Shown here: one piece after another, positions 1 through 64,000 of the stretch
How positions within the stretch are numbered: position 1 is the stretch's first letter
Layout: each line of letters starts with the position of its first letter
Origin: Nitrosopumilus sp. K4
GTDB taxonomy: Archaea > Thermoproteota > Nitrososphaeria > Nitrososphaerales > Nitrosopumilaceae
NCBI RefSeq assembly: GCF_018128925.1
Contig: NZ_CP067007.1
Location: forward strand, 124,001-188,000
Length of the DNA: 64,000 nucleotides
Reading direction: 5' to 3'
Made by a program: the position numbers and the translations under genes
Notes under the pieces: generated by a model
What the model saw: only the letters and a program-made list of their open reading frames with translations
What the model was told of the DNA's origin: nothing
Databases searched by the model: none

Positions 1-2022
1 GATCCAGAGTATGGAAATAACATAGACGGCTGTCCTGCAGACTTTGTACCGTGGTATGATGCTGATTACGATGGAGTTGAGGACCACGTTGATGATTGTC
101 CTACTGTAAAAGAAAGATACAACAAATTCCAAGATGAGGACGGTTGCCCTGACATTGCACCTGATGGTGGACCTACCGGCTATCCAGACACTGATGGTGA
201 TGGAATTACTGATTTTATTGATAACTGTCCAAACCAACCAGAAACATTCAATGGTGTAGATGATAAGGACGGTTGCCCTGATGATGCTTATTCACTAAGA
301 GATACTGACCGCGATGGCATATCTGATAATTTAGATGCTTGTCCCGAAATCCCTGAAGTGTACAACCGATTCCAAGATGATGATGGATGTGCTGACTCTA
401 TTGCCGATGATGGTATAGGCTACACATTCCCAGACACTGACGGCGATGGAATACAAGACAGATGGGATGCATGTCCACTAGAGCCTGAGAATTTTAACGG
501 ATACTTGGATTGGGACGGTTGCCCCGAAACTCCCGGTGCACAATCAATACAAATCATTGATACTGATTATGATGGCATTCCTGATTCTTTAGATGCATGT
601 CCTGAAGACAGAGAAAATTATAACAAATTCCAAGATGAAGATGGCTGCCCTGATGAACTTGATTTTAAATTCACAGGAGATATTGATGGTGATGGAATAG
701 GTGACGAAGATGATTTATGCCCATTTAATCCTGAAACTTATAATAAATTCAAAGATCTTGACGGTTGCCCTGATTATGTGGCTGACAATATAGTTGCAGC
801 TGACACTGACGGCGATGGTATTCTTGATAATTTAGACTTGTGTCCAAACCAACCAGAAACATACAATGGATACATGGACTCTGATGGTTGCCCGGATAAA
901 CCACTTTACTCTTTAGATACTGACAGAGATGGAATTGCTGATAATATTGATGCATGTCCGCTAGAGCCTGAAACCTATAACAACTTTGAAGATCTTGACG
1001 GTTGCCCGGACTCTACATTGTCTGACTTGGTTGCATTTCAATTCCCAGACACTGACGGTGATGGAATAGAGGACAGATGGGATGCATGTCCACTAGAGCC
1101 TGAGAACTTTAACGGATATCTTGACACTGATGGCTGCCCAGAAGTTATGGGTGCACAATCATTGCAAATTCTTGATACTGATCATGATGGTATTCCTGAT
1201 GATAAAGATCAATGCCCAACTGTTGCTGAACGCTATAACAAATTCCAAGATGAAGATGGCTGTCCTGATTCATTAGATTTGGAATCTGTTGGAGATTTTG
1301 ACAAAGATGGCATCGCAGATAACCTTGATCAATGTCCATATGTCAAAGAAACATACAACATGTACTTGGATTGGGACGGTTGCCCTGACTTTGTAGCTGA
1401 TAACAAACAATATGCTGACACTGATGGTGATGGAATTCCTGATCAAATAGATTCTTGTCCAACTCAACCTGAGACATTTAATGGATTCCAAGACAAAGAC
1501 GGTTGTCCTGATAAATTCTCATCAAATCGTGATTCTGATCGAGACGGAATAATAGATGATCTAGATGCATGTCCACTAGAGCCTGAAACCTATAACAACT
1601 TTGAAGACCTTGACGGTTGTCCAGATTCAGTTTCAAGTGATGTTAGTTCCTATCAATTCCCAGACGCTGACGGTGATGGAATTGAAGACAGAAAAGATGC
1701 ATGTGTCTATGAACCTGAGAACTTTAACGGATACTTGGATTGGGATGGTTGTCCTGATGTAGAAGGTGCTGAATCAACTACTCCTGCTAGATATGACGCT
1801 GACGGTGATGGATATCCAGATGTAGTTGACCAATGTCCAACTAAGCCAGAAACTTGGAACAAATATCTTGACTATGATGGATGTCCTGATATTGCCCCTG
1901 AACAACAAAGATTTGTCCACGATGATGACCTAGATGGAATCATCAATGATGAAGACCTTTGTCCAAAAGATCCTGAAGATTATGACGGAGACAGAGATTC
2001 TGACGGTTGTCCTGATCCATAA
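1..2022 (+). CDS. Thrombospondin type 3 repeat protein, copy 1 (5' truncated by window)
   Basis: The frame is open from base 1, so the start and any signal peptide lie outside the window; the first Met at 358 is internal. The protein consists of TSP3-type units with Asp-rich calcium loops (DTDGDGI.D..D.CP) followed by a spacer ending in DGCPD. The paired cysteines and Asp ladder are the family's calcium-binding features. A larger unit of about 205 residues recurs (the FPDTDGDGIEDR or FPDADGDGIEDR segment at about 427, 1047 and 1660). It is a near-copy of the next gene, offset by about 2250 nt. It is probably a secreted, calcium-stabilised surface protein; adhesion or envelope function is inference. 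Confidence 0.9.
   Translation, partial: DPEYGNNIDGCPADFVPWYDADYDGVEDHVDDCPTVKERYNKFQDEDGCPDIAPDGGPTGYPDTDGDGITDFIDNCPNQPETFNGVDDKDGCPDDAYSLRDTDRDGISDNLDACPEIPEVYNRFQDDDGCADSIADDGIGYTFPDTDGDGIQDRWDACPLEPENFNGYLDWDGCPETPGAQSIQIIDTDYDGIPDSLDACPEDRENYNKFQDEDGCPDELDFKFTGDIDGDGIGDEDDLCPFNPETYNKFKDLDGCPDYVADNIVAADTDGDGILDNLDLCPNQPETYNGYMDSDGCPDKPLYSLDTDRDGIADNIDACPLEPETYNNFEDLDGCPDSTLSDLVAFQFPDTDGDGIEDRWDACPLEPENFNGYLDTDGCPEVMGAQSLQILDTDHDGIPDDKDQCPTVAERYNKFQDEDGCPDSLDLESVGDFDKDGIADNLDQCPYVKETYNMYLDWDGCPDFVADNKQYADTDGDGIPDQIDSCPTQPETFNGFQDKDGCPDKFSSNRDSDRDGIIDDLDACPLEPETYNNFEDLDGCPDSVSSDVSSYQFPDADGDGIEDRKDACVYEPENFNGYLDWDGCPDVEGAESTTPARYDADGDGYPDVVDQCPTKPETWNKYLDYDGCPDIAPEQQRFVHDDDLDGIINDEDLCPKDPEDYDGDRDSDGCPDP
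226..524 (+). repeat. 299-nt block identical to 2475-2773
   Basis: Aligned by eye base for base, positions 226-524 match 2475-2773 without a mismatch. The flanks differ at both ends (before 226, and 525 C against 2774 A). A perfect block inside otherwise diverged tandem copies suggests recent gene conversion or unequal recombination. Confidence 0.88.
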
Positions 2023-2102
2023 TCTCAAATTCATTATTTCATAGAAAGATAATTTTAACGCGAGACTTAATAAATACTTGATAATATCGGGAGTCGGGGA
2101 GA

Positions 2103-4271
2103 ATGAAAAAATACTACCTTTTGGGTTTCTTGCTTTTACTTACCGCCACCATTGGCATGTTTCCAAGTGGGGTTTATGCTCAGGTAAATGATAATGACGG
2201 TGACGGTGTTCCAAATGATGTTGACAAATGCCCTCATCTAAAAGAAGACTATGATCCAGAGTATGGAAATAACATAGACGGCTGTCCTGCAGACTTTGTA
2301 CCGTGGTATGATGCTGATTATGATGGAATTGAGGACCACGTCGATGATTGTCCTACTGTAAAAGAAAGATACAACAAATTCCAAGATGAGGACGGTTGTC
2401 CAGATATTGTACCTGGGACAGGTGCTGGTTTGCCTGATTCTGACGGGGATGGCTTTATAGATAATCTGGACTCGTGTCCAAACCAACCAGAAACATTCAA
2501 TGGTGTAGATGATAAGGACGGTTGCCCTGATGATGCTTATTCACTAAGAGATACTGACCGCGATGGCATATCTGATAATTTAGATGCTTGTCCCGAAATC
2601 CCTGAAGTGTACAACCGATTCCAAGATGATGATGGATGTGCTGACTCTATTGCCGATGATGGTATAGGCTACACATTCCCAGACACTGACGGCGATGGAA
2701 TACAAGACAGATGGGATGCATGTCCACTAGAGCCTGAGAATTTTAACGGATACTTGGATTGGGACGGTTGCCCAGAAATTGCAGGAGTAAAATCCGATGG
2801 ATTGATTGACTCTGATTATGACTCAATTCCTGATGATGTTGATCAATGTCCTAATGAACGAGAGAACTTTAACAAATTCCAAGATGAAGACGGTTGCCCT
2901 GATGTAATAGACTACAAGATTTCAGGCGACACTGATGGTGATGGTATTCTTAATGTTAATGATATGTGTCCATACAATAAAGAAACTTATAACAAATTCC
3001 AAGATGAAGACGGCTGTCCCGATTCGATTTCTGATAAAAAATTAACCATGGACACTGACGGAGATGGTATTGTAGATAATCTAGACTTGTGTCCAAACCA
3101 ACCAGAAACATACAATGGATTCAAAGACTCTGATGGTTGCCCAGACAAATCTCCTGTTGGAAATGATTCTGACAGAGATGGAATAATAGATGATCTAGAT
3201 TCATGTCCGCTAGAGCCTGAAACATATAACAACTTTGAAGACAAAGACGGCTGTCCTGACTCTACAACATCAGAACTTTCTTCATTCCAATTCCCAGATA
3301 CTGACGGTGATGGAATAGAGGACAGATGGGATGCATGTGTTACAGAACCTGAGAACTTTAATGGATATCTTGACACTGACGGCTGTCCAGAAACTGTTGG
3401 TGTAAAATCTGCAGGATTAATTGATACTGATTATGATGGCATTCCTGATGATATTGATCAATGTCCTACACTTGGAGAAAGATACAACCAATTCCAAGAT
3501 GAAGATGGTTGTCCAGATACAATTGAAGTTGAATCTACTGGTGATGCTGACTATGACGGAATAAGAGACAATGTTGATCAATGCCCATATGCACGTGAAA
3601 CTTATAACAAATTCCAAGATGAAGACGGCTGTCCCGATACTATCTTTGATAACAAGCGTACAGCTGACACTGATGCTGACGGTATTGTAGATAACCTAGA
3701 CTTGTGTCCTACTCAACCAGAAACATACAATGGATATCTTGACACTGACGGCTGTCCTGACAAATCTGTGTCTCTTGTTGATACCGACATGGATGGCATT
3801 CCCGACGCTGTTGATCAATGCCCTACTAGGCCAGAAACATACAACTACTTCCAAGACTCTGACGGCTGCCCAGATGTAATATCTGATGAAATGACTGTCT
3901 ACCAATTCCCAGACACTGATGGTGATGGAATTGAAGACAGAAAAGATCAATGTATTCACGATCCAGAGAACTTTAACGGATACTTGGATTGGGACGGCTG
4001 CCCAGATGTAGCCGGCGCCAAGTCAACTGATTCCACAAGACCTGATTCTGACGGTGATGGATATCCTGACTCAGTTGATTCATGCCCAACTAAACCAGAA
4101 ACTTGGAACAAATACAAGGATACTGACGGCTGCCCAGATATTGCCCCTGAACAACAAAGATTTGTCCACGATGATGACCTAGATGGAATCATCAATGATG
4201 AAGACCTTTGTCCTCTAGATCCAGAAGATTATGACGGAGACAGAGATTCTGACGGCTGTCCTGACAACTAG
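2103..4271 (+). CDS. Secreted thrombospondin type 3 repeat protein, copy 2
   Basis: A complete 722-residue protein. Residues 1-26 form a signal peptide (MKKYY, a Leu-rich core, then VYAQ). The rest is about 17 TSP3-type units, each with Asp-rich calcium loops and a CP...GCP cysteine pair. A super-repeat of about 205 residues recurs at the FPDTDGDGI segments (DNA near 2672, 3289 and 3903). No enzyme domain or C-terminal membrane anchor is visible, so it is probably released or held by other surface proteins. GGGGAG stands just before the ATG. It is the tandem paralogue of the preceding gene; the two share long, almost identical stretches at both ends. The precise role is unknown. Confidence 0.92.
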   Translation: MKKYYLLGFLLLLTATIGMFPSGVYAQVNDNDGDGVPNDVDKCPHLKEDYDPEYGNNIDGCPADFVPWYDADYDGIEDHVDDCPTVKERYNKFQDEDGCPDIVPGTGAGLPDSDGDGFIDNLDSCPNQPETFNGVDDKDGCPDDAYSLRDTDRDGISDNLDACPEIPEVYNRFQDDDGCADSIADDGIGYTFPDTDGDGIQDRWDACPLEPENFNGYLDWDGCPEIAGVKSDGLIDSDYDSIPDDVDQCPNERENFNKFQDEDGCPDVIDYKISGDTDGDGILNVNDMCPYNKETYNKFQDEDGCPDSISDKKLTMDTDGDGIVDNLDLCPNQPETYNGFKDSDGCPDKSPVGNDSDRDGIIDDLDSCPLEPETYNNFEDKDGCPDSTTSELSSFQFPDTDGDGIEDRWDACVTEPENFNGYLDTDGCPETVGVKSAGLIDTDYDGIPDDIDQCPTLGERYNQFQDEDGCPDTIEVESTGDADYDGIRDNVDQCPYARETYNKFQDEDGCPDTIFDNKRTADTDADGIVDNLDLCPTQPETYNGYLDTDGCPDKSVSLVDTDMDGIPDAVDQCPTRPETYNYFQDSDGCPDVISDEMTVYQFPDTDGDGIEDRKDQCIHDPENFNGYLDWDGCPDVAGAKSTDSTRPDSDGDGYPDSVDSCPTKPETWNKYKDTDGCPDIAPEQQRFVHDDDLDGIINDEDLCPLDPEDYDGDRDSDGCPDN
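2475..2773 (+). repeat. 299-nt block identical to 226-524
   Basis: Partner of the perfect repeat in the upstream TSP3 gene; it encodes about 100 residues that are therefore identical in both proteins. Confidence 0.88.
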
Positions 4272-4312
4272 AATCTATTAATCTACATATATTCAATTTA
4301 TGAAATTATGTC

Positions 4313-5272
4313 ATGCTGCCAAATTTCTCTAGTAAAGCATTTCTTGCTCCTATGGCCGGTGTCAGTGATCCTGCATTACGATTACAATGTAAAAAGATGG
4401 GTGCAGGATTAGTTGTTACAGAATTTACAAGCATCCATAGCATTATTGCAAAAGAAAACCAGTTAAAAGAAAATAAAAAAACAATTCAGGAATTTATAGA
4501 ATTTTCAGAAGATGAGAGACCTCTCTCTGTTCAGTTATTTGGATCAGATATTACATCGCTTGAAAAAGCCGCAAAAATTGTTGAACCCTTCTTTGATATC
4601 ATAGATTACAATATGGGTTGCCCTGCACCTCATATTACTCAACAGATGGCAGGTGGTGCATTATTACAAGAAGTAAATCTCACTAGAGAAATTTTTAGAA
4701 CACTAAAAAATGCTGTCAAAAAACCTGTTACTTTGAAAATTCGCTCTGGTGTCACAAATGCTAGCAAATACCTTTTCAAAGAAATTGGACAAATTGCTGA
4801 AGATGAAGGAATATCGATGATAACACTTCATCCCAGAACAGTGAGTCAAGGTTATTCTGGTCATTCAGATTGGGAGATGATTAAAGAACTAAAAGAAATC
4901 TCTAATATTCCAATTGTTGGAAATGGTGATATTGTAACACCTGAGGATGCAAAAAATATGCTTGATGAAACAGGTTGTGATTACGTAATGATCGGACGTG
5001 GTGCAATGGGAAACCCGTTTTTGTTTGAACAGATCAATGATTATCTAAAAACTGGTTCTTACAAAGAATATACTTCTAGAGATAGATTGGACTCTTTCTT
5101 TGATTATCTTGATTTGACAAAAAATTACAAAATTAAATTTGCAAACATCAAAGGACAAGCAATTCGTTTTACTAAAGGAATGGTTGGAGGAAAAAAACTA
5201 CGTGAAAAAATCTCCATTTCAAAAAATCTTGATGAATTAAAAGAGATTATGAGCCACTCAAATCTTGAATGA
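4313..5272 (+). CDS. dus: tRNA-dihydrouridine synthase (Dus family)
   Basis: 319 residues, normal for Dus. The N-terminal FMN TIM-barrel starts with the typical FLAPMAGVSD. The family signature around NMGCPAPHI carries the catalytic Cys in the GCP motif; later come TLKIRSG, TLHPRT and the FMN-phosphate region GNGDI...GRGAMGNP. It reduces specific uridines in the tRNA D-loop using FMN and NAD(P)H. The ATG lies 41 nt after the TSP3 stop in the same orientation. Dus identity is secure; the exact uridine position modified cannot be read from sequence. Confidence 0.93.
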   Translation: MLPNFSSKAFLAPMAGVSDPALRLQCKKMGAGLVVTEFTSIHSIIAKENQLKENKKTIQEFIEFSEDERPLSVQLFGSDITSLEKAAKIVEPFFDIIDYNMGCPAPHITQQMAGGALLQEVNLTREIFRTLKNAVKKPVTLKIRSGVTNASKYLFKEIGQIAEDEGISMITLHPRTVSQGYSGHSDWEMIKELKEISNIPIVGNGDIVTPEDAKNMLDETGCDYVMIGRGAMGNPFLFEQINDYLKTGSYKEYTSRDRLDSFFDYLDLTKNYKIKFANIKGQAIRFTKGMVGGKKLREKISISKNLDELKEIMSHSNLE

Positions 5273-5413
5273 TAAAAATTTAGTTTTCCCGTTTTATCTT
5301 TTACACATGTTAATTGATTATTCATTAAACTTGTACTTTTTTAAAGAAAAGTTGATTAGTCTTATATATCTAAAAAACAGACTTTTTTTATGAAATTGGA
5401 GATGAAATTCTAG

Positions 5414-5653
5414 ATGCCTACTGCATATGTTCTAATCAATTGTGAGCTTGGTTCAGAAGAAACTGTTATTTCTGAATTAAAATCAATTGAGGGCGTAGTC
5501 GAAGTTCATGGAACTTTTGGTGCGTATGATATATTGGCCAAAGTAGAATCCAGTCAAGTTGAAACGTTACGTGAAACAATTACATGGAAAATAAGAAAAA
5601 TTCCAAAAATTAGATCAACTTTGACTTTGATGGGAATAGAAGGACAAGAATAG
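5414..5653 (+). CDS. Stand-alone Lrp/AsnC ligand-binding (RAM) domain protein, copy 1
   Basis: 79 residues, only the alpha-beta RAM domain of Lrp/AsnC regulators and no helix-turn-helix. The typical elements are AYVLINCELG, the middle GAYDILAKVE and a C-terminal IRKIPKIRSTLTLM. Such single-domain proteins form dimers or decamers that sense amino acids, or pair with full-length Lrp proteins. A TATA-like CTTATATATC lies near 5361. A paralogue at 40990-41229 shares the first ten residues after the start almost exactly and the end (RSTLTLMGIEGQ). The ligand is unknown. Confidence 0.85.
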   Translation: MPTAYVLINCELGSEETVISELKSIEGVVEVHGTFGAYDILAKVESSQVETLRETITWKIRKIPKIRSTLTLMGIEGQE

Positions 5654-5657
5654 ATTT

Positions 5658-6062
5658 CTATTTCCCAAAAAATTCACTCCATTCTTTTCCAAGAATTTGA
5701 ATTATCTTGTATGCTAGTCTATCAATATTCACATTAGGTTCTGCTGTGATTAGTAAAATGACTTTTTTCAAAGGAAAACTCATCATAACCAATTTTTCTC
5801 TCCTAGATGCAGAATACTTTACTCTTCCCATGGAATAATCAAATTTTACTCTGGTAGCCACCCGTATTGCAAGCTCTCTGAATATTTTTCTCTGCTCTTC
5901 GTCATTTTCAAATGGAATTATGTCTTTTCTGATTTTTCCTTTAATCAAATTACCATCAGGATCAATAAATCCTGCAAATCTTATTTCATTCTCCGTGAAT
6001 ATCTCGTCTAATTTTTCTTTGAAAAATACTTCTTTTTGCTCTTCTGACATGCTTTTTGCCAT
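5658..6062 (-). CDS. Conserved thaumarchaeal protein (DUF6659-like)
   Basis: 134 residues, no signal peptide or membrane segment. A strand-rich core (FAGFIDPDGNLIKGKI, then MSFPLKKVILLITAEP) follows a charged N-terminal helix. The pattern resembles a small profilin/roadblock-like sensor or scaffold fold of a type frequent in AOA genomes, but I assign it from general resemblance only. It converges on the RAM protein with a 4-nt gap. Confidence 0.6.
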   Translation of the reverse strand: MAKSMSEEQKEVFFKEKLDEIFTENEIRFAGFIDPDGNLIKGKIRKDIIPFENDEEQRKIFRELAIRVATRVKFDYSMGRVKYSASRREKLVMMSFPLKKVILLITAEPNVNIDRLAYKIIQILGKEWSEFFGK

Positions 6063-6175
6063 CTTTCTTACATAATACCTCTTATTATTTTCAGATTCTT
6101 GTGTGGTTATTAGCTTTTATACTTATTTTGCAACAATGACCTATCCCTTCAAAAACATGTCACCCAAAGTGATAC

Positions 6176-6205
6176 CTGCTGAGAGGAATTCTTTTCTCTC
6201 AGCAG
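6176..6205. terminator. Perfect 10-bp inverted repeat
   Basis: CTGCTGAGAG and CTCTCAGCAG are exact inverse complements separated by 10 nt. The hairpin sits 8 nt after the stop of the minus-strand gene 6214-6465. No long T-run follows on either strand, so it may be an RNA 3'-end or stability element rather than a classical terminator. Confidence 0.6.
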
Positions 6206-6213
6206 CATTGTGC

Positions 6214-6465
6214 TTACTTTTTCTTTGATTTCTTCTTCTTGCTTTCTTCTTTTCTTGAAGCCTTTCTTTCTTTTCTAATTGTAAGAACTCCTTTGAGAAT
6301 AATTGCTAATGCTACTGGGAAAATAATGTAGATTAACTCTCTTGGAATCTCTGACACTGCCTCTTCAGCAGTTTTATCTGAGCCTGATGTTGATGCAACC
6401 TCAAAAACTATTGTAGGAATAAACCAGACAGATAATCCCAAGATTAACCAGTAAAGACCTTTCAA
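6214..6465 (-). CDS. Small two-helix membrane protein with Lys-rich tail
   Basis: 83 residues. Two hydrophobic segments (about 4-24 and 45-63) flank a short acidic, Ser-rich loop; the C-terminal 20 residues are almost all Lys, Arg, Glu and Ser, expected to be cytoplasmic. No family is recognised. It lies in line with the next minus-strand small membrane gene, and a strong hairpin follows its stop. Confidence 0.65.
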   Translation of the reverse strand: MKGLYWLILGLSVWFIPTIVFEVASTSGSDKTAEEAVSEIPRELIYIIFPVALAIILKGVLTIRKERKASRKEESKKKKSKKK

Positions 6466-6506
6466 TATTTTCTCCCTTTTACCCTGCCTTATAATTTTAG
6501 AACTTT

Positions 6507-6716
6507 TTACTCCATGGTTTCAGGCTCATATTTGTTTTTGAAATACATCCTAACTTGGAAGATTACCAACGAATACCCTGGAATTAATACTGCAAAATAT
6601 AGTGCTCTTAACCATCCATCAAGATTATCTACAGTCATGACTAGATTTGTACTCAAATAGATCAATACTGCCGTAAAGACAAATGTCCAAAATAATGCCA
6701 ATATTCCAAAATCCAA
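6507..6716 (-). CDS. Small two-helix membrane protein
   Basis: 69 residues with hydrophobic segments at about 4-26 and 37-56 and a charged tail KNKYEPETME. It precedes 6214-6465 on the same strand with a 41-nt gap, so the two may be co-transcribed. No function can be assigned. Confidence 0.6.
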   Translation of the reverse strand: MDFGILALFWTFVFTAVLIYLSTNLVMTVDNLDGWLRALYFAVLIPGYSLVIFQVRMYFKNKYEPETME

Positions 6717-6785
6717 TGCTAATTTGCTTTAAAATTATTGGACGGTGATAATCATATGATTATACTTTTACTGAAAATAAAATGA

Positions 6786-7133
6786 TTAGAGGGCGTCATT
6801 ACCTCTCTTTTTAGATGCAATGTTTACTGCGTCGTCAACGCTAGAAATAACAATTATTCCATCGCCCGCTTTCCCTGAAAATGCTGCATCTGATATTGCT
6901 GTGATCACTTGTTCTACCTTTGAGTCATCTACAATTGTAGTTACTGTTGCAACTTTGTTGAATTCTGCGATAAAAGTCCCTGTGCCTCTTCCTGCCCTCA
7001 TGGTTTTTCTTTCCCCAGAACCTCTGCCGTTTCCTTCGAGAATTGTAAACCCTCCAACAATGTCTTTGAGTACATCAGAAACTGCACCTGTTTTATCGAT
7101 TTGAATAGTTGCCTCAATTCGTTTCATTTTCAT
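6786..7133 (-). CDS. Divergent PII-family (GlnB/GlnK-like) signalling protein
   Basis: 115 residues, the PII length. The N-terminal strand MKRIEATIQ, the loop region GRGSGERK and the C-terminal signature GKAGDGIIVI..VDDAVNIA...GNDAL fit PII proteins, which as trimers bind ATP/ADP and 2-oxoglutarate and report nitrogen and energy state. The T-loop lacks the classical Tyr-modification segment and the usual GRQ.G is altered (GRGSGER), so ligand response or partner may differ. No ammonium transporter lies beside it. A TATA-like stretch (ttttatac in the antisense reading near 7170) precedes the gene. Confidence 0.8.
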   Translation of the reverse strand: MKMKRIEATIQIDKTGAVSDVLKDIVGGFTILEGNGRGSGERKTMRAGRGTGTFIAEFNKVATVTTIVDDSKVEQVITAISDAAFSGKAGDGIIVISSVDDAVNIASKKRGNDAL

Positions 7134-7256
7134 TCCTAAATCTCTATGATTTAAAAAAGATCATATGTTTTTATACAAATTTTATGATACACTGTATTTT
7201 TTTCTGGTTATATCATTATCCACTTGGCTTTTTAGCAAATCGATAAAAGACTATCT

Positions 7257-7433
7257 ATGAAAAGTGATGAAAAGAGATCCCACCGGCTAAATTATCTCTT
7301 GAAATATTATTTGAGCAATCCTAAAGAAAAAGACTTGTTTCTTAGAGCCAAACAAATGGGAGTATCTGATTCTACTGCAAAAGACTATATTCGAACTGTA
7401 ATTATTCAGGCTCAAAAAATACTCTCTTCATAA
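7257..7433 (+). CDS. Small helix-turn-helix-like protein (58 aa)
   Basis: An ATG-to-TAA frame of 58 codons. The protein is basic and helical: RSHRLNYLLKYYLSNPKEK, then an HTH-like segment FLRAKQMGVSDSTAKDYIRT that reads as a helix, a Gly-Val turn and a recognition helix. It fills an otherwise empty gap between the PII gene and 7498 on the plus strand. Short DNA-binding proteins of this kind are common in AOA; the target is unknown. Confidence 0.6.
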   Translation: MKSDEKRSHRLNYLLKYYLSNPKEKDLFLRAKQMGVSDSTAKDYIRTVIIQAQKILSS

Positions 7434-7497
7434 TCTCTGTTTGTAGGCAATTTTAAACAAGGTAACTTCATAAATAATCAATTAGAGAGTAAAACCC

Positions 7498-8193
7498 ATG
7501 TCCGACCCCTTATTTGATGATGTAAAAGAATTATTGGATAAAGAGAAAGGAGATGAACGAATCCTAAAACAAATTCTTAGGGCATGTGAAAATAATGAAG
7601 TTGTTAGTAACTATGAAAGAAACTATGTGAGAAAACTAGCTGAAAAACACCTGGGTCGAAAACCAGTTTTTGAGAAGAAAATTGAAGAGAAAGATGAAAA
7701 GCCATCCGCTCCTGATGTTGTTATTCCAAAACCAACTGAAATTCCACAACCGCAAATTCTACAAACACAACCCAAAGTAACAAAACCAAAAAACCAAAAG
7801 ATGATGTTGGGGATTGTTGCAGCTGCTTTAGTTGCAATAATAATAATTGGAGTTGCAGCCTCTGAACTACCCGTGTCGACAACTGATGTTGCAAAACCAA
7901 CCTCGTCTGCAACCAATCTATCGTTTTCAATAGATACTGATTCAAACTCATACCAAAAAAAAGATATCATTTCAATTAGTGGAGTATCCAAATCATCTGA
8001 TTATGTAAATCTGACAATAGAAAATCAGGATGGAATTCTAGTATGGTCTGAGCAAGTTAAAACAAAAAATGATGGAAGGTACTCTACATTAGCAATTGCT
8101 GGGGGTACTGGATGGGAAAAGTCGGGTACATTTACACTAAAGGCAGAAAATGATTCAGAAATAATATCAAAACCATTCTCATTTACATCTTAA
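7498..8193 (+). CDS. Membrane-anchored protein with C-terminal beta-sandwich domain
   Basis: 231 residues. The N-terminal 65 residues are charged and helical, a Pro/Gln/Lys-rich linker follows, then one transmembrane helix at about 101-122 (MMLGIVAAALVAIIIIG), and an extracellular region of about 100 residues with alternating strands (DSYVNLTIENQDG-like pattern, ending GTFTLKAE...). This looks like an Ig/CARDB-type domain. A TATA-like cttcataaataa lies 25-30 nt before the ATG. Its end overlaps the convergent gene by 11 nt. Function unknown. Confidence 0.7.
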   Translation: MSDPLFDDVKELLDKEKGDERILKQILRACENNEVVSNYERNYVRKLAEKHLGRKPVFEKKIEEKDEKPSAPDVVIPKPTEIPQPQILQTQPKVTKPKNQKMMLGIVAAALVAIIIIGVAASELPVSTTDVAKPTSSATNLSFSIDTDSNSYQKKDIISISGVSKSSDYVNLTIENQDGILVWSEQVKTKNDGRYSTLAIAGGTGWEKSGTFTLKAENDSEIISKPFSFTS

Positions 8194-8767
8194 ATTTTTC
8201 AAATTCTTTCCAATGAGAATCTATGATGTCTCTTAATTTTTCTACTTTTACTTCTTCCATGTATTCTCTATAAACAATGAATTTGTTTTGTTTTCCTAAA
8301 TTTTCATCATAAATGTCGCTTGTGTTCTTCGGTATACCGCCTTCTTTCCATTGTCTCATCTCAAAAACCCAAACCGTTGCATCAGGATTTGAAAAATCAA
8401 TATCATCACATCCAATTACATAGAGATAACATTTTGTTACCTGGTTTAGTTTTTCATGAAGTTTTTCATATGCAATCATCTGACCTTTTGGAATGTTTAT
8501 CTTGTCATTGTGAAATCCCTTGAATTCTAGTATCACAAATCCTCCATTGTGCTCAATCAACCAATCAATATCCGTACCTCCTGAGGCTACCATTCCATGA
8601 ACAATTAAATCCCCTAACACTTCTCTACCGCGCGTAAACTCTGCCTCGTCAAAAATTCGGTATTTGCCTTTGGGACTTTTTCTAATAATCTCTGAACTGT
8701 TTTTTTGTACCGTTGGATTTTCTTTATCATAAAATGTATCGATTAAATCCGATGTTTCATTTTTCAC
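8183..8767 (-). CDS. PD-(D/E)XK nuclease-like protein
   Basis: 194 residues. Asp68 in GGTDIDWLIE, then Glu81 and Lys83 in VILEFKG, followed by a Gln at 96 and Tyr100 (KGQMIAYEKL), match the core of the PD-(D/E)XK superfamily: D-X12-E-X-K plus the motif IV Gln. The acidic residues would bind the metal used for phosphodiester cleavage. It might serve in DNA repair, as a restriction-type enzyme, or be an inactive relative. No methylase is adjacent. The gene converges on 7498-8193 with an 11-nt overlap. Confidence 0.65.
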   Translation of the reverse strand: MKNETSDLIDTFYDKENPTVQKNSSEIIRKSPKGKYRIFDEAEFTRGREVLGDLIVHGMVASGGTDIDWLIEHNGGFVILEFKGFHNDKINIPKGQMIAYEKLHEKLNQVTKCYLYVIGCDDIDFSNPDATVWVFEMRQWKEGGIPKNTSDIYDENLGKQNKFIVYREYMEEVKVEKLRDIIDSHWKEFEKFKM

Positions 8768-8833
8768 AATGTTTTTCTTGATTACTAAATGATAAAATCT
8801 CTTGTAAAATTTAGTAAAGTTTTGGTATAGATT

Positions 8834-9052
8834 CTAACGTGATAGAAATTCACCGCCTGGACCCTTGTACAAAATAAAATAATCTTCTGGATTTTTACGT
8901 TCTTTTTTGGCATTAAGCGCATCCTGATACTTTTCAAAATGTTCCACAAAATACAATTGCCCTTCAGAATCTGAAAAGTAGTCAATGGATACCAAATCAA
9001 ATCCATTATCTGGAGTTAGTCTCATCATTTCTTTTTGAAATCTTTCAGACAT
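8834..9052 (-). CDS. Small hypothetical protein
   Basis: 72 residues, soluble, rich in charged and aromatic residues (FDLVSIDYFSDSEGQLYFVE..., ending EDYFILYKGPGGEFLSR). The alternating pattern suggests a small alpha-beta fold. The competing frame 8785-9006 is Ile/Leu/Cys-rich and looks like a shadow. It lies between the nuclease-like gene and TBP on the same strand. No family recognised. Confidence 0.55.
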   Translation of the reverse strand: MSERFQKEMMRLTPDNGFDLVSIDYFSDSEGQLYFVEHFEKYQDALNAKKERKNPEDYFILYKGPGGEFLSR

Positions 9053-9086
9053 TTTGTAAACTAGAAATATTTTGGATTAAAAAGTT

Positions 9087-9650
9087 CTATTGATCATAAA
9101 TCATTAGATTCTTTTCTTCTAATAACGCATGAAGATTGTGAACTGAACGATATACATCAGACTCTTTTTTTGCACCCGTACAAACAAGTTTGCCTGATGC
9201 AAATAACAAAATGACTGTTTTTGGATCTAACATTCTATGAATTAATCCCGGAAACTGTTCAGGCTCATACATGCTTCTTGGTAATGTTCTGGCTGCTTTT
9301 TCAAGATGAATTTTTCCACCTAAATTAATTGCAGCAACAATATTTTGAACTGTTATGACTGCATCATTTTTAATTTTGATTTTGCCTTTACGTAATTTTT
9401 GAACTACTGTATTTACTGCCTTGATTGCCATCTCTTCAGATTTTGCGCCAGTACAAACCATTTTTCCGGTTCTAAAAATTAACGTAGCAGTTCTTGGATT
9501 GTTTAGTCTAAAAACTAATCCTGGAAATTGTTCTGGATGATATTCGGTATCTGGAAATTTTTCTGTAATTTCGTTTAGGTCTATTTTTTGATCTACTGAT
9601 GCAGATGCAACAACATTTTCAACACTTACAATTGGCTTTGTCTGAGGCAT
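9087..9650 (-). CDS. tbp: TATA-box-binding protein
   Basis: 187 residues, archaeal TBP size. The saddle consists of two direct repeats of about 90 residues, each with a strand-rich half ending in a recognisable unit: FPGLVFRLNNPRTATLIF..GKMVCTGAKSE and FPGLIHRMLDPKTVILLF..GKLVCTGAKKE. These carry the DNA-contacting Phe pairs and Val/Thr positions. TBP nucleates transcription with TFB, consistent with the TATA boxes seen ahead of many genes here. Confidence 0.97.
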   Translation of the reverse strand: MPQTKPIVSVENVVASASVDQKIDLNEITEKFPDTEYHPEQFPGLVFRLNNPRTATLIFRTGKMVCTGAKSEEMAIKAVNTVVQKLRKGKIKIKNDAVITVQNIVAAINLGGKIHLEKAARTLPRSMYEPEQFPGLIHRMLDPKTVILLFASGKLVCTGAKKESDVYRSVHNLHALLEEKNLMIYDQ

Positions 9651-9706
9651 GAAAGTGCTTTAAATAGTCCTTTATATATACTAGTCATATCTTTTTACTT
9701 TAATTT

Positions 9707-10162
9707 TTAGTGGTGATTAATCCATTGATAGCGATATTCTTCATCAATAATATCTGAAACAATTTCTTTGCTTTTGACAACAGTTTTTGGCAGATCAACT
9801 TCAAAAAAACCAAGTTGCCCCTTCCAAGGAATTGGAACCCTGAATATCTTTGGCTTCTTTAACATAAATCCATATGCCCTGTTGTAGAATTTTTTTGATG
9901 CTAGATGGAATTTTTGATCTTCTTTTACTTCTTTTTCTGAATTGTATTTTTTTACATCATAAAGTTCTGCCTTTCCAACTATTGCACCAGTTACAGGTTT
10001 GTGATTAATTTTTAATCTCTTACAATCCTCATTTCTTATTTTTAATGGTGCGTGAATTAAAAATTCTCCGCGGAAGTTTGTATTCCACTTTCTCAACTCT
10101 ATTGTTTTTTTTCCTGTGATAATTAATTCAGCAAAGGGTTGAGAAACTGAAAGACATTTCAA
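9707..10162 (-). CDS. ASCH-domain protein
   Basis: 151 residues. The N-terminal MKCLSVSQPFAELIITGKKTIELRKW is the start of an ASCH domain (PUA-like beta-barrel with a G.K..E.R motif that binds RNA or nucleosides). Mid-protein GEFLIHAPLKI and GAIVGKAELYDV fit the barrel strands. The family includes putative RNA-binding regulators and some cytidine amidohydrolases; the substrate here is unknown. Its start is 4 nt from the end of the upstream PLP enzyme gene, so the pair is probably one transcript. Confidence 0.8.
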   Translation of the reverse strand: MKCLSVSQPFAELIITGKKTIELRKWNTNFRGEFLIHAPLKIRNEDCKRLKINHKPVTGAIVGKAELYDVKKYNSEKEVKEDQKFHLASKKFYNRAYGFMLKKPKIFRVPIPWKGQLGFFEVDLPKTVVKSKEIVSDIIDEEYRYQWINHH

Positions 10163-10166
10163 GATA

Positions 10167-11723
10167 TTATTCCCTAGCTATTTGTATATACTCGCCAGGA
10201 TTTTTACCTCGACCTTCAGGCAAATCTGTAATTCCACCATTCAAACTTTGAGTAGTTATTCCTTTGCTGGCAAGCACCTGTGCAGTCATTAGTGATGTAT
10301 TTCCTGCCATGCATACTAACAATGACTTTCCATTAGATCCATCAAACTCTTTTTTGAAATCTTCTGGAATCTGTTGAGTGGATAACAATTGATTGACTGT
10401 TCTTGCTTTTGGAATCGAAATTTTTGATTTGTCAACCCCTAAAGACTTTGCAATCATTTCGATTCCTTCTTCTTTTGGAGTATATTGAGTATGAACCCAA
10501 ATAATCTTGTCGTATTCTTGTGCCACTGATGCGGCATCTTCTAATGAAACTCTCATTGGAAGTTTGTCTTTTGAAATCTGTTCAAAGTTCTTCCTGTACT
10601 TTTCAATGCCATCACAAATCATCGCAACATATCTTCCACTATTTTCGGTACTGACTTTTTGCAAAATCGCATAAAGCTCTAATGCACTACTCTCACCCAT
10701 GTCGATTCCTTTGTCAACGAAATACTTTAGCAAAAATTTTGCTTTCTCAAAATCTATTTCGTGTTCTGCTGCGTAAATGTCTGGATTGTACAGTTTTAGT
10801 CCCGTTGCCTTGGCCTTTGTTCTGATTCCTGCAACATCTTGTCCTGCAGAAGGAAAAACAACATGGACTGACTTTTTCCCGTATTTCTGATTGATGTATT
10901 GACTCAAACCACCAGATGTCCCACCTGTTCCAAACGAACATACTACTTGATAATTTTCTAATGATTCGCCATTTTTGTGAAGTTGTTGATCGATTTCTGT
11001 TGCAGTTACTTCTCTGTGCACCTCAATATTCAAATCATTGTCGTACTGTTTTGGACAGAACAAATCATAAATTTCTGCAAGATATCTTGCTAAATTGATA
11101 ATGTCTTGTTTTGCTAAAAGACTTTCAATATGTGCAATGTTTTTATCATAAATTTCTGGATTAAATCCTAGTTCTACTAGCTGTGATCTGACATTTGCTG
11201 CAGTTGCTTTTGCCTCTAGTTCCTTTGCTTTGTTTTCCATTCCCGGTGCAGGACAAATATCCATATCCAAATCCATAATTCGAATATTTTCATTTCTCAA
11301 TTCTTTGAAAACTCCCTCTTGCAACTTTCTTGAAACCAATGCAACAACGTTGACTCCAAGTTTTGACAACTGTCCTAGGGCAATTCCAAAATTGCCTGAT
11401 GTAGCTTCGATAACTGTCTGATCTCCTTTTAGTTTTCCTGATACTATTGCATCATGAATAATGTGTGTAGCAGCTCTTGCTTTGATTGAACCACTTAGTA
11501 ATGTGGAATCTAGTTTGCCATATACTCTGATATCTTTGTCATCTAAATCCACCTTGAACTCGCTTTTGGCACATTCTTTGAAAATTTCTGTCAAGTCCAC
11601 TAAAGGAGTTTCATTTACGATCTTTTTTTCTCCGTTAATTTCCTGTACATGAGGAATTTTACTCCAAATTTCTTCTTCAAATTTATTTAGTAATTGTTGA
11701 TCTACGCTTACATTCTCAGACAT
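10167..11723 (-). CDS. PLP-dependent beta-replacing enzyme fused to rhodanese-like domain
   Basis: 518 residues. Residues about 35-390 form a fold-type II PLP enzyme of the cysteine synthase/threonine synthase group: the Schiff-base Lys81 in SGSIKARAA, the ATSGNFGIALGQ substrate loop near 105 and a glycine-rich phosphate loop SFGTGGTSGG. The C-terminal 100 residues resemble a rhodanese domain (KARTVNQLLS..., active-site loop VCMAGNTS with Cys at about 471, then GGITDLP). A sulfur-carrying rhodanese beside a Cys-synthase-like domain suggests sulfur transfer into or out of an amino acid. That is inference; the exact reaction is unknown. Confidence 0.8.
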   Translation of the reverse strand: MSENVSVDQQLLNKFEEEIWSKIPHVQEINGEKKIVNETPLVDLTEIFKECAKSEFKVDLDDKDIRVYGKLDSTLLSGSIKARAATHIIHDAIVSGKLKGDQTVIEATSGNFGIALGQLSKLGVNVVALVSRKLQEGVFKELRNENIRIMDLDMDICPAPGMENKAKELEAKATAANVRSQLVELGFNPEIYDKNIAHIESLLAKQDIINLARYLAEIYDLFCPKQYDNDLNIEVHREVTATEIDQQLHKNGESLENYQVVCSFGTGGTSGGLSQYINQKYGKKSVHVVFPSAGQDVAGIRTKAKATGLKLYNPDIYAAEHEIDFEKAKFLLKYFVDKGIDMGESSALELYAILQKVSTENSGRYVAMICDGIEKYRKNFEQISKDKLPMRVSLEDAASVAQEYDKIIWVHTQYTPKEEGIEMIAKSLGVDKSKISIPKARTVNQLLSTQQIPEDFKKEFDGSNGKSLLVCMAGNTSLMTAQVLASKGITTQSLNGGITDLPEGRGKNPGEYIQIARE

Positions 11724-11794
11724 GATTTAACCACAAATTTACATAATTTAGAATTTTCCCATTTTGACACCTTAGGACAGTTAGAACTATACCT

Positions 11795-13360
11795 TTAACT
11801 CTGCTCTAGCATTGATAATACTTTGTTTGGTATGTCATTTAGGCGGCTAACTGCCAAAGTTTTTTCATAACCTAGATGTCTCAGATTATTTGCAATTGTA
11901 GTTGCCCTTACGGTATTCTGACCTAGTCCAAGTGCGACCATCTTTATTCCTAATCTCTTTAGTGACTTTGTCATTGTCCTTACCGCATTTGGGTCAGAGG
12001 GCTCTCCGTCTGTCAAAGTTAAGAAAACATCTGGTCTTTTTGATTGTAATATGGGAAACATTTTGTCATATACCTCTGCTAGTGGTGTTGAACCATTTGC
12101 AACAATCTGAGCAAGACGTTTTGCTGATACATAATTCCATTTTACATTGTCTGGTTTGATTTGCCAGCATACGACTGATCTGTTCTCAGTGCTAAATGCA
12201 TAAACTGCAAACTTTACTTTGAGAAATGCTAAAACTTCACACAATGCCAGAGTTGCTTTTTTGTATTCCAGTGCGTCTGATGCAATACTTGATGAATGAT
12301 CCAATAATATTACAATTCTTGTTTTAATTGATTTTTTAACATCTGTAAAAAATGGCTCATGTCCTTCGATGAAGCTTTCTTCATCAAATTCTTCTCCACT
12401 TCTTACATGTTGTTCTTTCCATCCTGATTTCCATTCTTTGAATTTTGTTTTTAGATTGTTTATTAAGCTGAGATCGTAAATTGTAGTCTCATCTACATTT
12501 TTTGTTTCAGGGATCTTTACACCAATTGCTTCAGGTGCTAATCCTTTGTTATCTGTTTTTTTGTTTTCATCTAACAATACTTTGTATTCTTTGTAGATAT
12601 TGTCCCCACTTAGTATTGCATTTGGATCTGTCTTTCCAAAATCACCTTCTTTGTTTCTTGAAACCACTGAAAGAAATTTGAGTAGTTCTTCTTCAGACAT
12701 TGCTATACCTGCTTTCATAAAAGGAAGCGATACTGGAATTGTAAGTAATGAGTCAATGTCTAGTATTTTGATAATTTCACTTACCTTCTTTTCTAACCAA
12801 TCTGTGTCATAGTTTTTTTCAATTGCCTCATCGACTACTTTTTTGGCAAACAATGAAGCTTTTTTGATTCTCTCAAAACTACTTGATTGAATTTCTCCCT
12901 TTATTGCTCCAAACATAAAATATTGATAAAATGCCTCAACAATCCTGGCTTTTCCATAAACCGTGCTTAGTTGTGGTCTTCCAACAAGCATAAACGAATA
13001 GTTGAAAATAATTTCTTCATCCATTCCTTTCCAAATTCTTCTACCTAGTTGTTCAACTCTTCTAGTCTCCATTGTATTTAGTATGAATCCAAATGCATGG
13101 TCATTACTTAGAATTTTTTTGCAAAATTTTATTCGCATTGCTTCATACCACAACGAGGTTCGAAACTGTCTGTACTTTTGAAAATCATCTCCTATTCTTT
13201 TTTCGAGAGGTGCGAGAATGACTTTGTTTTCCTTTAACCGTGTTCTTGTTTCCACCTTGTCAGAAAATTCTACAATGATGTTTTCTTTTTGTGACCATCT
13301 TCTAACTAAGAATGTGGCTATTTCTACTAGGGTTTCATTTCTTAATTGAAAGGACTGCAT
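11795..13360 (-). CDS. VWA-domain protein partner of MoxR-type ATPase
   Basis: 521 residues. A helical N-terminal region of about 340 residues is followed by a von Willebrand A domain with the MIDAS metal site: DHSSS near 350, a conserved Thr further on (GSTPLAEV), and TLTDGEPSD. Its ATG directly follows the stop of the upstream AAA+ gene (TAG-ATG), so the two are translationally linked. MoxR ATPase/VWA pairs act as chaperones for metal insertion or complex assembly. The client is unknown. Confidence 0.85.
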   Translation of the reverse strand: MQSFQLRNETLVEIATFLVRRWSQKENIIVEFSDKVETRTRLKENKVILAPLEKRIGDDFQKYRQFRTSLWYEAMRIKFCKKILSNDHAFGFILNTMETRRVEQLGRRIWKGMDEEIIFNYSFMLVGRPQLSTVYGKARIVEAFYQYFMFGAIKGEIQSSSFERIKKASLFAKKVVDEAIEKNYDTDWLEKKVSEIIKILDIDSLLTIPVSLPFMKAGIAMSEEELLKFLSVVSRNKEGDFGKTDPNAILSGDNIYKEYKVLLDENKKTDNKGLAPEAIGVKIPETKNVDETTIYDLSLINNLKTKFKEWKSGWKEQHVRSGEEFDEESFIEGHEPFFTDVKKSIKTRIVILLDHSSSIASDALEYKKATLALCEVLAFLKVKFAVYAFSTENRSVVCWQIKPDNVKWNYVSAKRLAQIVANGSTPLAEVYDKMFPILQSKRPDVFLTLTDGEPSDPNAVRTMTKSLKRLGIKMVALGLGQNTVRATTIANNLRHLGYEKTLAVSRLNDIPNKVLSMLEQS

Positions 13361-14155
13361 CTAATTACCGAACATAGAAGCAATGATGTCACTTACCTTC
13401 TGAAATTCAATGTTTCCCCACTGTGTGTATACATTTCCAAAAACAATCATTGCTGCTTCTTTGGGTGAAACATCATTTTCTAATAGCTTTCCAAAAGCAA
13501 TAGTTTCCCTTAGGCTTGGAGCATAAAACAACTCTTCAACTGATGCTGCTTGTCGTAAAGTATTTGCAAGTTTTATCCCTTGAATTAAATCCGATTCATG
13601 TTTCTCTGAGACGTATTTTTTTACAATCTCTAATTCAACATTTTCTGGTGGGTATTCTAAACTAATTCTTACTGGAAATCTGCTTAATAGCTGTGGTGGC
13701 AATTCTTTTGTTCCGCTATGTGTTAATGGGTTGATTGTTGCAACTACAAACCAACTATCTTTTGCTCTGACGATTTCTCCTGTGGATTCCTTTAATGCAA
13801 TCTGCCGTCTATCGTCTAGTGCTTCATCTAATCTTAATAGTACATCAGCTTCTGCTGCATTGATTTCATCCAAGTAAAGCAGGTTGCCTTCTCTCATTGA
13901 TTTGATCAAAAGCCCTTCATCAAAACTTACAGTTCCTTCACTCAGCGTCTTTGTTCCAATGAGGTGGCTCTCTCTGGTTCTTAGACTGAAATTAATTGAG
14001 TCTAGATTGATGCTCTTGCTTTTTGCAAACTCTCTGACTAATGATGTCTTTCCAGTACCTTTTGGACCAATAATTAACACAAAAAGTCCAGAATCATACG
14101 CCTTGTTTAAAATCTGAATAGAATTATTCCAATCAACATATTGAACTTCGTCCAA
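13361..14155 (-). CDS. MoxR/CbbQ-type AAA+ ATPase
   Basis: 264 residues. Walker A GPKGTGKT (residues 30-37), Walker B LLYLDEIN (Asp96-Glu97), sensor 1 region FVVATINP and an Arg-finger segment LLSRFPVRI. This is the compact MoxR AAA+ type, which works with VWA proteins, and a VWA gene follows at once with no gap between stop and start. A role in maturation of a metalloenzyme complex is plausible in an organism rich in copper enzymes, but the client is not shown. Confidence 0.9.
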   Translation of the reverse strand: MDEVQYVDWNNSIQILNKAYDSGLFVLIIGPKGTGKTSLVREFAKSKSINLDSINFSLRTRESHLIGTKTLSEGTVSFDEGLLIKSMREGNLLYLDEINAAEADVLLRLDEALDDRRQIALKESTGEIVRAKDSWFVVATINPLTHSGTKELPPQLLSRFPVRISLEYPPENVELEIVKKYVSEKHESDLIQGIKLANTLRQAASVEELFYAPSLRETIAFGKLLENDVSPKEAAMIVFGNVYTQWGNIEFQKVSDIIASMFGN

Positions 14156-14195
14156 GATGTGATTTGATTACTATATTCGATATTTAATATTAGAT

Positions 14196-15653
14196 CTAAT
14201 TTCCAAACGCTTCTACTTTTGCAAATGCCGCATCTAGTCGTTGATGCAATGCCTTATTCCATTCATCAAAACCTGAAGGATCTTTTGGATAGTTGTTATA
14301 GTGTTCTACTAACCATTGGTTTTCTTTTGATGTGTATTTTAATCCGTCTGCAACTGTTTTGTTCATTGCACCTCTAATAATCATCCCGAGTTTTGTTAGT
14401 CCTGAAAAATCTGGATGTTCTCCTTTACTGATTGACTCTACGTCTAGATTTCCCAAAAAGTGTTTCATTCCGTAACTGATCTGCTCATTTGTCATTTGCT
14501 GAACTAATCTTCTAAACAATTCTAATCCTGCGGTTTTGTATCCATACTCTTTGATAAAGTCAAGATTGTATTGCCACAATCCTGCTTCTGAAACATCATT
14601 TGCTTCAATTGCTTGAGCAACATTATTTCCCAAAATTGTTCCTGCAATTAGTGCTGGTCCAATCCCGCCTGCATCAATTGGTTTTGGCATCCATGCAGAA
14701 TCCCCAACTAACATGTACCCTCCTGATACCATGCAATCATTTTGTCTTCTAACTGAAACTTGGAAAATTCCGGAGTTGTTGTGAATATCTTCAGGATCTT
14801 GTGACAATCGTGCATTTTTGATTGCCTTGTTTCTGTTAAGATATTCTTTCATTAATGATTCAACATTGTCTTTCTTTCCAAGCCTCTTGTTCCTTTTTTC
14901 TAAGAGTGATTTTTCAACTCCTAGTCCTATGTTTACTTTATTTTCAGCTTTTGGAAAGACCCAACCATATCCTCCCGGTGCAATATCTTGGTCTAAATGA
15001 ATAATGCAATAATCTGAATCAAACTCTGAAAGATCTTTTTCTCCTTGGTCAAAATACATGATATATCTGCCAGTTGACTCCAAGTCACGTCTGTCTATTC
15101 TTCTCTCAACCTTAGTTGAGTTTTTGAGGCCGTTTCTAAGCATTGATGCTACTCCTGTTGCATCAATTACAATTTTTGCAGTCTTTTTGTATGGTTCTTT
15201 TGTCTTGTTGTTGATTCCTTGAACGCCAACTACTTGCTGTCCATCATAAATTAAGCCTGTGAGGTTTATCTCAAAATCAAATTCGATTCCCATTTTTTTG
15301 CATCTTTCATTTTGAATCTCTGGAAGCTTTTGACGATTGAGCATGTATCCTGCACCGTCAAATGGAATTGCAGTTTCTTTGTCTGGAGAAAATGCCATCA
15401 CTCCTTTTACATCATGTTCGATTTCTGGTCTGCCCCACTGAACCTTTATCCTCTCACTCATGTAGTCCACTGCTTCTTTTGAACAAGCATCTCCACACAC
15501 CCATCCGCCCAGAGATTTTCTTCCTGGATACATTTCTGGATTTCTGTCAATTGATAGGATTTTCAAATTTTGATTAGAATAATGAGCGATTGCTTGAGCT
15601 GTAATTGTTCCAGCTAATCCTCCGCCAGCAACTATAACGTCATAATCTGCCAC
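14196..15653 (-). CDS. Geranylgeranyl reductase family flavoprotein
   Basis: 485 residues. N-terminal FAD Rossmann motif DVIVAGGGLAGT, then GGWVCGDACS (family Cys), VIDATG, PGGYGWVFPK, and the second FAD motif MLVGDSAWMPKPIDAGGIGPAL. Members saturate the double bonds of geranylgeranyl chains of archaeal membrane lipids or of quinones. The length exceeds the usual 390-450 because of a C-terminal helical extension. An antisense TATA-like ATTTTAAATAC lies about 25 nt ahead of the ATG. Confidence 0.9.
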   Translation of the reverse strand: MADYDVIVAGGGLAGTITAQAIAHYSNQNLKILSIDRNPEMYPGRKSLGGWVCGDACSKEAVDYMSERIKVQWGRPEIEHDVKGVMAFSPDKETAIPFDGAGYMLNRQKLPEIQNERCKKMGIEFDFEINLTGLIYDGQQVVGVQGINNKTKEPYKKTAKIVIDATGVASMLRNGLKNSTKVERRIDRRDLESTGRYIMYFDQGEKDLSEFDSDYCIIHLDQDIAPGGYGWVFPKAENKVNIGLGVEKSLLEKRNKRLGKKDNVESLMKEYLNRNKAIKNARLSQDPEDIHNNSGIFQVSVRRQNDCMVSGGYMLVGDSAWMPKPIDAGGIGPALIAGTILGNNVAQAIEANDVSEAGLWQYNLDFIKEYGYKTAGLELFRRLVQQMTNEQISYGMKHFLGNLDVESISKGEHPDFSGLTKLGMIIRGAMNKTVADGLKYTSKENQWLVEHYNNYPKDPSGFDEWNKALHQRLDAAFAKVEAFGN

Positions 15654-15734
15654 AATAGGAACCGCCGTTAATCCGTATTTAAAATAATACTTTGCTTACA
15701 TCTGGTGAATAGTATGTTAAACTGATCGATTCTA

Positions 15735-15807
15735 AAATGGGGTCGGTTCGTCGCGGCGTCTTCAAAGCGTTAGCTCAGACTGGAGCGGCTGTTATCTCCT
15801 CATTCCC
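15735..15807 (-). ncRNA. Candidate small RNA, possibly C/D box type
   Basis: This 185-nt gap holds a GC-rich island unlike its AT-rich flanks. On the minus strand a C-box-like ATGAGGA (15797-15803), 18 nt, then CTGA (15775-15778, D'-like), and later TTGAAGA (C'-like) stand in the right order. A TATA-like run lies about 25-30 nt upstream near 15830. On the other strand GCTC/GAGC and GGAG/CTCC hairpins are also possible. The D box at the 3' end is imperfect, so the class is uncertain. Confidence 0.35.
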
Positions 15808-15838
15808 AAATTTCAATAGCCGTTTATTCCTATTTAAT

Positions 15839-16267
15839 CTAGTTGGCAAGTTGGAATATTTCTGTAAATGTCTTGATGGTATTTTTTTTGTTGTAGATGG
15901 GTGTATGGATTTTTAGTTTTATTGCTTCTTTTTCTTGGAATTCTATCTTGCCTTTGATAAATTCCTGTTTGTCAAATCTAATGTTATATCTTGAATCAAC
16001 TGTTCTTTCTTCAATTTCATTAATCATGATTGAGAGTTGCTCTTTTGAGATGTTTTTGATAAATTTCTCCATGAATTTAATTGCCTGTTTTTTGACCAGT
16101 TTTGCATTTAGTATTGTGATTGGATTGTCAAAATGTCCTGTGGTGTGCTCTATGGAAAAATCTTCATCTTCTAACTCAAACATTTCATTAAATGCTTCAA
16201 AGAATTTTGAGATATCTTCTGTAGCATGAATAATTACATTAATTGATGCTTCTAACTTTTCAGCCAT
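15839..16267 (-). CDS. RNA-binding protein of dsRBD-like fold (COG1325 family)
   Basis: 142 residues. The start KLEASINVIIHATED and the later pattern of short strands and helices resemble the archaeal COG1325 family, described as an exosome-associated RNA-binding protein with an L5/dsRBD-like fold. It lies 23 nt after rps3ae in a ribosomal/translation gene run, which supports RNA work. Function is by family and context only. Confidence 0.7.
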   Translation of the reverse strand: MAEKLEASINVIIHATEDISKFFEAFNEMFELEDEDFSIEHTTGHFDNPITILNAKLVKKQAIKFMEKFIKNISKEQLSIMINEIEERTVDSRYNIRFDKQEFIKGKIEFQEKEAIKLKIHTPIYNKKNTIKTFTEIFQLAN

Positions 16268-16290
16268 TCTAAAGTGTGATTAGAAACCTT

Positions 16291-16902
16291 CTATGCTTCA
16301 AGTAATGCTATTTCTTTCTCAGCAGTTCTGATTAGTTTTACTTTTTCTAATCCGACATGTCTTACTCTGATGACTTTCTTAAATGCAGCCATGATGTCTG
16401 AGTTAATCTTGCTGTAACATGTTGCCTGAACAAATTGGTCAATTGTCATTTGAGGAACCGTGTTGTTAATAACATCTCTTGCAATCAATCTTAATGCGTG
16501 CTTTCTTGAGGTGTTTAACTGTCTGTGTGTTAGGGCAATTACTTTGATTCTAAAGATGTAACCGTCTTTGGTTTTGACATCTATGATGAAATTGATTTTT
16601 GATGAACCACGTCTAACTAGGCTTCTCAAAAATTCTTTTGAATATTCAAATCTCTTAAAGATTGTAGATGCTTTGTCCCCATCTACCTTGTCTAATTGGA
16701 AGTAAATTTTGTATTGATGTTGTGATGGATCTCCTTTTAGGATATCGTATAGTGTTACTTCAATCACTCTTCCTGATGCATTTTCGTCATCAGTAATTGG
16801 AACATATGCAATTGGTACGTTGTTAAATGAATCTGGAGCATTTACTGTAATCCAGCGTTTTTCTCTCCACTTGTCTTTTACTCGACCTTTTCTACGTGCC
16901 AA
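16291..16902 (-). CDS. rps3ae: 30S ribosomal protein S3Ae (eS1)
   Basis: 203 residues. MARRKGRVKDKWREKRWITV, then GRVIEVTLYDILKGD and the LRSLVRRGSSKINFI and TKDGYIFRIK segments are characteristic of eS1 (S3Ae) in archaea and eukaryotes. It is a small-subunit protein at the mRNA exit side. It follows serS in the same direction. Confidence 0.95.
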   Translation of the reverse strand: MARRKGRVKDKWREKRWITVNAPDSFNNVPIAYVPITDDENASGRVIEVTLYDILKGDPSQHQYKIYFQLDKVDGDKASTIFKRFEYSKEFLRSLVRRGSSKINFIIDVKTKDGYIFRIKVIALTHRQLNTSRKHALRLIARDVINNTVPQMTIDQFVQATCYSKINSDIMAAFKKVIRVRHVGLEKVKLIRTAEKEIALLEA

Positions 16903-16942
16903 TTATTATCGACCTTTGAATCCAAAATATAAGGGTATGTGA

Positions 16943-18205
16943 CTAGATCATGTCTTTGCCCATGTATTTTTCCAAAACTTTTGGGATCTTAATGTGACCG
17001 TCATTTGTTTGAAAATTTTCCATGATTGAAACCAGTATTCTTGATGTTGCAATTAGTGTGCTGTTTAGTGTATGCAAATATTGTGTGTCTTCATTTGTTT
17101 TTTCTCTGTATCTTATTTTTAGTCGCCTGGCCTGATATTCTAAGCAGTTTGAACATGAAACAATTTCACGGTACGCATTTTGTCCTGCCATCCATGCTTC
17201 AATATCGTATGTTTTTGCAGAAATTTTCCCCATGTCTCCACTTGATAACAGCATGACTCTGTGAGGAATTTCCAATTTTTGATAAAATTCTTCAGCAATA
17301 GATAACATCCTTTCATGTTCTCTCCATGAATCCTCAGGTCTTGTAAAGACAAACTGTTCTATCTTGTCAAACTGATGAACTCTGAAAATTCCCTTTTGAT
17401 CTCTGCCATGTGCACCTGCTTCTTTTCTAAAACAAGGACTAACACCTGCATATCGTAATGGCAAATCGTTGCCTTCAATAATTTCATTTGAGTGCATTGC
17501 TGCCATTGCATGCTCTGAAGTGCCAATCATGTAGAGATCCTCGTCTTCTACTTTGTAGATCACTTCCTCAAAATCATCTGCAATTACTGCACCTTCCATG
17601 GATTTTCTATTTATCATGTATGGGGGTTGGATCAGCGAATAGTTTTTTTCTTCTAAAAAGTCTAAGGCATAATGAATCAGTGATTGGTTTAATCTAACAA
17701 GGTCATTTTTCAAATAATAGAATCTAGCACCTGCCACCTTTGCCGCTCTTTCAAGATCCACTAAATCCAGATTCTCAGAAATATCTATGTGATCATTGAT
17801 CTTAAAATCAAATTCTGGAACTGTTCCCCATCTTCTAACTTCCTTGTTAGAACTCTCATCTGCTCCAATTGGTACTGACTCGTGAATTAGGTTCGGAATA
17901 GTTAGTGCCAATCTTGAATATTTTTGCTCGTTTTCTTGTTGTAGCTTTTCTTGCCTTGATAATTCTTCAGAGACATTTTTCATCTCGTTGATGATTGGAG
18001 TTGCATCTCCCCCTGCTTTCTTTTTTTGAGAAATCTCTAATGCCATTTGGTTTTTCTTTTTTCTAAACTCATCTGTCTTTGCAATGAACTCTCGTCTTTT
18101 TTGGTCAGATTCTATTAGTCCCTCCAGATCAAATTCCATTGCTCTTGCTTTGAGCATCTCTTTTATCATATCTGGTTTTTCTTTGATAATTTTGGGATCT
18201 AGCAT
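16943..18205 (-). CDS. serS: Seryl-tRNA synthetase
   Basis: 420 residues, bacterial-type SerRS length. The N-terminal MLDPKIIKEKPDMIKEML leads a long antiparallel coiled coil (about 30-105) that grips the tRNA-Ser variable arm. The class II catalytic core follows: PCFRKEAGAHGRDQKGIFRVHQF (motif 2, quoted in part as FRKEAGAHGRD), the serine site around ISAKTYDIEAWM, and motif 3 near LIATSRILVSIMENFQ. Its start shares one base with the pcc1 stop. Confidence 0.97.
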   Translation of the reverse strand: MLDPKIIKEKPDMIKEMLKARAMEFDLEGLIESDQKRREFIAKTDEFRKKKNQMALEISQKKKAGGDATPIINEMKNVSEELSRQEKLQQENEQKYSRLALTIPNLIHESVPIGADESSNKEVRRWGTVPEFDFKINDHIDISENLDLVDLERAAKVAGARFYYLKNDLVRLNQSLIHYALDFLEEKNYSLIQPPYMINRKSMEGAVIADDFEEVIYKVEDEDLYMIGTSEHAMAAMHSNEIIEGNDLPLRYAGVSPCFRKEAGAHGRDQKGIFRVHQFDKIEQFVFTRPEDSWREHERMLSIAEEFYQKLEIPHRVMLLSSGDMGKISAKTYDIEAWMAGQNAYREIVSCSNCLEYQARRLKIRYREKTNEDTQYLHTLNSTLIATSRILVSIMENFQTNDGHIKIPKVLEKYMGKDMI

Positions 18206-18447
18206 TACTCAATCACCTTTAGTGCTACTTGGACATGTTCTAGTACTTCGTCAATTGTTCCAATCAGTTTTTTCATGTCCTTTCTACTTTCAAAATTAAA
18301 GACCAGTTTATTATCAATTTTTTCAAGACTCAGGCTCAGGCCTTCTGGAAAATTAACATTATCTGGCTCTATTGCCTTTTTTACAGCATCGGCCTTTTCA
18401 TCTGAAAGGTTATTGAGAATTACCTGAACTTGACACGTTAACGACAT
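18205..18447 (-). CDS. pcc1: KEOPS complex subunit Pcc1
   Basis: 80 residues. The alpha-beta sequence with VKKAIEPDNVNFPEGLSLSL and a C-terminal helix LIGTIDEVLEHVQVALKVIE matches Pcc1, the dimerising subunit of KEOPS, which helps Kae1 make t6A37 on ANN-decoding tRNAs. It overlaps the upstream RecJ-like gene by 38 nt and touches serS by one base, a compact archaeal arrangement that suggests translational coupling. Confidence 0.85.
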   Translation of the reverse strand: MSLTCQVQVILNNLSDEKADAVKKAIEPDNVNFPEGLSLSLEKIDNKLVFNFESRKDMKKLIGTIDEVLEHVQVALKVIE

Positions 18448-19831
18448 TTGTATCTAAATAATTCAAAAACTCATCCAATTTGTCTTTAGTTATTTTTGCA
18501 CCAGCTGCTGCATCATGTCCTCCTCCAACACCATCAAATCTCTCAGCACCTGTCCTCATAAGTTCACTTAAGTTGATCTCTGATTTGCAACTAAATGACT
18601 TTCTTGAGGAAAACTTGATTGTATTTTCCTCTCCGCCTGTTCTTAAGATCACAATCTTTCCTGCATTTTTTGGAGCACCTGCAATTAGAGATGATATTGT
18701 TCCAGTCATTGTCTCTGGAACTATCCCTTCTCCATTTACCATTATGCAGGTTTCACTTTCTGAAATCCTCCATCTTTCATTTGAAAGAATATTCATGTAT
18801 TCTCTTATCATCTTTCTATAATCGGTAAGTATTGTTTCTCCTTCTCTGAGAATCTTGTTCCTGTCTCCCATACAGATTGCAATACCTACACCTGATCTGT
18901 TGATTCTACCGCAAGAGTTTAGCATTGTTGAGAATTCCCTACCGTCACGCAAAAAGCTCCTTTTGTCTTCTCTAGGAAACGTGTAGGTATATCCAATTAA
19001 TTCAGACATGATTTCCGTGGCGTTTTTCCCTGAAGTGAATTTGGTAATTGCTTCAATTACCTGCCTTTTTTCTTCCTCGTTGAGTTCTGCTGGAACTCTC
19101 CATCTACCATCATCTTTTAGTTGAATTCCTGATGAGTTTAGAAGAGACAAACAAGTATCTCTGTTCCAAGTAAGACCTTCTATGAAAGGCTGTGATGTAA
19201 ATGCCAAAGCATCTGGAAGTGGCCTGGTCTCTCTACCTACTAAAAGCAAGTCTAGATCAATCTCTACTAACCCCTCTTCTTTTGCAGTGTTTGCAATCTC
19301 AAAATTCTTACCAGTAAATGATTTTCTCTCCCCCTGATCTTGTCTGTCTCCTAATGCTGAAACTACCGCAATTGATGAAAGGTCTGAATTTTTCTCATCA
19401 AGTGCAACTGCTGCAAGATATGCCATTCCACCGGCACAAATTTCGACACCTCCGTCTATTCCATATTTCCATGCATTGATGACTCTTTGATTTTCCTGTT
19501 CTTCTTCTGATATTTGGTGGTGGTCCAAGACAACCCAGTTGTCTCCTAACCCTTCATCCATCTCCTTTGCAAATCCACCTGCAAGATCAGTAATTACATG
19601 AAAATCTCTAGAGTCTTTTTTTAATGAATCAATTACCTTGTTGCTAAACTCTTTTGATGTTCTAACTGTACACTTTGCACCAGCTCTGATCAGAGCTTTG
19701 GTGATTATACTGCCAGATGTTAATCCATCACAATCAATATGGGTTGTTACCGAAATTGATTTTTTGGATTTTATGCATTCATTAATTTTATCTTTGAAAA
19801 ACGATAATGACTCATCAAGAGCTTTTGCCAT
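18410..19831 (-). CDS. Archaeal RecJ-like DHH-family phosphoesterase
   Basis: 473 residues. DHH domain: VTTHIDCDG (metal-binding Asp pair), VITDLAGG, VVLDHHQ (the DHH triad), and a further SALGDRQDQG. C-terminal DHHA1 domain with GVGGGHDAAAGAKI. Archaeal relatives are exonucleases, and one type (GAN) binds GINS in the replisome. Which of the RecJ-like types this is cannot be told from sequence alone. It overlaps rps15 by one base and pcc1 by 38 nt. Confidence 0.9.
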   Translation of the reverse strand: MAKALDESLSFFKDKINECIKSKKSISVTTHIDCDGLTSGSIITKALIRAGAKCTVRTSKEFSNKVIDSLKKDSRDFHVITDLAGGFAKEMDEGLGDNWVVLDHHQISEEEQENQRVINAWKYGIDGGVEICAGGMAYLAAVALDEKNSDLSSIAVVSALGDRQDQGERKSFTGKNFEIANTAKEEGLVEIDLDLLLVGRETRPLPDALAFTSQPFIEGLTWNRDTCLSLLNSSGIQLKDDGRWRVPAELNEEEKRQVIEAITKFTSGKNATEIMSELIGYTYTFPREDKRSFLRDGREFSTMLNSCGRINRSGVGIAICMGDRNKILREGETILTDYRKMIREYMNILSNERWRISESETCIMVNGEGIVPETMTGTISSLIAGAPKNAGKIVILRTGGEENTIKFSSRKSFSCKSEINLSELMRTGAERFDGVGGGHDAAAGAKITKDKLDEFLNYLDTNVVNVSSSGNSQ

Positions 19832-20280
19832 TATTCTAATTGTGCTACCACGGATTTATATTTCCAGTTTTTAGGAATTCGTTCTATCCTTTTGTAATAT
19901 ACTGACAATCTGTGAACCTTTGCCTCGATCAACTCTAAGGATCTAACGTTTCTGCTATCCCCTTTGTTGGCCTTGAGGTGTTTTTGAAGACCGACTGCCT
20001 TTTTGACAATGTTTTCAAGATCTTCGGGCATCTCTGCTTCGAGTTTGTTCTCTTTGAGAATCTCACCGACTGTCTTTTTGGTGATTGGTTTTACCAATGG
20101 AATTGAATGCTGATCTCTTAGCTTGTTTCCAATTTGACTTGGAGTTAGGCCATCTTTTGAATATTTTACAACCAATTCTTCGATATCCTTAGGACTTTGT
20201 GAAATCCATGAAGGTGCACGAAGCGTTGCTGGTCTAATTGAATGTGATTTCCCGTGTCTGTGGGTATGCATTCGTCCCAT
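19831..20280 (-). CDS. rps15: 30S ribosomal protein S15 (uS15)
   Basis: 149 residues, archaeal length with the N-terminal extension MGRMHTHRHGKSHS. LTPSQIGNKLRDQHSIP and the RNA-contact helix LEKHRLSVYYKR-like segment (VHRLSVYYKRI) identify uS15, which binds 16S rRNA at a three-way junction. It is the first gene of the minus-strand rps15/recJ/pcc1/serS/rps3ae run. Confidence 0.95.
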   Translation of the reverse strand: MGRMHTHRHGKSHSIRPATLRAPSWISQSPKDIEELVVKYSKDGLTPSQIGNKLRDQHSIPLVKPITKKTVGEILKENKLEAEMPEDLENIVKKAVGLQKHLKANKGDSRNVRSLELIEAKVHRLSVYYKRIERIPKNWKYKSVVAQLE

Positions 20281-20405
20281 AATGTGGCTGTCTTGAGTAC
20301 AAAATTAAACGTTACTTATTCGGATCTCGTACCAAATATCTCCAATTTGGGGCTCAGAATAAAAGTTAAATAACTAACTACTAACACAACGAACAGGTAA
20401 ACGGT

Positions 20406-20738
20406 ATGAATAAAAAAATACTTTTAGCAGCATCCTTAGTCGCTGTATTCACCATGGGATTCTATGCAGAGGACACACTAGCCTTTGCACAATACATGGG
20501 TAATGTCGGCCAAGAAGGACAAACCGGAGCTTACACCTTAGAAGAAGCACTTGAGATTCAAAGAAGAAGAATTGAAGCAGCAGAAGCAAACCCAGCATCT
20601 GGTTCAGGTACACCTTATCTTGATGCAAGTGGTGTAGTTGGTGCCTCAATTATTGCAGGTGCAGTCTTTGGTGGTATTGCCGCAGCATTCTTCATTAGAG
20701 GAAGATCTGGCAAATACGCAGCAATGGGCAGAGGATAA
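20406..20738 (+). CDS. Small exported membrane protein near AMO genes (AmoY/AmoZ candidate)
   Basis: 110 residues. An N-terminal signal or anchor (KKILLAASLVAVFTMGF), a helical outer stretch (YTLEEALEIQRRRIEAAE), and a Gly/Ala-rich transmembrane helix at about 79-98 followed by a basic tail. A TATA-like AGTTAAATAA lies at 20365-20373. It is followed by a second small membrane protein and lies 1.5 kb from amoB. Two extra AMO subunits, AmoY and AmoZ, have been reported in AOA. Location, size and topology make this a candidate, but I cannot say which one, or prove it. Confidence 0.6.
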   Translation: MNKKILLAASLVAVFTMGFYAEDTLAFAQYMGNVGQEGQTGAYTLEEALEIQRRRIEAAEANPASGSGTPYLDASGVVGASIIAGAVFGGIAAAFFIRGRSGKYAAMGRG

Positions 20739-20847
20739 TCACCTCACTTTTCTCTATTTTATTAGAACACAGTCTAGCGGATGCTGATCTCGTACTTTTT
20801 GAAAATAAAGGAAATGTATATATCGCACAAATAGGGCCAAAAATACA

Positions 20848-21117
20848 ATGACTCCTATCGTAGGAACTTTCCTAAGCATCCTGTCATCACTAACAGGACA
20901 ACTAGGACCAAACTATGATCCATTATTCTATGATGTAATGATTTACATCTTCGGAACCATGATGTTTACAATATTCCTTCTAGGAATTATCTCATTCTGG
21001 TTACGTGTACACGGATGGTCTTACAAGGACAACCGTGAGAGATGGGTCGATGAATTGGACAGACACTTTGAAAGAGAAGGTATCGGTCTAATTCCAGACA
21101 ACGGTAAATACTGGTAA
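20848..21117 (+). CDS. Small membrane protein near AMO genes (AmoY/AmoZ candidate)
   Basis: 89 residues. One strong transmembrane helix at about 29-52 (MIYIFGTMMFTIFLLGIISF), then an amphipathic charged tail (WSYKDNRERWVDELDRHF) ending in GKYW. A TATA box TGTATATATC (20815-20824) stands 24-30 nt before the ATG, giving a leaderless transcript, like the amoC and amoA promoters. Together with 20406-20738 it forms a plus-strand pair just outside the AMO cluster. Candidate for AmoY or AmoZ by size, topology and position. Confidence 0.6.
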   Translation: MTPIVGTFLSILSSLTGQLGPNYDPLFYDVMIYIFGTMMFTIFLLGIISFWLRVHGWSYKDNRERWVDELDRHFEREGIGLIPDNGKYW

Positions 21118-21228
21118 AATCACTTCCTTTCTTCTTTTCATTATTTTTAATTTTGACTTAGTGGTTTTTGCCAAAAAATTTTTCATTTTACAGAATCCAA
21201 GTATTTTCAATGAATTGGGACGGAAAAT

Positions 21229-21756
21229 TTACTCGCCTATCTCTGGAGGTAGGAAGTCCTTGTCCTTGGCCTCATCATATGCCTTTGAGGTAAACACTGC
21301 TTTGTAGTGATATCCATCCTGCAGTGGGTGGTTGATAAAATGTGGGGATTCTTTGCCATTGACATACATGGTAGATTTTGACTGATCCATGTCTCTTAGT
21401 GGGAAATCCCACATCCACAAGAAATGTCCAATCTCAAATGGATATTCTTCGATCCATTCTGCATAAATCGTACCGTCATCACTTAGGGTGTACATTGTCC
21501 TTTGGCATCCATCTTTGAATCCAATATTTGCTGGAATGTCTGCCTTGTTTCCATCAACCCATAATTCCAGAGTCGCTGCAATCTTGAAAGTAGTGTCTTT
21601 GTCATTGATACATACTTTGAGCGGATTGTCCATGTTGAATGCTTGCTGGACAAAAGTACTTGCCGCAGCAACGGAAATTCCAATGATTGCTGTAATTAGG
21701 AGAAACCTGAGGGTCTTTTTTCTTTTGTATGGATCTCCCATTCCAGGCCAAATCAT
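21229..21756 (-). CDS. Membrane-anchored exported protein, thaumarchaeal
   Basis: 175 residues. One N-terminal transmembrane helix (about 16-38, LRFLLITAIIGISVAAASTF) after a short basic segment, then an outer domain of about 135 residues with two Cys (KVCINDKD and DGCQRTMY) that may form a disulfide and many aromatic residues (EWIEEYPFEIGHFLWMWDFP). The beta-rich domain is unassigned. It lies between the AMO candidates and amoB. Confidence 0.65.
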   Translation of the reverse strand: MIWPGMGDPYKRKKTLRFLLITAIIGISVAAASTFVQQAFNMDNPLKVCINDKDTTFKIAATLELWVDGNKADIPANIGFKDGCQRTMYTLSDDGTIYAEWIEEYPFEIGHFLWMWDFPLRDMDQSKSTMYVNGKESPHFINHPLQDGYHYKAVFTSKAYDEAKDKDFLPPEIGE

Positions 21757-21794
21757 GTGATGCTTTTTCTTTGAATTCCTTAAAGTCCTTTCTG

Positions 21795-22109
21795 TTAATC
21801 GTCCATTATCTCAATTGTGTCCATCTGGTCTTGATGGTCTGCTAGAAAATAGGTGATCTCATCTGAATCAATTTCCAACCATTCTGATTCTCCACAAAAT
21901 GGGAGGTAATCCTCAACAAAGAGGTCTCCTGGACCTGTCATTCTTACTATCATCTTCTCTTTTTTTGAATTTATTGGAAACGGAAGTTTTAGAACTTTAC
22001 CTCTTTTTTGATTTTGGATATTTACCTTGTATTGGTCATTTCTAAATTCTACTTTGCCAAAAAAATAACTCTGAAAAATATCTATTTTTTCGACTTTGAA
22101 ACTCAGCAT
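21795..22109 (-). CDS. Hypothetical protein
   Basis: 104 residues, soluble, strand-rich N-terminal half (KVEFRNDQYKVNIQ) and a very acidic C-terminal end (EWLEIDSDEITYFLADHQDQMD...). No family recognised. Same strand as 21229-21756 and amoB. Confidence 0.5.
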   Translation of the reverse strand: MLSFKVEKIDIFQSYFFGKVEFRNDQYKVNIQNQKRGKVLKLPFPINSKKEKMIVRMTGPGDLFVEDYLPFCGESEWLEIDSDEITYFLADHQDQMDTIEIMDD

Positions 22110-22210
22110 GTTTTTCCTACTGCCTCATCTGAGATAAAACTTGGTTGTGCTAAATTGTAACGTATCTCGTAACTGGTAACTAGAAAATGAAAAGGAAAAG
22201 GTTGGGTGGT

Positions 22211-22780
22211 TTAGATTACTTGCCAGGGTCGTGTTGCAAACGTGATTACATAACCAACGCCAATCAAGATTGATTGATATGCGATGTTGGTATATGGAAT
22301 TGGTTTGATAATTGGATCCCCTTCAACAACTACTGTTTGACCTGGACCAAGTCCTGGACCTACTGATGCAACATTAAGCTGAGTATGTACGTGGTAAACA
22401 CCTGCTTCAAGTGCTTTTGCAGATAGTGAGTATTCTTGGACAGAGTTTCCTGGAATGTCAAAGACGTTTCCTGGTGGGTCTCTTGCCAACATTTCCCATC
22501 TGTTTCCTGCATTAGTAGATTCTGAGAAAATGGAAATCCATCCTCTTAGGTCTCTTTCTACAAGGCTGACTAGTGTTCCTTGAACAGTCAAGGTTTCGCC
22601 AGTTTGTAGGGATTGTCTGTTGAAGGTTTCATCTTCGATTCTGATGAAACGACTCTGAAGTTGTGCTTGGACACCATGTGCATCTGCAGTTGGTACGATG
22701 GATTCAACCCAGTTGAATCCGAGTGTACCTAGTGCAAGCACTACGGTAAGTCCTAATACGAAAATCTTTTTTTCGACCAT
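22211..22780 (-). CDS. amoB: Ammonia monooxygenase subunit B
   Basis: 189 residues, the short archaeal AmoB. The signal peptide (EKKIFVLGLTVVLALGTLGF...) ends at ADAHG, so the mature N-terminal His and the HVH of VYHVHTQL provide the usual copper ligands of the soluble cupredoxin domain. A C-terminal transmembrane helix is present (SILIGVGYVITFA). With AmoA and AmoC it forms the copper membrane monooxygenase oxidising ammonia to hydroxylamine. Unlike amoC, amoX and amoA, it is transcribed on the minus strand from its own promoter. Confidence 0.97.
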   Translation of the reverse strand: MVEKKIFVLGLTVVLALGTLGFNWVESIVPTADAHGVQAQLQSRFIRIEDETFNRQSLQTGETLTVQGTLVSLVERDLRGWISIFSESTNAGNRWEMLARDPPGNVFDIPGNSVQEYSLSAKALEAGVYHVHTQLNVASVGPGLGPGQTVVVEGDPIIKPIPYTNIAYQSILIGVGYVITFATRPWQVI

Positions 22781-22814
22781 AGTTATCCCTAATATTCAAG
22801 TGAGATTAAGACAT

Positions 22815-22824
22815 GGTTATATGC
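22815..22824 (-). promoter_or_regulatory. TATA element of amoB
   Basis: GCATATAACC on the minus strand, about 35-40 nt before the amoB ATG at 22780. This predicts a 5' leader of about 10 nt. Confidence 0.55.
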
Positions 22825-23007
22825 TTTACCTTGATAACGAGGATCGATGGAATGAATCACTGTTTAGCATCAATGTTTAACAATGAAACCAAGAAAAAAA
22901 ACATAAAATTATTATGAAATTTAATCAGAAATTTGTAATAATTTTTACAAAAATAATTCAGATTTAACAAAATATTTTATAAAAAACTCAGATTTTGAAA
23001 CTCTTGC

Positions 23008-23015
23008 TTTATATC
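23008..23015 (+). promoter_or_regulatory. TATA element of amoC
   Basis: TTTATATC centred 27 nt before the amoC ATG, placing the transcript start at or next to the start codon (leaderless). The 257-nt gap between amoB and amoC holds both divergent promoters and is otherwise very AT-rich. Confidence 0.65.
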
Positions 23016-23037
23016 CCGAATTTACACCACTGTTAGC

Positions 23038-23601
23038 ATGGCACAGATGCCCGCATTAATCCCAAAAGAAGTTGAGATTCAGAGACTCAAGAAAATCTGG
23101 CTCATCGTTATTGCTATGGGATCCACTGCAGCATCAGTCGAAGTAGACAACTTCGTTGATGGATCACTTCATCAAACCTCTATCAGAGATAGTGCATTTA
23201 CACCAGCACACTGGTGGCTATACTCCCACTTCATTACATTACCACTTGGATGGGCAGCAGCAGCTATGTATGATAGAAAAGTACCAGTACTCAGAGGTCC
23301 AAATAACTCAATTAACACTGGATTAAAGATGACCATTCTTGGTTACCTTGCAACCATGTTTACAATTGGAGTCAATGAGATGTGGCACTTCTGGTTTGTA
23401 GAGGAAATCTTTGCAGTACCAAATCACTGGATGTTCAACATGGGTGTAGTAGTTGCATTCATGGGTGCACTTGCATACGTAGTCAGAGTATATGCTAGAC
23501 TCGTAGAACTTGGTGCAGAAACTCCAGGTGAGAACCCATACGTTGCAGAAATGTACAAGATGGCCCTAGAAGGCAAATTGTACAGTAGAGCAATCCCATA
23601 G
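23038..23601 (+). CDS. amoC: Ammonia monooxygenase subunit C
   Basis: 187 residues. A polytopic membrane protein with the AmoC metal-site stretch: VEVDNFVDGS, the HWW segment in TPAHWWLYSHF, and VNEMWHFWFVEE. The conserved Asp/His residues bind the copper site within the membrane. It is first of the plus-strand amoC-amoX-amoA series; each following gene has its own TATA-like element. Confidence 0.97.
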   Translation: MAQMPALIPKEVEIQRLKKIWLIVIAMGSTAASVEVDNFVDGSLHQTSIRDSAFTPAHWWLYSHFITLPLGWAAAAMYDRKVPVLRGPNNSINTGLKMTILGYLATMFTIGVNEMWHFWFVEEIFAVPNHWMFNMGVVVAFMGALAYVVRVYARLVELGAETPGENPYVAEMYKMALEGKLYSRAIP

Positions 23602-23718
23602 ACAAAAAGTGCAATTCGCACATTTTTTCTCTTTTATTATTTTGACTAAGACGTAGATCGTACTTGGCCGCTCATTTAAGAAAGACTTAAAAGGATTCTG
23701 TCTTGTTATAATTCCAGA

Positions 23719-24081
23719 ATGACTCTTCCGAAAGGATTCGGCTCAGGTGGCGCAGGTGGCTCATCAAGCTCTGATGTAGAGCGTATGATAGGCAAACGCG
23801 TCGAAAACATGACCGGTATGATAACCATCTCATTCATAGCAGCATGGCTAGCTACTTTTGGTGGTACTGCAGCAGGATATTTCTATTATCCATGGGCATA
23901 TCCAACACCAAGTGGTCACTACGCATTCATTATCCTCACAATCATTGAGGCAATTGGTTACCTCTTCTGCGTTAAAGTAATGCAAGAAGGTTCTAACAAG
24001 AACAGTAACGGCGTAATTGCAGCTACAATAGGTGGTGTTACAGCAGGTACGTTCCTTATCGTACTAACTGTAGGTCACTAG
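23719..24081 (+). CDS. amoX: AMO-associated membrane protein AmoX
   Basis: 120 residues between amoC and amoA, the position of amoX in marine AOA. The Gly/Ser-rich N-terminus is followed by three hydrophobic segments (about 32-56, 65-88 and 97-119). It is reported to be an additional AMO subunit in archaea. A TATA-like ACTTAAAAGG lies about 28 nt upstream. Confidence 0.9.
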   Translation: MTLPKGFGSGGAGGSSSSDVERMIGKRVENMTGMITISFIAAWLATFGGTAAGYFYYPWAYPTPSGHYAFIILTIIEAIGYLFCVKVMQEGSNKNSNGVIAATIGGVTAGTFLIVLTVGH

Positions 24082-24155
24082 AAGGAAAACCCTTCAGACA
24101 CCTCTTTTTCATTTTCATTTAACCAAAAAACGACGATCTTCATCACACTCTAAAA

Positions 24156-24165
24156 TTTTATATAC
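24156..24165 (+). promoter_or_regulatory. TATA element of amoA
   Basis: TTTTATATAC 23-32 nt before the amoA ATG (24188). This fits leaderless transcription and favours the ATG over the TTG two codons upstream. Confidence 0.65.
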
Positions 24166-24187
24166 TGACCCTTTCATCAGTTTGATA

Positions 24188-24838
24188 ATGGTCTGGTTAA
24201 GACGATGTACCCACTACTTATTCATAGTAGTAGTTGCAGTTAACTCAACACTGTTAACAATTAATGCAGGTGACTACATCTTCTACACTGACTGGGCTTG
24301 GACTTCGTTCACGGTATTCTCAATATCACAAACGTTGATGCTTGTCGTAGGTGCAACATATTACCTAACGTTTACAGGCGTTCCAGGAACAGCAACATAC
24401 TACGGCCTCATTATGACAGTTTACACATGGGTAGCAAAAGGTGCATGGTTTGCACTCGGATATCCATATGACTTCATTGTAACACCAGTATGGTTACCAT
24501 CAGCAATGCTGTTGGACTTGGCATATTGGGCAACAAAGAAGAACAAACACTCACTGATTCTAATGGGCGGAGTACTAGTAGGAATGTCATTACCATTGTT
24601 CAACATGGTAAACCTGATAACAGTAGCAGACCCACTAGAAACGGCCTTCAAATATCCAAGACCAACATTACCACCATACATGACACCAATAGAACCCCAA
24701 GTAGGTAAGTTCTATAACAGCCCAGTAGCACTTGGTGCTGGTGCAGGTTCAGTATTGTCGGTAACGTTTGCAGCATTAGGTTGTAAACTCAACACTTGGA
24801 CATACAGATGGATGGCCGCTTGGTCAAAGTGGGACTAA
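24188..24838 (+). CDS. amoA: Ammonia monooxygenase subunit A
   Basis: 216 residues starting MVWLRRCTHYLF, which from memory is nearly identical to Nitrosopumilus AmoA. Six or so transmembrane helices with the family stretch NAGDYIFYTDWAWTSF and VTPVWLPSAMLLD. A possible TTG two codons earlier (24182) is less likely given the TATA spacing and the family start. AmoA is the membrane subunit used as the marker gene for ammonia oxidisers. Confidence 0.98.
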   Translation: MVWLRRCTHYLFIVVVAVNSTLLTINAGDYIFYTDWAWTSFTVFSISQTLMLVVGATYYLTFTGVPGTATYYGLIMTVYTWVAKGAWFALGYPYDFIVTPVWLPSAMLLDLAYWATKKNKHSLILMGGVLVGMSLPLFNMVNLITVADPLETAFKYPRPTLPPYMTPIEPQVGKFYNSPVALGAGAGSVLSVTFAALGCKLNTWTYRWMAAWSKWD

Positions 24839-24979
24839 ACACCCAACCTTTTCCTTTTCATTTTATTATCTCAACTTAGAGTATTCTCTACACGATTCTA
24901 AATTTGATTAAAAAATATTGCACAGGTTGTGATCTTTTGTTGCCTATTTTGACAATATGTAAAACTGTGATTAGTATAT

Positions 24980-25840
24980 GTGAAACAAGAATACGACCAG
25001 ATTCTAGCCACTCCAAAACCATTTGTCAAATGGGCTGGTGGCAAGAGACAACTAATCCCAATACTTGAGCAAAACTTACCTGGGAAATTTGGAACATATT
25101 ATGAGCCCTTTCTTGGCGGCGGGGCATTATTGTTTCATATATTGACTGAAAAGAATGGCCAAAAATGCAGCATCTCTGATCTGAACTCTGATTTGGTTTT
25201 AGCATATACTACAATACGTGATAAGATTGATTCTTTGGTATCTTCTCTGAAAAACCATGAGAGAAACTATCAGAAAGATTCTAACAATTACTATTATTCC
25301 ATTAGAGAAACCTCGCCTAGAAGTGATGTTGAAAAAACATCCAGATTGATATTTCTAAATCGTACCTGCTTTAATGGCCTATATCGAGTAAACAGCAAAG
25401 GAAAATTCAACGTACCTCTGGGAAAGTACACCAACCCAAATATCGTAAATGAGGAGAACCTTCGCTCTGTAAGTCACATTCTAAAAACAAGTCATGTTTC
25501 AATAAAATGCAGAGACTTTGAGGCAGTTTTAGATGATACCAAAAAAGGGGATCTTGTTTACTTTGACCCTCCGTACCAACCAGTAAGCAGAACTGCCAAT
25601 TTTACAAGTTACACAAACAAGGACTTTACAATAGATGATCTTGAAAGACTGGCAGAACTCTGCATGGAACTTGATTCTAAAGGATGCAATGTATTGCTGT
25701 CAAATTCCGATTCTCCTGAAGTTGCAAAAATGTTCTCTGCAAAACCATGGAAGGTATCCAAGATTCAGGCAAACCGTGCCATCAACTCCAACTCCAAGAA
25801 GAGAACTGGTCACTACGAATTATTGATAAGAAATTACTAG
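24980..25840 (+). CDS. Dam-type DNA adenine N6-methyltransferase
   Basis: 286 residues. SAM motif FVKWAGGKRQL near residue 15, YYEPFLGGGALLFH, the family signature NRTCFNGLYR near 127 and the catalytic DPPY at 196-199. This is the alpha-class Dam/M.DpnII group, which usually methylates adenine in GATC. It starts with GTG (the ATG two bases upstream is out of frame). No restriction enzyme lies beside it, so it is a solitary methylase here. Its stop codon abuts the tRNA-Thr gene, and the surrounding 3 kb looks accessory. Confidence 0.92.
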   Translation: MKQEYDQILATPKPFVKWAGGKRQLIPILEQNLPGKFGTYYEPFLGGGALLFHILTEKNGQKCSISDLNSDLVLAYTTIRDKIDSLVSSLKNHERNYQKDSNNYYYSIRETSPRSDVEKTSRLIFLNRTCFNGLYRVNSKGKFNVPLGKYTNPNIVNEENLRSVSHILKTSHVSIKCRDFEAVLDDTKKGDLVYFDPPYQPVSRTANFTSYTNKDFTIDDLERLAELCMELDSKGCNVLLSNSDSPEVAKMFSAKPWKVSKIQANRAINSNSKKRTGHYELLIRNY

Positions 25841-25914
25841 AGCTTCGAACGGGATCCGAACCCGCGACCTTTACCTTACCAAGGTAACGCTCTACCAGGC
25901 TGAGCTATCGAAGC
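25841..25914 (-). tRNA. tRNA-Thr (GGT)
   Basis: Full cloverleaf on the minus strand: acceptor GCTTCGA/TCGAAGC, D-arm GCTC...GAGC, anticodon stem TTACC/GGTAA with loop TTGGTAA (anticodon GGT), T-arm GCGGG TTCGGAT CCCGT. No intron. The gene's 3' end lies directly against the stop codon of the methylase gene, with no spacer. Confidence 0.95.
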
Positions 25915-26005
25915 ACAAACTTTCCCTGTAGAAAATCCTTATAATTCTTGATTATGACGCAATAGTCTCTAAACTGTTAAATTTCACACAAATTTTTACC
26001 CTTTT

Positions 26006-26126
26006 GGAGGAGTAATCAAGCCTGGCCAAAGTAAGCTATTTGCTTTTGGACATGCAGGACTTAAGATCATAAAAATGGGTGATCCTGTCTCTCAGGAGTT
26101 CGTGGGTTCAAATCCCACCTCCTCCA
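26006..26126 (+). tRNA. tRNA-Leu (TAA) with two introns
   Basis: Acceptor GGAGGAG/CTCCTCC, T-arm GTGGG TTCAAAT CCCAC, type II variable arm. Exons 26006-26031, 26052-26065, 26082-26126 give an 85-nt tRNA. Intron 1 (20 nt, 26032-26051) lies in the D-stem. A textbook bulge-helix-bulge forms from CCAA/TTGG (central), bulges AGT and ACA, and inner helix AAGC/GCTT. Removing it restores the D-stem pairing ATC/GAT. Intron 2 (16 nt, 26066-26081) is at the canonical site after position 37; anticodon stem CAGGA/TCCTG, anticodon TAA. Confidence 0.85.
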
Positions 26127-26132
26127 CCTTCT

Positions 26133-26519
26133 TTACTTTGGATGTCTAATACCGCGAGCATTCAATACTTCGTAAACATCTGGAAGTGAGAAAACAAATC
26201 CAATATGGACACAATCCTTTTCATCACATAGCTGACAAAACAACTCGCCTTTTTGTACGGCAACCTCTGCGATTCTATTTTTGATATTGTCCTTTAGTAC
26301 AACTCTGTCATCATCAACTGAAATCTTTTCAATCTTTGGAGCATATCTTGCAAAGGTCTTGTCCTTTTGCATCATCTCCTCTAACATGTAAGTAACATAA
26401 CCTGAAAAGCTGTTAACGCCTTTCATTGCCAAGTCGTCTTTGTTCTTCTGATAAACCTCTTGGAATTTATCATAGACGTTTTCTGCAACTGTTATTGATT
26501 TGAATCCGGCTTTTGGCAA
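26133..26519 (-). CDS. RHH-like protein with Cys-rich C-terminal motif
   Basis: 128 residues. The N-terminal part (FKSITVAENVYDKFQEVYQ, then FSGYVTYMLEEMM) has the strand-helix-helix layout of ribbon-helix-helix DNA-binding proteins. The C-terminal part carries CQLCDEKDCVHIGF, a CxxC...C.H cluster that may hold zinc, followed by DVYEVLNARGI. I recognise this two-part pattern as common in AOA, with no known function. It converges on tRNA-Leu with a 6-nt gap. Confidence 0.65.
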   Translation of the reverse strand: MPKAGFKSITVAENVYDKFQEVYQKNKDDLAMKGVNSFSGYVTYMLEEMMQKDKTFARYAPKIEKISVDDDRVVLKDNIKNRIAEVAVQKGELFCQLCDEKDCVHIGFVFSLPDVYEVLNARGIRHPK

Positions 26520-26603
26520 TTTACTTTTCCCTTACCGTACAATAAAGTACCGTTCTATATAAGAATTTATTTTTACGGTTCTGTTTCCTCTATGGGACAT
26601 TTT

Positions 26604-27299
26604 CTAGGTGTTTTCCTTCGGGACATGATTTCGTCTGATTTCTAATATCCTATCAAATGCAACAGAATTGAAAGCATTGCTAACCACAGCAATTTTTCTA
26701 GTAATCACATATAATTCACCTAAAGATAGTGTTCTAGTTCTCTTGTATTCTGGATCAATAGTATAATGTAATGTGCTATTTTTCCAATAATACGAACCAT
26801 GTCCTAAAGCATTTCTTAATTTATTATCCATTATTTCATCAAAATTATGACTTATTTTCTTATGTTCTAATTTTGTAAAAATATCTCCGAGTGTAGGATT
26901 GTCTCGTAAACCTATTGCTTGCTTGTCTAATGTGGCTAACAGATATTTTTTGAATCGTTCAATGATATCTAATAATTGGTGTGTATAGGAAGCCATGTAG
27001 TAATTCATTACATCAATTTCCAAAATGCCATATTTCTTACAATCTGAAAAAAACAAATCTCGTTGTTCTGATATCATTAATTGTTCGAGTTTTGCTATTG
27101 ACTGTGCCTCAACATTTATTCGTTCAGTTATAATTTCTGTTAAAACTTCTTCTTCTTCCGTAAACTGTTTTCTTAAAAATCCTTTTTCATAAATTTCATC
27201 AATAAAATCTATTGTTACCTGTTTAAACTTAGTAAAGATTTCATAATCTTTTGTTCCTTCTGGTGGAATGATATGATGTTCATTCAATTTTACTGGCAT
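26604..27299 (-). CDS. HEPN-like protein with R-X4-H motif
   Basis: 231 residues, mostly helical. LRNALGHGSYYW near residues 161-172 gives Arg162-X4-His167, the metal-independent RNase signature of HEPN domains; RNA.GH or RNA.AH is its common form. Upstream helices (IDVMNYYMASYTHQLLDII) fit the helical bundle. HEPN proteins are frequent in toxin-antitoxin, CRISPR and abortive-infection systems. No clear antitoxin is adjacent, though an RHH-like protein gene lies just beyond. The start overlaps the end of a transposase remnant. Confidence 0.55.
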   Translation of the reverse strand: MPVKLNEHHIIPPEGTKDYEIFTKFKQVTIDFIDEIYEKGFLRKQFTEEEEVLTEIITERINVEAQSIAKLEQLMISEQRDLFFSDCKKYGILEIDVMNYYMASYTHQLLDIIERFKKYLLATLDKQAIGLRDNPTLGDIFTKLEHKKISHNFDEIMDNKLRNALGHGSYYWKNSTLHYTIDPEYKRTRTLSLGELYVITRKIAVVSNAFNSVAFDRILEIRRNHVPKENT

Positions 27300-27597
27300 T
27301 TTGTATGAGTGTTTTCCACTTATCTTTTCCTCTTATCTCAATACCACAAGCCTCAGCAGGGGTCTTTCCATCTAATCCCATGTGAGGTCTAACGTAATTA
27401 TGATAGATTTGTGAACCATCAAAAATAACTGAATCCATCTTCTTGACTCCTCTCATCACTTTCTCTCTGTCTCGAAATTCTCCGTTGAGTCTCTCCATCT
27501 TGTTGTTGTTTCTGTCTCCATCAAATGAGAGGTTCTGTCTCGTTACAGGTTGATTCTTGTACCTGTTTCCTTTCGGTTGATGAGAATCAGAAATGAG
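27280..27597 (-). pseudogene. C-terminal remnant of a DDE transposase
   Basis: Only the last roughly 90-105 codons of an integrase-core transposase remain: RNNNKMERLNGEFRDREKV, then IYHNYVRPHMGLDGKTPAEA and a KWKTLIQNA tail. The Glu in MERLNG would be the last acidic catalytic residue. The upstream part of the open frame (to 27978) is the antisense of the methionine-rich gene and encodes His/Leu-rich nonsense, so the transposase was cut off at about 27.6 kb. Its tail overlaps the HEPN-like start by 20 nt. Confidence 0.8.
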
Positions 27598-27639
27598 TTT
27601 TGGATAATAAATTATATCCAATACTGACCAAATACAAAC

Positions 27640-28080
27640 ATGGTCAGCCAATACGTAATGATAGGGATTGCAGTAGGTGTATTTTTTGCAGGTATTGGAA
27701 TTGGTTATGGTGCTTCTCAGAACACCTCTACTTTCAACCCAATGCAAATGACTCCACAGCAAATGCAACAGATGATGAACGATCCAAACATGATGAACCA
27801 ATGGCATCAAACCATGATGGATAACCCGCAGGCAATGAACACTTGGATGAATTCCATGATGAATGATCCTCAAGCAATGAACCAAATGCACAGCATGATG
27901 ATGAACAATCAACAGCATATGAGACAAATGATGCAACCTATGATGAATTCCATGATGAATGATCCTCAATACCAACAACAGATGCTAGACATGATGATGC
28001 AACATCAGGGAATGATGAACTATATGGGAAACAACACTCAATGGCAAAACATGATGGGTGGTCACATGATGATGCCCTAA
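27640..28080 (+). CDS. Methionine-rich membrane-anchored protein, possible copper binder
   Basis: 146 residues. An N-terminal helix (VMIGIAVGVFFAGIGIGYGA) anchors or exports the protein. The rest is Met, Asn, Gln, Pro and His in short runs (QQMQQMMNDPNMM, MMNDPQAMNQMHSMMM), with Met about one residue in four. Methionine motifs of this type (MXXM, MM plus His) bind Cu(I) in periplasmic copper proteins. AMO and other AOA enzymes need much copper, so a copper-buffering role outside the membrane is a reasonable inference. A short internal DNA duplication (near 27845 and 27945) shows how the repeat grew. It directly follows a transposase remnant. Confidence 0.75.
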   Translation: MVSQYVMIGIAVGVFFAGIGIGYGASQNTSTFNPMQMTPQQMQQMMNDPNMMNQWHQTMMDNPQAMNTWMNSMMNDPQAMNQMHSMMMNNQQHMRQMMQPMMNSMMNDPQYQQQMLDMMMQHQGMMNYMGNNTQWQNMMGGHMMMP

Positions 28081-28192
28081 TCTTATTTTTTAGAATAACA
28101 AAATTACAATTTTGATAATATTCCCAAAAACTGAGAACTTGTTAGCTAATCTCCTAACGGTTACTAATGTATTGTTTTAACGTGGCATAATT

Positions 28193-28570
28193 ATGGTAAC
28201 GGGATCAGTCAATACTATACTTGTTGTAGATAATGATGAAAACATTCTCAGCTTGTACGAAGATTACCTTAGACTTTATTCGGATTTTAATATAATTATG
28301 GCAAAAAATGGCATGGAGGCAGTTACAAAATTCAAAGAATCTAGTCCAGATTTGACCTTCATGGATATGCATATGCCAATAATGAATGGCATAGATGCAT
28401 TTCTTATGATAAAAGAATTTGATAAAAATGCAAACATTGTTTTTTTGACTAATGATCCTTTGAACGGAGAATTAGGCGAATTGAAAAAAATTCATAATGT
28501 TGAAATTTTCACAAAAACAAAATTTGCAGCAATGTTGGAAAATCTTTTTGTGCGTGCTTATACATCCTAG
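28193..28570 (+). CDS. CheY-like response regulator receiver protein
   Basis: 125 residues, receiver domain only. The acidic pocket VVDND near 12-16, the phospho-acceptor Asp in TFMDMHMP near 57, Thr in FLTND and the conserved Lys in IFTKTKF are all in place. No output domain or histidine kinase is fused or adjacent; the next gene is an HTH protein with a sensor-like domain. Confidence 0.88.
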   Translation: MVTGSVNTILVVDNDENILSLYEDYLRLYSDFNIIMAKNGMEAVTKFKESSPDLTFMDMHMPIMNGIDAFLMIKEFDKNANIVFLTNDPLNGELGELKKIHNVEIFTKTKFAAMLENLFVRAYTS

Positions 28571-28696
28571 GTCCAAACTTGCCCTATATTCATCAGATGT
28601 TGGATTCATTTTTTTGTTTATTTTTGATTAATGACATACTTTCCAGTTGAAACCATAAAAATTAGTGTTTATACCATACCATATTTCAAGAGCATT

Positions 28697-29590
28697 ATGG
28701 GCAAAGGATACTCTGAAGAAGAAATCAGAGAAAAACTGATTGATGTTTTGAAAGGCTCTGATTCTGGGATGTCAGGAGTTGAGATTTCTGAAAAAGTTGG
28801 CATCAACAGACTTACCATGACAAAGTACCTGAAAATTTTTGCAGCTGAAGGATTCTTGCGCCAAAAAAATATTGGCAATGTAACCTTGTGGTTTTTAGAA
28901 CCTGGACAAGAATCATACACTTTTCCAGATGACTATTTCAAAATTGCACCGCAATATCTTGAGAACTTGGTTAAAGGAACTGAAAACCAAGTTTACTCTC
29001 TGTTACACAATTGCATTCACTCAGGTGCATCCTCTCACAAACTTGTAGTTGAGGTAATTCTTCCGGCAATTTCATCTGTCAAGGAATTATACGATGATGG
29101 AAAAATTGGAAATTCTGAGGAGAAACTATTGCAGAATATAATTTCAAAATCACTTCAGATATTCAACCAAATTCCAGTGGAATATGATTCAAAAAAGAAC
29201 GTGATTGTAATTTCAGCAGACTCTGAAAGTAGTCTGATCTCTGAAGCTGCATCAGCATCTTTGCATGCTGATGGGTGGAGGGTCTTTCATCTAGGGGACA
29301 TGTCTTCTGCTATCAATGTACTTTTTGATCTTGATATTCAAAAACTGATGGGAAAAATCTGGAAACAAAAATCTGGTATTATGGTGATTTTGGTATTTTC
29401 AAAGACTGAAGAGGGACTGAACTTTTTTGCAGACTCTATAAACTCTGTCAAAGACAAAATGGGCAAGAAAATCAAATTGGCACTTTGTGGCAAAGTTGGC
29501 AAAAAAACCAAGATACAATCCGATTTGCTTACTGAGAAATTTGAGGATGTCTTGCAGTGGTCTGAAACAGTTTATGAGAGTTCAAAGTAA
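28697..29590 (+). CDS. HTH regulator with degenerate B12-binding-like domain
   Basis: 297 residues from the ATG at 28697. An earlier in-frame ATG at 28631 exists, but GTTTATACC (near 28667) fits a TATA box 25 nt before 28697. Residues about 1-80 form a winged helix (SGVEISEKVGINRLTMTKYLKI). The rest resembles the cap plus Rossmann domain of methionine-synthase/CarH-type cobalamin proteins: LPAISSVKELYDDGKIGNSEE, then VIVISADSES..ISEAASASLHADGWRVFHLGD. The cobalamin-ligand DxHxxG is absent (ADSESSLIS), so it may sense something else or nothing. This assignment rests on pattern resemblance. Confidence 0.6.
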   Translation: MGKGYSEEEIREKLIDVLKGSDSGMSGVEISEKVGINRLTMTKYLKIFAAEGFLRQKNIGNVTLWFLEPGQESYTFPDDYFKIAPQYLENLVKGTENQVYSLLHNCIHSGASSHKLVVEVILPAISSVKELYDDGKIGNSEEKLLQNIISKSLQIFNQIPVEYDSKKNVIVISADSESSLISEAASASLHADGWRVFHLGDMSSAINVLFDLDIQKLMGKIWKQKSGIMVILVFSKTEEGLNFFADSINSVKDKMGKKIKLALCGKVGKKTKIQSDLLTEKFEDVLQWSETVYESSK

Positions 29591-29594
29591 AAGA

Positions 29595-29669
29595 TGGGCC
29601 CGATGAGATTCGAACTCATGACCTTTCGATTATCAGTCGAACGCTCCAGCCAAGCTGAGCTACGAGCCC
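29595..29669 (-). tRNA. tRNA-Ile (GAT)
   Basis: Minus-strand cloverleaf: acceptor GGGCTCG/CGGGCCC, D-arm GCTC...GAGC, anticodon stem TCGAC loop CTGATAA (anticodon GAT), T-arm ATGAG TTCGAAT CTCAT, discriminator A. No intron. It lies 5 nt after the HTH/B12-like gene. Confidence 0.95.
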
Positions 29670-29701
29670 ACGACAAACCTCTTGGCGAGAGTCATTTAAG
29701 T

Positions 29702-30256
29702 TTAATTTTCTTTCCACTTTATTGAGCAACCAATTGATGGATCAAAGTCCTTTTCGATTTTTTGACCGGCAAGTAGTTTTTCGATATTGTTGATCATTGT
29801 TTTTTCAGTTGATGTGTCATCTGGCTTCATTGCATTGTCAATCCTGCCATGAAAGACAAGCTCCTTTTTGTTGTTAAACAAGAATGGGTCAGGTGTACAC
29901 ATTGCGCCATATTTTTTGGCAATCTCTTGTGTCTCATCTACTAGGTAATCAAACTTGAATCCCTTCTCTTGGGCAGTCTTTTTCATGTTCTCAAAACTGT
30001 CTTCTGGATAGTCAGTAGAGTCATTGCTGTTGATTCCTACAATTCCAATCTTGTCTCCAAACTTTTCATACAACTCGTTTAGAGCATCTGCTTTTGCTTT
30101 GACGTATGGACAGTGATTACACATGAAGATTACTAGGATTCCTTGATATTTTGTATAGTCATCAATTGAATGCTTTTTGTCATCTATTCCTAAAAGCGCA
30201 AAGTCTGGGGCAATGTCTCCAGTCTTTAGCTTGACTTGTGATTCTAAAAGTACCAT
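29702..30256 (-). CDS. Thioredoxin-like/peroxiredoxin-type protein
   Basis: 184 residues. Thioredoxin fold with GDIAPDFALLGIDDKKHS, the redox motif FMCNHCPYVK (CxxC) and a cis-Pro region GAMCTPDPFLFN, typical of the AhpC/TSA/redoxin group that includes extra Cys. It probably reduces disulfides or peroxides in the cytoplasm. No signal peptide is seen. Confidence 0.88.
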   Translation of the reverse strand: MVLLESQVKLKTGDIAPDFALLGIDDKKHSIDDYTKYQGILVIFMCNHCPYVKAKADALNELYEKFGDKIGIVGINSNDSTDYPEDSFENMKKTAQEKGFKFDYLVDETQEIAKKYGAMCTPDPFLFNNKKELVFHGRIDNAMKPDDTSTEKTMINNIEKLLAGQKIEKDFDPSIGCSIKWKEN

Positions 30257-30337
30257 ATTCTAAACAAATTATTTTTCAAATAAAATCCTTGCCTAGAAGA
30301 CAACAATTAAAATCTACAGAACAATCCTTCTTCTCGT

Positions 30338-30411
30338 GGGCCGGTAGTATAGCCTGGTAGTATACCCGCCTTGCACGCGGGGGGTCACGGATTCAAATTC
30401 CGTCCGGTCCA
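30338..30411 (+). tRNA. tRNA-Ala (TGC)
   Basis: Cloverleaf with acceptor GGGCCGG/CCGGTCC, which contains the G3-U70 pair that defines alanine tRNAs, anticodon stem CCCGC/GCGGG, loop CTTGCAC (anticodon TGC), T-arm ACGGA TTCAAAT TCCGT, discriminator A. No intron. Confidence 0.95.
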
Positions 30412-30487
30412 CTCTATTCTTCTACGATCACTTATGAAATTCAGATTTCTGGATGGATTTAAATAGGATAAATTTTCGTATCAATAC

Positions 30488-30595
30488 ATGACAAGCGCAG
30501 CAGATGCATGGCCTGTATGGATACCACTCATTGTAGGTTTAACACCAGGATTCATTTACTGGTTAGCAATTACCGCAATGAAGAAAAGAAGATAA
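30488..30595 (+). CDS. Single-helix membrane micro-protein (35 aa)
   Basis: MTSAADAWPVWIPLIVGLTP, then GFIYWLAITAMKKRR: one hydrophobic helix and a basic end. A TATA-like TTTAAATAG stands about 25 nt before the ATG, right for a leaderless mRNA. There is no other gene between tRNA-Ala and 30722. A real membrane micro-protein seems likely; function unknown. Confidence 0.6.
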   Translation: MTSAADAWPVWIPLIVGLTPGFIYWLAITAMKKRR

Positions 30596-30721
30596 AATTT
30601 TTAATCTTTTTTAATCTTTTTATTAATTTCCTCTAGTGTATACTAGGTAAAACCTTGCTACCTTTTTTGTTGACTATATGATATATCATACAACATTAAT
30701 CTCCACTTTACTAAAACAGAT

Positions 30722-31786
30722 GTGAAGATAGCATTTCTCAGTGTATTATTCATTTTACTTGCATTTCCAGTTTCTTCTAGTTTCTCAGCTGAAGTGACTG
30801 ATACTTCGCCAACATTAGCAGTATCTCTTACCAGTGATGCGCCATATGTCTTTCAAGACAAAGACGGTTACACCTATGTTGTAGGTTCTGTAAAAAACAA
30901 AGATCAACAAACTGCAGTTACTAATGTAAGCATTCAGGCCACATTCTATGATGATATCAATCCTGCACCACTAGAGATTGTAAAGGGAGGAACAGTACTT
31001 GATGTAATTCCTGCCAAAGGAACATCCCCCTACATCATAAAATCAAATTCTCCAAATCCTAAAATCACCCAAGCCAGCGTATTTCTTGAAACTTTTGATT
31101 CCTCTCAGCCAAAATCAAAACTCTTGACAGTGGATCTGTCTGAATTATTTGTAGATGGAAATCTTGTATTGTCTGGAACATTGAAAAATGGTCCGGCCCC
31201 TGCAAGTGATGCAAACGTCTATCTAGTATTGTATGATTCTTTTGAGCCTCCAAGAATACTTGATGTTAGAACCATTCCTGTTGGGGAGATGAATCCAAAC
31301 CAAGAATCCTCCTTTGAATTCAATGACACGATAAATCCAAGGGCAGTTAGCATTGCATTGTTCTCCGAATCTGATGTATTTTATTCAGACTTTGTTAATG
31401 CTAAAATTCCACAACCTGACGTTATGACAAAACTTGTAACAATCTCTGATGTTTCAGTAACTGACACATTGGGAAATAATTTATCACAAATTCCACTGGG
31501 AACTACAGTAAAAATTCAAAGCAACTCTTGGATAGAACTATCATCTGAGCACTCTGGTGAGATACCATACACATACTATGTACAAGTAAAAGAGTCTGGC
31601 GAACCGCCCTATGTTGAATTTGTAGGAAAGTATGATGGAAGGTATGTTGGAGAAGGAAAGCAAACTCAGTCAGTTGATTGGATTCCTGAAAAAAAGGGAT
31701 TGTACTTTGTTGAGACATTTGTATGGGACAGAGACAACATTCCAATTGCAGACAAGGGCCCGATCATCTTGATTTTGGTAAACTAG
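30722..31786 (+). CDS. Secreted multi-domain beta-sandwich protein
   Basis: 354 residues. GTG start (the ATG two bases upstream is out of frame and hits a stop). The signal peptide MKIAFLSVLFILLAFPVSSSFSA is followed by two FxLYD/CARDB-like domains (GYTYVVGSVKNKDQQTAVTNV; later GNLVLSGTLKNG) and a C-terminal Ig-like domain (VTISDVSVTDTLGNNLSQ... SVDWIPEKKGLYFVETFVWD). This last domain recurs at the end of the giant protein 48813-53867. It is probably a surface protein; partner unknown. Confidence 0.75.
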   Translation: MKIAFLSVLFILLAFPVSSSFSAEVTDTSPTLAVSLTSDAPYVFQDKDGYTYVVGSVKNKDQQTAVTNVSIQATFYDDINPAPLEIVKGGTVLDVIPAKGTSPYIIKSNSPNPKITQASVFLETFDSSQPKSKLLTVDLSELFVDGNLVLSGTLKNGPAPASDANVYLVLYDSFEPPRILDVRTIPVGEMNPNQESSFEFNDTINPRAVSIALFSESDVFYSDFVNAKIPQPDVMTKLVTISDVSVTDTLGNNLSQIPLGTTVKIQSNSWIELSSEHSGEIPYTYYVQVKESGEPPYVEFVGKYDGRYVGEGKQTQSVDWIPEKKGLYFVETFVWDRDNIPIADKGPIILILVN

Positions 31787-31831
31787 ATTTTAAAAAAGAA
31801 AAAAGCGGAAAATAAGATTATCTGATTAATC

Positions 31832-31870
31832 CTTTTCTAGATTTAGGCTACACAAAATCTCTAGAAAAAG
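31832..31870. terminator. Hairpin between convergent genes
   Basis: CTTTTCTAGA and TCTAGAAAAAG pair (one extra A) around an 18-nt loop, in the gap between the stop of 30722-31786 and the stop of the minus-strand H1-like gene. It may serve as a bidirectional 3' end signal. Confidence 0.45.
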
Positions 31871-31884
31871 ATGAGAGTTCATTT

Positions 31885-31998
31885 TTACTTTCTTCCTTTA
31901 GGTTTTGCTGGTGCTTTTTTTGCAGCAGTTTTCTTAACTGCGGCTTTTTTGGCTGGTGCTTTTTTTGCAGCAGTTTTCTTTGCTTTGGTTTGTGCCAT
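31885..31998 (-). CDS. Histone H1-like Lys/Ala-rich mini-protein (37 aa)
   Basis: MAQTKAKKTAAKKAPAKKAA, then VKKTAAKKAPAKPKGRK: nearly all Lys, Ala and Pro. The unit KKTAAKKAPAK occurs twice. This is the composition of linker histone H1 tails and of bacterial HC1/AlgP-type DNA-compacting proteins. At 37 residues it is below usual gene-calling limits, but it has a clean ATG and stop and a hairpin after it. It is likely a DNA or RNA charge-neutralising protein. Confidence 0.7.
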   Translation of the reverse strand: MAQTKAKKTAAKKAPAKKAAVKKTAAKKAPAKPKGRK

Positions 31999-32138
31999 GC
32001 TAGATGATTGGTAAAATCAGATTGTCTTATAGAGTGAGGGTGTATTGTTTTTACCTAAAATGGTTATTTTTTAGTCATATTTTTTTTGGGTTTGCCAGAA
32101 AATAGTAAGTTTATTTTCAAACAAGTTGTTCGGATAAT

Positions 32139-32603
32139 ATGCCAAAGTTTGATCTTGTTGCAATGGGTGGGACCTTTGATATTATACACAAAGGTCACAT
32201 TGCTTTGCTGGATAAAGCATTCTCAATTTCTGCAAATGTCATTATTGGTCTTACAAGTGACGACCTTGCAAAAAAGAGAGGTAAAACACTTCAAAACCCT
32301 TATCAGAAAAGATATGAGATTTTGGAAAAAACAATAAAACAAAACTTTCCAAACATGTCTTACCAAATAAGCAAACTGGAAAATGATTTTGGGCCTGCAG
32401 TTTTGGAAAAAGATGTTCAGGCATTAGTTGTTAGCGAAGAGACTGGAGAACAAGGTTCAGTTTTGAATAAACTTCGCAAAGAAAAGAATTTGGAACCTGT
32501 CAAGGTAATTGTTGTCCCTATGATTTTGGCAAAGGATGGAACTAGAATTTCTACTACTAGAATAAAAAATTCTGAAATTGATACTGAAGGAAACTTGCGA
32601 TGA
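32139..32603 (+). CDS. coaD: Phosphopantetheine adenylyltransferase (archaeal type)
   Basis: 154 residues. Nucleotidyltransferase motifs MGGTFDIIHKGH (HxGH) near residue 10-20, GLTSDDLAKKRGK, and the second motif RISTTRIKN. The enzyme converts 4'-phosphopantetheine plus ATP into dephospho-CoA. CoA is in heavy demand in this lineage because its carbon-fixing cycle runs on CoA esters (established for AOA). Confidence 0.92.
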   Translation: MPKFDLVAMGGTFDIIHKGHIALLDKAFSISANVIIGLTSDDLAKKRGKTLQNPYQKRYEILEKTIKQNFPNMSYQISKLENDFGPAVLEKDVQALVVSEETGEQGSVLNKLRKEKNLEPVKVIVVPMILAKDGTRISTTRIKNSEIDTEGNLR

Positions 32604-32666
32604 GTTGACTAGTTGATTGCCAATTTTTTAGCTAGTTAGATAAAACAAAACTTTCCAAAACTAACC

Positions 32667-32996
32667 ATGGCAATCATAAACAATATGGTAAAGAAACTAA
32701 ATTCTGATATTTCCTATTTACAACAAGGTCTTCATCCTCAACATCTGTCATATTGGTATGACAAGATAATCAAAGAGACAATTGAGATGGCACCTCCTTG
32801 GCTGCAAGATAAAATCAAAGTTAACCAAGATCCTGTTCTTCCAATGAAGTTTAACCTGGATATATCAAAACGCGCAGTTAGGTATTTCATGATTGCAGTT
32901 GATAATAATTTAGATGACATGCCATCGTCAACTAAACTGTATTTTCTAAAAGTTCAAGAAATTATGTCTACTGAAATGGACAAATCTCTTGTGTAG
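32667..32996 (+). CDS. Hypothetical thaumarchaeal protein
   Basis: 109 residues, soluble and helical (QGLHPQHLSYWYDKIIKETIEMAPPWLQDKI, quoted in pieces: SYWYDKIIKETIEM, PPWLQDKIKV; later ISKRAVRYFMIAVDNN). No signal or membrane segment. A TATA-like stretch is not clear. No family assigned. Confidence 0.6.
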   Translation: MAIINNMVKKLNSDISYLQQGLHPQHLSYWYDKIIKETIEMAPPWLQDKIKVNQDPVLPMKFNLDISKRAVRYFMIAVDNNLDDMPSSTKLYFLKVQEIMSTEMDKSLV

Positions 32997-33050
32997 GCAC
33001 AAATTATACCTGTAACTATCTATAGTCTTTGATATCTTTCTAAATTAACA

Positions 33051-33809
33051 ATGGATCTATATCGTGCAAAATACTCTGATAAAAAACCAGACAAGAAATT
33101 CAAATCTGGCAAAAGCTCAGATAGATATTCTAGAGATGATAGACCGTCTCGCTCCTTTAGGAACTCTAGACAATCAACTTCAAGATCCAGAGACAGAGAA
33201 ATGTTTTCTGCAGTATGCGGTGATTGTGGAAACGAATGCAAACTTCCATTTGAGCCAAAATTCAACAAGCCAGTTTATTGTAGTGAATGCTTTGAAAAAA
33301 ATGAACCTAGAAAATCAAATAGGTCAAATTTTGACAGAGACAACCGCTCCAGATCCAGAGACCGTGACTTTAGAAAACCACACTACGATAGGGACAACCG
33401 TTCCAGATCACGTGATAGAGATTTCAGATCACACAGAGATGATTATACTCCAAAACCTAAACTCTCTAAACTACAAAAAAAACATGATAGTTTTTACGCA
33501 AATGGTTCTGAGAAATTTTATGAATCCCTAAAAGAAAAACTCTTTGAGATTCTAGGCGGAAAGGTCTGTTCTAGCTGTGGATTCAAAGATCCAAGAGCAT
33601 TGGGATTCTCTAGTATGTATGATGAAGAAGCATTTGATCAGATTAGAAGAGGAGGATTTGCATCTTCATGGGGCAAGTACATCTCTGAGCCAGATCTTGC
33701 AAAAAAGGAACTCCGTGTACTTTGTTTGAACTGTAATGAAATAAGAGAACCAATAAAGAAAAAGGAATCTGAAAAGCCAAAAAAGAAGAGTAGATATTTT
33801 CCAAGATAA
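33051..33809 (+). CDS. Arg/Ser-rich protein with CxxC zinc finger and degenerate HNH domain
   Basis: 252 residues. Basic RS/RD-rich segments (RSRDRDF repeated) surround a small zinc finger with CGDCG at 56-60 and PVYCSECF at 75-81. The C-terminal 75 residues look like an HNH nuclease core: VCSSCGFKDPRALGF near the start and VLCLNCNEIRE at the end. The LxIDH that normally carries the catalytic His reads LGFSSMYD, so the nuclease is probably inactive. A disordered RS-type region plus zinc fingers suggests RNA binding (inference). The other frame 33064-33531 is a shadow. Confidence 0.75.
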   Translation: MDLYRAKYSDKKPDKKFKSGKSSDRYSRDDRPSRSFRNSRQSTSRSRDREMFSAVCGDCGNECKLPFEPKFNKPVYCSECFEKNEPRKSNRSNFDRDNRSRSRDRDFRKPHYDRDNRSRSRDRDFRSHRDDYTPKPKLSKLQKKHDSFYANGSEKFYESLKEKLFEILGGKVCSSCGFKDPRALGFSSMYDEEAFDQIRRGGFASSWGKYISEPDLAKKELRVLCLNCNEIREPIKKKESEKPKKKSRYFPR

Positions 33810-33871
33810 CTTTGAAAATCAGTATTGAGAATTTGTTAACACTTTAATTATAATAATTTCAGATTAAAATT

Positions 33872-33955
33872 ATGAATAGCGATTTTAAAGCATTGGGTTT
33901 GAGCCTCATTGCTCTGGTTGGGTTAGTTGCATTATACACTGCATTTGCCCCCTAG
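33872..33955 (+). CDS. Single-helix membrane micro-protein (27 aa)
   Basis: MNSDFKALGLSLIALVGLVA, then LYTAFAP: one hydrophobic helix. AT-rich TATA-like sequence (TTTAATTATAAT) lies about 25-30 nt upstream. The stop precedes the convergent gene by 2 nt. Supported by frame, composition and promoter spacing only. Confidence 0.5.
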   Translation: MNSDFKALGLSLIALVGLVALYTAFAP

Positions 33956-33957
33956 AT

Positions 33958-34239
33958 TCATCCTTTGGTGATTTCGACATGCTGGTCTGAAATTGCAGTT
34001 GAAATTATTTTCTGCTCCTTATCTAATACTGACTGAATAAAATCTGCAAAAATCTCTGCCTGGGCTTCATCTTTTAATATTACGCTGTGCGCTGATTTGT
34101 CCTTTAGTGCTACGACTAGTTCATTTTCCACTATGTTTAGAATTGAAGTAATGAATGTCTCTTTTGCATCTTTTATGAATATGAGGCTTGCAAGTTTTTG
34201 AGCCTCATACTTGTCTTCGCATGCAATTTTTACTTTCAT
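33958..34239 (-). CDS. Small hypothetical protein coupled to trpS
   Basis: 93 residues with a strand-helix pattern (MKVKIACEDKYEAQKLASLI, ..ENELVVALKDKSAHSVIL..). It overlaps the trpS stop by 4 nt (ATGA type), so it is translated from the same mRNA. Its alternating beta/alpha layout with a similar start resembles Pcc1-like small domains, but I do not assign it. Confidence 0.6.
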   Translation of the reverse strand: MKVKIACEDKYEAQKLASLIFIKDAKETFITSILNIVENELVVALKDKSAHSVILKDEAQAEIFADFIQSVLDKEQKIISTAISDQHVEITKG

Positions 34240-35348
34240 TTGTTCTCAAAAAGAAATTGATCTATCTTGTTTTTTGCTTTTTCTCTATTTTCTTGATGGG
34301 TAGCAAGAAATGTATTCATCTTCTCAATTAGAATTGCCTTGAGTTCTCCTGAAAGAAGTTTTCCAGATTTGTAATCGTCGTAGATTGACTTTAGCTTGTT
34401 ATCGTCTGGTTCAAAGAAAATTCTGAGATACTGATATGACACATCAATATCTGGATTTCCTCCAAGCTTTCTGTGTTGTTCAAGATCTGGCTGTCCGCCT
34501 GAAAATGCGTATTTGTTGATCTTCTTTTTTACAACATTTGGCGCATCAGTTGTGTATACAGTTCCATTCTCAGCTGATGCAGACATTTTTCCACCTGGAC
34601 CTTCTAAAGCTGGAATCATAATATTGTGAATCAGAGCTGGTTTTGGCTTTCCAATCTTTGGCGCAATATCTCGTGTCAATCTAAAGTGAGGATCTTGATC
34701 AACACCAAGTGGAATCAACACTGGCTTGTCTTCAATAAAACATGGAGCTGATTGTAGTGATGTGTAAAAAATCATACCTAGATTTGTTTCATTTGTAAAT
34801 CCAAATGTTGCCTTTGTGTTTGAGAAATTAATCTTCTTTGCAACTTGAGCTGCAATTGGGTACAGTGTCTGAATGTTTCTGGTGTTGATGATGATCTTTG
34901 TTTTTTCTGGCTTGAAACCTAATGCAATAAAATCAAGTGCATTCTCATATGCAAATTTGCTAGTATCCTCTAAAGTGAGATCTGGTTTTGAGTAGAACTT
35001 TTCATCATCTGTTAGCTGAAAGTACATGTTGACATCAAACTTTTCTTGAAGCCATTTTGCAAAAACCCATGGAACCAGGTGTCCGATATGGGTATGACCA
35101 GAAGGCCCTCTTCCCGTATACAAGAAAAACTTGTTTCCTTTCTCATAATCATCTAAAATTCTGTTCATCTCTCTGTGAGAGAAGAAAATACCTCGTCTGA
35201 GCATAAAATGGTCTTCGCCTGTTATCTTTTTGATTCTATCAAGTAGCTGTGCGGAAATCTTTTCAGTACCAAATTTTTTAATTAATTTGTCATAGTCAAT
35301 ATCGCCTTCAACATGCCAAGGTGTTACGATAAAGTCATCAGCTGACAT
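34236..35348 (-). CDS. trpS: Tryptophanyl-tRNA synthetase
   Basis: 370 residues, archaeal/eukaryal TrpRS type. Class I motif GHTHIGH in GRGPSGHTHIGHLVPW, LIPLGVDQDPHFRLTRD, and the KMSAS version of KMSKS. It charges tRNA-Trp, the double-intron tRNA at 44882-45036. It is divergent from pheS, sharing a 50-nt promoter region. Confidence 0.96.
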   Translation of the reverse strand: MSADDFIVTPWHVEGDIDYDKLIKKFGTEKISAQLLDRIKKITGEDHFMLRRGIFFSHREMNRILDDYEKGNKFFLYTGRGPSGHTHIGHLVPWVFAKWLQEKFDVNMYFQLTDDEKFYSKPDLTLEDTSKFAYENALDFIALGFKPEKTKIIINTRNIQTLYPIAAQVAKKINFSNTKATFGFTNETNLGMIFYTSLQSAPCFIEDKPVLIPLGVDQDPHFRLTRDIAPKIGKPKPALIHNIMIPALEGPGGKMSASAENGTVYTTDAPNVVKKKINKYAFSGGQPDLEQHRKLGGNPDIDVSYQYLRIFFEPDDNKLKSIYDDYKSGKLLSGELKAILIEKMNTFLATHQENREKAKNKIDQFLFENK

Positions 35349-35399
35349 TCATTTTGACTTAGGTTAAGGTTTAAAAAGTCTTTTTCGAACTTTCTGCTG

Positions 35400-36788
35400 T
35401 TGTCACAAGTTTTCCACGAAATTGAAAAAAAAATTATCACATCACTTAAAGAAAATCCAAAACAAACAATGGAAAAACTTGAGCAATCAACTGGCTTATC
35501 ATCTGATCAAATTAGACGTGGAGTGGAATGGCTTCGATTAAAAGAACTTGCAAATGTGTCTGAATCAACAACTAGTGTTTTTTCACTTGGAAAAAATGGA
35601 CTAGAAGCATTTGAGAAAGGGCTTCCTGAAAGAAGACTGCTTAATTTGGTAAAAAATGGTCCAAAACCATTACAAGAATTGCAAAAAGAGATGGGCTCTA
35701 TATTTGGTCCTGCAATGGGTCTTGCAAGAAAAAACAACTGGATAGAAACAACAGATGAAAAGATTTCTTTGAAAGACTCTCCTTCTGATCTTCCCGGCGA
35801 AAAGACACTAAAACAAATTGGAAATGGAAAGATTCCAAAAAACCAAATTGACGAAACTGATTTGAGCAGCCTCTTGAGGCGACCTGACTTTGTAATAGAA
35901 GATGTTCAAAAATCAAAAGAGATCTCACTTGCAGATTCTGCAAAATCAATTGTAATTTCAGATTTAACAGGTGCAATTGACGTTGAGGCAAAGGTTCCTG
36001 AAGTTTTTGTAGCAAGAACTCATCCGCTAAAAGATACTATTGATGAAATCCGCGAAATATTTGTCACATTGGGGTTTTCTGAAATTCTTGGTAGCATGTC
36101 TCAGTCTAGCTTTTGGAACTTTGATGCACTCTTTACCCCACAGGATCATCCTGCAAGGGAACTGCAAGACACCTTCTATCTTGATGGAATCTCTGCAAAA
36201 AAGATTGCAACGCCAGAACAAATCAAAAACGTTTCTGCATCTCATAAGAAGAATTGGCGATACCTATGGGACATTAACGAGGCAAGAAAGATGGTACTGC
36301 GTACTCATACCACATGCGTTACAATCAAGCATTTGGCAGAAACCAAGCCTGATGAGGCCAGGGTCTTTTCAGTTGGACGTGTATTTCGAAATGAAAAGGT
36401 AAGCTACAAACACCTTGTAGAGTTTAACCAGATTGAAGGAGTAGTTGTTGGAAAAAACGCTACTCTTCGAGACTTGATGGGAATTCAAAGAGAATTTTAC
36501 AAACGAATTGGAATTACAAAAATAAAATTCTGGCCAACATTTTTCCCGTACACTGAACCATCTCTGCAAACAATGGTGTACAATGAAAGACTAGGAAAAT
36601 GGGTTGAGCTATTTGGAATGGGAATCTTTAGACCTGAAGTAACAAAACCTCTTGGAATAACAAAACCTGTCTTGGCATGGGGTGGGGGAATTGAGCGAAT
36701 TGCAATGCTAAAGTATGATCTTGATGATGTGCGAGAATTTTACAACAACAATCTAAACTGGTTGAGGAGTGCAACAAAATGCCAGTAG
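35400..36788 (+). CDS. pheS: Phenylalanyl-tRNA synthetase alpha subunit
   Basis: 462 residues, archaeal PheS. The N-terminal winged-helix region (EQSTGLSSDQIRRGVEWLRL) is followed by the class II core: HPLKDTIDEIREIFVTLGF, FRNEKVSYKHLVEFNQIEG and WGGGIERIAML (motif 3). The start is TTG at 35400, with a TATA-like GTTTAAAAAG about 28 nt upstream, so the transcript is leaderless. Its end overlaps pheT by 10 nt. Confidence 0.95.
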   Translation: MSQVFHEIEKKIITSLKENPKQTMEKLEQSTGLSSDQIRRGVEWLRLKELANVSESTTSVFSLGKNGLEAFEKGLPERRLLNLVKNGPKPLQELQKEMGSIFGPAMGLARKNNWIETTDEKISLKDSPSDLPGEKTLKQIGNGKIPKNQIDETDLSSLLRRPDFVIEDVQKSKEISLADSAKSIVISDLTGAIDVEAKVPEVFVARTHPLKDTIDEIREIFVTLGFSEILGSMSQSSFWNFDALFTPQDHPARELQDTFYLDGISAKKIATPEQIKNVSASHKKNWRYLWDINEARKMVLRTHTTCVTIKHLAETKPDEARVFSVGRVFRNEKVSYKHLVEFNQIEGVVVGKNATLRDLMGIQREFYKRIGITKIKFWPTFFPYTEPSLQTMVYNERLGKWVELFGMGIFRPEVTKPLGITKPVLAWGGGIERIAMLKYDLDDVREFYNNNLNWLRSATKCQ

Positions 36789-38410
36789 TGGAGATTTCCT
36801 ATTCTAATCTGCAAAAACTGATTGGAAAATCATCAAAAAAACAAATCGCCGAATCCTTACCATTTCTTGGTTTGGATATAGAATCTGAAGAAGGTGATTT
36901 AGTTAGAGTAGAATATAGTCCAAACAGACCAGACTATTCTACTGATTTTGGAATTGCACTAGGAATGCAAGGAATACTTGAAATAAAAACTGGTGCAATA
37001 AAACTAAATGTAAAAAAATCAAACTATTCCATCAAAGTAAATCCTGCAGTAAAAAAGATAAGGCCATTTGTTACGGGAATTGTCGCAAAAAATGGCAAGA
37101 TAGATGACAAAATCATCAAGCAGTTAATGACAATGCAAGAAGACCTTCATTTTGGAATAGGACGTAAAAGAAAAAAATCATCAATTGGAATTCATGATCT
37201 AGACAAGATTTCATTTCCCCTGACATACACCACAACAAACAGAAACCACTCTTTTGTTCCGCTAAACTCTGAAAAAGAGATGAGTATCTCTGAGATAATT
37301 CAAAACACCGAGGTAGGGCAAAACTATGGTAGTTTACTTGGGAATTCCTCTCAAATGCCTATAATTTTAGATTCTAATTCGGACACTGTTTCGTTTCCTC
37401 CAATAATTAATGCTGCAGTAACAACTGTCACACCTAAAACAAGGAATCTCTTCGTTGAGGTTACAGGAATCAACAAGCAAGACGCTGAAGATATGCTTTC
37501 AATTGTTGCAACAATTTTGCAAAGTGCAGGATTTTCTTTGTATGGTGTAAAGATTACTGGCTCTGGTAACTCTTCGCCAAAACTAGAATCGAGAAAAGTT
37601 TCGCTTTCGCCAAGTTTGGTAAATGAAACATTGGGATTGTCATTAACTTCATCAAAAATAATTTCATCGTTGAAAAAATCTCGACTAGACGCAATATCCA
37701 AAGGAAAAAATATTGTATGTACAATTCCTGCATACCGATTTGATATCTTTGGACCGATGGACTTGGTAGAAGAAGTTGCATTAGGATATGGAATACAAAA
37801 CCTAGAACCTGTTGTATCCCCATCTCAAACCATAGGACAGACAAATCCCGTTTCAGTCAAACTAAAAGAATTATCATTAACTATGATTGGTCTTGGGTAT
37901 CTTGAAGCACTAAACTCTAGTCTTACTAGCAAACGAATTCTGTATGAAATGACAAACAGGGAATCTCAGAAAATAATTTCAGTTCTTGATTCAAAAAGCC
38001 AAGAGCACACAATCTTGCGTAATTCAATTTTACCGGGATTAATAGAGAATCTCTCAAGAAACATTCATGCAGCATACCCTCAAAAACTATTTGAAACTGG
38101 AATTGTGTTTTCAGAAGGAAATCCAATTGATGAAAAAATTTCTTTTTCTGGAATTAGTGCTCACCAAGATGCAAACTTTACAGAGATTAAATCAATCTTG
38201 CAATCTGCATTAAAGACTGCATTTGGTTTAGACATTGAAACTAAAACCTTGGCAGATCCTATTTTTGAAAATGGTAGGTCTGCAGCTGTTTTGGTAAATG
38301 GCAAACAGATTGGAATTATCGGTGAGATAAATTCCAAAACTATTGAAAACTACAAGATTCGAGTACCTGCTGTGGGATTTGAACTTACATTATCTGGTCT
38401 TGCTTTCTGA
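36779..38410 (+). CDS. pheT: Phenylalanyl-tRNA synthetase beta subunit
   Basis: 543 residues, the archaeal short PheT. B3/B4 editing region mid-protein, B5 segment (VSLSPSLVNETLGLSL), IPAYRFDIFGPMDLVEEVALGYG, and the catalytic-like domain with NSILPGLIENLSRN. It forms the alpha2-beta2 enzyme with PheS, its upstream overlapping neighbour. Confidence 0.95.
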   Translation: MPVVEISYSNLQKLIGKSSKKQIAESLPFLGLDIESEEGDLVRVEYSPNRPDYSTDFGIALGMQGILEIKTGAIKLNVKKSNYSIKVNPAVKKIRPFVTGIVAKNGKIDDKIIKQLMTMQEDLHFGIGRKRKKSSIGIHDLDKISFPLTYTTTNRNHSFVPLNSEKEMSISEIIQNTEVGQNYGSLLGNSSQMPIILDSNSDTVSFPPIINAAVTTVTPKTRNLFVEVTGINKQDAEDMLSIVATILQSAGFSLYGVKITGSGNSSPKLESRKVSLSPSLVNETLGLSLTSSKIISSLKKSRLDAISKGKNIVCTIPAYRFDIFGPMDLVEEVALGYGIQNLEPVVSPSQTIGQTNPVSVKLKELSLTMIGLGYLEALNSSLTSKRILYEMTNRESQKIISVLDSKSQEHTILRNSILPGLIENLSRNIHAAYPQKLFETGIVFSEGNPIDEKISFSGISAHQDANFTEIKSILQSALKTAFGLDIETKTLADPIFENGRSAAVLVNGKQIGIIGEINSKTIENYKIRVPAVGFELTLSGLAF

Positions 38411-38439
38411 GATTCGTATCCTCTAATCTCTATACTTTT

Positions 38440-38672
38440 TAGCGGAGACTGTGTCATTTCTAATGCCCAAGAGCAGGCATACAGACGGATTAGGATGAGA
38501 TGATCGTATCGATACCAGTGATTTCTAATTCACCCAGGTATGCTACATTATGGGCAACCCCGGTTAAAGAACCCAAGGAGGTTTTGGCTAAATACCAATG
38601 ATCTTGCGCGAGTCAGAACCGGGGAACATATCTAACTCACAAGATTCTTCGTACGCGATACCTTCTTTTTTC
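38440..38672 (+). ncRNA. Putative structured RNA of unknown class
   Basis: The 298-nt gap after pheT is GC-richer than its surroundings and packed with pairings on the plus strand. ATGCC/GGCAT encloses CAAGAGCA (38463-38480). ATACC-A-GTGA/TCAC-CCA-GGTAT spans 38513-38541. GGTT-AAAG-AACC is at 38562-38573 and CCAA/TTGG follows. ATCTTG..GAGT/ACTC.CAAGAT spans 38601-38646; its loop holds CCGGGG, complementary to CCCCGG at 38558-38563 (a possible pseudoknot). A T-run (38664-38671) ends the region. RNase P and SRP RNA signatures were sought and not found. Orientation is inferred from the T-run. Confidence 0.6.
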
Positions 38673-38708
38673 CAATATGGATACAATTTTTTATTGATTT
38701 TTGTTATT

Positions 38709-39122
38709 CTATGAAAAATATTCTTTGAATCCGTTATCTGTTAGATACAATTCTATTTTTGGACCGAATAATCCTTGCTTGTGGACTACTTTCATGAGTC
38801 CCTTTTTTTCTAAATCTTCCAAAATTGAATCCAAATCTTTTCCATTCAACCCTGTGTTTTTTTGAATGCCATCAAACGTTTTGTTCCCCAAGTTGAGCTC
38901 TCTTAGAACCATCTTGTCTTTTGATAAGTTTTTTTGATCTTTAATTTCTGGTTTGTATTCCATTTGTGGTCTTTTGTATGGGTCAAAATTGGATTCAAAC
39001 TCTCTTTTTTGTGATGAATTGTTCTGCATTTTTCTTTTTGCAATTAAACGAGGGATAATTCGAGATAATGGAATAGCTAAAAAGATTATCAAATAAATCC
39101 ATGAAAAATTAGGTTCTACCAT
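38709..39122 (-). CDS. Membrane-anchored winged-helix protein
   Basis: 137 residues from the ATG at 39122; an upstream in-frame ATG at 39137 would add five residues. One N-terminal transmembrane helix (about 8-24, YLIIFLAIPLSRIIP), a charged linker, and a C-terminal winged-helix domain (FDGIQKNTGLNGKDLDSILEDLEKKGLM...GPKIELYLTDNG). Such membrane-tethered HTH proteins occur in archaea; target unknown. Confidence 0.7.
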   Translation of the reverse strand: MVEPNFSWIYLIIFLAIPLSRIIPRLIAKRKMQNNSSQKREFESNFDPYKRPQMEYKPEIKDQKNLSKDKMVLRELNLGNKTFDGIQKNTGLNGKDLDSILEDLEKKGLMKVVHKQGLFGPKIELYLTDNGFKEYFS

Positions 39123-39232
39123 AAAATAACATCTCAAATACGTGATAAATCTGTTAACTAAAAAGTAATTCTAGTGACTAATTGTTTTATTTTTACAATG
39201 GTATAATAGTGATAAGGGATAACCATGTGTAA

Positions 39233-40096
39233 TTGTCAAAATATCAATCCCCTCAAATTAGTGTTAACATGAATGCAGCAAAAGCACTTGTAATAGGAAT
39301 TATGATTTTAATTGTAATTGGAGTGGTGGCTTTTGCTTCAGTAAAGATAGTTGATGCAGGACACAGAGGAGTTCTTTTGCACTGGAATGCAGTGGATCTT
39401 ACTCAACCTCCCCTTGATGAAGGATTGCATTTTGTAGTTCCCTTTCAAGATGAAGTGGTTGACATTGAAGTTCGTACTCTCAAATATGCAAGTGATGCTC
39501 GCAGTGCATCAAGAGATTTGCAGACAGTTGAGACAACAGTTACAGTCAACTATCATCCCGATAAAGAAAGAGTACACACACTCTACAAGAATTTAGGACT
39601 GGATTATGAAAGCAGAGTAATTCAGCCTGCAATTGAGGAGACAGTAAAACAAGTCACTGCAAAGTACAATGCTGAGGAATTAATTACAAAAAGGCCTCTT
39701 GTCAAACAAGATATTGAAGTTGCAATCACAGAAAGATTAGACCGATTTAATGTGGTAACAGAAGTTATCTCAATTACTGATTTTGAATTCTCACCGTTAT
39801 TTGCTCAAGCCATCGAGTCCAAAGTAGAGGCAGAGCAAAACGCACTTCGAGCCGAGAATGATTTGAGACGAATTGAAGTTGAAGCAAAACAAAGAGAGGC
39901 AAATGCAATTGGTCTAGCAAATGCAAACATTGCTGAAGCCAAGGGTGAGGCTGAAGCAATAGCAATTATCAACAATGCTTTGGCAGAGAATCCGAATTAT
40001 CTTGAATGGTTAAAGACACAAGCATGGGATGGTAAATTGCCACTAGTAGTGGGCGAAGGTGGCACACCTTTCATTCAGATACCTGTATCTCCATAG
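39233..40096 (+). CDS. SPFH/prohibitin (HflC/K-like) membrane protein
   Basis: 287 residues. N-terminal transmembrane helix (about 14-36), then the SPFH domain (VDAGHRGVLLHWNAVDLT, DEGLHFVVPFQDEVVDIEVRT, quoted in parts) and a long coiled coil rich in Glu/Ala (VEAEQNALRAENDLRRIEVE). These proteins form large cage-like rings in the membrane and control proteases or membrane domains. The start is TTG at 39233; ATG at 39269 is an alternative. Confidence 0.88.
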   Translation: MSKYQSPQISVNMNAAKALVIGIMILIVIGVVAFASVKIVDAGHRGVLLHWNAVDLTQPPLDEGLHFVVPFQDEVVDIEVRTLKYASDARSASRDLQTVETTVTVNYHPDKERVHTLYKNLGLDYESRVIQPAIEETVKQVTAKYNAEELITKRPLVKQDIEVAITERLDRFNVVTEVISITDFEFSPLFAQAIESKVEAEQNALRAENDLRRIEVEAKQREANAIGLANANIAEAKGEAEAIAIINNALAENPNYLEWLKTQAWDGKLPLVVGEGGTPFIQIPVSP

Positions 40097-40104
40097 TCTT
40101 TCAG

Positions 40105-40404
40105 TTAATCATCTTTGTGCTTTGAGTCTCTGATTGCATCAAACATTACAAGAAATTGCTCTGGTTCATTTTGTCTATAGCTCTTTTCTAATGTCTGGAC
40201 TTCCTTGTGTGTTATGTCCTCGCCTTTGCTTTTGTAATATTCTCTTATGATTTGAGATGGAGTTTTTTTGATATTGTATTTTTGCAGTGTTTGATTCACT
40301 GCTCTTTTACACATAAAATCAAAAATCAAAAATCTATAAGCAAAATATCCTGTCAGTCCAATAATTGCAACAATGATTATTGGAATAATAATTGGTGACG
40401 CCAT
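40105..40404 (-). CDS. Small membrane-anchored protein
   Basis: 99 residues. One N-terminal transmembrane helix (PIIIPIIIVAIIGLTGYFAY) and a charged helical cytoplasmic part (KKTPSQIIREYYKSKGED, VQTLEKSYRQNEPEQFLVMF). It converges on the SPFH gene with an 8-nt gap. No family known to me. Confidence 0.65.
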   Translation of the reverse strand: MASPIIIPIIIVAIIGLTGYFAYRFLIFDFMCKRAVNQTLQKYNIKKTPSQIIREYYKSKGEDITHKEVQTLEKSYRQNEPEQFLVMFDAIRDSKHKDD

Positions 40405-40520
40405 GATGTTGTTACTTTGTTTTTGTATTTCATTGTTTTTCTTCAGTCCTTCCTAACTGCTTGTCTTATCTAATCTGAAGATTCTTAAAAACATAAAACA
40501 TCCATGCACAAATCAAATTC

Positions 40521-40940
40521 ATGGTAAATTACTGGCTTGCAAAACAAGAGCCATCAGGACCAAGAGGCTATCCATTTGAACAGCTAAAAAAAGACAAGAA
40601 AACTGTCTGGGATGGAGTCCACAATAACTTGGCACTAAAGCACATAAACAACATGAAAAAAGGCGATCTCTGCATATTCTATCATACTGGAACTGAGCGC
40701 CAGGCAGTAGGAATTATGGAAATTATTACAAATCCATACCCAAATCCAAAGGAAGAAAACAAGCGATTTGTTGTGGTTGATGTAAAATACAAAAAGCCAC
40801 TCAAAAGGCCTGTCACACTAGATGAGATGAAAAAGGAAAAAAAATTCAAAGACTGGGAACTATTACGCATATCAAGACTATCTGTAATGCCTGTTCCCAA
40901 ACCAATTTGGGATGAAATACTAAAGAAATCTCAGAACTGA
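40521..40940 (+). CDS. EVE-domain protein
   Basis: 139 residues, one EVE domain (PUA-like). It starts YWLAKQEPSGPRGYPFEQL, followed by TVWDGVHNNLALKHINNM and GDLCIFYHTGTERQAVGIMEI, the pattern of EVE proteins, which bind modified bases in DNA or RNA. In a genome with a Dam-type methylase, recognition of modified bases is conceivable but not shown. Confidence 0.88.
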   Translation: MVNYWLAKQEPSGPRGYPFEQLKKDKKTVWDGVHNNLALKHINNMKKGDLCIFYHTGTERQAVGIMEIITNPYPNPKEENKRFVVVDVKYKKPLKRPVTLDEMKKEKKFKDWELLRISRLSVMPVPKPIWDEILKKSQN

Positions 40941-40989
40941 TTATCGCAATAATCGCTTTATTGATATAGTCGAATTGTTGATTAAATTC

Positions 40990-41229
40990 ATGGCAACAGC
41001 TTATGTTTTAATAAACTGTGAACTAGGTTCCGAAGAAGCTATTATTCAGCAACTAAAGGGCCTAGAAGGTGTAAAAGAAGTACATGGTACTTTTGGCGCA
41101 TATGATATCTTGGCCAAGATTGAATCTGATACTGTAGAAAAACTCAGAGAAACCATCACATGGAAGATCAGAAAGATTGAGAAGATTCGATCAACACTAA
41201 CCCTAATGGGTATAGAAGGCCAGACATAA
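40990..41229 (+). CDS. Stand-alone Lrp/AsnC ligand-binding (RAM) domain protein, copy 2
   Basis: 79 residues from the ATG at 40990; the in-frame TTG-begun extension MLIKF is less like the paralogue. Sequence AYVLINCELGSEEA, GTFGAYDILAKIE and RSTLTLMGIEGQ parallel the protein at 5414-5653. Both lack a DNA-binding domain. They may form hetero-oligomers with each other or with full-length Lrp regulators. Confidence 0.85.
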   Translation: MATAYVLINCELGSEEAIIQQLKGLEGVKEVHGTFGAYDILAKIESDTVEKLRETITWKIRKIEKIRSTLTLMGIEGQT

Positions 41230-41249
41230 ACACCTCTTTTTATTATATT

Positions 41250-41816
41250 ATGATTCTGCATTTTATTTTTGTAATTAAAGAAGAAGAACGTCAAAAACGT
41301 CAACCAGAATATGAATATGTCAAAAAGATGGCACAGTTTTTCAAAGTGTGGATTAAAGAAAAGTTTGGCAAAGACTTTGAAATTCAATGTGATGAATTAA
41401 TTACTAAACCCAGAAGATTATTTGAAAAACTAGACACACACACTTTACTTCGAGACCATGATCAAAGAGGAAAAGACATCTATCATTTCTATTTGAGTCA
41501 TTTTCGTCCACTGTGGACTGATTGTACATGTGAAGGATATTATGCAGAAAACTTTGGAATGGTTTACTGGAAGCCTCCTCCAGATCCACATGATACATTG
41601 TACTTGGCAGAAAAAAATTGTACAACAGTTTCACATGAACTGTCACACGAAATTCTACGTTCTATGGGATACAAAAAACACAAAGATGACATTCATGAAA
41701 TTTGGACAAAGCACTTCTATGACCAACTTCACTTTGAACAGTACGGAGAAGATTTCAAACCTACTGAAGAAAAACCAATGTTTCTAACCTTGGATACTAG
41801 TACTCTGAAAATTTAG
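41250..41816 (+). CDS. Putative zinc metallopeptidase-like protein (HExxH)
   Basis: 188 residues. CTTVSHELSHEILRSMGY contains His129-Glu130-X2-His133, the zincin motif, in a helix as required; further His residues (KKHKDDIH) could complete the site. The first half has an unusual Trp/Cys segment (RPLWTDCTCEGYYAE). No signal peptide is present, so the protein is cytoplasmic. HExxH can arise by chance, but here it sits in a hydrophobic helix of a conserved-looking protein. The family is unknown to me. Confidence 0.6.
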   Translation: MILHFIFVIKEEERQKRQPEYEYVKKMAQFFKVWIKEKFGKDFEIQCDELITKPRRLFEKLDTHTLLRDHDQRGKDIYHFYLSHFRPLWTDCTCEGYYAENFGMVYWKPPPDPHDTLYLAEKNCTTVSHELSHEILRSMGYKKHKDDIHEIWTKHFYDQLHFEQYGEDFKPTEEKPMFLTLDTSTLKI

Positions 41817-41818
41817 TC

Positions 41819-42451
41819 TTAACACTTTGTAACTGAATAGATGTTGTTCTCAAAATTTGCCGTCTTGAAATCTAATTTGTTTTCAGGATCGTTTGTTCTT
41901 GATTTGCTCAGGTTTTCTAGTTCTACCAAAGCATCTCCTCTAAATCCAACTGATGAGCCATAGATTGCATCAGTTAGCATTGTTCCGTGATCACCTTTTT
42001 TGATGTCATCTACCATGTCATAAAATCTGGCAGTTTCTTTTTTGTTAACAGGGTTTCCAGTTGCTTTGTTATATGCAACTGCAATGTACATTCCATTGTT
42101 TTTTACAGCAACTGGGATTTTGTGGTTTTTACCCGTAGCGCCTGGAATTGTCTCATTTACTAGGACTTCGCATTTGTGATACATACTAGAAACATATGCA
42201 AAGAATCTGTATTGTGCATACTTTCCTGCTTTGTCTTCTTCACATTCAACGAAGACCTTATGAAGTAATTCTAAAGCCTCATCATTCATACTTTGAAGTC
42301 TGTCGTCAATTCTTCCTCTCTCAAGTAAGTCTGACTTGCATTCTTTTGCAACTAATTCCAAGATAAAATCAGGTAGATTGTAATTTTTTAATGCAGCAAC
42401 AAATGCACCTGCTTGTGACATACCAAATTTTGGAAATCCTTTATTCACCAT
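41819..42451 (-). CDS. Conserved hypothetical protein, possibly nuclease-like
   Basis: 210 residues, soluble. The N-terminal half is helical (AGAFVAALKNYNLPDFILELVA). The C-terminal half is alpha-beta: MYIAVAYNKATGNPVNKKETARFYDMVDDIKK (quoted in parts: GMYIAVAYN, VNKKETARFYDMV, IYGSSVGFRGDAL). This order of strand, 'PV.K.E...F...V' helix and 'S..GF..DAL' strand recalls Mrr/PD-(D/E)XK enzymes, but a clear E-X-K is missing. It converges on 41250-41816 with a 2-nt gap. Confidence 0.6.
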   Translation of the reverse strand: MVNKGFPKFGMSQAGAFVAALKNYNLPDFILELVAKECKSDLLERGRIDDRLQSMNDEALELLHKVFVECEEDKAGKYAQYRFFAYVSSMYHKCEVLVNETIPGATGKNHKIPVAVKNNGMYIAVAYNKATGNPVNKKETARFYDMVDDIKKGDHGTMLTDAIYGSSVGFRGDALVELENLSKSRTNDPENKLDFKTANFENNIYSVTKC

Positions 42452-42603
42452 ATCGATACCTACCTAGAATTTGCTGCTCCCCAACGATCAATTATAAAGC
42501 TAGTTTTCGCTTATAATTGTTAAGGAGTTTTTCACTAATTTTGCATCTTTTTTGTCTATTTGGAATTGATAATATTAAATTCCCGTAAAAATAACCAAGT
42601 AAT

Positions 42604-44871
42604 GTGCAAATAGAAACTACTCCTGAAATGGTTTCAAAAGTTTATGATAAAATTCGAGAAAACTCTGCAAACTATAGAAAAGTTGTAGGGAGACCCCTTA
42701 CATTAACTGAAAAGATTCTATCTGGCCACTTTGATAAACCCGCCGAAAAGAATTTTGATGATGGAAAAAATTATGTTTTCTTAAGACCTGACAGGGTTGC
42801 ACTCCAAGATGTAACTGGTCAAATGGTAATGCTACAGTTTATGCAAGCAGGATTAGACCAAGCAACGTTGCCGACAACAGTTCATTGTGATCACCTGATT
42901 AGAGCAAAAGTAGAAGGAGAAACTGACATGAAAGTTTCCTTGGATGAAAATAGTGAAGTCTTCAAGTTTTTACAATCAGCTGCTGCAAAATACGGGTGTG
43001 GTTTTTGGAAACCCGGTGCAGGAATTATCCACCAGGTTGTTTTAGAAAACTATGCGTTTCCTGGCGGGCTGATGATTGGAACTGACTCTCATACTCCAAA
43101 TGCTGGAGGTCTGGGAATGATTGCAGTAGGTGTTGGTGGTTTAGATGCTGCTGAAACTATGGCAGGAATGCCTTGGGAGCTTTTGTATCCAAAACGAATA
43201 GGTGTTAAGTTAACTGGCCATCTTAACGGATGGACTGCACCAAAAGATATCATCCTCAAAGTTGCAGAACAGCTCACAGTTTCAGGCGGAACAAATTCAA
43301 TTGTAGAATACTTTGGACCTGGAACAGAATCTATCAGCTGTACAGGAAAGGCAACTATTACAAATATGGGAGCTGAAATTGGTGCAACATGTTCAATATT
43401 CCCATATGATAAAAGAATGGAAACCTACCTCAAGTATACCGACCGAGAAAAAATTGCAGAGTTGGCAAATCAAAACAAAGAACTGTTAGTTGCAGATCCT
43501 GAAGTGGAACAAAACCCAGAACAGTTTTTTGATAAAATTATTGAAATAGATCTCTCAACACTAGAGCCTCACATTGTAGGTCCACACACTCCGGATCTTG
43601 CAAGATCAATTTCTGATTTGGGAAAAGATGTCCAAACAAATGACTACATTGATCCAATATCTGTTGCATTGATTGGAAGTTGCACAAACTCATCATACGA
43701 AGATATGTCAAGAGCTGCAAGTTTAGCAGAGCAAGCAAAAACCAAAGGCATCAAAGCAAAAATCCCATTGCTTGTAACTCCCGGCTCTGAACAAATTAGA
43801 GGAACAATAGAACGAGACGGACAAATGGATTCACTCATAGATATTGGAGCTACGGTACTGGCAAACGCATGCGGTCCATGTATTGGACAATGGTCAAGAC
43901 CTGAACTTGACAATGATGATAAAAACACAATTGTTACGACCTTCAATCGAAATTTCCCTGGACGAAACGATGGACACAGAAACACTTTGAACTTTATTGG
44001 CAGTCCTGAAATGATTATTGCACTTGCATTAGGTGGCCGTTTATCATTTAACCCACTAAAAGATGAACTAACTGCAGCAGATGGCTCCAAGTTCAAACTA
44101 GAGCCACCAAAACCTGCACCAGAAGTTCCATCAGAGGGATTCATGAGGCCAGAGGGAATCTATGTTGCACCTCCAGCAAACCCTGAAGGCTTGGACGTAA
44201 TCATTGATCCTAACAGCAAACGCCTGCAACGCTTAGAACCATTTGCAAAATGGGATGGGAATGACTTTGAAAACATTCCAATCATGGTAAAAGCAAAGGG
44301 CAAATGTACTACTGATCATATTTCTCCTGCAGGAGCATGGCTTTCTCTTCGTGGACATCTTGATAACCTAAGTGACAACATGTTACTTGGTGCAGTAAAT
44401 GCATTCAATGACGAAGTAGGAAAAGGAAAGAACGTACTAAATGGTGAAACTGATTCATTTGCAAAAATTGCAAGACAATACAAGGAAAAAGGAATGCGTT
44501 GGGTCATAATTGGCGATAATAATTACGGTGAGGGCAGCAGCAGAGAACATGCAGCTATGACCCCAAGACATTTGGGCTGTGCAGCAGTAATTACAAAAAG
44601 TTTTGCAAGAATTCATGAAACTAACCTCAAAAAGCAGGGAATCTTGGCATTGACCTTTTCAAATCCAGATGATTATGAAAAAATCCAAGAAGATGATAGA
44701 ATCAGTATTGTTGGACTGGATGAACTGGCACCAGACAAACAAGTAAAATGCATCCTGACTCACAGTGATAATTCCACTGATGAAATCATGCTAAATCACT
44801 CTTACAACAAACAGCAGATAGAGTGGTTTAGGGCAGGATCAGCTCTTAACGTTTTACGAAACAAAAATTAA
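42604..44871 (+). CDS. Aconitate hydratase (mitochondrial-type aconitase)
   Basis: 755 residues. Iron-sulfur ligands in GSCTNSSYED and ANACGPCIGQW, substrate motifs HCDHLIRA, DSHTPNAGGLG, and C-terminal swivel domain with CTTDHISPAGAW and GDNNYGEGSSREHAAM. It interconverts citrate and isocitrate. The start is GTG at 42604; AT-rich TATA-like sequence (GATAATATTAAAT) lies 25-35 nt upstream. In AOA it serves the biosynthetic TCA steps. Confidence 0.97.
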   Translation: MQIETTPEMVSKVYDKIRENSANYRKVVGRPLTLTEKILSGHFDKPAEKNFDDGKNYVFLRPDRVALQDVTGQMVMLQFMQAGLDQATLPTTVHCDHLIRAKVEGETDMKVSLDENSEVFKFLQSAAAKYGCGFWKPGAGIIHQVVLENYAFPGGLMIGTDSHTPNAGGLGMIAVGVGGLDAAETMAGMPWELLYPKRIGVKLTGHLNGWTAPKDIILKVAEQLTVSGGTNSIVEYFGPGTESISCTGKATITNMGAEIGATCSIFPYDKRMETYLKYTDREKIAELANQNKELLVADPEVEQNPEQFFDKIIEIDLSTLEPHIVGPHTPDLARSISDLGKDVQTNDYIDPISVALIGSCTNSSYEDMSRAASLAEQAKTKGIKAKIPLLVTPGSEQIRGTIERDGQMDSLIDIGATVLANACGPCIGQWSRPELDNDDKNTIVTTFNRNFPGRNDGHRNTLNFIGSPEMIIALALGGRLSFNPLKDELTAADGSKFKLEPPKPAPEVPSEGFMRPEGIYVAPPANPEGLDVIIDPNSKRLQRLEPFAKWDGNDFENIPIMVKAKGKCTTDHISPAGAWLSLRGHLDNLSDNMLLGAVNAFNDEVGKGKNVLNGETDSFAKIARQYKEKGMRWVIIGDNNYGEGSSREHAAMTPRHLGCAAVITKSFARIHETNLKKQGILALTFSNPDDYEKIQEDDRISIVGLDELAPDKQVKCILTHSDNSTDEIMLNHSYNKQQIEWFRAGSALNVLRNKN

Positions 44872-44881
44872 TTTTTTAACG

Positions 44882-45036
44882 TGGGGCCGACCGGAATCGA
44901 ACCGGCGACCTACGGGTCACTACAGCTCCAAACTTACATCATCCGTTAGTCAGTTTAGCTTAGTTTAACCTCTGGAGCCCTTAGCGGTGATCTTTTTCGT
45001 AGACACTGTCGCCCTACCAGGCTAGGCTACGACCCC
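44882..45036 (-). tRNA. tRNA-Trp (CCA) with two introns
   Basis: Acceptor GGGGTCG/CGGCCCC, T-arm GCCGG TTCGATT CCGGT. Exons 45036-45008, 44980-44972 and 44917-44882 give a 74-nt tRNA with anticodon stem ACGGG/CCCGT and loop CTCCAGA (anticodon CCA). Intron 1 (27 nt, 44981-45007) splits the anticodon stem between positions 28 and 29. Its bulge-helix-bulge uses GGCG/CGCT with bulges ACA and AAG. Intron 2 (54 nt, 44918-44971) is at 37/38 and contains CTGA and GATGATG, C/D-box-like as in other archaeal Trp introns. Only after both are removed does the anticodon stem pair. Confidence 0.85.
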
Positions 45037-45122
45037 ACGAACAACAATGAAATGGACTTGAATTTTAAGTTATAACCAAGATTTATTTGCGAACTGCATG
45101 ATCCTTTCTCTAAAGACACATC

Positions 45123-45656
45123 ATGGTAAAACCAATTGTTTTAGCTATAGGAGCAATTCCAGCAATTATTGCAATCTTGATTGCAGTCCCTCTGGTTACA
45201 AAGCCTGACATTCCGTTTTCGGCTTCAACTCCCAATGATGTACTGGATATTGAATACACAAAACATCAACTCAAAAAAGTTTCCCGCGGTGTTACAGACA
45301 GACTTGTTTCAGAAAAAACCGAAATCCTTGAAATAAAAAATAACGGAGAGATGCTCTATACCTTAACTGAAGCGGGATATCCAAACCCCAGCATAAAATC
45401 TAAGTTGAATGAGGATACTCACAAAAAAATCAAAGCACTAATCAAGGAGACCGGGTTTATGGCAATACCTTCTGAATCATTTCCAATTTTAGAAAACGTA
45501 ACTGAATACCAAAAATCTAATGTCAAAATCATTCTAAATAACCAAGTAACTCAAATTCATTGGCCAGAACAAAATGCAACTGAGAAATTTGTTCCTCCAA
45601 TAATCACAATGATTGAATTGGAACTTGACAAAATCATGGACCAAGTTAGTGAATAG
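45123..45656 (+). CDS. Membrane-anchored exported protein
   Basis: 177 residues. An N-terminal hydrophobic helix (about 5-26, IVLAIGAIPAIIAILIAVPL) anchors an outer domain of about 145 residues, with charged helix TKHQLKKVSRGVTDRLVSE and mixed strands (NNQVTQIHWPEQN). No Cys pairs and no family known. It lies 16 nt ahead of pdxS in the same direction. Confidence 0.65.
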   Translation: MVKPIVLAIGAIPAIIAILIAVPLVTKPDIPFSASTPNDVLDIEYTKHQLKKVSRGVTDRLVSEKTEILEIKNNGEMLYTLTEAGYPNPSIKSKLNEDTHKKIKALIKETGFMAIPSESFPILENVTEYQKSNVKIILNNQVTQIHWPEQNATEKFVPPIITMIELELDKIMDQVSE

Positions 45657-45672
45657 GTACAAATAGCCTCGA

Positions 45673-46656
45673 GTGACTCTTAAAATTATGCTTCCATTAT
45701 CTGGCGAACGCAAAGATGCAAAGGGCATATTATCTGAAAAAACAGACGCACAAGATATCCTAAAAGGAACATCTACCCTAAAGCGCGGATTTGCTCACAT
45801 GCTAAAAAACGGCGTAGTGATGGATGTTACAAATGTCGAGCAAGCACAAATTGCAGAAGAAGCAGGTGCAGTATCTGTTATGGTTTTAGACAAACTACCT
45901 TCTGATGTCAGAAAGGCAGGTGGTGTTGCAAGAACTGCAAGTATTAGGATTATTGAAGAAATTATGAATTCAGTTACAATTCCTGTAATGGCAAAATGTA
46001 GAATTGGTCATGTCTATGAAGCCAAGGTGTTAGAAGAAACAAATGTTGACATGATTGACGAATCTGAAGTTTTAACTCCTGCAGATGAGACACATCACAT
46101 TTGGAAATGGGATTTTACAACTCCTTACGTTAACGGCGCACGTTCTTTGGCAGAAGCATTAAGAAGAATTGAAGAAGGTGCTGCAATGATTAGGACAAAA
46201 GGCGAACCTGGAACGGGAAATGTTGCAGAAGCTGTTACTCATATTAAAAAAGTAAATGATGAATTACGAGCAATCAAATCAATTTACGACTCTGGTGATA
46301 ATCAGGATTTGGTACGAATGGCAAGAGAATTCAAAGTATCTTATGATATTGTAGAGCAAACTGCAAAGCTTGGAAGGCTACCTGTTGTAAATTTTGCAGC
46401 AGGTGGGATTGCAACTCCTGCAGATGCTGCATATCTCATGTCATTGGGTTGTGATGGAATCTTTGTTGGATCTGGAATTTTCAATGCAGATGATGCAAAA
46501 GAAAGAGCAAGATCAATAGTATTGGCAACTACTTTCTGGAATGAGCCAGAAAAAGTCAAAGAGGCTCAAAAGATGATTGATGAAAGGCAATCAATGTTAG
46601 GATTGGATGTCAAGACACTAGAGCTTAGAATGCAAGAGCGTGGTAGTTCAGCATGA
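45673..46656 (+). CDS. pdxS: Pyridoxal 5'-phosphate synthase, lyase subunit PdxS
   Basis: 327 residues from GTG at 45673 (ATG at 45688 is an alternative). A (beta/alpha)8 barrel with [30 protein letters not shown], the catalytic Lys region in [15 protein letters not shown] and [13 protein letters not shown]...[12 protein letters not shown]. PdxS makes PLP from ribose 5-phosphate, glyceraldehyde 3-phosphate and ammonia supplied by PdxT, whose gene overlaps its end by 4 nt. Confidence 0.97.
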
Positions 46657-47270
46657 GCCTAAATGTTGGAATTTTAGCAATACAAGGAGATGTTCAAGAA
46701 AACATCGATTCTACAGAATCTGCACTAAAAGAATTAGGAATTGATGGAACTGTAAAAAATGTCAAAACTCCTGAAGAGATCTCTCAAGTCGATGGTCTGA
46801 TCATTCCTGGCGGTGAGAGCACGACTATTGGACAACTGTCTCTAGTTAATAGTTCACTTAAGACAATTAAAGAAAAGATTGATGCTGGAATGCCCGTGCT
46901 GGGTATTTGTGCTGGAATGATCATGCTATCAAAGACTGCCGATGACCGTGTAGTTGGCAAGACGAATCAACCTCTCTTAGAATATCTTGACATTACATTG
47001 GAAAGAAACTCTTTTGGCAGACAGCATGATTCTTTTGAGGCAAACATCTCAATGGATCCAATTAACATTCCAAAGTATAATGCAGTATTCATTCGAGCCC
47101 CATCAGTTTCTGCTACTGGCTCTGATGTGGAAGTACTATCAAAGTTTAATGAAAAAATTGTTGCAGTAAAGAAAGGAAATGTCATTGGAACATCATTTCA
47201 TCCCGAATTAACAGAAGATACATCCCTGCACAAGTATTTCCTAAAGCTAGTCCAGTCTTCTAAAAACTAG
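46653..47270 (+). CDS. pdxT: Pyridoxal 5'-phosphate synthase, glutaminase subunit PdxT
   Basis: 205 residues, class I glutaminase. [25 protein letters not shown], the catalytic Cys in [12 protein letters not shown] and the His-Glu pair in [11 protein letters not shown]. It releases ammonia for PdxS. ATGA overlap with the pdxS stop indicates coupled translation. Confidence 0.97.
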
Positions 47271-47276
47271 ATTGTA

Positions 47277-47963
47277 TTAGAAAAGATACTTTACTGCAAA
47301 AAATGAAAAAGTTCCCAAAACCACTCCGATCGATAATAGTTTTAGAATAATTTCTTTTTTCTTAATATCGTTTGCATTTCCATTTGTTTGTTTTAGAATT
47401 TTGTATGGTCTGCTGTTTATAATTAGAACATATGTTACCAGTGCTGTAATTGCTGAAATCATTATTGTTTCAAAAGAAATAGAGTTTGATTGGATTGCTG
47501 ATCCCGCAAATACGGGCAAAACTCCCCACGAAAAAACTGTGGATTTTTTGTTGTGAAACCTTCCTCCAAATAATTCAAGGTTGTATGCAAAAAGAAAAAA
47601 CCCTTCAATTATGCCAATTGGAAACAGTAATGGTGAATCTAAGAACGCATAATAGATTCCAATCGTAAATGCAATGCCAAGCGAACCTAAAGCTATTGCC
47701 CACAGCTTTCTTTTTGGAAGATTTCCCCAAGGCTTTGTCTTTCCACCAATTGCATCAAGAATATGTGCACTTACTCCCAATGATAAAATGTAAATCAATG
47801 ATATTGCAATTATTCTTTCAATCTCTAGTGGTTCAGTCATTGCACCAAGTGCTGCAAAGCATGTGACTATTGCAGTGTAAGGAAGATACAACATGCCAAT
47901 GCCTTTTCTGAATCCTTGTGGCCCAAACTTTGGGACAAACCACTCCGATGTTCTATCTGACAA
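47277..47963 (-). CDS. Polytopic membrane protein, weakly UbiA-like
   Basis: 228 residues with about six or seven hydrophobic segments. The HILDAIGGKTKPWGNLPKR region and AYNLELFGGRFH resemble the loop positions of UbiA-type prenyltransferases, but the Asp-rich motifs that bind prenyl diphosphate are not intact. It may be a relative with another role or be unrelated. It converges on pdxT with a 6-nt gap. Confidence 0.55.
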   Translation of the reverse strand: MSDRTSEWFVPKFGPQGFRKGIGMLYLPYTAIVTCFAALGAMTEPLEIERIIAISLIYILSLGVSAHILDAIGGKTKPWGNLPKRKLWAIALGSLGIAFTIGIYYAFLDSPLLFPIGIIEGFFLFAYNLELFGGRFHNKKSTVFSWGVLPVFAGSAIQSNSISFETIMISAITALVTYVLIINSRPYKILKQTNGNANDIKKKEIILKLLSIGVVLGTFSFFAVKYLF

Positions 47964-48034
47964 TAAGGTTAGTTAGTGTCCGTCGCTTATATGAAAAATG
48001 TTTTAGTTATTTAATAGAAAGGCCTACCCATTGT

Positions 48035-48427
48035 ATGGGAAAATACCAGAAATTCATCAAGGAAGGTATTGCTGAACCTCTTGAGAATATTCCATTTCAT
48101 AAAAAAGCTCCAATAAAGCGATTATCGATGCTTGAGAAAACAATAATTCCTGAATCTGACACTCACATAGCTGTTCACTTTGTTGATGCATCAAAGAAAC
48201 TGCCTGAATACAGCCAAATGCACAAACATGATCATGATGAAATTAATCTAATCTTGTCCGAGTCTTCCAAACTAACTTATGATGTTAATCTTGAAAACGA
48301 GCATTATGAGGTAAGATCCCCTTCAACAATTTTCATACCGAAGGGATTGCAACATAGCGCACAAGCAGTATCTGGTAAGGGCATCTTTGTATGCATTATC
48401 TTATCTTCAAGATATTCTAGTGAATAA
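48035..48427 (+). CDS. Cupin-fold protein
   Basis: 130 residues from ATG at 48035; the open frame continues upstream to 47918, but the upstream part has no protein-like composition and a TATA-like AGTTATTTAATA lies about 25 nt before 48035. Cupin motif 1 HKHDHDEINLIL (His-X-His...Glu metal ligands), then STIFIPKGLQHSAQAV as motif 2. A small single-domain metal-binding barrel; substrate unknown. Confidence 0.78.
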   Translation: MGKYQKFIKEGIAEPLENIPFHKKAPIKRLSMLEKTIIPESDTHIAVHFVDASKKLPEYSQMHKHDHDEINLILSESSKLTYDVNLENEHYEVRSPSTIFIPKGLQHSAQAVSGKGIFVCIILSSRYSSE

Positions 48428-48477
48428 CATCTGTTCAACTGTTAAATAGCTTTCAAACTCTCTGTAATGTTATCGAC

Positions 48478-48774
48478 ATGAAATCAAAAAATCTTCTTTT
48501 ATTATTGGCAGTTTCTGTAATGTTAGTTTCTTCAGTTTCTATATCCAACTCTTTTGCAAATGTTATTTCTCCAAAAAAACAGTCATCATTGAATTTTTCT
48601 CCTCAAGATATTGTATGTAAAGAAGATCTTGTGAAATCTCAGATTGAAACTATTCAAGTTGGTTCAAACAAAGATGTTCCTGCAAATGCATGCAGGACAT
48701 ATGACACAATAATTTTTGCAAAGAATCTTGATAATATTTTCGTTGAAATTCTTGAGGATGTGTTGCTAGACTGA
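48478..48774 (+). CDS. Small secreted protein
   Basis: 98 residues. The signal peptide (KSKNLLLLLAVSVMLVSSVSISNSFA) is followed by about 70 residues with two Cys (DIVCKEDLV, ANACRTYD) that could form a disulfide. It ends where the giant protein gene begins; its stop overlaps the probable upstream start of that gene, so the two may be one transcript. Confidence 0.65.
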   Translation: MKSKNLLLLLAVSVMLVSSVSISNSFANVISPKKQSSLNFSPQDIVCKEDLVKSQIETIQVGSNKDVPANACRTYDTIIFAKNLDNIFVEILEDVLLD

Positions 48775-48812
48775 ATATTTTTCTAAACTTTGCACTTGTT
48801 TTTGCACTTGTA

Positions 48813-51800
48813 ATGACTAGTGTTTTTGCAATCCAAAGTTTTGATTCGATTGAAGCTCAAAGCACATCCAACCTCATTGTGTCTGCTGCAAATTCTGTAT
48901 CTCAAAACAGATTCTCTGGACCTCAGGTGATTGAGGTTGTAGTCAGAGATACAAACATTGGCGATACTGGAAAAAGTGTAGGTGAGCCTGATGTCACAGT
49001 TAATGGTAAGGATCTGAGAATGGTTCAGGCAACTGATGGCAACTGGTATGGATATTTTGCTGACCGAAAACAGGCACAAATTGCAGACAGCACAGTTGGG
49101 TTGACTGGAAAAGGACTCGATTTTGGTACATTATGTGCCAGAAATTCCTCTGTTTTGGGGTTTTCAGTATCTGAGAGTGATGGAATTGCAATACCTGTAA
49201 GTGGTACTGGAGTTGGTGGCCAAAATGGCATAAATCCACCCAATCAAATATCAAATGACTGTTCACTTTCATCTCCTTACACAAAAAATGCAATTAATGT
49301 TGTAAGACAAGCAAAGGCTGTTAATTCTGGATCTGCAAAGTTGGGACAGCTTGGATTGGCATCTCAGGACCTTTGGCCATTTATCCAACTCTATGACTTT
49401 TCACAGGGCGGGAACGTAATTGTACAGTACAACAGGGGTGGTGGTCCTCAACAAACAACACTAACATTTGACACAGCTGAAAAATTTGCAAAGTTTGAAC
49501 TTGACAGATCCTCTTATTCAATTTCATCTGATGTTAATCTAAAGATAACAGATCTTAGCCTAAACATTGACCCTACTGATGAGGATTCATGGTCATTTGG
49601 AACTTTAGCGTCAAGCCCTTCTACTTACTATATGCTGTATGAAGACTCTGGAATTGCAGATGCAGATGGTACTATAGGTGCTGTGGATCTTGTACCTTCT
49701 CTGACTTCTATGATGTTCAAAGAAAATGCAATTTTGAAGATTAATCCAAATGTTCAGGGACAATCAAACGTAATTACAATTCAAGACAATGATAATTCTG
49801 AAACTAATGGTGATGGTGAAGCATCAATTTCATCAATATCTACAAATGGTGGTTCCATTACTGCCGGAAAACAACCAGTAACAATTACTGAAACAGCTCC
49901 TAACAGCAGCATCTTTACCACTTATGATAAAAACAACGATTCTGTATTAATTACAACGCCTGATGCTCAAAGAGGGACTTCGGCATCAGTAGAATATAAT
50001 AAAAAATCTATTACATTGCTAATTGGATTTGGAAAAGCAACATTATCTCTTGATGAAAAATTAAAGGGGACTGAATGGAATTCTGGGGAAGAAATGCCTG
50101 TGGTTTTGATAGATTCTGATGCCAATAAAAATAATCTAGAAAAAGAAGATCTTGACTTGTTTAATCCATCATATACTGCAATCCCTGCACTAAGTACTGG
50201 TGACCCTTTTACACTTGGTGAGAGTGGAACTGACTCTAAAACAAAAACTACTGCATCGTTTCTTAATGGCTACACTCTTACACCTACCACATCGGGACAA
50301 TTCACATTATCTGGTGCTGTTTTAGGCTCACCTTCCAGTGTTTTTGTTGAAAAACATAGCGACAGGGCACGCATTGATCCTGCAAAAACTACTGATTCTG
50401 ATGCACTTGTAATTGACCTTAAAACGGACCTAAAAGAACTTCGTTCTACTATAAACAATCCATTTAGTTCCACAGAAAATTTCAAGGGACTAAACATGTT
50501 TAATTTTGATATCCGCTCTCTTGGAAACTTTGATACTGTTGATATTTATCTTCTAGTTACTTCATCTTCTTCTGTTCTTGACTCTTCAGGAAATCCTTCC
50601 TCTGGAATAACTGCCATAAAGATTGCATCTGATACCACTATGCAAAATCTGATTAATCTAAATTCAACACAACAAGTTTCTAGTCCGCAGGTACTCCACT
50701 CTAATTTGTTTTCCACCTCTTTTTCTGGAGATGAAAAAATTGGTTTGATGTTCTCATATCCTAAAATTACAAACATTGGAACACAAACAAAGCCAATTAT
50801 TGCAGACTTTTTCTCATATGGTCTAAGAAATGATGGACTGGAAAAATCTGATAGGATAGCAAATCAAATCATCCGTGTAGAAATGGAAGAGCTGTCAAAA
50901 GACTCTGGAAAGTTTAGAGGAAGTTTGGAATACATTATGCTAAATCAACTAAACATCTTTGATTCAAAAACCTATGAATCAATAGTGCCAATTGACGATG
51001 AACCTGTATTTTTAGTAATTAATGAACAAAAAGATAGTGGTGCCCCACGTATTAACTACAATGACTTGGGCTCTGATGGGGTGTTTACAACAATATCTGA
51101 TCAACAAGACGTTTTGTCTCACATGGGATTGGCCATACTATCAGTAAAAACATTCAAGCCAGGTGATACCGTTGGTGTAAAACTAATTGATAAGGATCTA
51201 AACACCAACTCTGATCTTGTAGATGTCTATACTGTTGTGGATCCTACAAAACATCCAAATGATCCCGCAGCAGATACTGTGGGTTTACCAAATCTTGGGC
51301 TTAGAGACAATCAACCGTTTGGAAGATTACTTGAGATTACATTTGATGATGAGCGATGGTTAAAATCAAACATCTCATACAAAGGCAAATCTTGTCCATC
51401 AATCACAGGAAATGATGGTTTAGCATCCACTGGATTTACTCTAGTTGAAACAGGACAAAAGACTGGTGAGTTTGTGGGTAGTTTCAAAATTCCATCTCAA
51501 TATTGCTCACGAAATGATGGTGGTATTGTAAAATCTACTTCTGGAGTGGATATTGGTGCAGTGTACTATGACTTTAGAGGCCAATCAAGTGAGGCAGCAG
51601 TAACTAGTACAAGTGCAACCGTTGGTGCGACTAGCGGCATTGTCCAACTAGATAGAACCACATATCCGGTCCCAATCGGTGCAGTTTCTGATTTTTACGA
51701 GTCTGGAAAGTCTTCATCAACTAATCCTGATGGTCGTTCAATCTTCCCTTATCATCTTACAGCTGTAACTAAAAACGGTGATCCAAAAGCAATTGATTCT

Positions 51801-53867
51801 GGAGAACAACTAGGGCCAAAAAACACAATTCTTGTTGTAAGGATTGATGATGCTGACTATAATCTATCACCAAATGGTGAAGACCGTATCTCTCAAAACA
51901 TTGCTGGAACCACAAATGGACCTGTAAAAATAACTGTAACTCGAAGTACATCAAGTGTTGTTTTGGCAACTGCTGGTGGAGAAACTGCCAATTCTGGAGT
52001 AATTACAGTAGGTAAGAATGTAAAAAGTGGAATCACTCGAGAACTAGGTCCAATTACTGAAATATCTCCAAACTCTGGTACTTTCCAATTTAGTTTACCA
52101 ATTAGATATGTTGATGGACCATCATCTACAAAATGTCCTGCAACATTAGATTCTGGTTTTGCAAAATTAGACAAGTCAAAATCAGGAGTCTTATCAAGGT
52201 TTGATGCTGCACCAACTACTGGAAATTATTGCATATTACAAGGTGATATAATTACAGTAGAGTATTCTGATCAAACTGATGCATCTGGTTCATCACGAAC
52301 TGTAACTGATTCAGCAGCATTTGATCTTAGGATGGGTACTTTGCAATCTGACAAACAATCTTACATCATTGGAAGAGATGCACTGATCACTTTAATTGAT
52401 CCTGATCTAAATTTTGATTCAAAGAAAGCAGAAACTCATTCACTTGACCTTTTGGAATGGAGATCAGATGATGCACGAGTAACTATGGGTAATTTGGGTG
52501 GTCCTGTTACCAATAATGGAAAGATTTTTGATCCTCAACCTGTTGGACTGCGTGAAACAGGTGATTCTACTGGGATATTCCAGACCCTGATAGAGATTCC
52601 ATCTGAAATAAACAACAAACCTGTAGATAGGGGTGAAACAATCCGAATCACCTATACTGATTGGGGCACTCCTGGTTCTGACTTTGTTGGTAAAAATGAT
52701 CAAAAATTTGAACTGAAATTCTCTACTTCAAATTTCCAATCGCAAATAACATTAGATAAGAAGGTGTATTCTTGGACAGAAAAAGTCTACATAACAATTG
52801 TTGCCCCTGATCACAATTTTGATGACAACAAAATAGATGAGATAGGAAGTAAATCTACTAATGAAATCAAAGTTTCTACCCGTTCAAACAAATTATCTCA
52901 ATACAAACTTGTAGAAACAGGAACTGATACTGGAATATTTGTTGGTGAAGTTATTCTAACTGGATTCAAACATGATGCTGATGGTGATTCCAGAACTGGT
53001 GACATTGATGGAAAGGACACTAATCCAAGAACTGAACCAAAAAGTAACGGTGGTCCAACAAATGGATTCTTGGAATCAAAGAATGATGATGGCCTGACAG
53101 TTTCGTTCCAATTTAGTGAAAGAGAGACCACTCTTGGTTCGGCATTGATTAGATGGAATATTGGTTCTGTTGAATGGGAACAAAGTTCTACTTCTGCTAA
53201 TGGGGATGGAATTGTTCGTGTTATTGATCCTGACATGAACCTGAATCCTGAAACAATTGATACATTTTCAATTGATGTGTGGTCTGACTCTGATCTTGGT
53301 GGTATTGATCTTACAGTAACTGAGACTGGTCAGGCAACAGGGATTTTTGAGGCAAGTGTGAAATTCACTGACAACGATCAATCATCCGGTCATCGCTTAC
53401 GTGTAAGTGAAGGAGATTATGTTACTGCAAAGTATGAAGACAATACACTGCCAAAACCATATACAACTGCAGACGAGCTCAAAATCTCATCTAATACCTT
53501 TATTGGAACTGTCGTTGCCCCATTAGAACGTGTACCTATAGGAAATGCTAGGATTGTAGATTCTTTTGGCAATAATATCAGTCAGGTAAAAATTGATCAG
53601 CAAATCCAGATTGCATCTGATATTGCAAACAACAATGTTGTGAGTCAACCATTTACTTATCTTGTTCAAATTCAAGATTCTAACAATTCTGTTGTTTCGT
53701 TATCTTGGATAACTGGAAGTCTGGAAACTGGACAGACTTTCTCCCCCGCAGTGTCATGGATTCCTACAAGTTCAGGCAAATACACTGCAACAGTCTTTGT
53801 GTGGAACAGCTTAACTAAACCAACTGCACTTAGCCCTCCAGTTGAATTTTCAATCAATGTTTCTTAA
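48813..53867 (+). CDS. Giant S-layer-like protein with Ig-like repeats
   Basis: 1684 residues from the ATG. Without the codons upstream the signal peptide is incomplete (MTSVFAIQSF...). In frame, CTG at 48771 would add LNIFLNFALVFALV, which completes a good signal sequence, so the true start may be that CTG. The body repeats an Ig-like unit with D.D.N acidic loops (IDPDLNFDS, VIDPDMNLNPE, IDKDLNTNS) and ETG..TGIF strands. The tail domain matches the end of 30722-31786. Size, signal and repeats fit thaumarchaeal S-layer proteins or their paralogues. Whether it is the main lattice protein cannot be told. Confidence 0.75.
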   Translation: MTSVFAIQSFDSIEAQSTSNLIVSAANSVSQNRFSGPQVIEVVVRDTNIGDTGKSVGEPDVTVNGKDLRMVQATDGNWYGYFADRKQAQIADSTVGLTGKGLDFGTLCARNSSVLGFSVSESDGIAIPVSGTGVGGQNGINPPNQISNDCSLSSPYTKNAINVVRQAKAVNSGSAKLGQLGLASQDLWPFIQLYDFSQGGNVIVQYNRGGGPQQTTLTFDTAEKFAKFELDRSSYSISSDVNLKITDLSLNIDPTDEDSWSFGTLASSPSTYYMLYEDSGIADADGTIGAVDLVPSLTSMMFKENAILKINPNVQGQSNVITIQDNDNSETNGDGEASISSISTNGGSITAGKQPVTITETAPNSSIFTTYDKNNDSVLITTPDAQRGTSASVEYNKKSITLLIGFGKATLSLDEKLKGTEWNSGEEMPVVLIDSDANKNNLEKEDLDLFNPSYTAIPALSTGDPFTLGESGTDSKTKTTASFLNGYTLTPTTSGQFTLSGAVLGSPSSVFVEKHSDRARIDPAKTTDSDALVIDLKTDLKELRSTINNPFSSTENFKGLNMFNFDIRSLGNFDTVDIYLLVTSSSSVLDSSGNPSSGITAIKIASDTTMQNLINLNSTQQVSSPQVLHSNLFSTSFSGDEKIGLMFSYPKITNIGTQTKPIIADFFSYGLRNDGLEKSDRIANQIIRVEMEELSKDSGKFRGSLEYIMLNQLNIFDSKTYESIVPIDDEPVFLVINEQKDSGAPRINYNDLGSDGVFTTISDQQDVLSHMGLAILSVKTFKPGDTVGVKLIDKDLNTNSDLVDVYTVVDPTKHPNDPAADTVGLPNLGLRDNQPFGRLLEITFDDERWLKSNISYKGKSCPSITGNDGLASTGFTLVETGQKTGEFVGSFKIPSQYCSRNDGGIVKSTSGVDIGAVYYDFRGQSSEAAVTSTSATVGATSGIVQLDRTTYPVPIGAVSDFYESGKSSSTNPDGRSIFPYHLTAVTKNGDPKAIDSGEQLGPKNTILVVRIDDADYNLSPNGEDRISQNIAGTTNGPVKITVTRSTSSVVLATAGGETANSGVITVGKNVKSGITRELGPITEISPNSGTFQFSLPIRYVDGPSSTKCPATLDSGFAKLDKSKSGVLSRFDAAPTTGNYCILQGDIITVEYSDQTDASGSSRTVTDSAAFDLRMGTLQSDKQSYIIGRDALITLIDPDLNFDSKKAETHSLDLLEWRSDDARVTMGNLGGPVTNNGKIFDPQPVGLRETGDSTGIFQTLIEIPSEINNKPVDRGETIRITYTDWGTPGSDFVGKNDQKFELKFSTSNFQSQITLDKKVYSWTEKVYITIVAPDHNFDDNKIDEIGSKSTNEIKVSTRSNKLSQYKLVETGTDTGIFVGEVILTGFKHDADGDSRTGDIDGKDTNPRTEPKSNGGPTNGFLESKNDDGLTVSFQFSERETTLGSALIRWNIGSVEWEQSSTSANGDGIVRVIDPDMNLNPETIDTFSIDVWSDSDLGGIDLTVTETGQATGIFEASVKFTDNDQSSGHRLRVSEGDYVTAKYEDNTLPKPYTTADELKISSNTFIGTVVAPLERVPIGNARIVDSFGNNISQVKIDQQIQIASDIANNNVVSQPFTYLVQIQDSNNSVVSLSWITGSLETGQTFSPAVSWIPTSSGKYTATVFVWNSLTKPTALSPPVEFSINVS

Positions 53868-53934
53868 TTGATAATAAAATAAGGTCTTCTAAAACTATGA
53901 TCCGTTTATTTATGATGTTATGTTAGTACCTCTA

Positions 53935-54969
53935 ATGACAAAAACATCAATTGTTGCATTGTTTACAATTGTCGTTTTGGTAGCAGGAACTCTTGCTGGT
54001 CCTATCGCATTTTTACAACCAGCTGATGCTATGAAAAGCAAAGGAAATGACCTTCGTGAAACAGGCTCAAAAAAAGTCTGTGGTGATAGACTGTGTTCTG
54101 AAGTACCAAAAATGACAAAATCTGCAGAGAAAAAGAAAGAAGAAGTAAAAAAGGAAAAGAAATCTGTAGAATCTGAAAAAGCAAAGGATGCACCAAAGAA
54201 AGATGACAAAGCTGAAACAATGGAGAAAGCAAAAACTGCAATGGCTCAGTCAACTAGACATGCAAGAACAGTTACTGGAAGTATTGTATCTTCAGTAGAT
54301 CCTGGTGTAGGACATGAATCACATCAATTAGCAATCATTCTTCCACCTAGTGATAAAATCTACCGTGGACAACTAACATACTCTGCAACTGAGAATGTAC
54401 AACTAGTTGTACTAAATGGACCTCTCAAAGAAGGAATGGACAAAGGACAAGCTATATGGACTCCTGATGGAAAAACTAAATTTGGTTTAACATTTGTAGA
54501 TAATCAAAACTCTGCAGGCGTATTCCAATTTACAGGAAATGCACTAGCTGTTCACACAAAGAAAACAACTCCCTTTACGGTAACATACTCTGTTTCATAC
54601 ACTGAACATGTAGTAGATAACCAAAAGATTCTTCGTGGAACCACTACCTCAAAACAGGATCCGGGACAAGGACATGAAGCTCACCAACTAGCAGTAATTT
54701 TGCCACCACGTGAACAACCATATTCAGGTCACCTGACATATGACGCATCTGAACCAATACAACTAGTATCATTAATTGGTCCTGTTTCTCCAAAACATAT
54801 GCAAGGACAACCTACATGGTCTCCTGATGGAAAGACTCACTATGCACTAGTGTTTGTAGATCCGAAAAAATCTTCAGGCTCATGGGTGTTCTCTGGCAAT
54901 GCTTTAGCAATTCATACAATGAATGAAACACCATTCACGGTAAGCTACGCAGTAGTACTTACTGAATAA
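53935..54969 (+). CDS. Secreted protein with a duplicated beta domain
   Basis: 344 residues from ATG at 53935 (ATG at 53920 is an alternative; a TATA-like TTTATTTATG near 53905 favours 53935). The signal peptide ends about ADA; then a highly charged Lys/Glu region of about 60 residues (EKKKEEVKKEKKSVESEK). Two homologous domains of about 115 residues follow, each with GHE.HQLA.ILPP, a Y.G.LTY strand, QLV.L.GP, WTPDGKT or WSPDGKT, and GNALA.HT...PFTV.Y. The domain is unknown to me. It directly follows the S-layer-like gene and may share its surface role. Confidence 0.75.
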   Translation: MTKTSIVALFTIVVLVAGTLAGPIAFLQPADAMKSKGNDLRETGSKKVCGDRLCSEVPKMTKSAEKKKEEVKKEKKSVESEKAKDAPKKDDKAETMEKAKTAMAQSTRHARTVTGSIVSSVDPGVGHESHQLAIILPPSDKIYRGQLTYSATENVQLVVLNGPLKEGMDKGQAIWTPDGKTKFGLTFVDNQNSAGVFQFTGNALAVHTKKTTPFTVTYSVSYTEHVVDNQKILRGTTTSKQDPGQGHEAHQLAVILPPREQPYSGHLTYDASEPIQLVSLIGPVSPKHMQGQPTWSPDGKTHYALVFVDPKKSSGSWVFSGNALAIHTMNETPFTVSYAVVLTE

Positions 54970-55006
54970 CCTCACTTTTTATTTTTAGAATTTGTGCTAA
55001 ATGATA

Positions 55007-57325
55007 CTAGTCTGCTAAATTATGCATGGATTTGAGATCTTTTTTGTATGGCTCTAGACTGCTTGGGACCTCAATTGAGATAGGGTCTTTTAGTGACAGA
55101 TTCTGAGCCTTTTTTTCATTCCATACCTTGGAGTTGAACTCGGTAATCTCTTTTGTGATGCTGCTCAAGTCTTCAGTCTCTTCTTGTGTGACTTGTTTTT
55201 GTTTGTGGATGCTTTCTTTAGAGTATAACGTCTTCCACAAGTGTTCTGTGATAAATGGAGTTATTGGAGCCAACAACTTCAGAATTGTTGAAAGCGTCTT
55301 GTGCAGCGTAAAGATAGCACCGTCTCTTTCCTCGTCTGAATATCCAATTCCATATGCTCTTGCCTTTACCATCTCGATATAATGAGCTGCAAACAAGTTC
55401 CAGGTGAATTCTCTAATTGCAATTGCTGGAACAAAGAAATTGTATTCGTCATATCCCTTCTTGCATTCCTTGACAAGATTGTTTAGTTCTGATAAAATCC
55501 ACTTGTCAGTAGGGTTTGGACTGCCTGATTCAATTACTGGAAAACTAGATAGAAATCTTGAAACGTTCCACAGTTTACTCAAGAACTTCTTTGTTGATTC
55601 TATTTTTTGCTCATTGCATCTAAAGTCATACCCGTGATTGATTTCACTTGCACTCCAAAATCTAAACGTGTCAGCTCCTAGTCTCTCAATTACAGGCAAA
55701 GGATCAATTGCATTTCCTTTGCTCTTGCTCATCTTCATTCCCTTCTCGTCAAGACCGTATCCCATAATCCATGCCTCAGACCATGGTTTCTTACCAGTTA
55801 GCTGCTCACATCTAAGAAGCGTATAGTATAACCATGTTCTGACAATGTCTTTTGCCTGTGGACGAATTGTTGCAGGATATACCTTGTTGAAAAATTCCTC
55901 GTCTTTGTTGTATTTTGTAACAAACAATGGAGATACGCTTGAATCCATCCATGTGTCAAATGTCCTTTCTTCTCCTACAAACTCAGAACATCCACATTTT
56001 GTGCATTTTTCCATTGGAGCCTTTTCTGCCCATGGTCTGTAGTATTTTCCAGGCTCAGGAACGTGAGGCTCAGAGCACTCCTTGCAGTACCATATTGGGA
56101 TTTCAGTACCATAGTATCTCCTCCTAGATATTGGCCAGTCAATACTGATTGATTCAAGCCAGTTCATCAAAATTTGCTTGTGCATTGATGGATAGAATGT
56201 GATTTCCTCTCCAAGTTTTCTCATTTTATCAATAGAGTCCTTTTGTTTTAGATAGTACTCTTCCATTGGAATTATCTCAATTGGGTTTTTGCTTCGCTCA
56301 GAGACTGGTGTTCTATGAACAATGTCTTCTATTTTTTCAACAAATCCTTTTGCTTCCAAGTCTTCGATAATTTTTGCTCTTGCCTGCTTTGGTTTTAGTC
56401 CCGCATATTCTCCTGCAACTTCAGTCATTCTGCCATCTAGTCCAATTGCAACAACTTCTTCCATCTCAAGCTCTCTGAATAATGCAACATCGTTTTGGTC
56501 ACCATAACTACATACCATTACAGCTCCTGAACCAAACTCTTGTTGAGCCGAGTGGTGTGTTCGTAGCTCTACTTCGTTATTTGTAATTGGAACAATGACT
56601 TTTTTCCCAATATGCTCAGTATATCTCTCATCTTCAGGATTTACAATGATTGTTTTGCACGCACACAAAAGTTCTGGTCTTGTACTGGCAATGATGATTT
56701 CCTTGTCGGCATCTTTTATCTTAAATTTCATGTAAACAAGTTTTGTTGGCAAGTCCTCGTAAGTAATTTCTGCATCTGCAATAGTAGTTCCTGAAACCCA
56801 ATCGTAGTTGTTTGGTCTGTTTGCAAGATAGACTTGACCCTTCTTCCACAGTTCAATAAAAGTTGCTTGTGTTAGTGATCTATATTCTTGAGAATCTGTT
56901 CTGTAATATTGAGCAAAGTTTCCGCTTATTCCCAGACTTTTCATTATCAAAATCATTTCAGCTTCTAAATCATCAAGTGCTTCTTTGCACAAGTCAAGAA
57001 ACTCTCCTCTATCTGTTTCGCGCATTCGTATCTTGTGTTTTTTTTCTGTATAGAGTTCTACAGGGAGCCCGTTTCTGTCAATTCCTATAGGGAAGTAGAC
57101 ATTCTTTCCGGCCATTCTTGCAGTGCGTGCAATCATGTCTATTTGTGAGTAGTGTGCTGCTGCGCCGATATGCCACGGTCTTCCTGATGGATATGGTGGA
57201 GGCGTGTCTATTGTAAAATTATCATCTTGTGGTGTAAAATCATAAATTTTTTCTTCTTCCCAGTTTTTTAGAATCTGCTTTTCTAACTTTGGGTTCCATG
57301 CTTTTTCTGATATTTTTGGGTCCAT
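55007..57325 (-). CDS. valS: Valyl-tRNA synthetase
   Basis: 772 residues. Class I core with PPYPSGRPWHIGA (HIGH variant), the CP1 editing domain (YMKFKIKDADKEIIIASTRPE, ending GSGAVMVCSYGDQNDV, cited in parts), ISRRRYYGTEIPIWYC, a zinc cluster (CTKCGCSEF) and KMSKSKGN. The C-terminal anticodon domain is present but lacks the bacterial coiled-coil arm, as in archaea. It is followed, on the same strand, after a short gap by nothing else; upstream lies the pterin gene. Confidence 0.94.
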   Translation of the reverse strand: MDPKISEKAWNPKLEKQILKNWEEEKIYDFTPQDDNFTIDTPPPYPSGRPWHIGAAAHYSQIDMIARTARMAGKNVYFPIGIDRNGLPVELYTEKKHKIRMRETDRGEFLDLCKEALDDLEAEMILIMKSLGISGNFAQYYRTDSQEYRSLTQATFIELWKKGQVYLANRPNNYDWVSGTTIADAEITYEDLPTKLVYMKFKIKDADKEIIIASTRPELLCACKTIIVNPEDERYTEHIGKKVIVPITNNEVELRTHHSAQQEFGSGAVMVCSYGDQNDVALFRELEMEEVVAIGLDGRMTEVAGEYAGLKPKQARAKIIEDLEAKGFVEKIEDIVHRTPVSERSKNPIEIIPMEEYYLKQKDSIDKMRKLGEEITFYPSMHKQILMNWLESISIDWPISRRRYYGTEIPIWYCKECSEPHVPEPGKYYRPWAEKAPMEKCTKCGCSEFVGEERTFDTWMDSSVSPLFVTKYNKDEEFFNKVYPATIRPQAKDIVRTWLYYTLLRCEQLTGKKPWSEAWIMGYGLDEKGMKMSKSKGNAIDPLPVIERLGADTFRFWSASEINHGYDFRCNEQKIESTKKFLSKLWNVSRFLSSFPVIESGSPNPTDKWILSELNNLVKECKKGYDEYNFFVPAIAIREFTWNLFAAHYIEMVKARAYGIGYSDEERDGAIFTLHKTLSTILKLLAPITPFITEHLWKTLYSKESIHKQKQVTQEETEDLSSITKEITEFNSKVWNEKKAQNLSLKDPISIEVPSSLEPYKKDLKSMHNLAD

Positions 57326-57332
57326 TTTCTAA

Positions 57333-58148
57333 CTATCTTGAAATATTTGAGATGATGTGAGACCCCTTGTTGTATCCTTCATAAATGTAAACGCCAACTG
57401 CTTCTACATTTGAAGGCATTTTCGGGGCTAGCAGCTTGATTATCTCACTTGATAGATTTTCAACTGTAGCTTCACCTTCCAAAAGATAGGTAGTGTTCTT
57501 TGGAACTTGCAAATCAAACATTCCTTTAGGTCCCTCAAATGAAATTTGGTAATGTGATTCGTCTTCACTTTTTAGATATTTTCTGTTGATGAAAAATTTG
57601 TGATCAAATACATTTACGACTTCTTTGATAATTTTTTTTGCAATTCCAAAATCCAAAAGTAAATTGTCTTTCATCTGTCCTACTAATTCAACCATAACTG
57701 ATGATGTATGACCATGCAAGATTGAGCATTTTTCCACCAAAGGCAGAATATGTGCATAATCAAATGAGAATGATGCATCTTCTAAAAATATAGAACCTGT
57801 TTGTGGTGTCTTGTCATAAAATACAATGTCTTCTAGCTCCTTGATTTGAGATGAGAATTTTGGATGGCCTATTGCCATTACCTTTTGATCAGGCATGTCG
57901 TCTTTGATTTCTCTGTATTTTTTGATGTCTTTTTCGTTGTCTATTACCTCAATTAGTCCCTTTTTGGTCTTAAAATCAATTACAACTTCTTTTCCATTCT
58001 TTAATGATAATTTGTGATTGTATTCATAATCTTCCTCGAGAAATGTTAGCATCTGTGCTACAGTTAATTCTGTCCTGGTTCTCAACAGGTTTCCTTTTTT
58101 GTCTATGTATCTGAAATCTGAATCCAGGACTGTGGGACTTGAAGTCAT
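57333..58148 (-). CDS. 6-pyruvoyl-tetrahydropterin synthase/QueD domain fused to nuclease-like N-terminus
   Basis: 271 residues. From about residue 120 it is a PTPS/QueD enzyme: FSFDYAHIL (His133), the CSILHGHTS loop with Cys141 and zinc His145/His147, LLLDFGIAKK, and FDHKFF (Asp182-His183). It acts on 7,8-dihydroneopterin triphosphate. The first 110 residues are an extra domain, RTELTVAQMLTFLEEDYEY then VVIDFKTKKGLIEVID, which looks like a PD-(D/E)XK nuclease core lacking the last Lys. The usual PTPS is about 120-140 residues, so this fusion is unusual. A pterin dehydratase gene lies just upstream. Confidence 0.8.
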   Translation of the reverse strand: MTSSPTVLDSDFRYIDKKGNLLRTRTELTVAQMLTFLEEDYEYNHKLSLKNGKEVVIDFKTKKGLIEVIDNEKDIKKYREIKDDMPDQKVMAIGHPKFSSQIKELEDIVFYDKTPQTGSIFLEDASFSFDYAHILPLVEKCSILHGHTSSVMVELVGQMKDNLLLDFGIAKKIIKEVVNVFDHKFFINRKYLKSEDESHYQISFEGPKGMFDLQVPKNTTYLLEGEATVENLSSEIIKLLAPKMPSNVEAVGVYIYEGYNKGSHIISNISR

Positions 58149-58209
58149 GTGAAGTCAACTGCCTGGGCTCTGTATATAAATTCTGTAAAAATAATCTGAA
58201 ATTTTAACA

Positions 58210-58488
58210 TCAAACCAACGAGTTTAGAATCTTGGCAAGGTTGATGTCGTTTTGTGTAATTCCTCCAGCATCGTGAGTTGTAAGGTCGATGACTAGTTTG
58301 TTGTATACATTAAACCACTCTGGATGGTGATTCATCTTCTCACATTCAGCAGCTGCCTTTGTCATGAACCCAAATGCCTCATTAAAGTCTGCAAACTGAA
58401 ATTCTTTGTGCAGTTTTTCATCTTTTATGCTCCATCCTTGTAGATTCTCTAACTCTGCTGACAATTCACCTGATGATAGTTTCATCAT
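58210..58488 (-). CDS. Pterin-4a-carbinolamine dehydratase
   Basis: 92 residues, the family length. [20 protein letters not shown], the active-site motif [17 protein letters not shown] and [10 protein letters not shown] match the enzyme, which dehydrates 4a-hydroxytetrahydropterin or, in relatives, tunes molybdopterin and pterin pathways. It lies 62 nt upstream of the PTPS-fusion gene on the same strand, giving a small pterin module. No aromatic amino acid hydroxylase is seen nearby. Confidence 0.9.
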
Positions 58489-58547
58489 GTTTTATTTTAT
58501 CACGCACTACATTAATAGTTAAAGTAAATCACAGTCAGGAAATACAC

Positions 58548-59303
58548 ATGAATGAAACAAGAAAAGATCTACTAGAACACATCAAAGATAGTATTGTTAA
58601 TGCTGTAACAGAAAAGAAAATTGCAGTAGCATTTTCTGGAGGTGTTGATAGTACTTTGGTTGCAAAAGTTTGCAGTGACTTGGGTTATGATGTTACGCTA
58701 GTTACTATTGGTTTTCCAGAATCTCATGATATTTTGTTTGCAAAAGAGGTAAACCAGAAATTAAAATTCAAGCACGAAATACTAGAAATAGAATCCAATT
58801 CTTTTGGACAAATTGCCACAAAGATTAATCAAAAAATAAAGACAGAAAATCTCTCGTGGAACGAAAACAGTATTGCGTTTTATTATGTATCAAAACTTGC
58901 AAAAAGTTTGAGTCTTGATGTTGTTGTGACTGCAAATGGCATTGATGAGTTGTTTTGTGGATATAACGCGTACAGAGAGGCAATATCAGGTGGAGAATCA
59001 AAAGTCCTTGAGGTGATGAATGCAAAGCTTGACAATGAAATCAAAATGATGAAGGCAGTAAATTCTGTCACTGCAGAATTTGGTGTAGTGATTGTTCAAC
59101 CACTGCTTTCTGAAAAGTTTGTAGAGTTTGCAAAAACAATCCCGATATCAGAGAAGATTCATGACTCTGAAGATCTTTACAGAAAACACATTATTAGAAA
59201 ACTTGCAAGTGAAGTAGGGGTACCTGAAATATCTTACAACAAAAGGAAAAAGGCGCTACAGTATGGTTCCAAAATTCACAAATCATTACTAAAGACTAGG
59301 TGA
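58548..59303 (+). CDS. Stand-alone asparagine-synthase-type PP-loop protein
   Basis: 251 residues from ATG at 58548, preceded about 27 nt by TATA-like AGTTAAAGTAAAT; the longer frame from 58473 is less likely. PP-loop AFSGGVDSTLVAKV near residue 28 and the AsnB-type GIDELFCGYNAY near 120. The glutaminase domain of AsnB is absent, so ammonia would have to come from elsewhere. It may amidate an unknown acid using ATP. It converges on purB (8-nt overlap). Confidence 0.8.
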   Translation: MNETRKDLLEHIKDSIVNAVTEKKIAVAFSGGVDSTLVAKVCSDLGYDVTLVTIGFPESHDILFAKEVNQKLKFKHEILEIESNSFGQIATKINQKIKTENLSWNENSIAFYYVSKLAKSLSLDVVVTANGIDELFCGYNAYREAISGGESKVLEVMNAKLDNEIKMMKAVNSVTAEFGVVIVQPLLSEKFVEFAKTIPISEKIHDSEDLYRKHIIRKLASEVGVPEISYNKRKKALQYGSKIHKSLLKTR

Positions 59304-60669
59304 ATTTTTTTACTGTCTTTTGAACTGTATTGTTTACGTTTCTAATTATTGCAGGTGATGCACCTAGGTGTTTTTCTGGTGAAAATATTGCATCGATTTC
59401 TTTTTCTGTAAGCTTGGAAGAAAATGCTTTATCATTTTTTATTGCATCGATGTATTGAATTTCTTTGTCTTTTGCCTCAAATGCGACTCTTTGAACGTCT
59501 CTGTACGCAACAAATCTTGGAACTCCTTTTTTGATTAATGCCTCCAAGACAAATTCTGCAAAAATCTGACCCTTTGTTATGTAGAGATTCTCAACTATTC
59601 TCTTCTCATTGACCATCAAGTTATCTACGATTTTAATCATCGTCTCTAACATCTCATCTACTAAAATTGATGTTGTTGGGATAACAAACCTCTCGTTTGC
59701 AGAATTTGAAAGGTCTCGCTCATGCCATAATGGTATGTTTTCAAATGTAATTCCAATCTGACTTCGAAGCATCTTTGAAAATGATGACACTCTTTCGCTT
59801 TTGATTGGGTTTCTCTTTACTGGAACAGCACTGCTGCCCATTTGCCCTTTCTTGAACTGTTCTGCCACTTCGGCAATCTCTGTTCTCTGCAAGTTACGAA
59901 TTTCCACTGCGATTTTTTCTAGAGTTGCTCCGATCAATGCTAACTCAAATACATATTCTGCATATCTTTCTCTGGGTACTACCTGGGTAGTAACTTCTGC
60001 TGGATACAACTTTAATCTTTTAGCAACTCTTTTTTGAATTTCAAGGGATTTTGCCCCCATCAGAGAGCCAGTTCCTACAACCCCCATTGTCTTGCAAATT
60101 AAAATTCTTTTTTTGATTTCTTCAATTCTTTCAACATGTTTTGCCATTTCTGCTGCCCAGTTTGCAAACTTTAGTCCAAATGATATGATGCTTGCATGCT
60201 GACCGTGGGTCCTTCCAACTGCTGGAATTTTTGAGTGTTTTACAGCTCTTTTTGCAAGAATTTTTGCCATCTTTGCAACTTTTGGTTCAATTATTGCAAG
60301 TGCGTCTCTCATTTGCATAGAGTTACTCGTATCTACTAGATCATTGCTAGTTAACCCATAATGAATCCAAGGTCTTGCTTCTTTTGGACATTTCTCACTT
60401 AATGATTCGACAAGTGCTGCAGTGTCATGATCACTCTTTGCTTCTAATTCCTTAATTCTCTTTGCTGTGATTTTTCCTGAAATTGCTGCTTTGAGAATTT
60501 TTCTTCCGACGTTTTTTGGGATTAATCCAATCTCACTTTGTGAAACAGCTGCTGCCCCTTCAATTTCTAACTGATAATCTACTTTTTTTTGTTCACTGAA
60601 GATCTCCATCATTTCTTTAGTGCCATAACGACCACTGTCTATGGGTAAAATTGCCAACATTTTTTTCAA
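59296..60669 (-). CDS. purB: Adenylosuccinate lyase
   Basis: 457 residues. Fumarase/aspartase fold with GRTHGQHASIISFG, LTSNDLVDTSNS and the signature loop GSSAVPVKRNPIKSER (catalytic Ser in the mobile loop). It catalyses two steps of purine synthesis, releasing fumarate from SAICAR and adenylosuccinate. The family motif usually reads GSSAMPxKRNP; the Val substitutions are minor. Confidence 0.95.
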   Translation of the reverse strand: MKKMLAILPIDSGRYGTKEMMEIFSEQKKVDYQLEIEGAAAVSQSEIGLIPKNVGRKILKAAISGKITAKRIKELEAKSDHDTAALVESLSEKCPKEARPWIHYGLTSNDLVDTSNSMQMRDALAIIEPKVAKMAKILAKRAVKHSKIPAVGRTHGQHASIISFGLKFANWAAEMAKHVERIEEIKKRILICKTMGVVGTGSLMGAKSLEIQKRVAKRLKLYPAEVTTQVVPRERYAEYVFELALIGATLEKIAVEIRNLQRTEIAEVAEQFKKGQMGSSAVPVKRNPIKSERVSSFSKMLRSQIGITFENIPLWHERDLSNSANERFVIPTTSILVDEMLETMIKIVDNLMVNEKRIVENLYITKGQIFAEFVLEALIKKGVPRFVAYRDVQRVAFEAKDKEIQYIDAIKNDKAFSSKLTEKEIDAIFSPEKHLGASPAIIRNVNNTVQKTVKKFT

Positions 60670-60796
60670 TTAAACATCGAAAATAAATCTACTTCTTTTG
60701 TCTGGTCATGTTTGAGAATAGGATACGATCTAGTTTGAAAACGGGCAAAAGCTTAGAATGCTTTATGAATCTGGATATGTTTTTGTAAAGTGAGGG

Positions 60797-61411
60797 TTGT
60801 TTTTGAGGAGTCTCTTGGTCTTTATGATCTCAATTGGATTTTTTGCTTTTGTATATGCAGATGGACCTGATGTGACCGTAAAAGAAGAAAAATTTCGAGT
60901 TCCCTTTGAACTCAAAATAGGTGAAATTGCAAATATAGATTCTCTTCTTTATGTTTCATTTCTTAATGTGACAGAAGATTCCAGATGCCCTTCAGATGTT
61001 ACTTGTGTCTGGCAAGGCTCTTCATCTATTGAGGTAGATGTAAGTACAAATGAAAATGATTTTGGAACTCAAATAATCAAACTAGGCGACGATGGTACAA
61101 AGTCTTCACAACTTCTTGGTGATTATTTTATCCGACTAACTATGTTAAAACCATACCCAGCAACAACTCATGAAATCACTCCATCAGAATATGTTGCAAC
61201 ATTGTTTGTCGGCAAAGTACATGATGCTGTTTCTTCTCCACTAAAACAGATCAAAAATGGCATTGAACCAGCTGCAGTTATTTGTAAAGAAGGACTTGTT
61301 TTGGTTTTAAAATATGGTAATGACTCTCCTGCATGTGTGACGCCATCTACTGCAGACATACTGTATCAACGTAATTGGGGTAGTGTTGTCCCACCATGCT
61401 GCAAACACTAG
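60797..61411 (+). CDS. Small secreted protein with CPSDVTCVWQG motif
   Basis: 204 residues from TTG at 60797. Signal peptide LRSLLVFMISIGFFAFVYA, then a domain with SRCPSDVTCVWQGSSSIEVD, a motif seen in secreted proteins of many microbes, where the two Cys probably form a disulfide. A C-terminal part carries more Cys (VVPPCCKH). Function unknown. The start is uncertain; several TTG codons are in frame. Confidence 0.7.
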   Translation: MFLRSLLVFMISIGFFAFVYADGPDVTVKEEKFRVPFELKIGEIANIDSLLYVSFLNVTEDSRCPSDVTCVWQGSSSIEVDVSTNENDFGTQIIKLGDDGTKSSQLLGDYFIRLTMLKPYPATTHEITPSEYVATLFVGKVHDAVSSPLKQIKNGIEPAAVICKEGLVLVLKYGNDSPACVTPSTADILYQRNWGSVVPPCCKH

Positions 61412-61478
61412 TTTGAATATTTTTTAATTATGTTCATATGAAACCTAGACTTTTAAAATAACGCACAAAACATAATCT

Positions 61479-62429
61479 GTGAAAGCTACAGTCTTTGATG
61501 GCAAAAACATAACCTATCTTGAGGACTTTCCAGAACCTAAACCTAGTGAAGCATTAGTTCGAATAAACCTCGCTGGAATATGCGGGACTGATCTGGAAAT
61601 TTTAGACGGATACATGAGTTATCATGGAATCCTTGGGCATGAATTTGTAGGAACTGTAGAAAAATCGACAAACAAAGATTTGATTGGAAAAAGAGTTGTA
61701 GGTGAAATCAATGTCGGTTGTGGAAAGTGTTCTTCTTGCAAGACTGGAATGGAAAGACACTGCCCAAACAGAACTGTACTTGGAATACTAAACAGAAATG
61801 GCGCTTTTGCAGAATATCTTTCATTGCCTGAAAAAAACCTGCACGTAATTCCTGATTCTGTTACTGATGAACAAGCAGTGTTTGTAGAACCACTAGCTGC
61901 TGCATTTGAGATTACTGAACAAATTGATCTAAAGCCTGATTGGCATGTTGCAATTGTTGGTGATGGAAGACTGGCACATCTTATTGCAAGTGTTTTGAAA
62001 CTGTATTGCTCAGACATTACGTGTTTTGGAAGACATGAAAACAAGTTATCTTCATTGAAAAAACTAGGATTACAAACAAAGATTGGAATCAAAGACGATG
62101 ATCATAATGTTTTTGATCTTGTAGTAGAGGCAACAGGAAACAATTCTGGATTTATAGATACTATGAAATTGGTAAAGCCAAGAGGAACTGTAATTTTAAA
62201 ATCAACTATAGCATCTAAAGAAAACTTGGATTTGACTCCTACGGTAGTCAATGAAATTACTTTGGTTGGTTCAAGATGTGGGAAATTCAGACCTGCCATT
62301 GATGCGCTTGCTTCTCATAAAATTTCTGTAGATGATCTGATTGATACTACCTATCCCTTAGAAAAATTCGAAGAAGCAATAGAATATGCAAAAAAACCAA
62401 ACACATTGAAGGTTTTTCTCAAACCCTAG
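61479..62429 (+). CDS. Zinc-dependent MDR alcohol/sugar dehydrogenase
   Basis: 316 residues, short for MDR enzymes (usually about 340-360). GTG start. Catalytic zinc region CGTDLEILDGYMSYHGILGHEF (Cys in GICGTDL, then GHE), structural-zinc cluster CGKCSSCKTGMERHCPN, and a Rossmann NAD(P) domain (HVAIVGDGRLAHLIASVL). Comparable enzymes are threonine or glucose dehydrogenases. The substrate is not certain. Confidence 0.85.
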   Translation: MKATVFDGKNITYLEDFPEPKPSEALVRINLAGICGTDLEILDGYMSYHGILGHEFVGTVEKSTNKDLIGKRVVGEINVGCGKCSSCKTGMERHCPNRTVLGILNRNGAFAEYLSLPEKNLHVIPDSVTDEQAVFVEPLAAAFEITEQIDLKPDWHVAIVGDGRLAHLIASVLKLYCSDITCFGRHENKLSSLKKLGLQTKIGIKDDDHNVFDLVVEATGNNSGFIDTMKLVKPRGTVILKSTIASKENLDLTPTVVNEITLVGSRCGKFRPAIDALASHKISVDDLIDTTYPLEKFEEAIEYAKKPNTLKVFLKP

Positions 62430-62496
62430 ACAGATTTGCGAACAAACCAAAAAATTTTAGATTTAAATTGGATTGAACGAAAATTGTACCAACCTT

Positions 62497-63945
62497 ATGT
62501 CATCAATAACTCCAAAAAAAATTGCTGAAAATCAGTACCTAATTGAGGCTGACTCTAATCTTGGAATGAAGGTTCCTGTCAAAATCTATGCAAATGAGAG
62601 TCTGTTGCAAAAAATGCTTACTGATAGGACCATAATGCAGGCTCGAAACGTTGCATCAATTCCTGGTATTGTGAGCCATGGTGTGGTTTTGCCTGATGGT
62701 CATGAAGGATATGGTTTTCCAGTTGGCGGCGTTGCAGCAATGGATGCTGAAGAGGGCATGATTAGTCCTGGAGGAGTTGGATATGACATCAATTGTGGTG
62801 TAAGGCTACTTCGAAGCAATCTTAACGAAGATACTGTTCGCTCAAAACTAAAAGATATTGTAACTGATTTGTTTAGTTCTATTCCTTCCGGAGTTGGCTC
62901 CAAAGGCGCAGTAAAATTATCTCACTCTCAATTAGATGAAGTCTTGGTCAATGGCGTTAACTGGGCAATTGATAATGGATATGGTTCATCAAATGATGCA
63001 GATGTCTGTGAAGAAAACGGACAAATTGCAAATGCAGATCCTAACAAAGTTTCAGATAAGGCAAGAAAGCGAGGTGCCCCTCAACTTGGAAGTCTTGGAT
63101 CTGGAAATCACTTTCTTGAAATTCAAAAGGTTGCAGAGATTCATGATGAAGAAGCTGCAAAAAGAATGGGAATAACTGAAGGAACAATTACAGTTTTGAT
63201 TCATTGCGGTTCAAGAGGATTTGGCCACCAAGTCTGTAGTGACTACCTTAGAGTTTCAGAACAGGCCTTGGAAAAATATGATATTCATTTAGCAGATAGA
63301 GAACTGGCATGTGTTCCAAACAATTCTGATGAAGGTGATGCTTACAGAAAAGCAATGTTTGCTGCATTAAACTTTGCATGGAGTAACCGACAGATGATTA
63401 CCCATTGGACAAGAAAATCATTTGAGAGAGTATTTGGCCAAAGTGAATCTGATCTTGATATGAAACTAGTTTATGATGTTGCACACAATATTGCCAAAGT
63501 TGAAAAACACAAAGTCGATGGAAAAGAACGAAATCTTGTGGTTCATAGAAAAGGTGCCACACGAGCATTTCCCGCAAACCGCGATGAGGTACCGACAAAA
63601 TATCGTGACATTGGTCAACCCGTACTTATTCCAGGATCTATGGGAACTGCAAGCTGGATTCTACTTGGACAGCCAAATTCAATGGAACTTAGTTTTGGCT
63701 CTACTGCACATGGAGCAGGAAGGACCATGTCAAGATCCAAAGCAAGAAAGAATTACTCAGAAAGTGATGTCAAAAAGTCACTAAATGACAAGGGTATTTT
63801 CATCAAAGCATTAACTCGTGACGGTGTGGTAGAAGAGACTCCTCAGGCATACAAAGATGTAGATGCTGTAGTCAATGTATCACATAATTTAGGAATAGCC
63901 ACAAAAGTAGCAAAATTAGTGCCTATAGGTGTGATAAAGGGTTGA
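62497..63945 (+). CDS. rtcB: RNA-splicing ligase RtcB
   Basis: 482 residues from ATG at 62497 (a TTG at 62473 would add eight residues; the TATA-like GATTTAAATTGG ends about 27 nt before 62497). Metal and GMP motifs: LPDGHEGYGFPVGGVAA, GGVGYDINCGVRLL, GSLGSGNHFLEIQ, HCGSRGFGHQ, and the GMP-accepting His in TAHGAGRTMSRSKA. RtcB joins tRNA halves after endonuclease cutting. Two multi-intron tRNA genes lie in this window. The stop overlaps the next gene's start. Confidence 0.96.
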   Translation: MSSITPKKIAENQYLIEADSNLGMKVPVKIYANESLLQKMLTDRTIMQARNVASIPGIVSHGVVLPDGHEGYGFPVGGVAAMDAEEGMISPGGVGYDINCGVRLLRSNLNEDTVRSKLKDIVTDLFSSIPSGVGSKGAVKLSHSQLDEVLVNGVNWAIDNGYGSSNDADVCEENGQIANADPNKVSDKARKRGAPQLGSLGSGNHFLEIQKVAEIHDEEAAKRMGITEGTITVLIHCGSRGFGHQVCSDYLRVSEQALEKYDIHLADRELACVPNNSDEGDAYRKAMFAALNFAWSNRQMITHWTRKSFERVFGQSESDLDMKLVYDVAHNIAKVEKHKVDGKERNLVVHRKGATRAFPANRDEVPTKYRDIGQPVLIPGSMGTASWILLGQPNSMELSFGSTAHGAGRTMSRSKARKNYSESDVKKSLNDKGIFIKALTRDGVVEETPQAYKDVDAVVNVSHNLGIATKVAKLVPIGVIKG

Positions 63946-64000
63946 GCGACGATTCAGAACTTGAAAGACTAAAGGCAAAACGCCTCGCTGAGATGCAAAA
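63942..64000 (+). CDS. PDCD5-family DNA-binding protein (3' truncated by window)
   Basis: TTG start overlapping the rtcB stop (GGTTGA). The visible residues MSDDSELERLKAKRLAEMQK match the start of the archaeal PDCD5/TFAR19 DNA-binding protein family. The rest lies beyond the window end. It is expected to be co-transcribed with rtcB. Confidence 0.75.
   Translation, partial: MSDDSELERLKAKRLAEMQ

Follow-up and report, generated by a model that had tools for sequence, protein, structure and literature searches.

Several of the elements considered here are already known: tRNAs with multiple introns, relaxed BHB motifs and C/D introns in tRNA-Trp have all been described (PMC4090602, PMC3218864). 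In archaeal C/D RNAs, box D' followed by box C' is the order of the internal kink-loop (definitions in PMC3608112), and a 2'-O-methylated C34 (Cm34) in tRNA-Trp has been reported from Sulfolobus, Haloferax and Thermococcus (PMC7668247). The closest described systems are the euryarchaeal tRNA-Trp C/D box introns of Haloferax volcanii and of Pyrococcus (sR50). A control scan of one genome per species for a box C' followed by a guide, then box D and the T arm, yielded mostly such introns. In all 71 euryarchaeal introns that were parsed the spacer between C' and box D is 12 nt long (11–13 nt being allowed), C34 is the best-scoring target in 70 of them, and C39 is the best target of the D' guide in 29. 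Known guides need box D beside the guide, as otherwise Nop5-fibrillarin should not be positioned for C34. As a separate observation, a parallel reduction is seen in the tRNA-Trp introns of Methanobacteriales (L073-L190; Methanobrevibacter, Methanosphaera and relatives): the position-39 guide has apparently been lost and box C is degenerate, with box D and the C34 guide retained. One contig labelled Bathyarchaeota (L103) carries an Archaeoglobus-like tRNA-Trp gene, probably because of a binning error.

Here, the tRNA-Trp gene of Nitrosopumilus sp. K4, located in a stretch of 64,000 nt (the window), is compared with these systems. In our estimate, with a probability of roughly 0.7, its second intron is a reduced archaeal tRNA-Trp C/D guide intron, which keeps the D'/C' kink-loop and a 12-nt strand directed to C34, and has lost the terminal boxes C and D together with, in its family, the D' guide.

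The tRNA-Trp gene and its first intron

A sequence-only reading of the window had proposed a tRNA-Trp(CCA) gene with two introns at 44882-45036, and direct reading of the minus strand confirmed it. The features are as follows, all on the minus strand.

44882..45036: tRNA-Trp(CCA) gene with two introns, 155 nt; homologous gene in most relatives
45008..45036: exon 1, tRNA 5' end to nt 28 (direct reading; relatives)
44981..45007: intron 1, 27 nt at 28/29, with a relaxed BHB (bulges ACA and AAG; helix GGCG/CGCU); its removal leaves a fully paired anticodon stem in 51/51 distinct relatives
44972..44980: exon 2, GGG-CU-CCA-G, nt 29-37 with the anticodon inside (direct reading; relatives)
44918..44971: intron 2, 54 nt, position 37/38; 44 distinct family introns, 50-57 nt
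44957..44963: CUAAGCU, former D' guide region, no target in the tRNA, complementary to the guide-strand segment AGUUUGG
44950..44953: box D' (CUGA), in 44/44 distinct family introns
44936..44942: box C' (AUGAUGU), in 44/44 distinct family introns
44924..44935: guide strand of 12 nt, AAGUUUGGAGCU, pairing with tRNA nt 30-39, C34 at N+5
44920..44923: GUAG where box D would be expected, forming as well the 3' strand of the BHB central helix; GYAG in 43/44 family introns
44882..44917: exon 3, nt 38 to discriminator A73 (direct reading)

The three exons (45036-45008, 44980-44972 and 44917-44882) join into a tRNA-Trp(CCA) of 74 nt, and in all intron-bearing relatives checked the removal of both introns leaves a fully paired mature anticodon stem. 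Neither ARAGORN nor the Rfam tRNA model calls the gene, because the two introns break it up; the Rfam matches at this locus are chance-like, below the gathering score and mostly on the tRNA-like 3' half. The remaining tRNA matches of the 1.646-Mb genome are all accounted for and none of them is a second tRNA-Trp or another tRNA with a CCA anticodon, so that splicing of the two-intron gene would be required for cell survival. The gene is an old one, matched in 45 of 61 genomes in a first search and in 145 of 150 in a family search, counts that include some partial matches or matches to other tRNAs; tRNA databases probably list these genes. The same genome also has two CAU-anticodon tRNAs with apparent non-canonical introns, one of about 40 nt near position 30/31 (L326) and one inserted in the D arm (L334).

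For the first intron, the sequence-only reading had claimed that the anticodon stem exists only once 27 nt (44981-45007) are removed, and that a BHB with the helix GGCG/CGCT and the bulges ACA and AAG predicts the same cuts. The coordinates proved exact. No cut in the window other than 28/29 restores the stem, and the BHB is supported as one of the relaxed type. In particular, two 3-nt bulges lie 4 bp apart on a helix with one G-U pair and without an outer exon helix, and the outermost pair of this helix is G-U or G-A in most relatives. Removal of the predicted intron, 14-29 nt long, gives a fully paired 5-bp anticodon stem in all 51 distinct relatives; six of these have A29-U41 in place of G29-C41, a compensatory change, and the inner helix of the BHB covaries on both sides. 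Intron 1 is absent from the tRNA-Trp of the outgroup families f7, f13 and f18.

Relaxed BHBs are processed by the alpha2-beta2 endonuclease (PMC4090602), and the two tRNA_int_endo (EndA-family) proteins predicted in this genome fit what is expected for such an enzyme. Both introns would then be cut at their BHB motifs by an EndA of the two-subunit type, and the exons ligated. In lying at a relaxed BHB away from 37/38, in a genome with two EndA-family proteins, intron 1 resembles the non-canonical BHB introns found in crenarchaeal and thaumarchaeal tRNAs, from which it differs only in its position, 28/29, and in having a C/D-like second intron as a partner. Outgroup tRNA-Trp genes show further apparent introns, close to the junction of acceptor and D stem (L034), within the T loop (L039) and within the D loop (L040, L059, L060, L061), and tRNA-Trp is an apparent intron hot spot in the class.

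The second intron and its proposed C34 guide strand

Intron 2 occupies the canonical position 37/38 inside a BHB. Since GA is repeated at both of its ends, cuts at 36/37 or 38/39 would give the identical mature RNA in the window. The central helix is CUCC/GUAG (CUCC/GYAG in the family) with C34 unpaired, similar to the counterpart in the Archaeoglobus tRNA-Trp intron, CUCC/GAAG, which also has the C34 mismatch. The 54-nt length and the motifs CTGA and GATGATG noted in the sequence-only reading are present (44953-44950, and ATGATGT at 44942-44936). The 44 distinct introns of the family were gathered by whole-gene similarity and not by their boxes, and in all of them CTGA, ATGATGT and TTGGAG are invariant while flanks, loop and length drift; therefore something in this intron is under selection. 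Box C' matches six of the seven letters of the C consensus RUGAUGA, and the succession of CUGA, a short loop and RUGAUG, the sequence elements of a putative kink-loop with tandem GA pairs and of an L7Ae site, recurs in all 44 introns. Minimum-energy folds of the precursor show neither the BHB nor the kink-loop; they were given no weight, the energy model not scoring sheared GA motifs.

This conservation bears on the possibility that the intron is a decaying relic, retained only through the pairing needs of its BHB. That box D and the D' guide have been lost, and the whole intron too in species of two genera, would agree with decay. CTGA and ATGATGT, however, lie outside the BHB and are nevertheless invariant across many genera of the family, and they are present in other families and orders as well. 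Judged on these alignments, decay is already disfavoured and seems improbable.

The 12 nt that follow C' place C34 of the window tRNA at N+5, with a score of 18/20 and rank 1 of 35 positions. Among 43 family sequences, 35 likewise have C34 at N+5 as their top-ranking target, and in the remaining eight one extra spacer nucleotide makes position 35 the target. Intron 2 shares with the euryarchaeal introns the position 37/38, the D'-loop-C' arrangement, the 12-nt guide and the C34 register; the kinship with tRNA-Trp introns that guide 2'-O-methylation, which had been suggested from the sequence, is thereby supported. With archaeal C/D box sRNAs in general it has in common an antisense strand and, putatively, the internal D'/C' kink-loop. 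A common origin with the euryarchaeal intron would rest on the architecture and the guide registers that the two share; in principle, these could also have arisen by convergence or under the constraint of pairing with the anticodon.

The differences lie mainly in the boxes. Box D (CTGA) directly after the guide was found in none of the 44 family introns, the window having GUAG instead, and the full canonical pattern, from C' through guide and box D to the T arm, in none of 397 genomes of the phylum. A terminal box C (RTGATGA) near the 5' splice site is likewise absent from all 44. Intron 2 thus has one C/D motif where archaeal C/D box sRNAs have two, with no CUGA after the guide strand. From the euryarchaeal introns it differs in the missing terminal boxes, in the loss of the D' guide in the family and in the presence of a second intron, at 28/29, in the gene; it is also shorter (54 nt vs 61-102 nt in the controls). 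No published description of a thaumarchaeal intron form without box D was found in a literature search that covered subscription papers only in part. Separate trans-acting C34 guides with canonical boxes were rejected as candidates: patterns requiring exact TTGGAG gave only sporadic matches, in 5 and 10 of 150 genomes and none in the genome of the window.

Fibrillarin and L7Ae-family proteins are encoded in this genome. The geometry is that of a Cm34 guide, and the methylase, fibrillarin, is present; box D being missing, methylation cannot be assumed, and we place active Cm34 guiding by intron 2 somewhat short of even odds. Most likely, L7Ae would bind the kink-loop, and the adjacent guide strand would base-pair with the anticodon arm, either in the pre-tRNA or in the spliced molecule. 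Nop5 and fibrillarin would assemble there with L7Ae, and the resulting particle, nonstandard in having no box D, would still serve to 2'-O-methylate C34. That in Thaumarchaeota a C/D-type particle built around one internal kink-loop, and lacking box D, directs this modification of tRNA-Trp, in cis or right after splicing, is a tentative proposal, slightly less probable again.

The strand upstream of CTGA

A second strand, on the 5' side of CTGA, shows how the intron differs between the family and its outgroups. In all 16 outgroup sequences, which represent nine families, this strand pairs with the tRNA so that C39 at N+5 is the best target, and relatives of the window gene in other families thus keep a D' guide to position 39 like that of euryarchaeal introns, a likeness that speaks for a common origin. 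C39 is the D' target in none of 43 family sequences, among which the strand has no single common tRNA target. In the window C39 scores 4/20 and ranks 24 of 35. Therefore, the pairing of this strand with tRNA-Trp by the N+5 rule, put forward as a check in the sequence-only reading, fails in the window and succeeds in the outgroup families; the rRNA site put forward as the other candidate was not found in a genome search with the exact 9-mer TTAGCTTAG, which occurs eight times (one occurrence being the intron itself), less often than a reversed control, and never within a known RNA family.

The same reading had taken the succession of a D-like and a C-like motif as suited to a circularised intron, in which CTGA would act as box D, ATGATG as box C and the strand 5' of CTGA as the guide. 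Introns of tRNA-Trp do circularise in Haloferax (PMC7714728). CTGA-ATGATG, however, is the ordinary internal D'-C' order, found also in canonical euryarchaeal introns, and circularisation is not needed because D'-C' is the normal order of a kink-loop. Moreover, what drifts is the strand 5' of CTGA, which lacks a target at position 39 both in the window and in the 43 family sequences, has no single shared tRNA target and has a 9-mer complement that matches no RNA family; the conserved strand lies on the other side of CTGA. A circular guide is accordingly very improbable. The circular junction was also considered as a source of box D or C and rejected: its sequence varies among relatives, and the joined ends give no CUGA after the conserved guide. 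An H/ACA-type guide, with the kink-loop on top of a hairpin, is hardly credible: archaeal H/ACA RNAs do carry kink-loops (PMC3608112), but no ACA box lies downstream and the 3' end is occupied by the BHB.

In the family, the old D' strand shows partial complementarity to the guide strand instead (21 genera, Fisher p ~4e-9 vs shuffles, an optimistic value as genera are related and several have the same sequence), a complementarity absent in the nine outgroup families (p ~0.99). This is one of the arguments for the main rival to methylation guiding, namely a purely structural role, in which the kink-loop for L7Ae and the antisense strand would only shape or protect the pre-tRNA, with hairpin and anticodon pairing as alternatives and without any methylation. 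One strand able to pair either with the anticodon or inside a hairpin is in line with this, as is the absence of box D from family introns and from the genomes of the phylum. On the other hand, a spacing of exactly 12 nt and a register on C34 are requirements of a methylation guide and not of a chaperone, and they are common to euryarchaeal guides. We regard a structural element as unlikely, though clearly less so than decay.

Intronless relatives and a possible minimal guide particle

At least 28 of the 150 family genomes have an intronless tRNA-Trp gene (loci L037, L038, L239-L250 and L268-L295). They belong to two genera, g11 and g19, that also include intron-bearing species, and in two genomes compared by eye the intronless gene has the same neighbours as the window gene. 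Therefore, the intron is dispensable and its function not essential, which echoes the tRNA-Trp guide intron of Haloferax, which can be deleted (PMC7714728). The exons of the intronless gene differ at 31, 37 and 39, which are among the positions that the guide strand would pair with. Their near identity in the two genera suggests either a single loss that was then transferred, or common descent.

The reduced guide intron proposed here matters because archaeal guides are regarded as requiring terminal boxes C and D. A lineage with a putative kink-loop and the exact register but no box D represents a natural test of the minimal needs of a guide particle, and outgroups with the C39 guide, a family without it and intronless sister species are ready-made comparisons.
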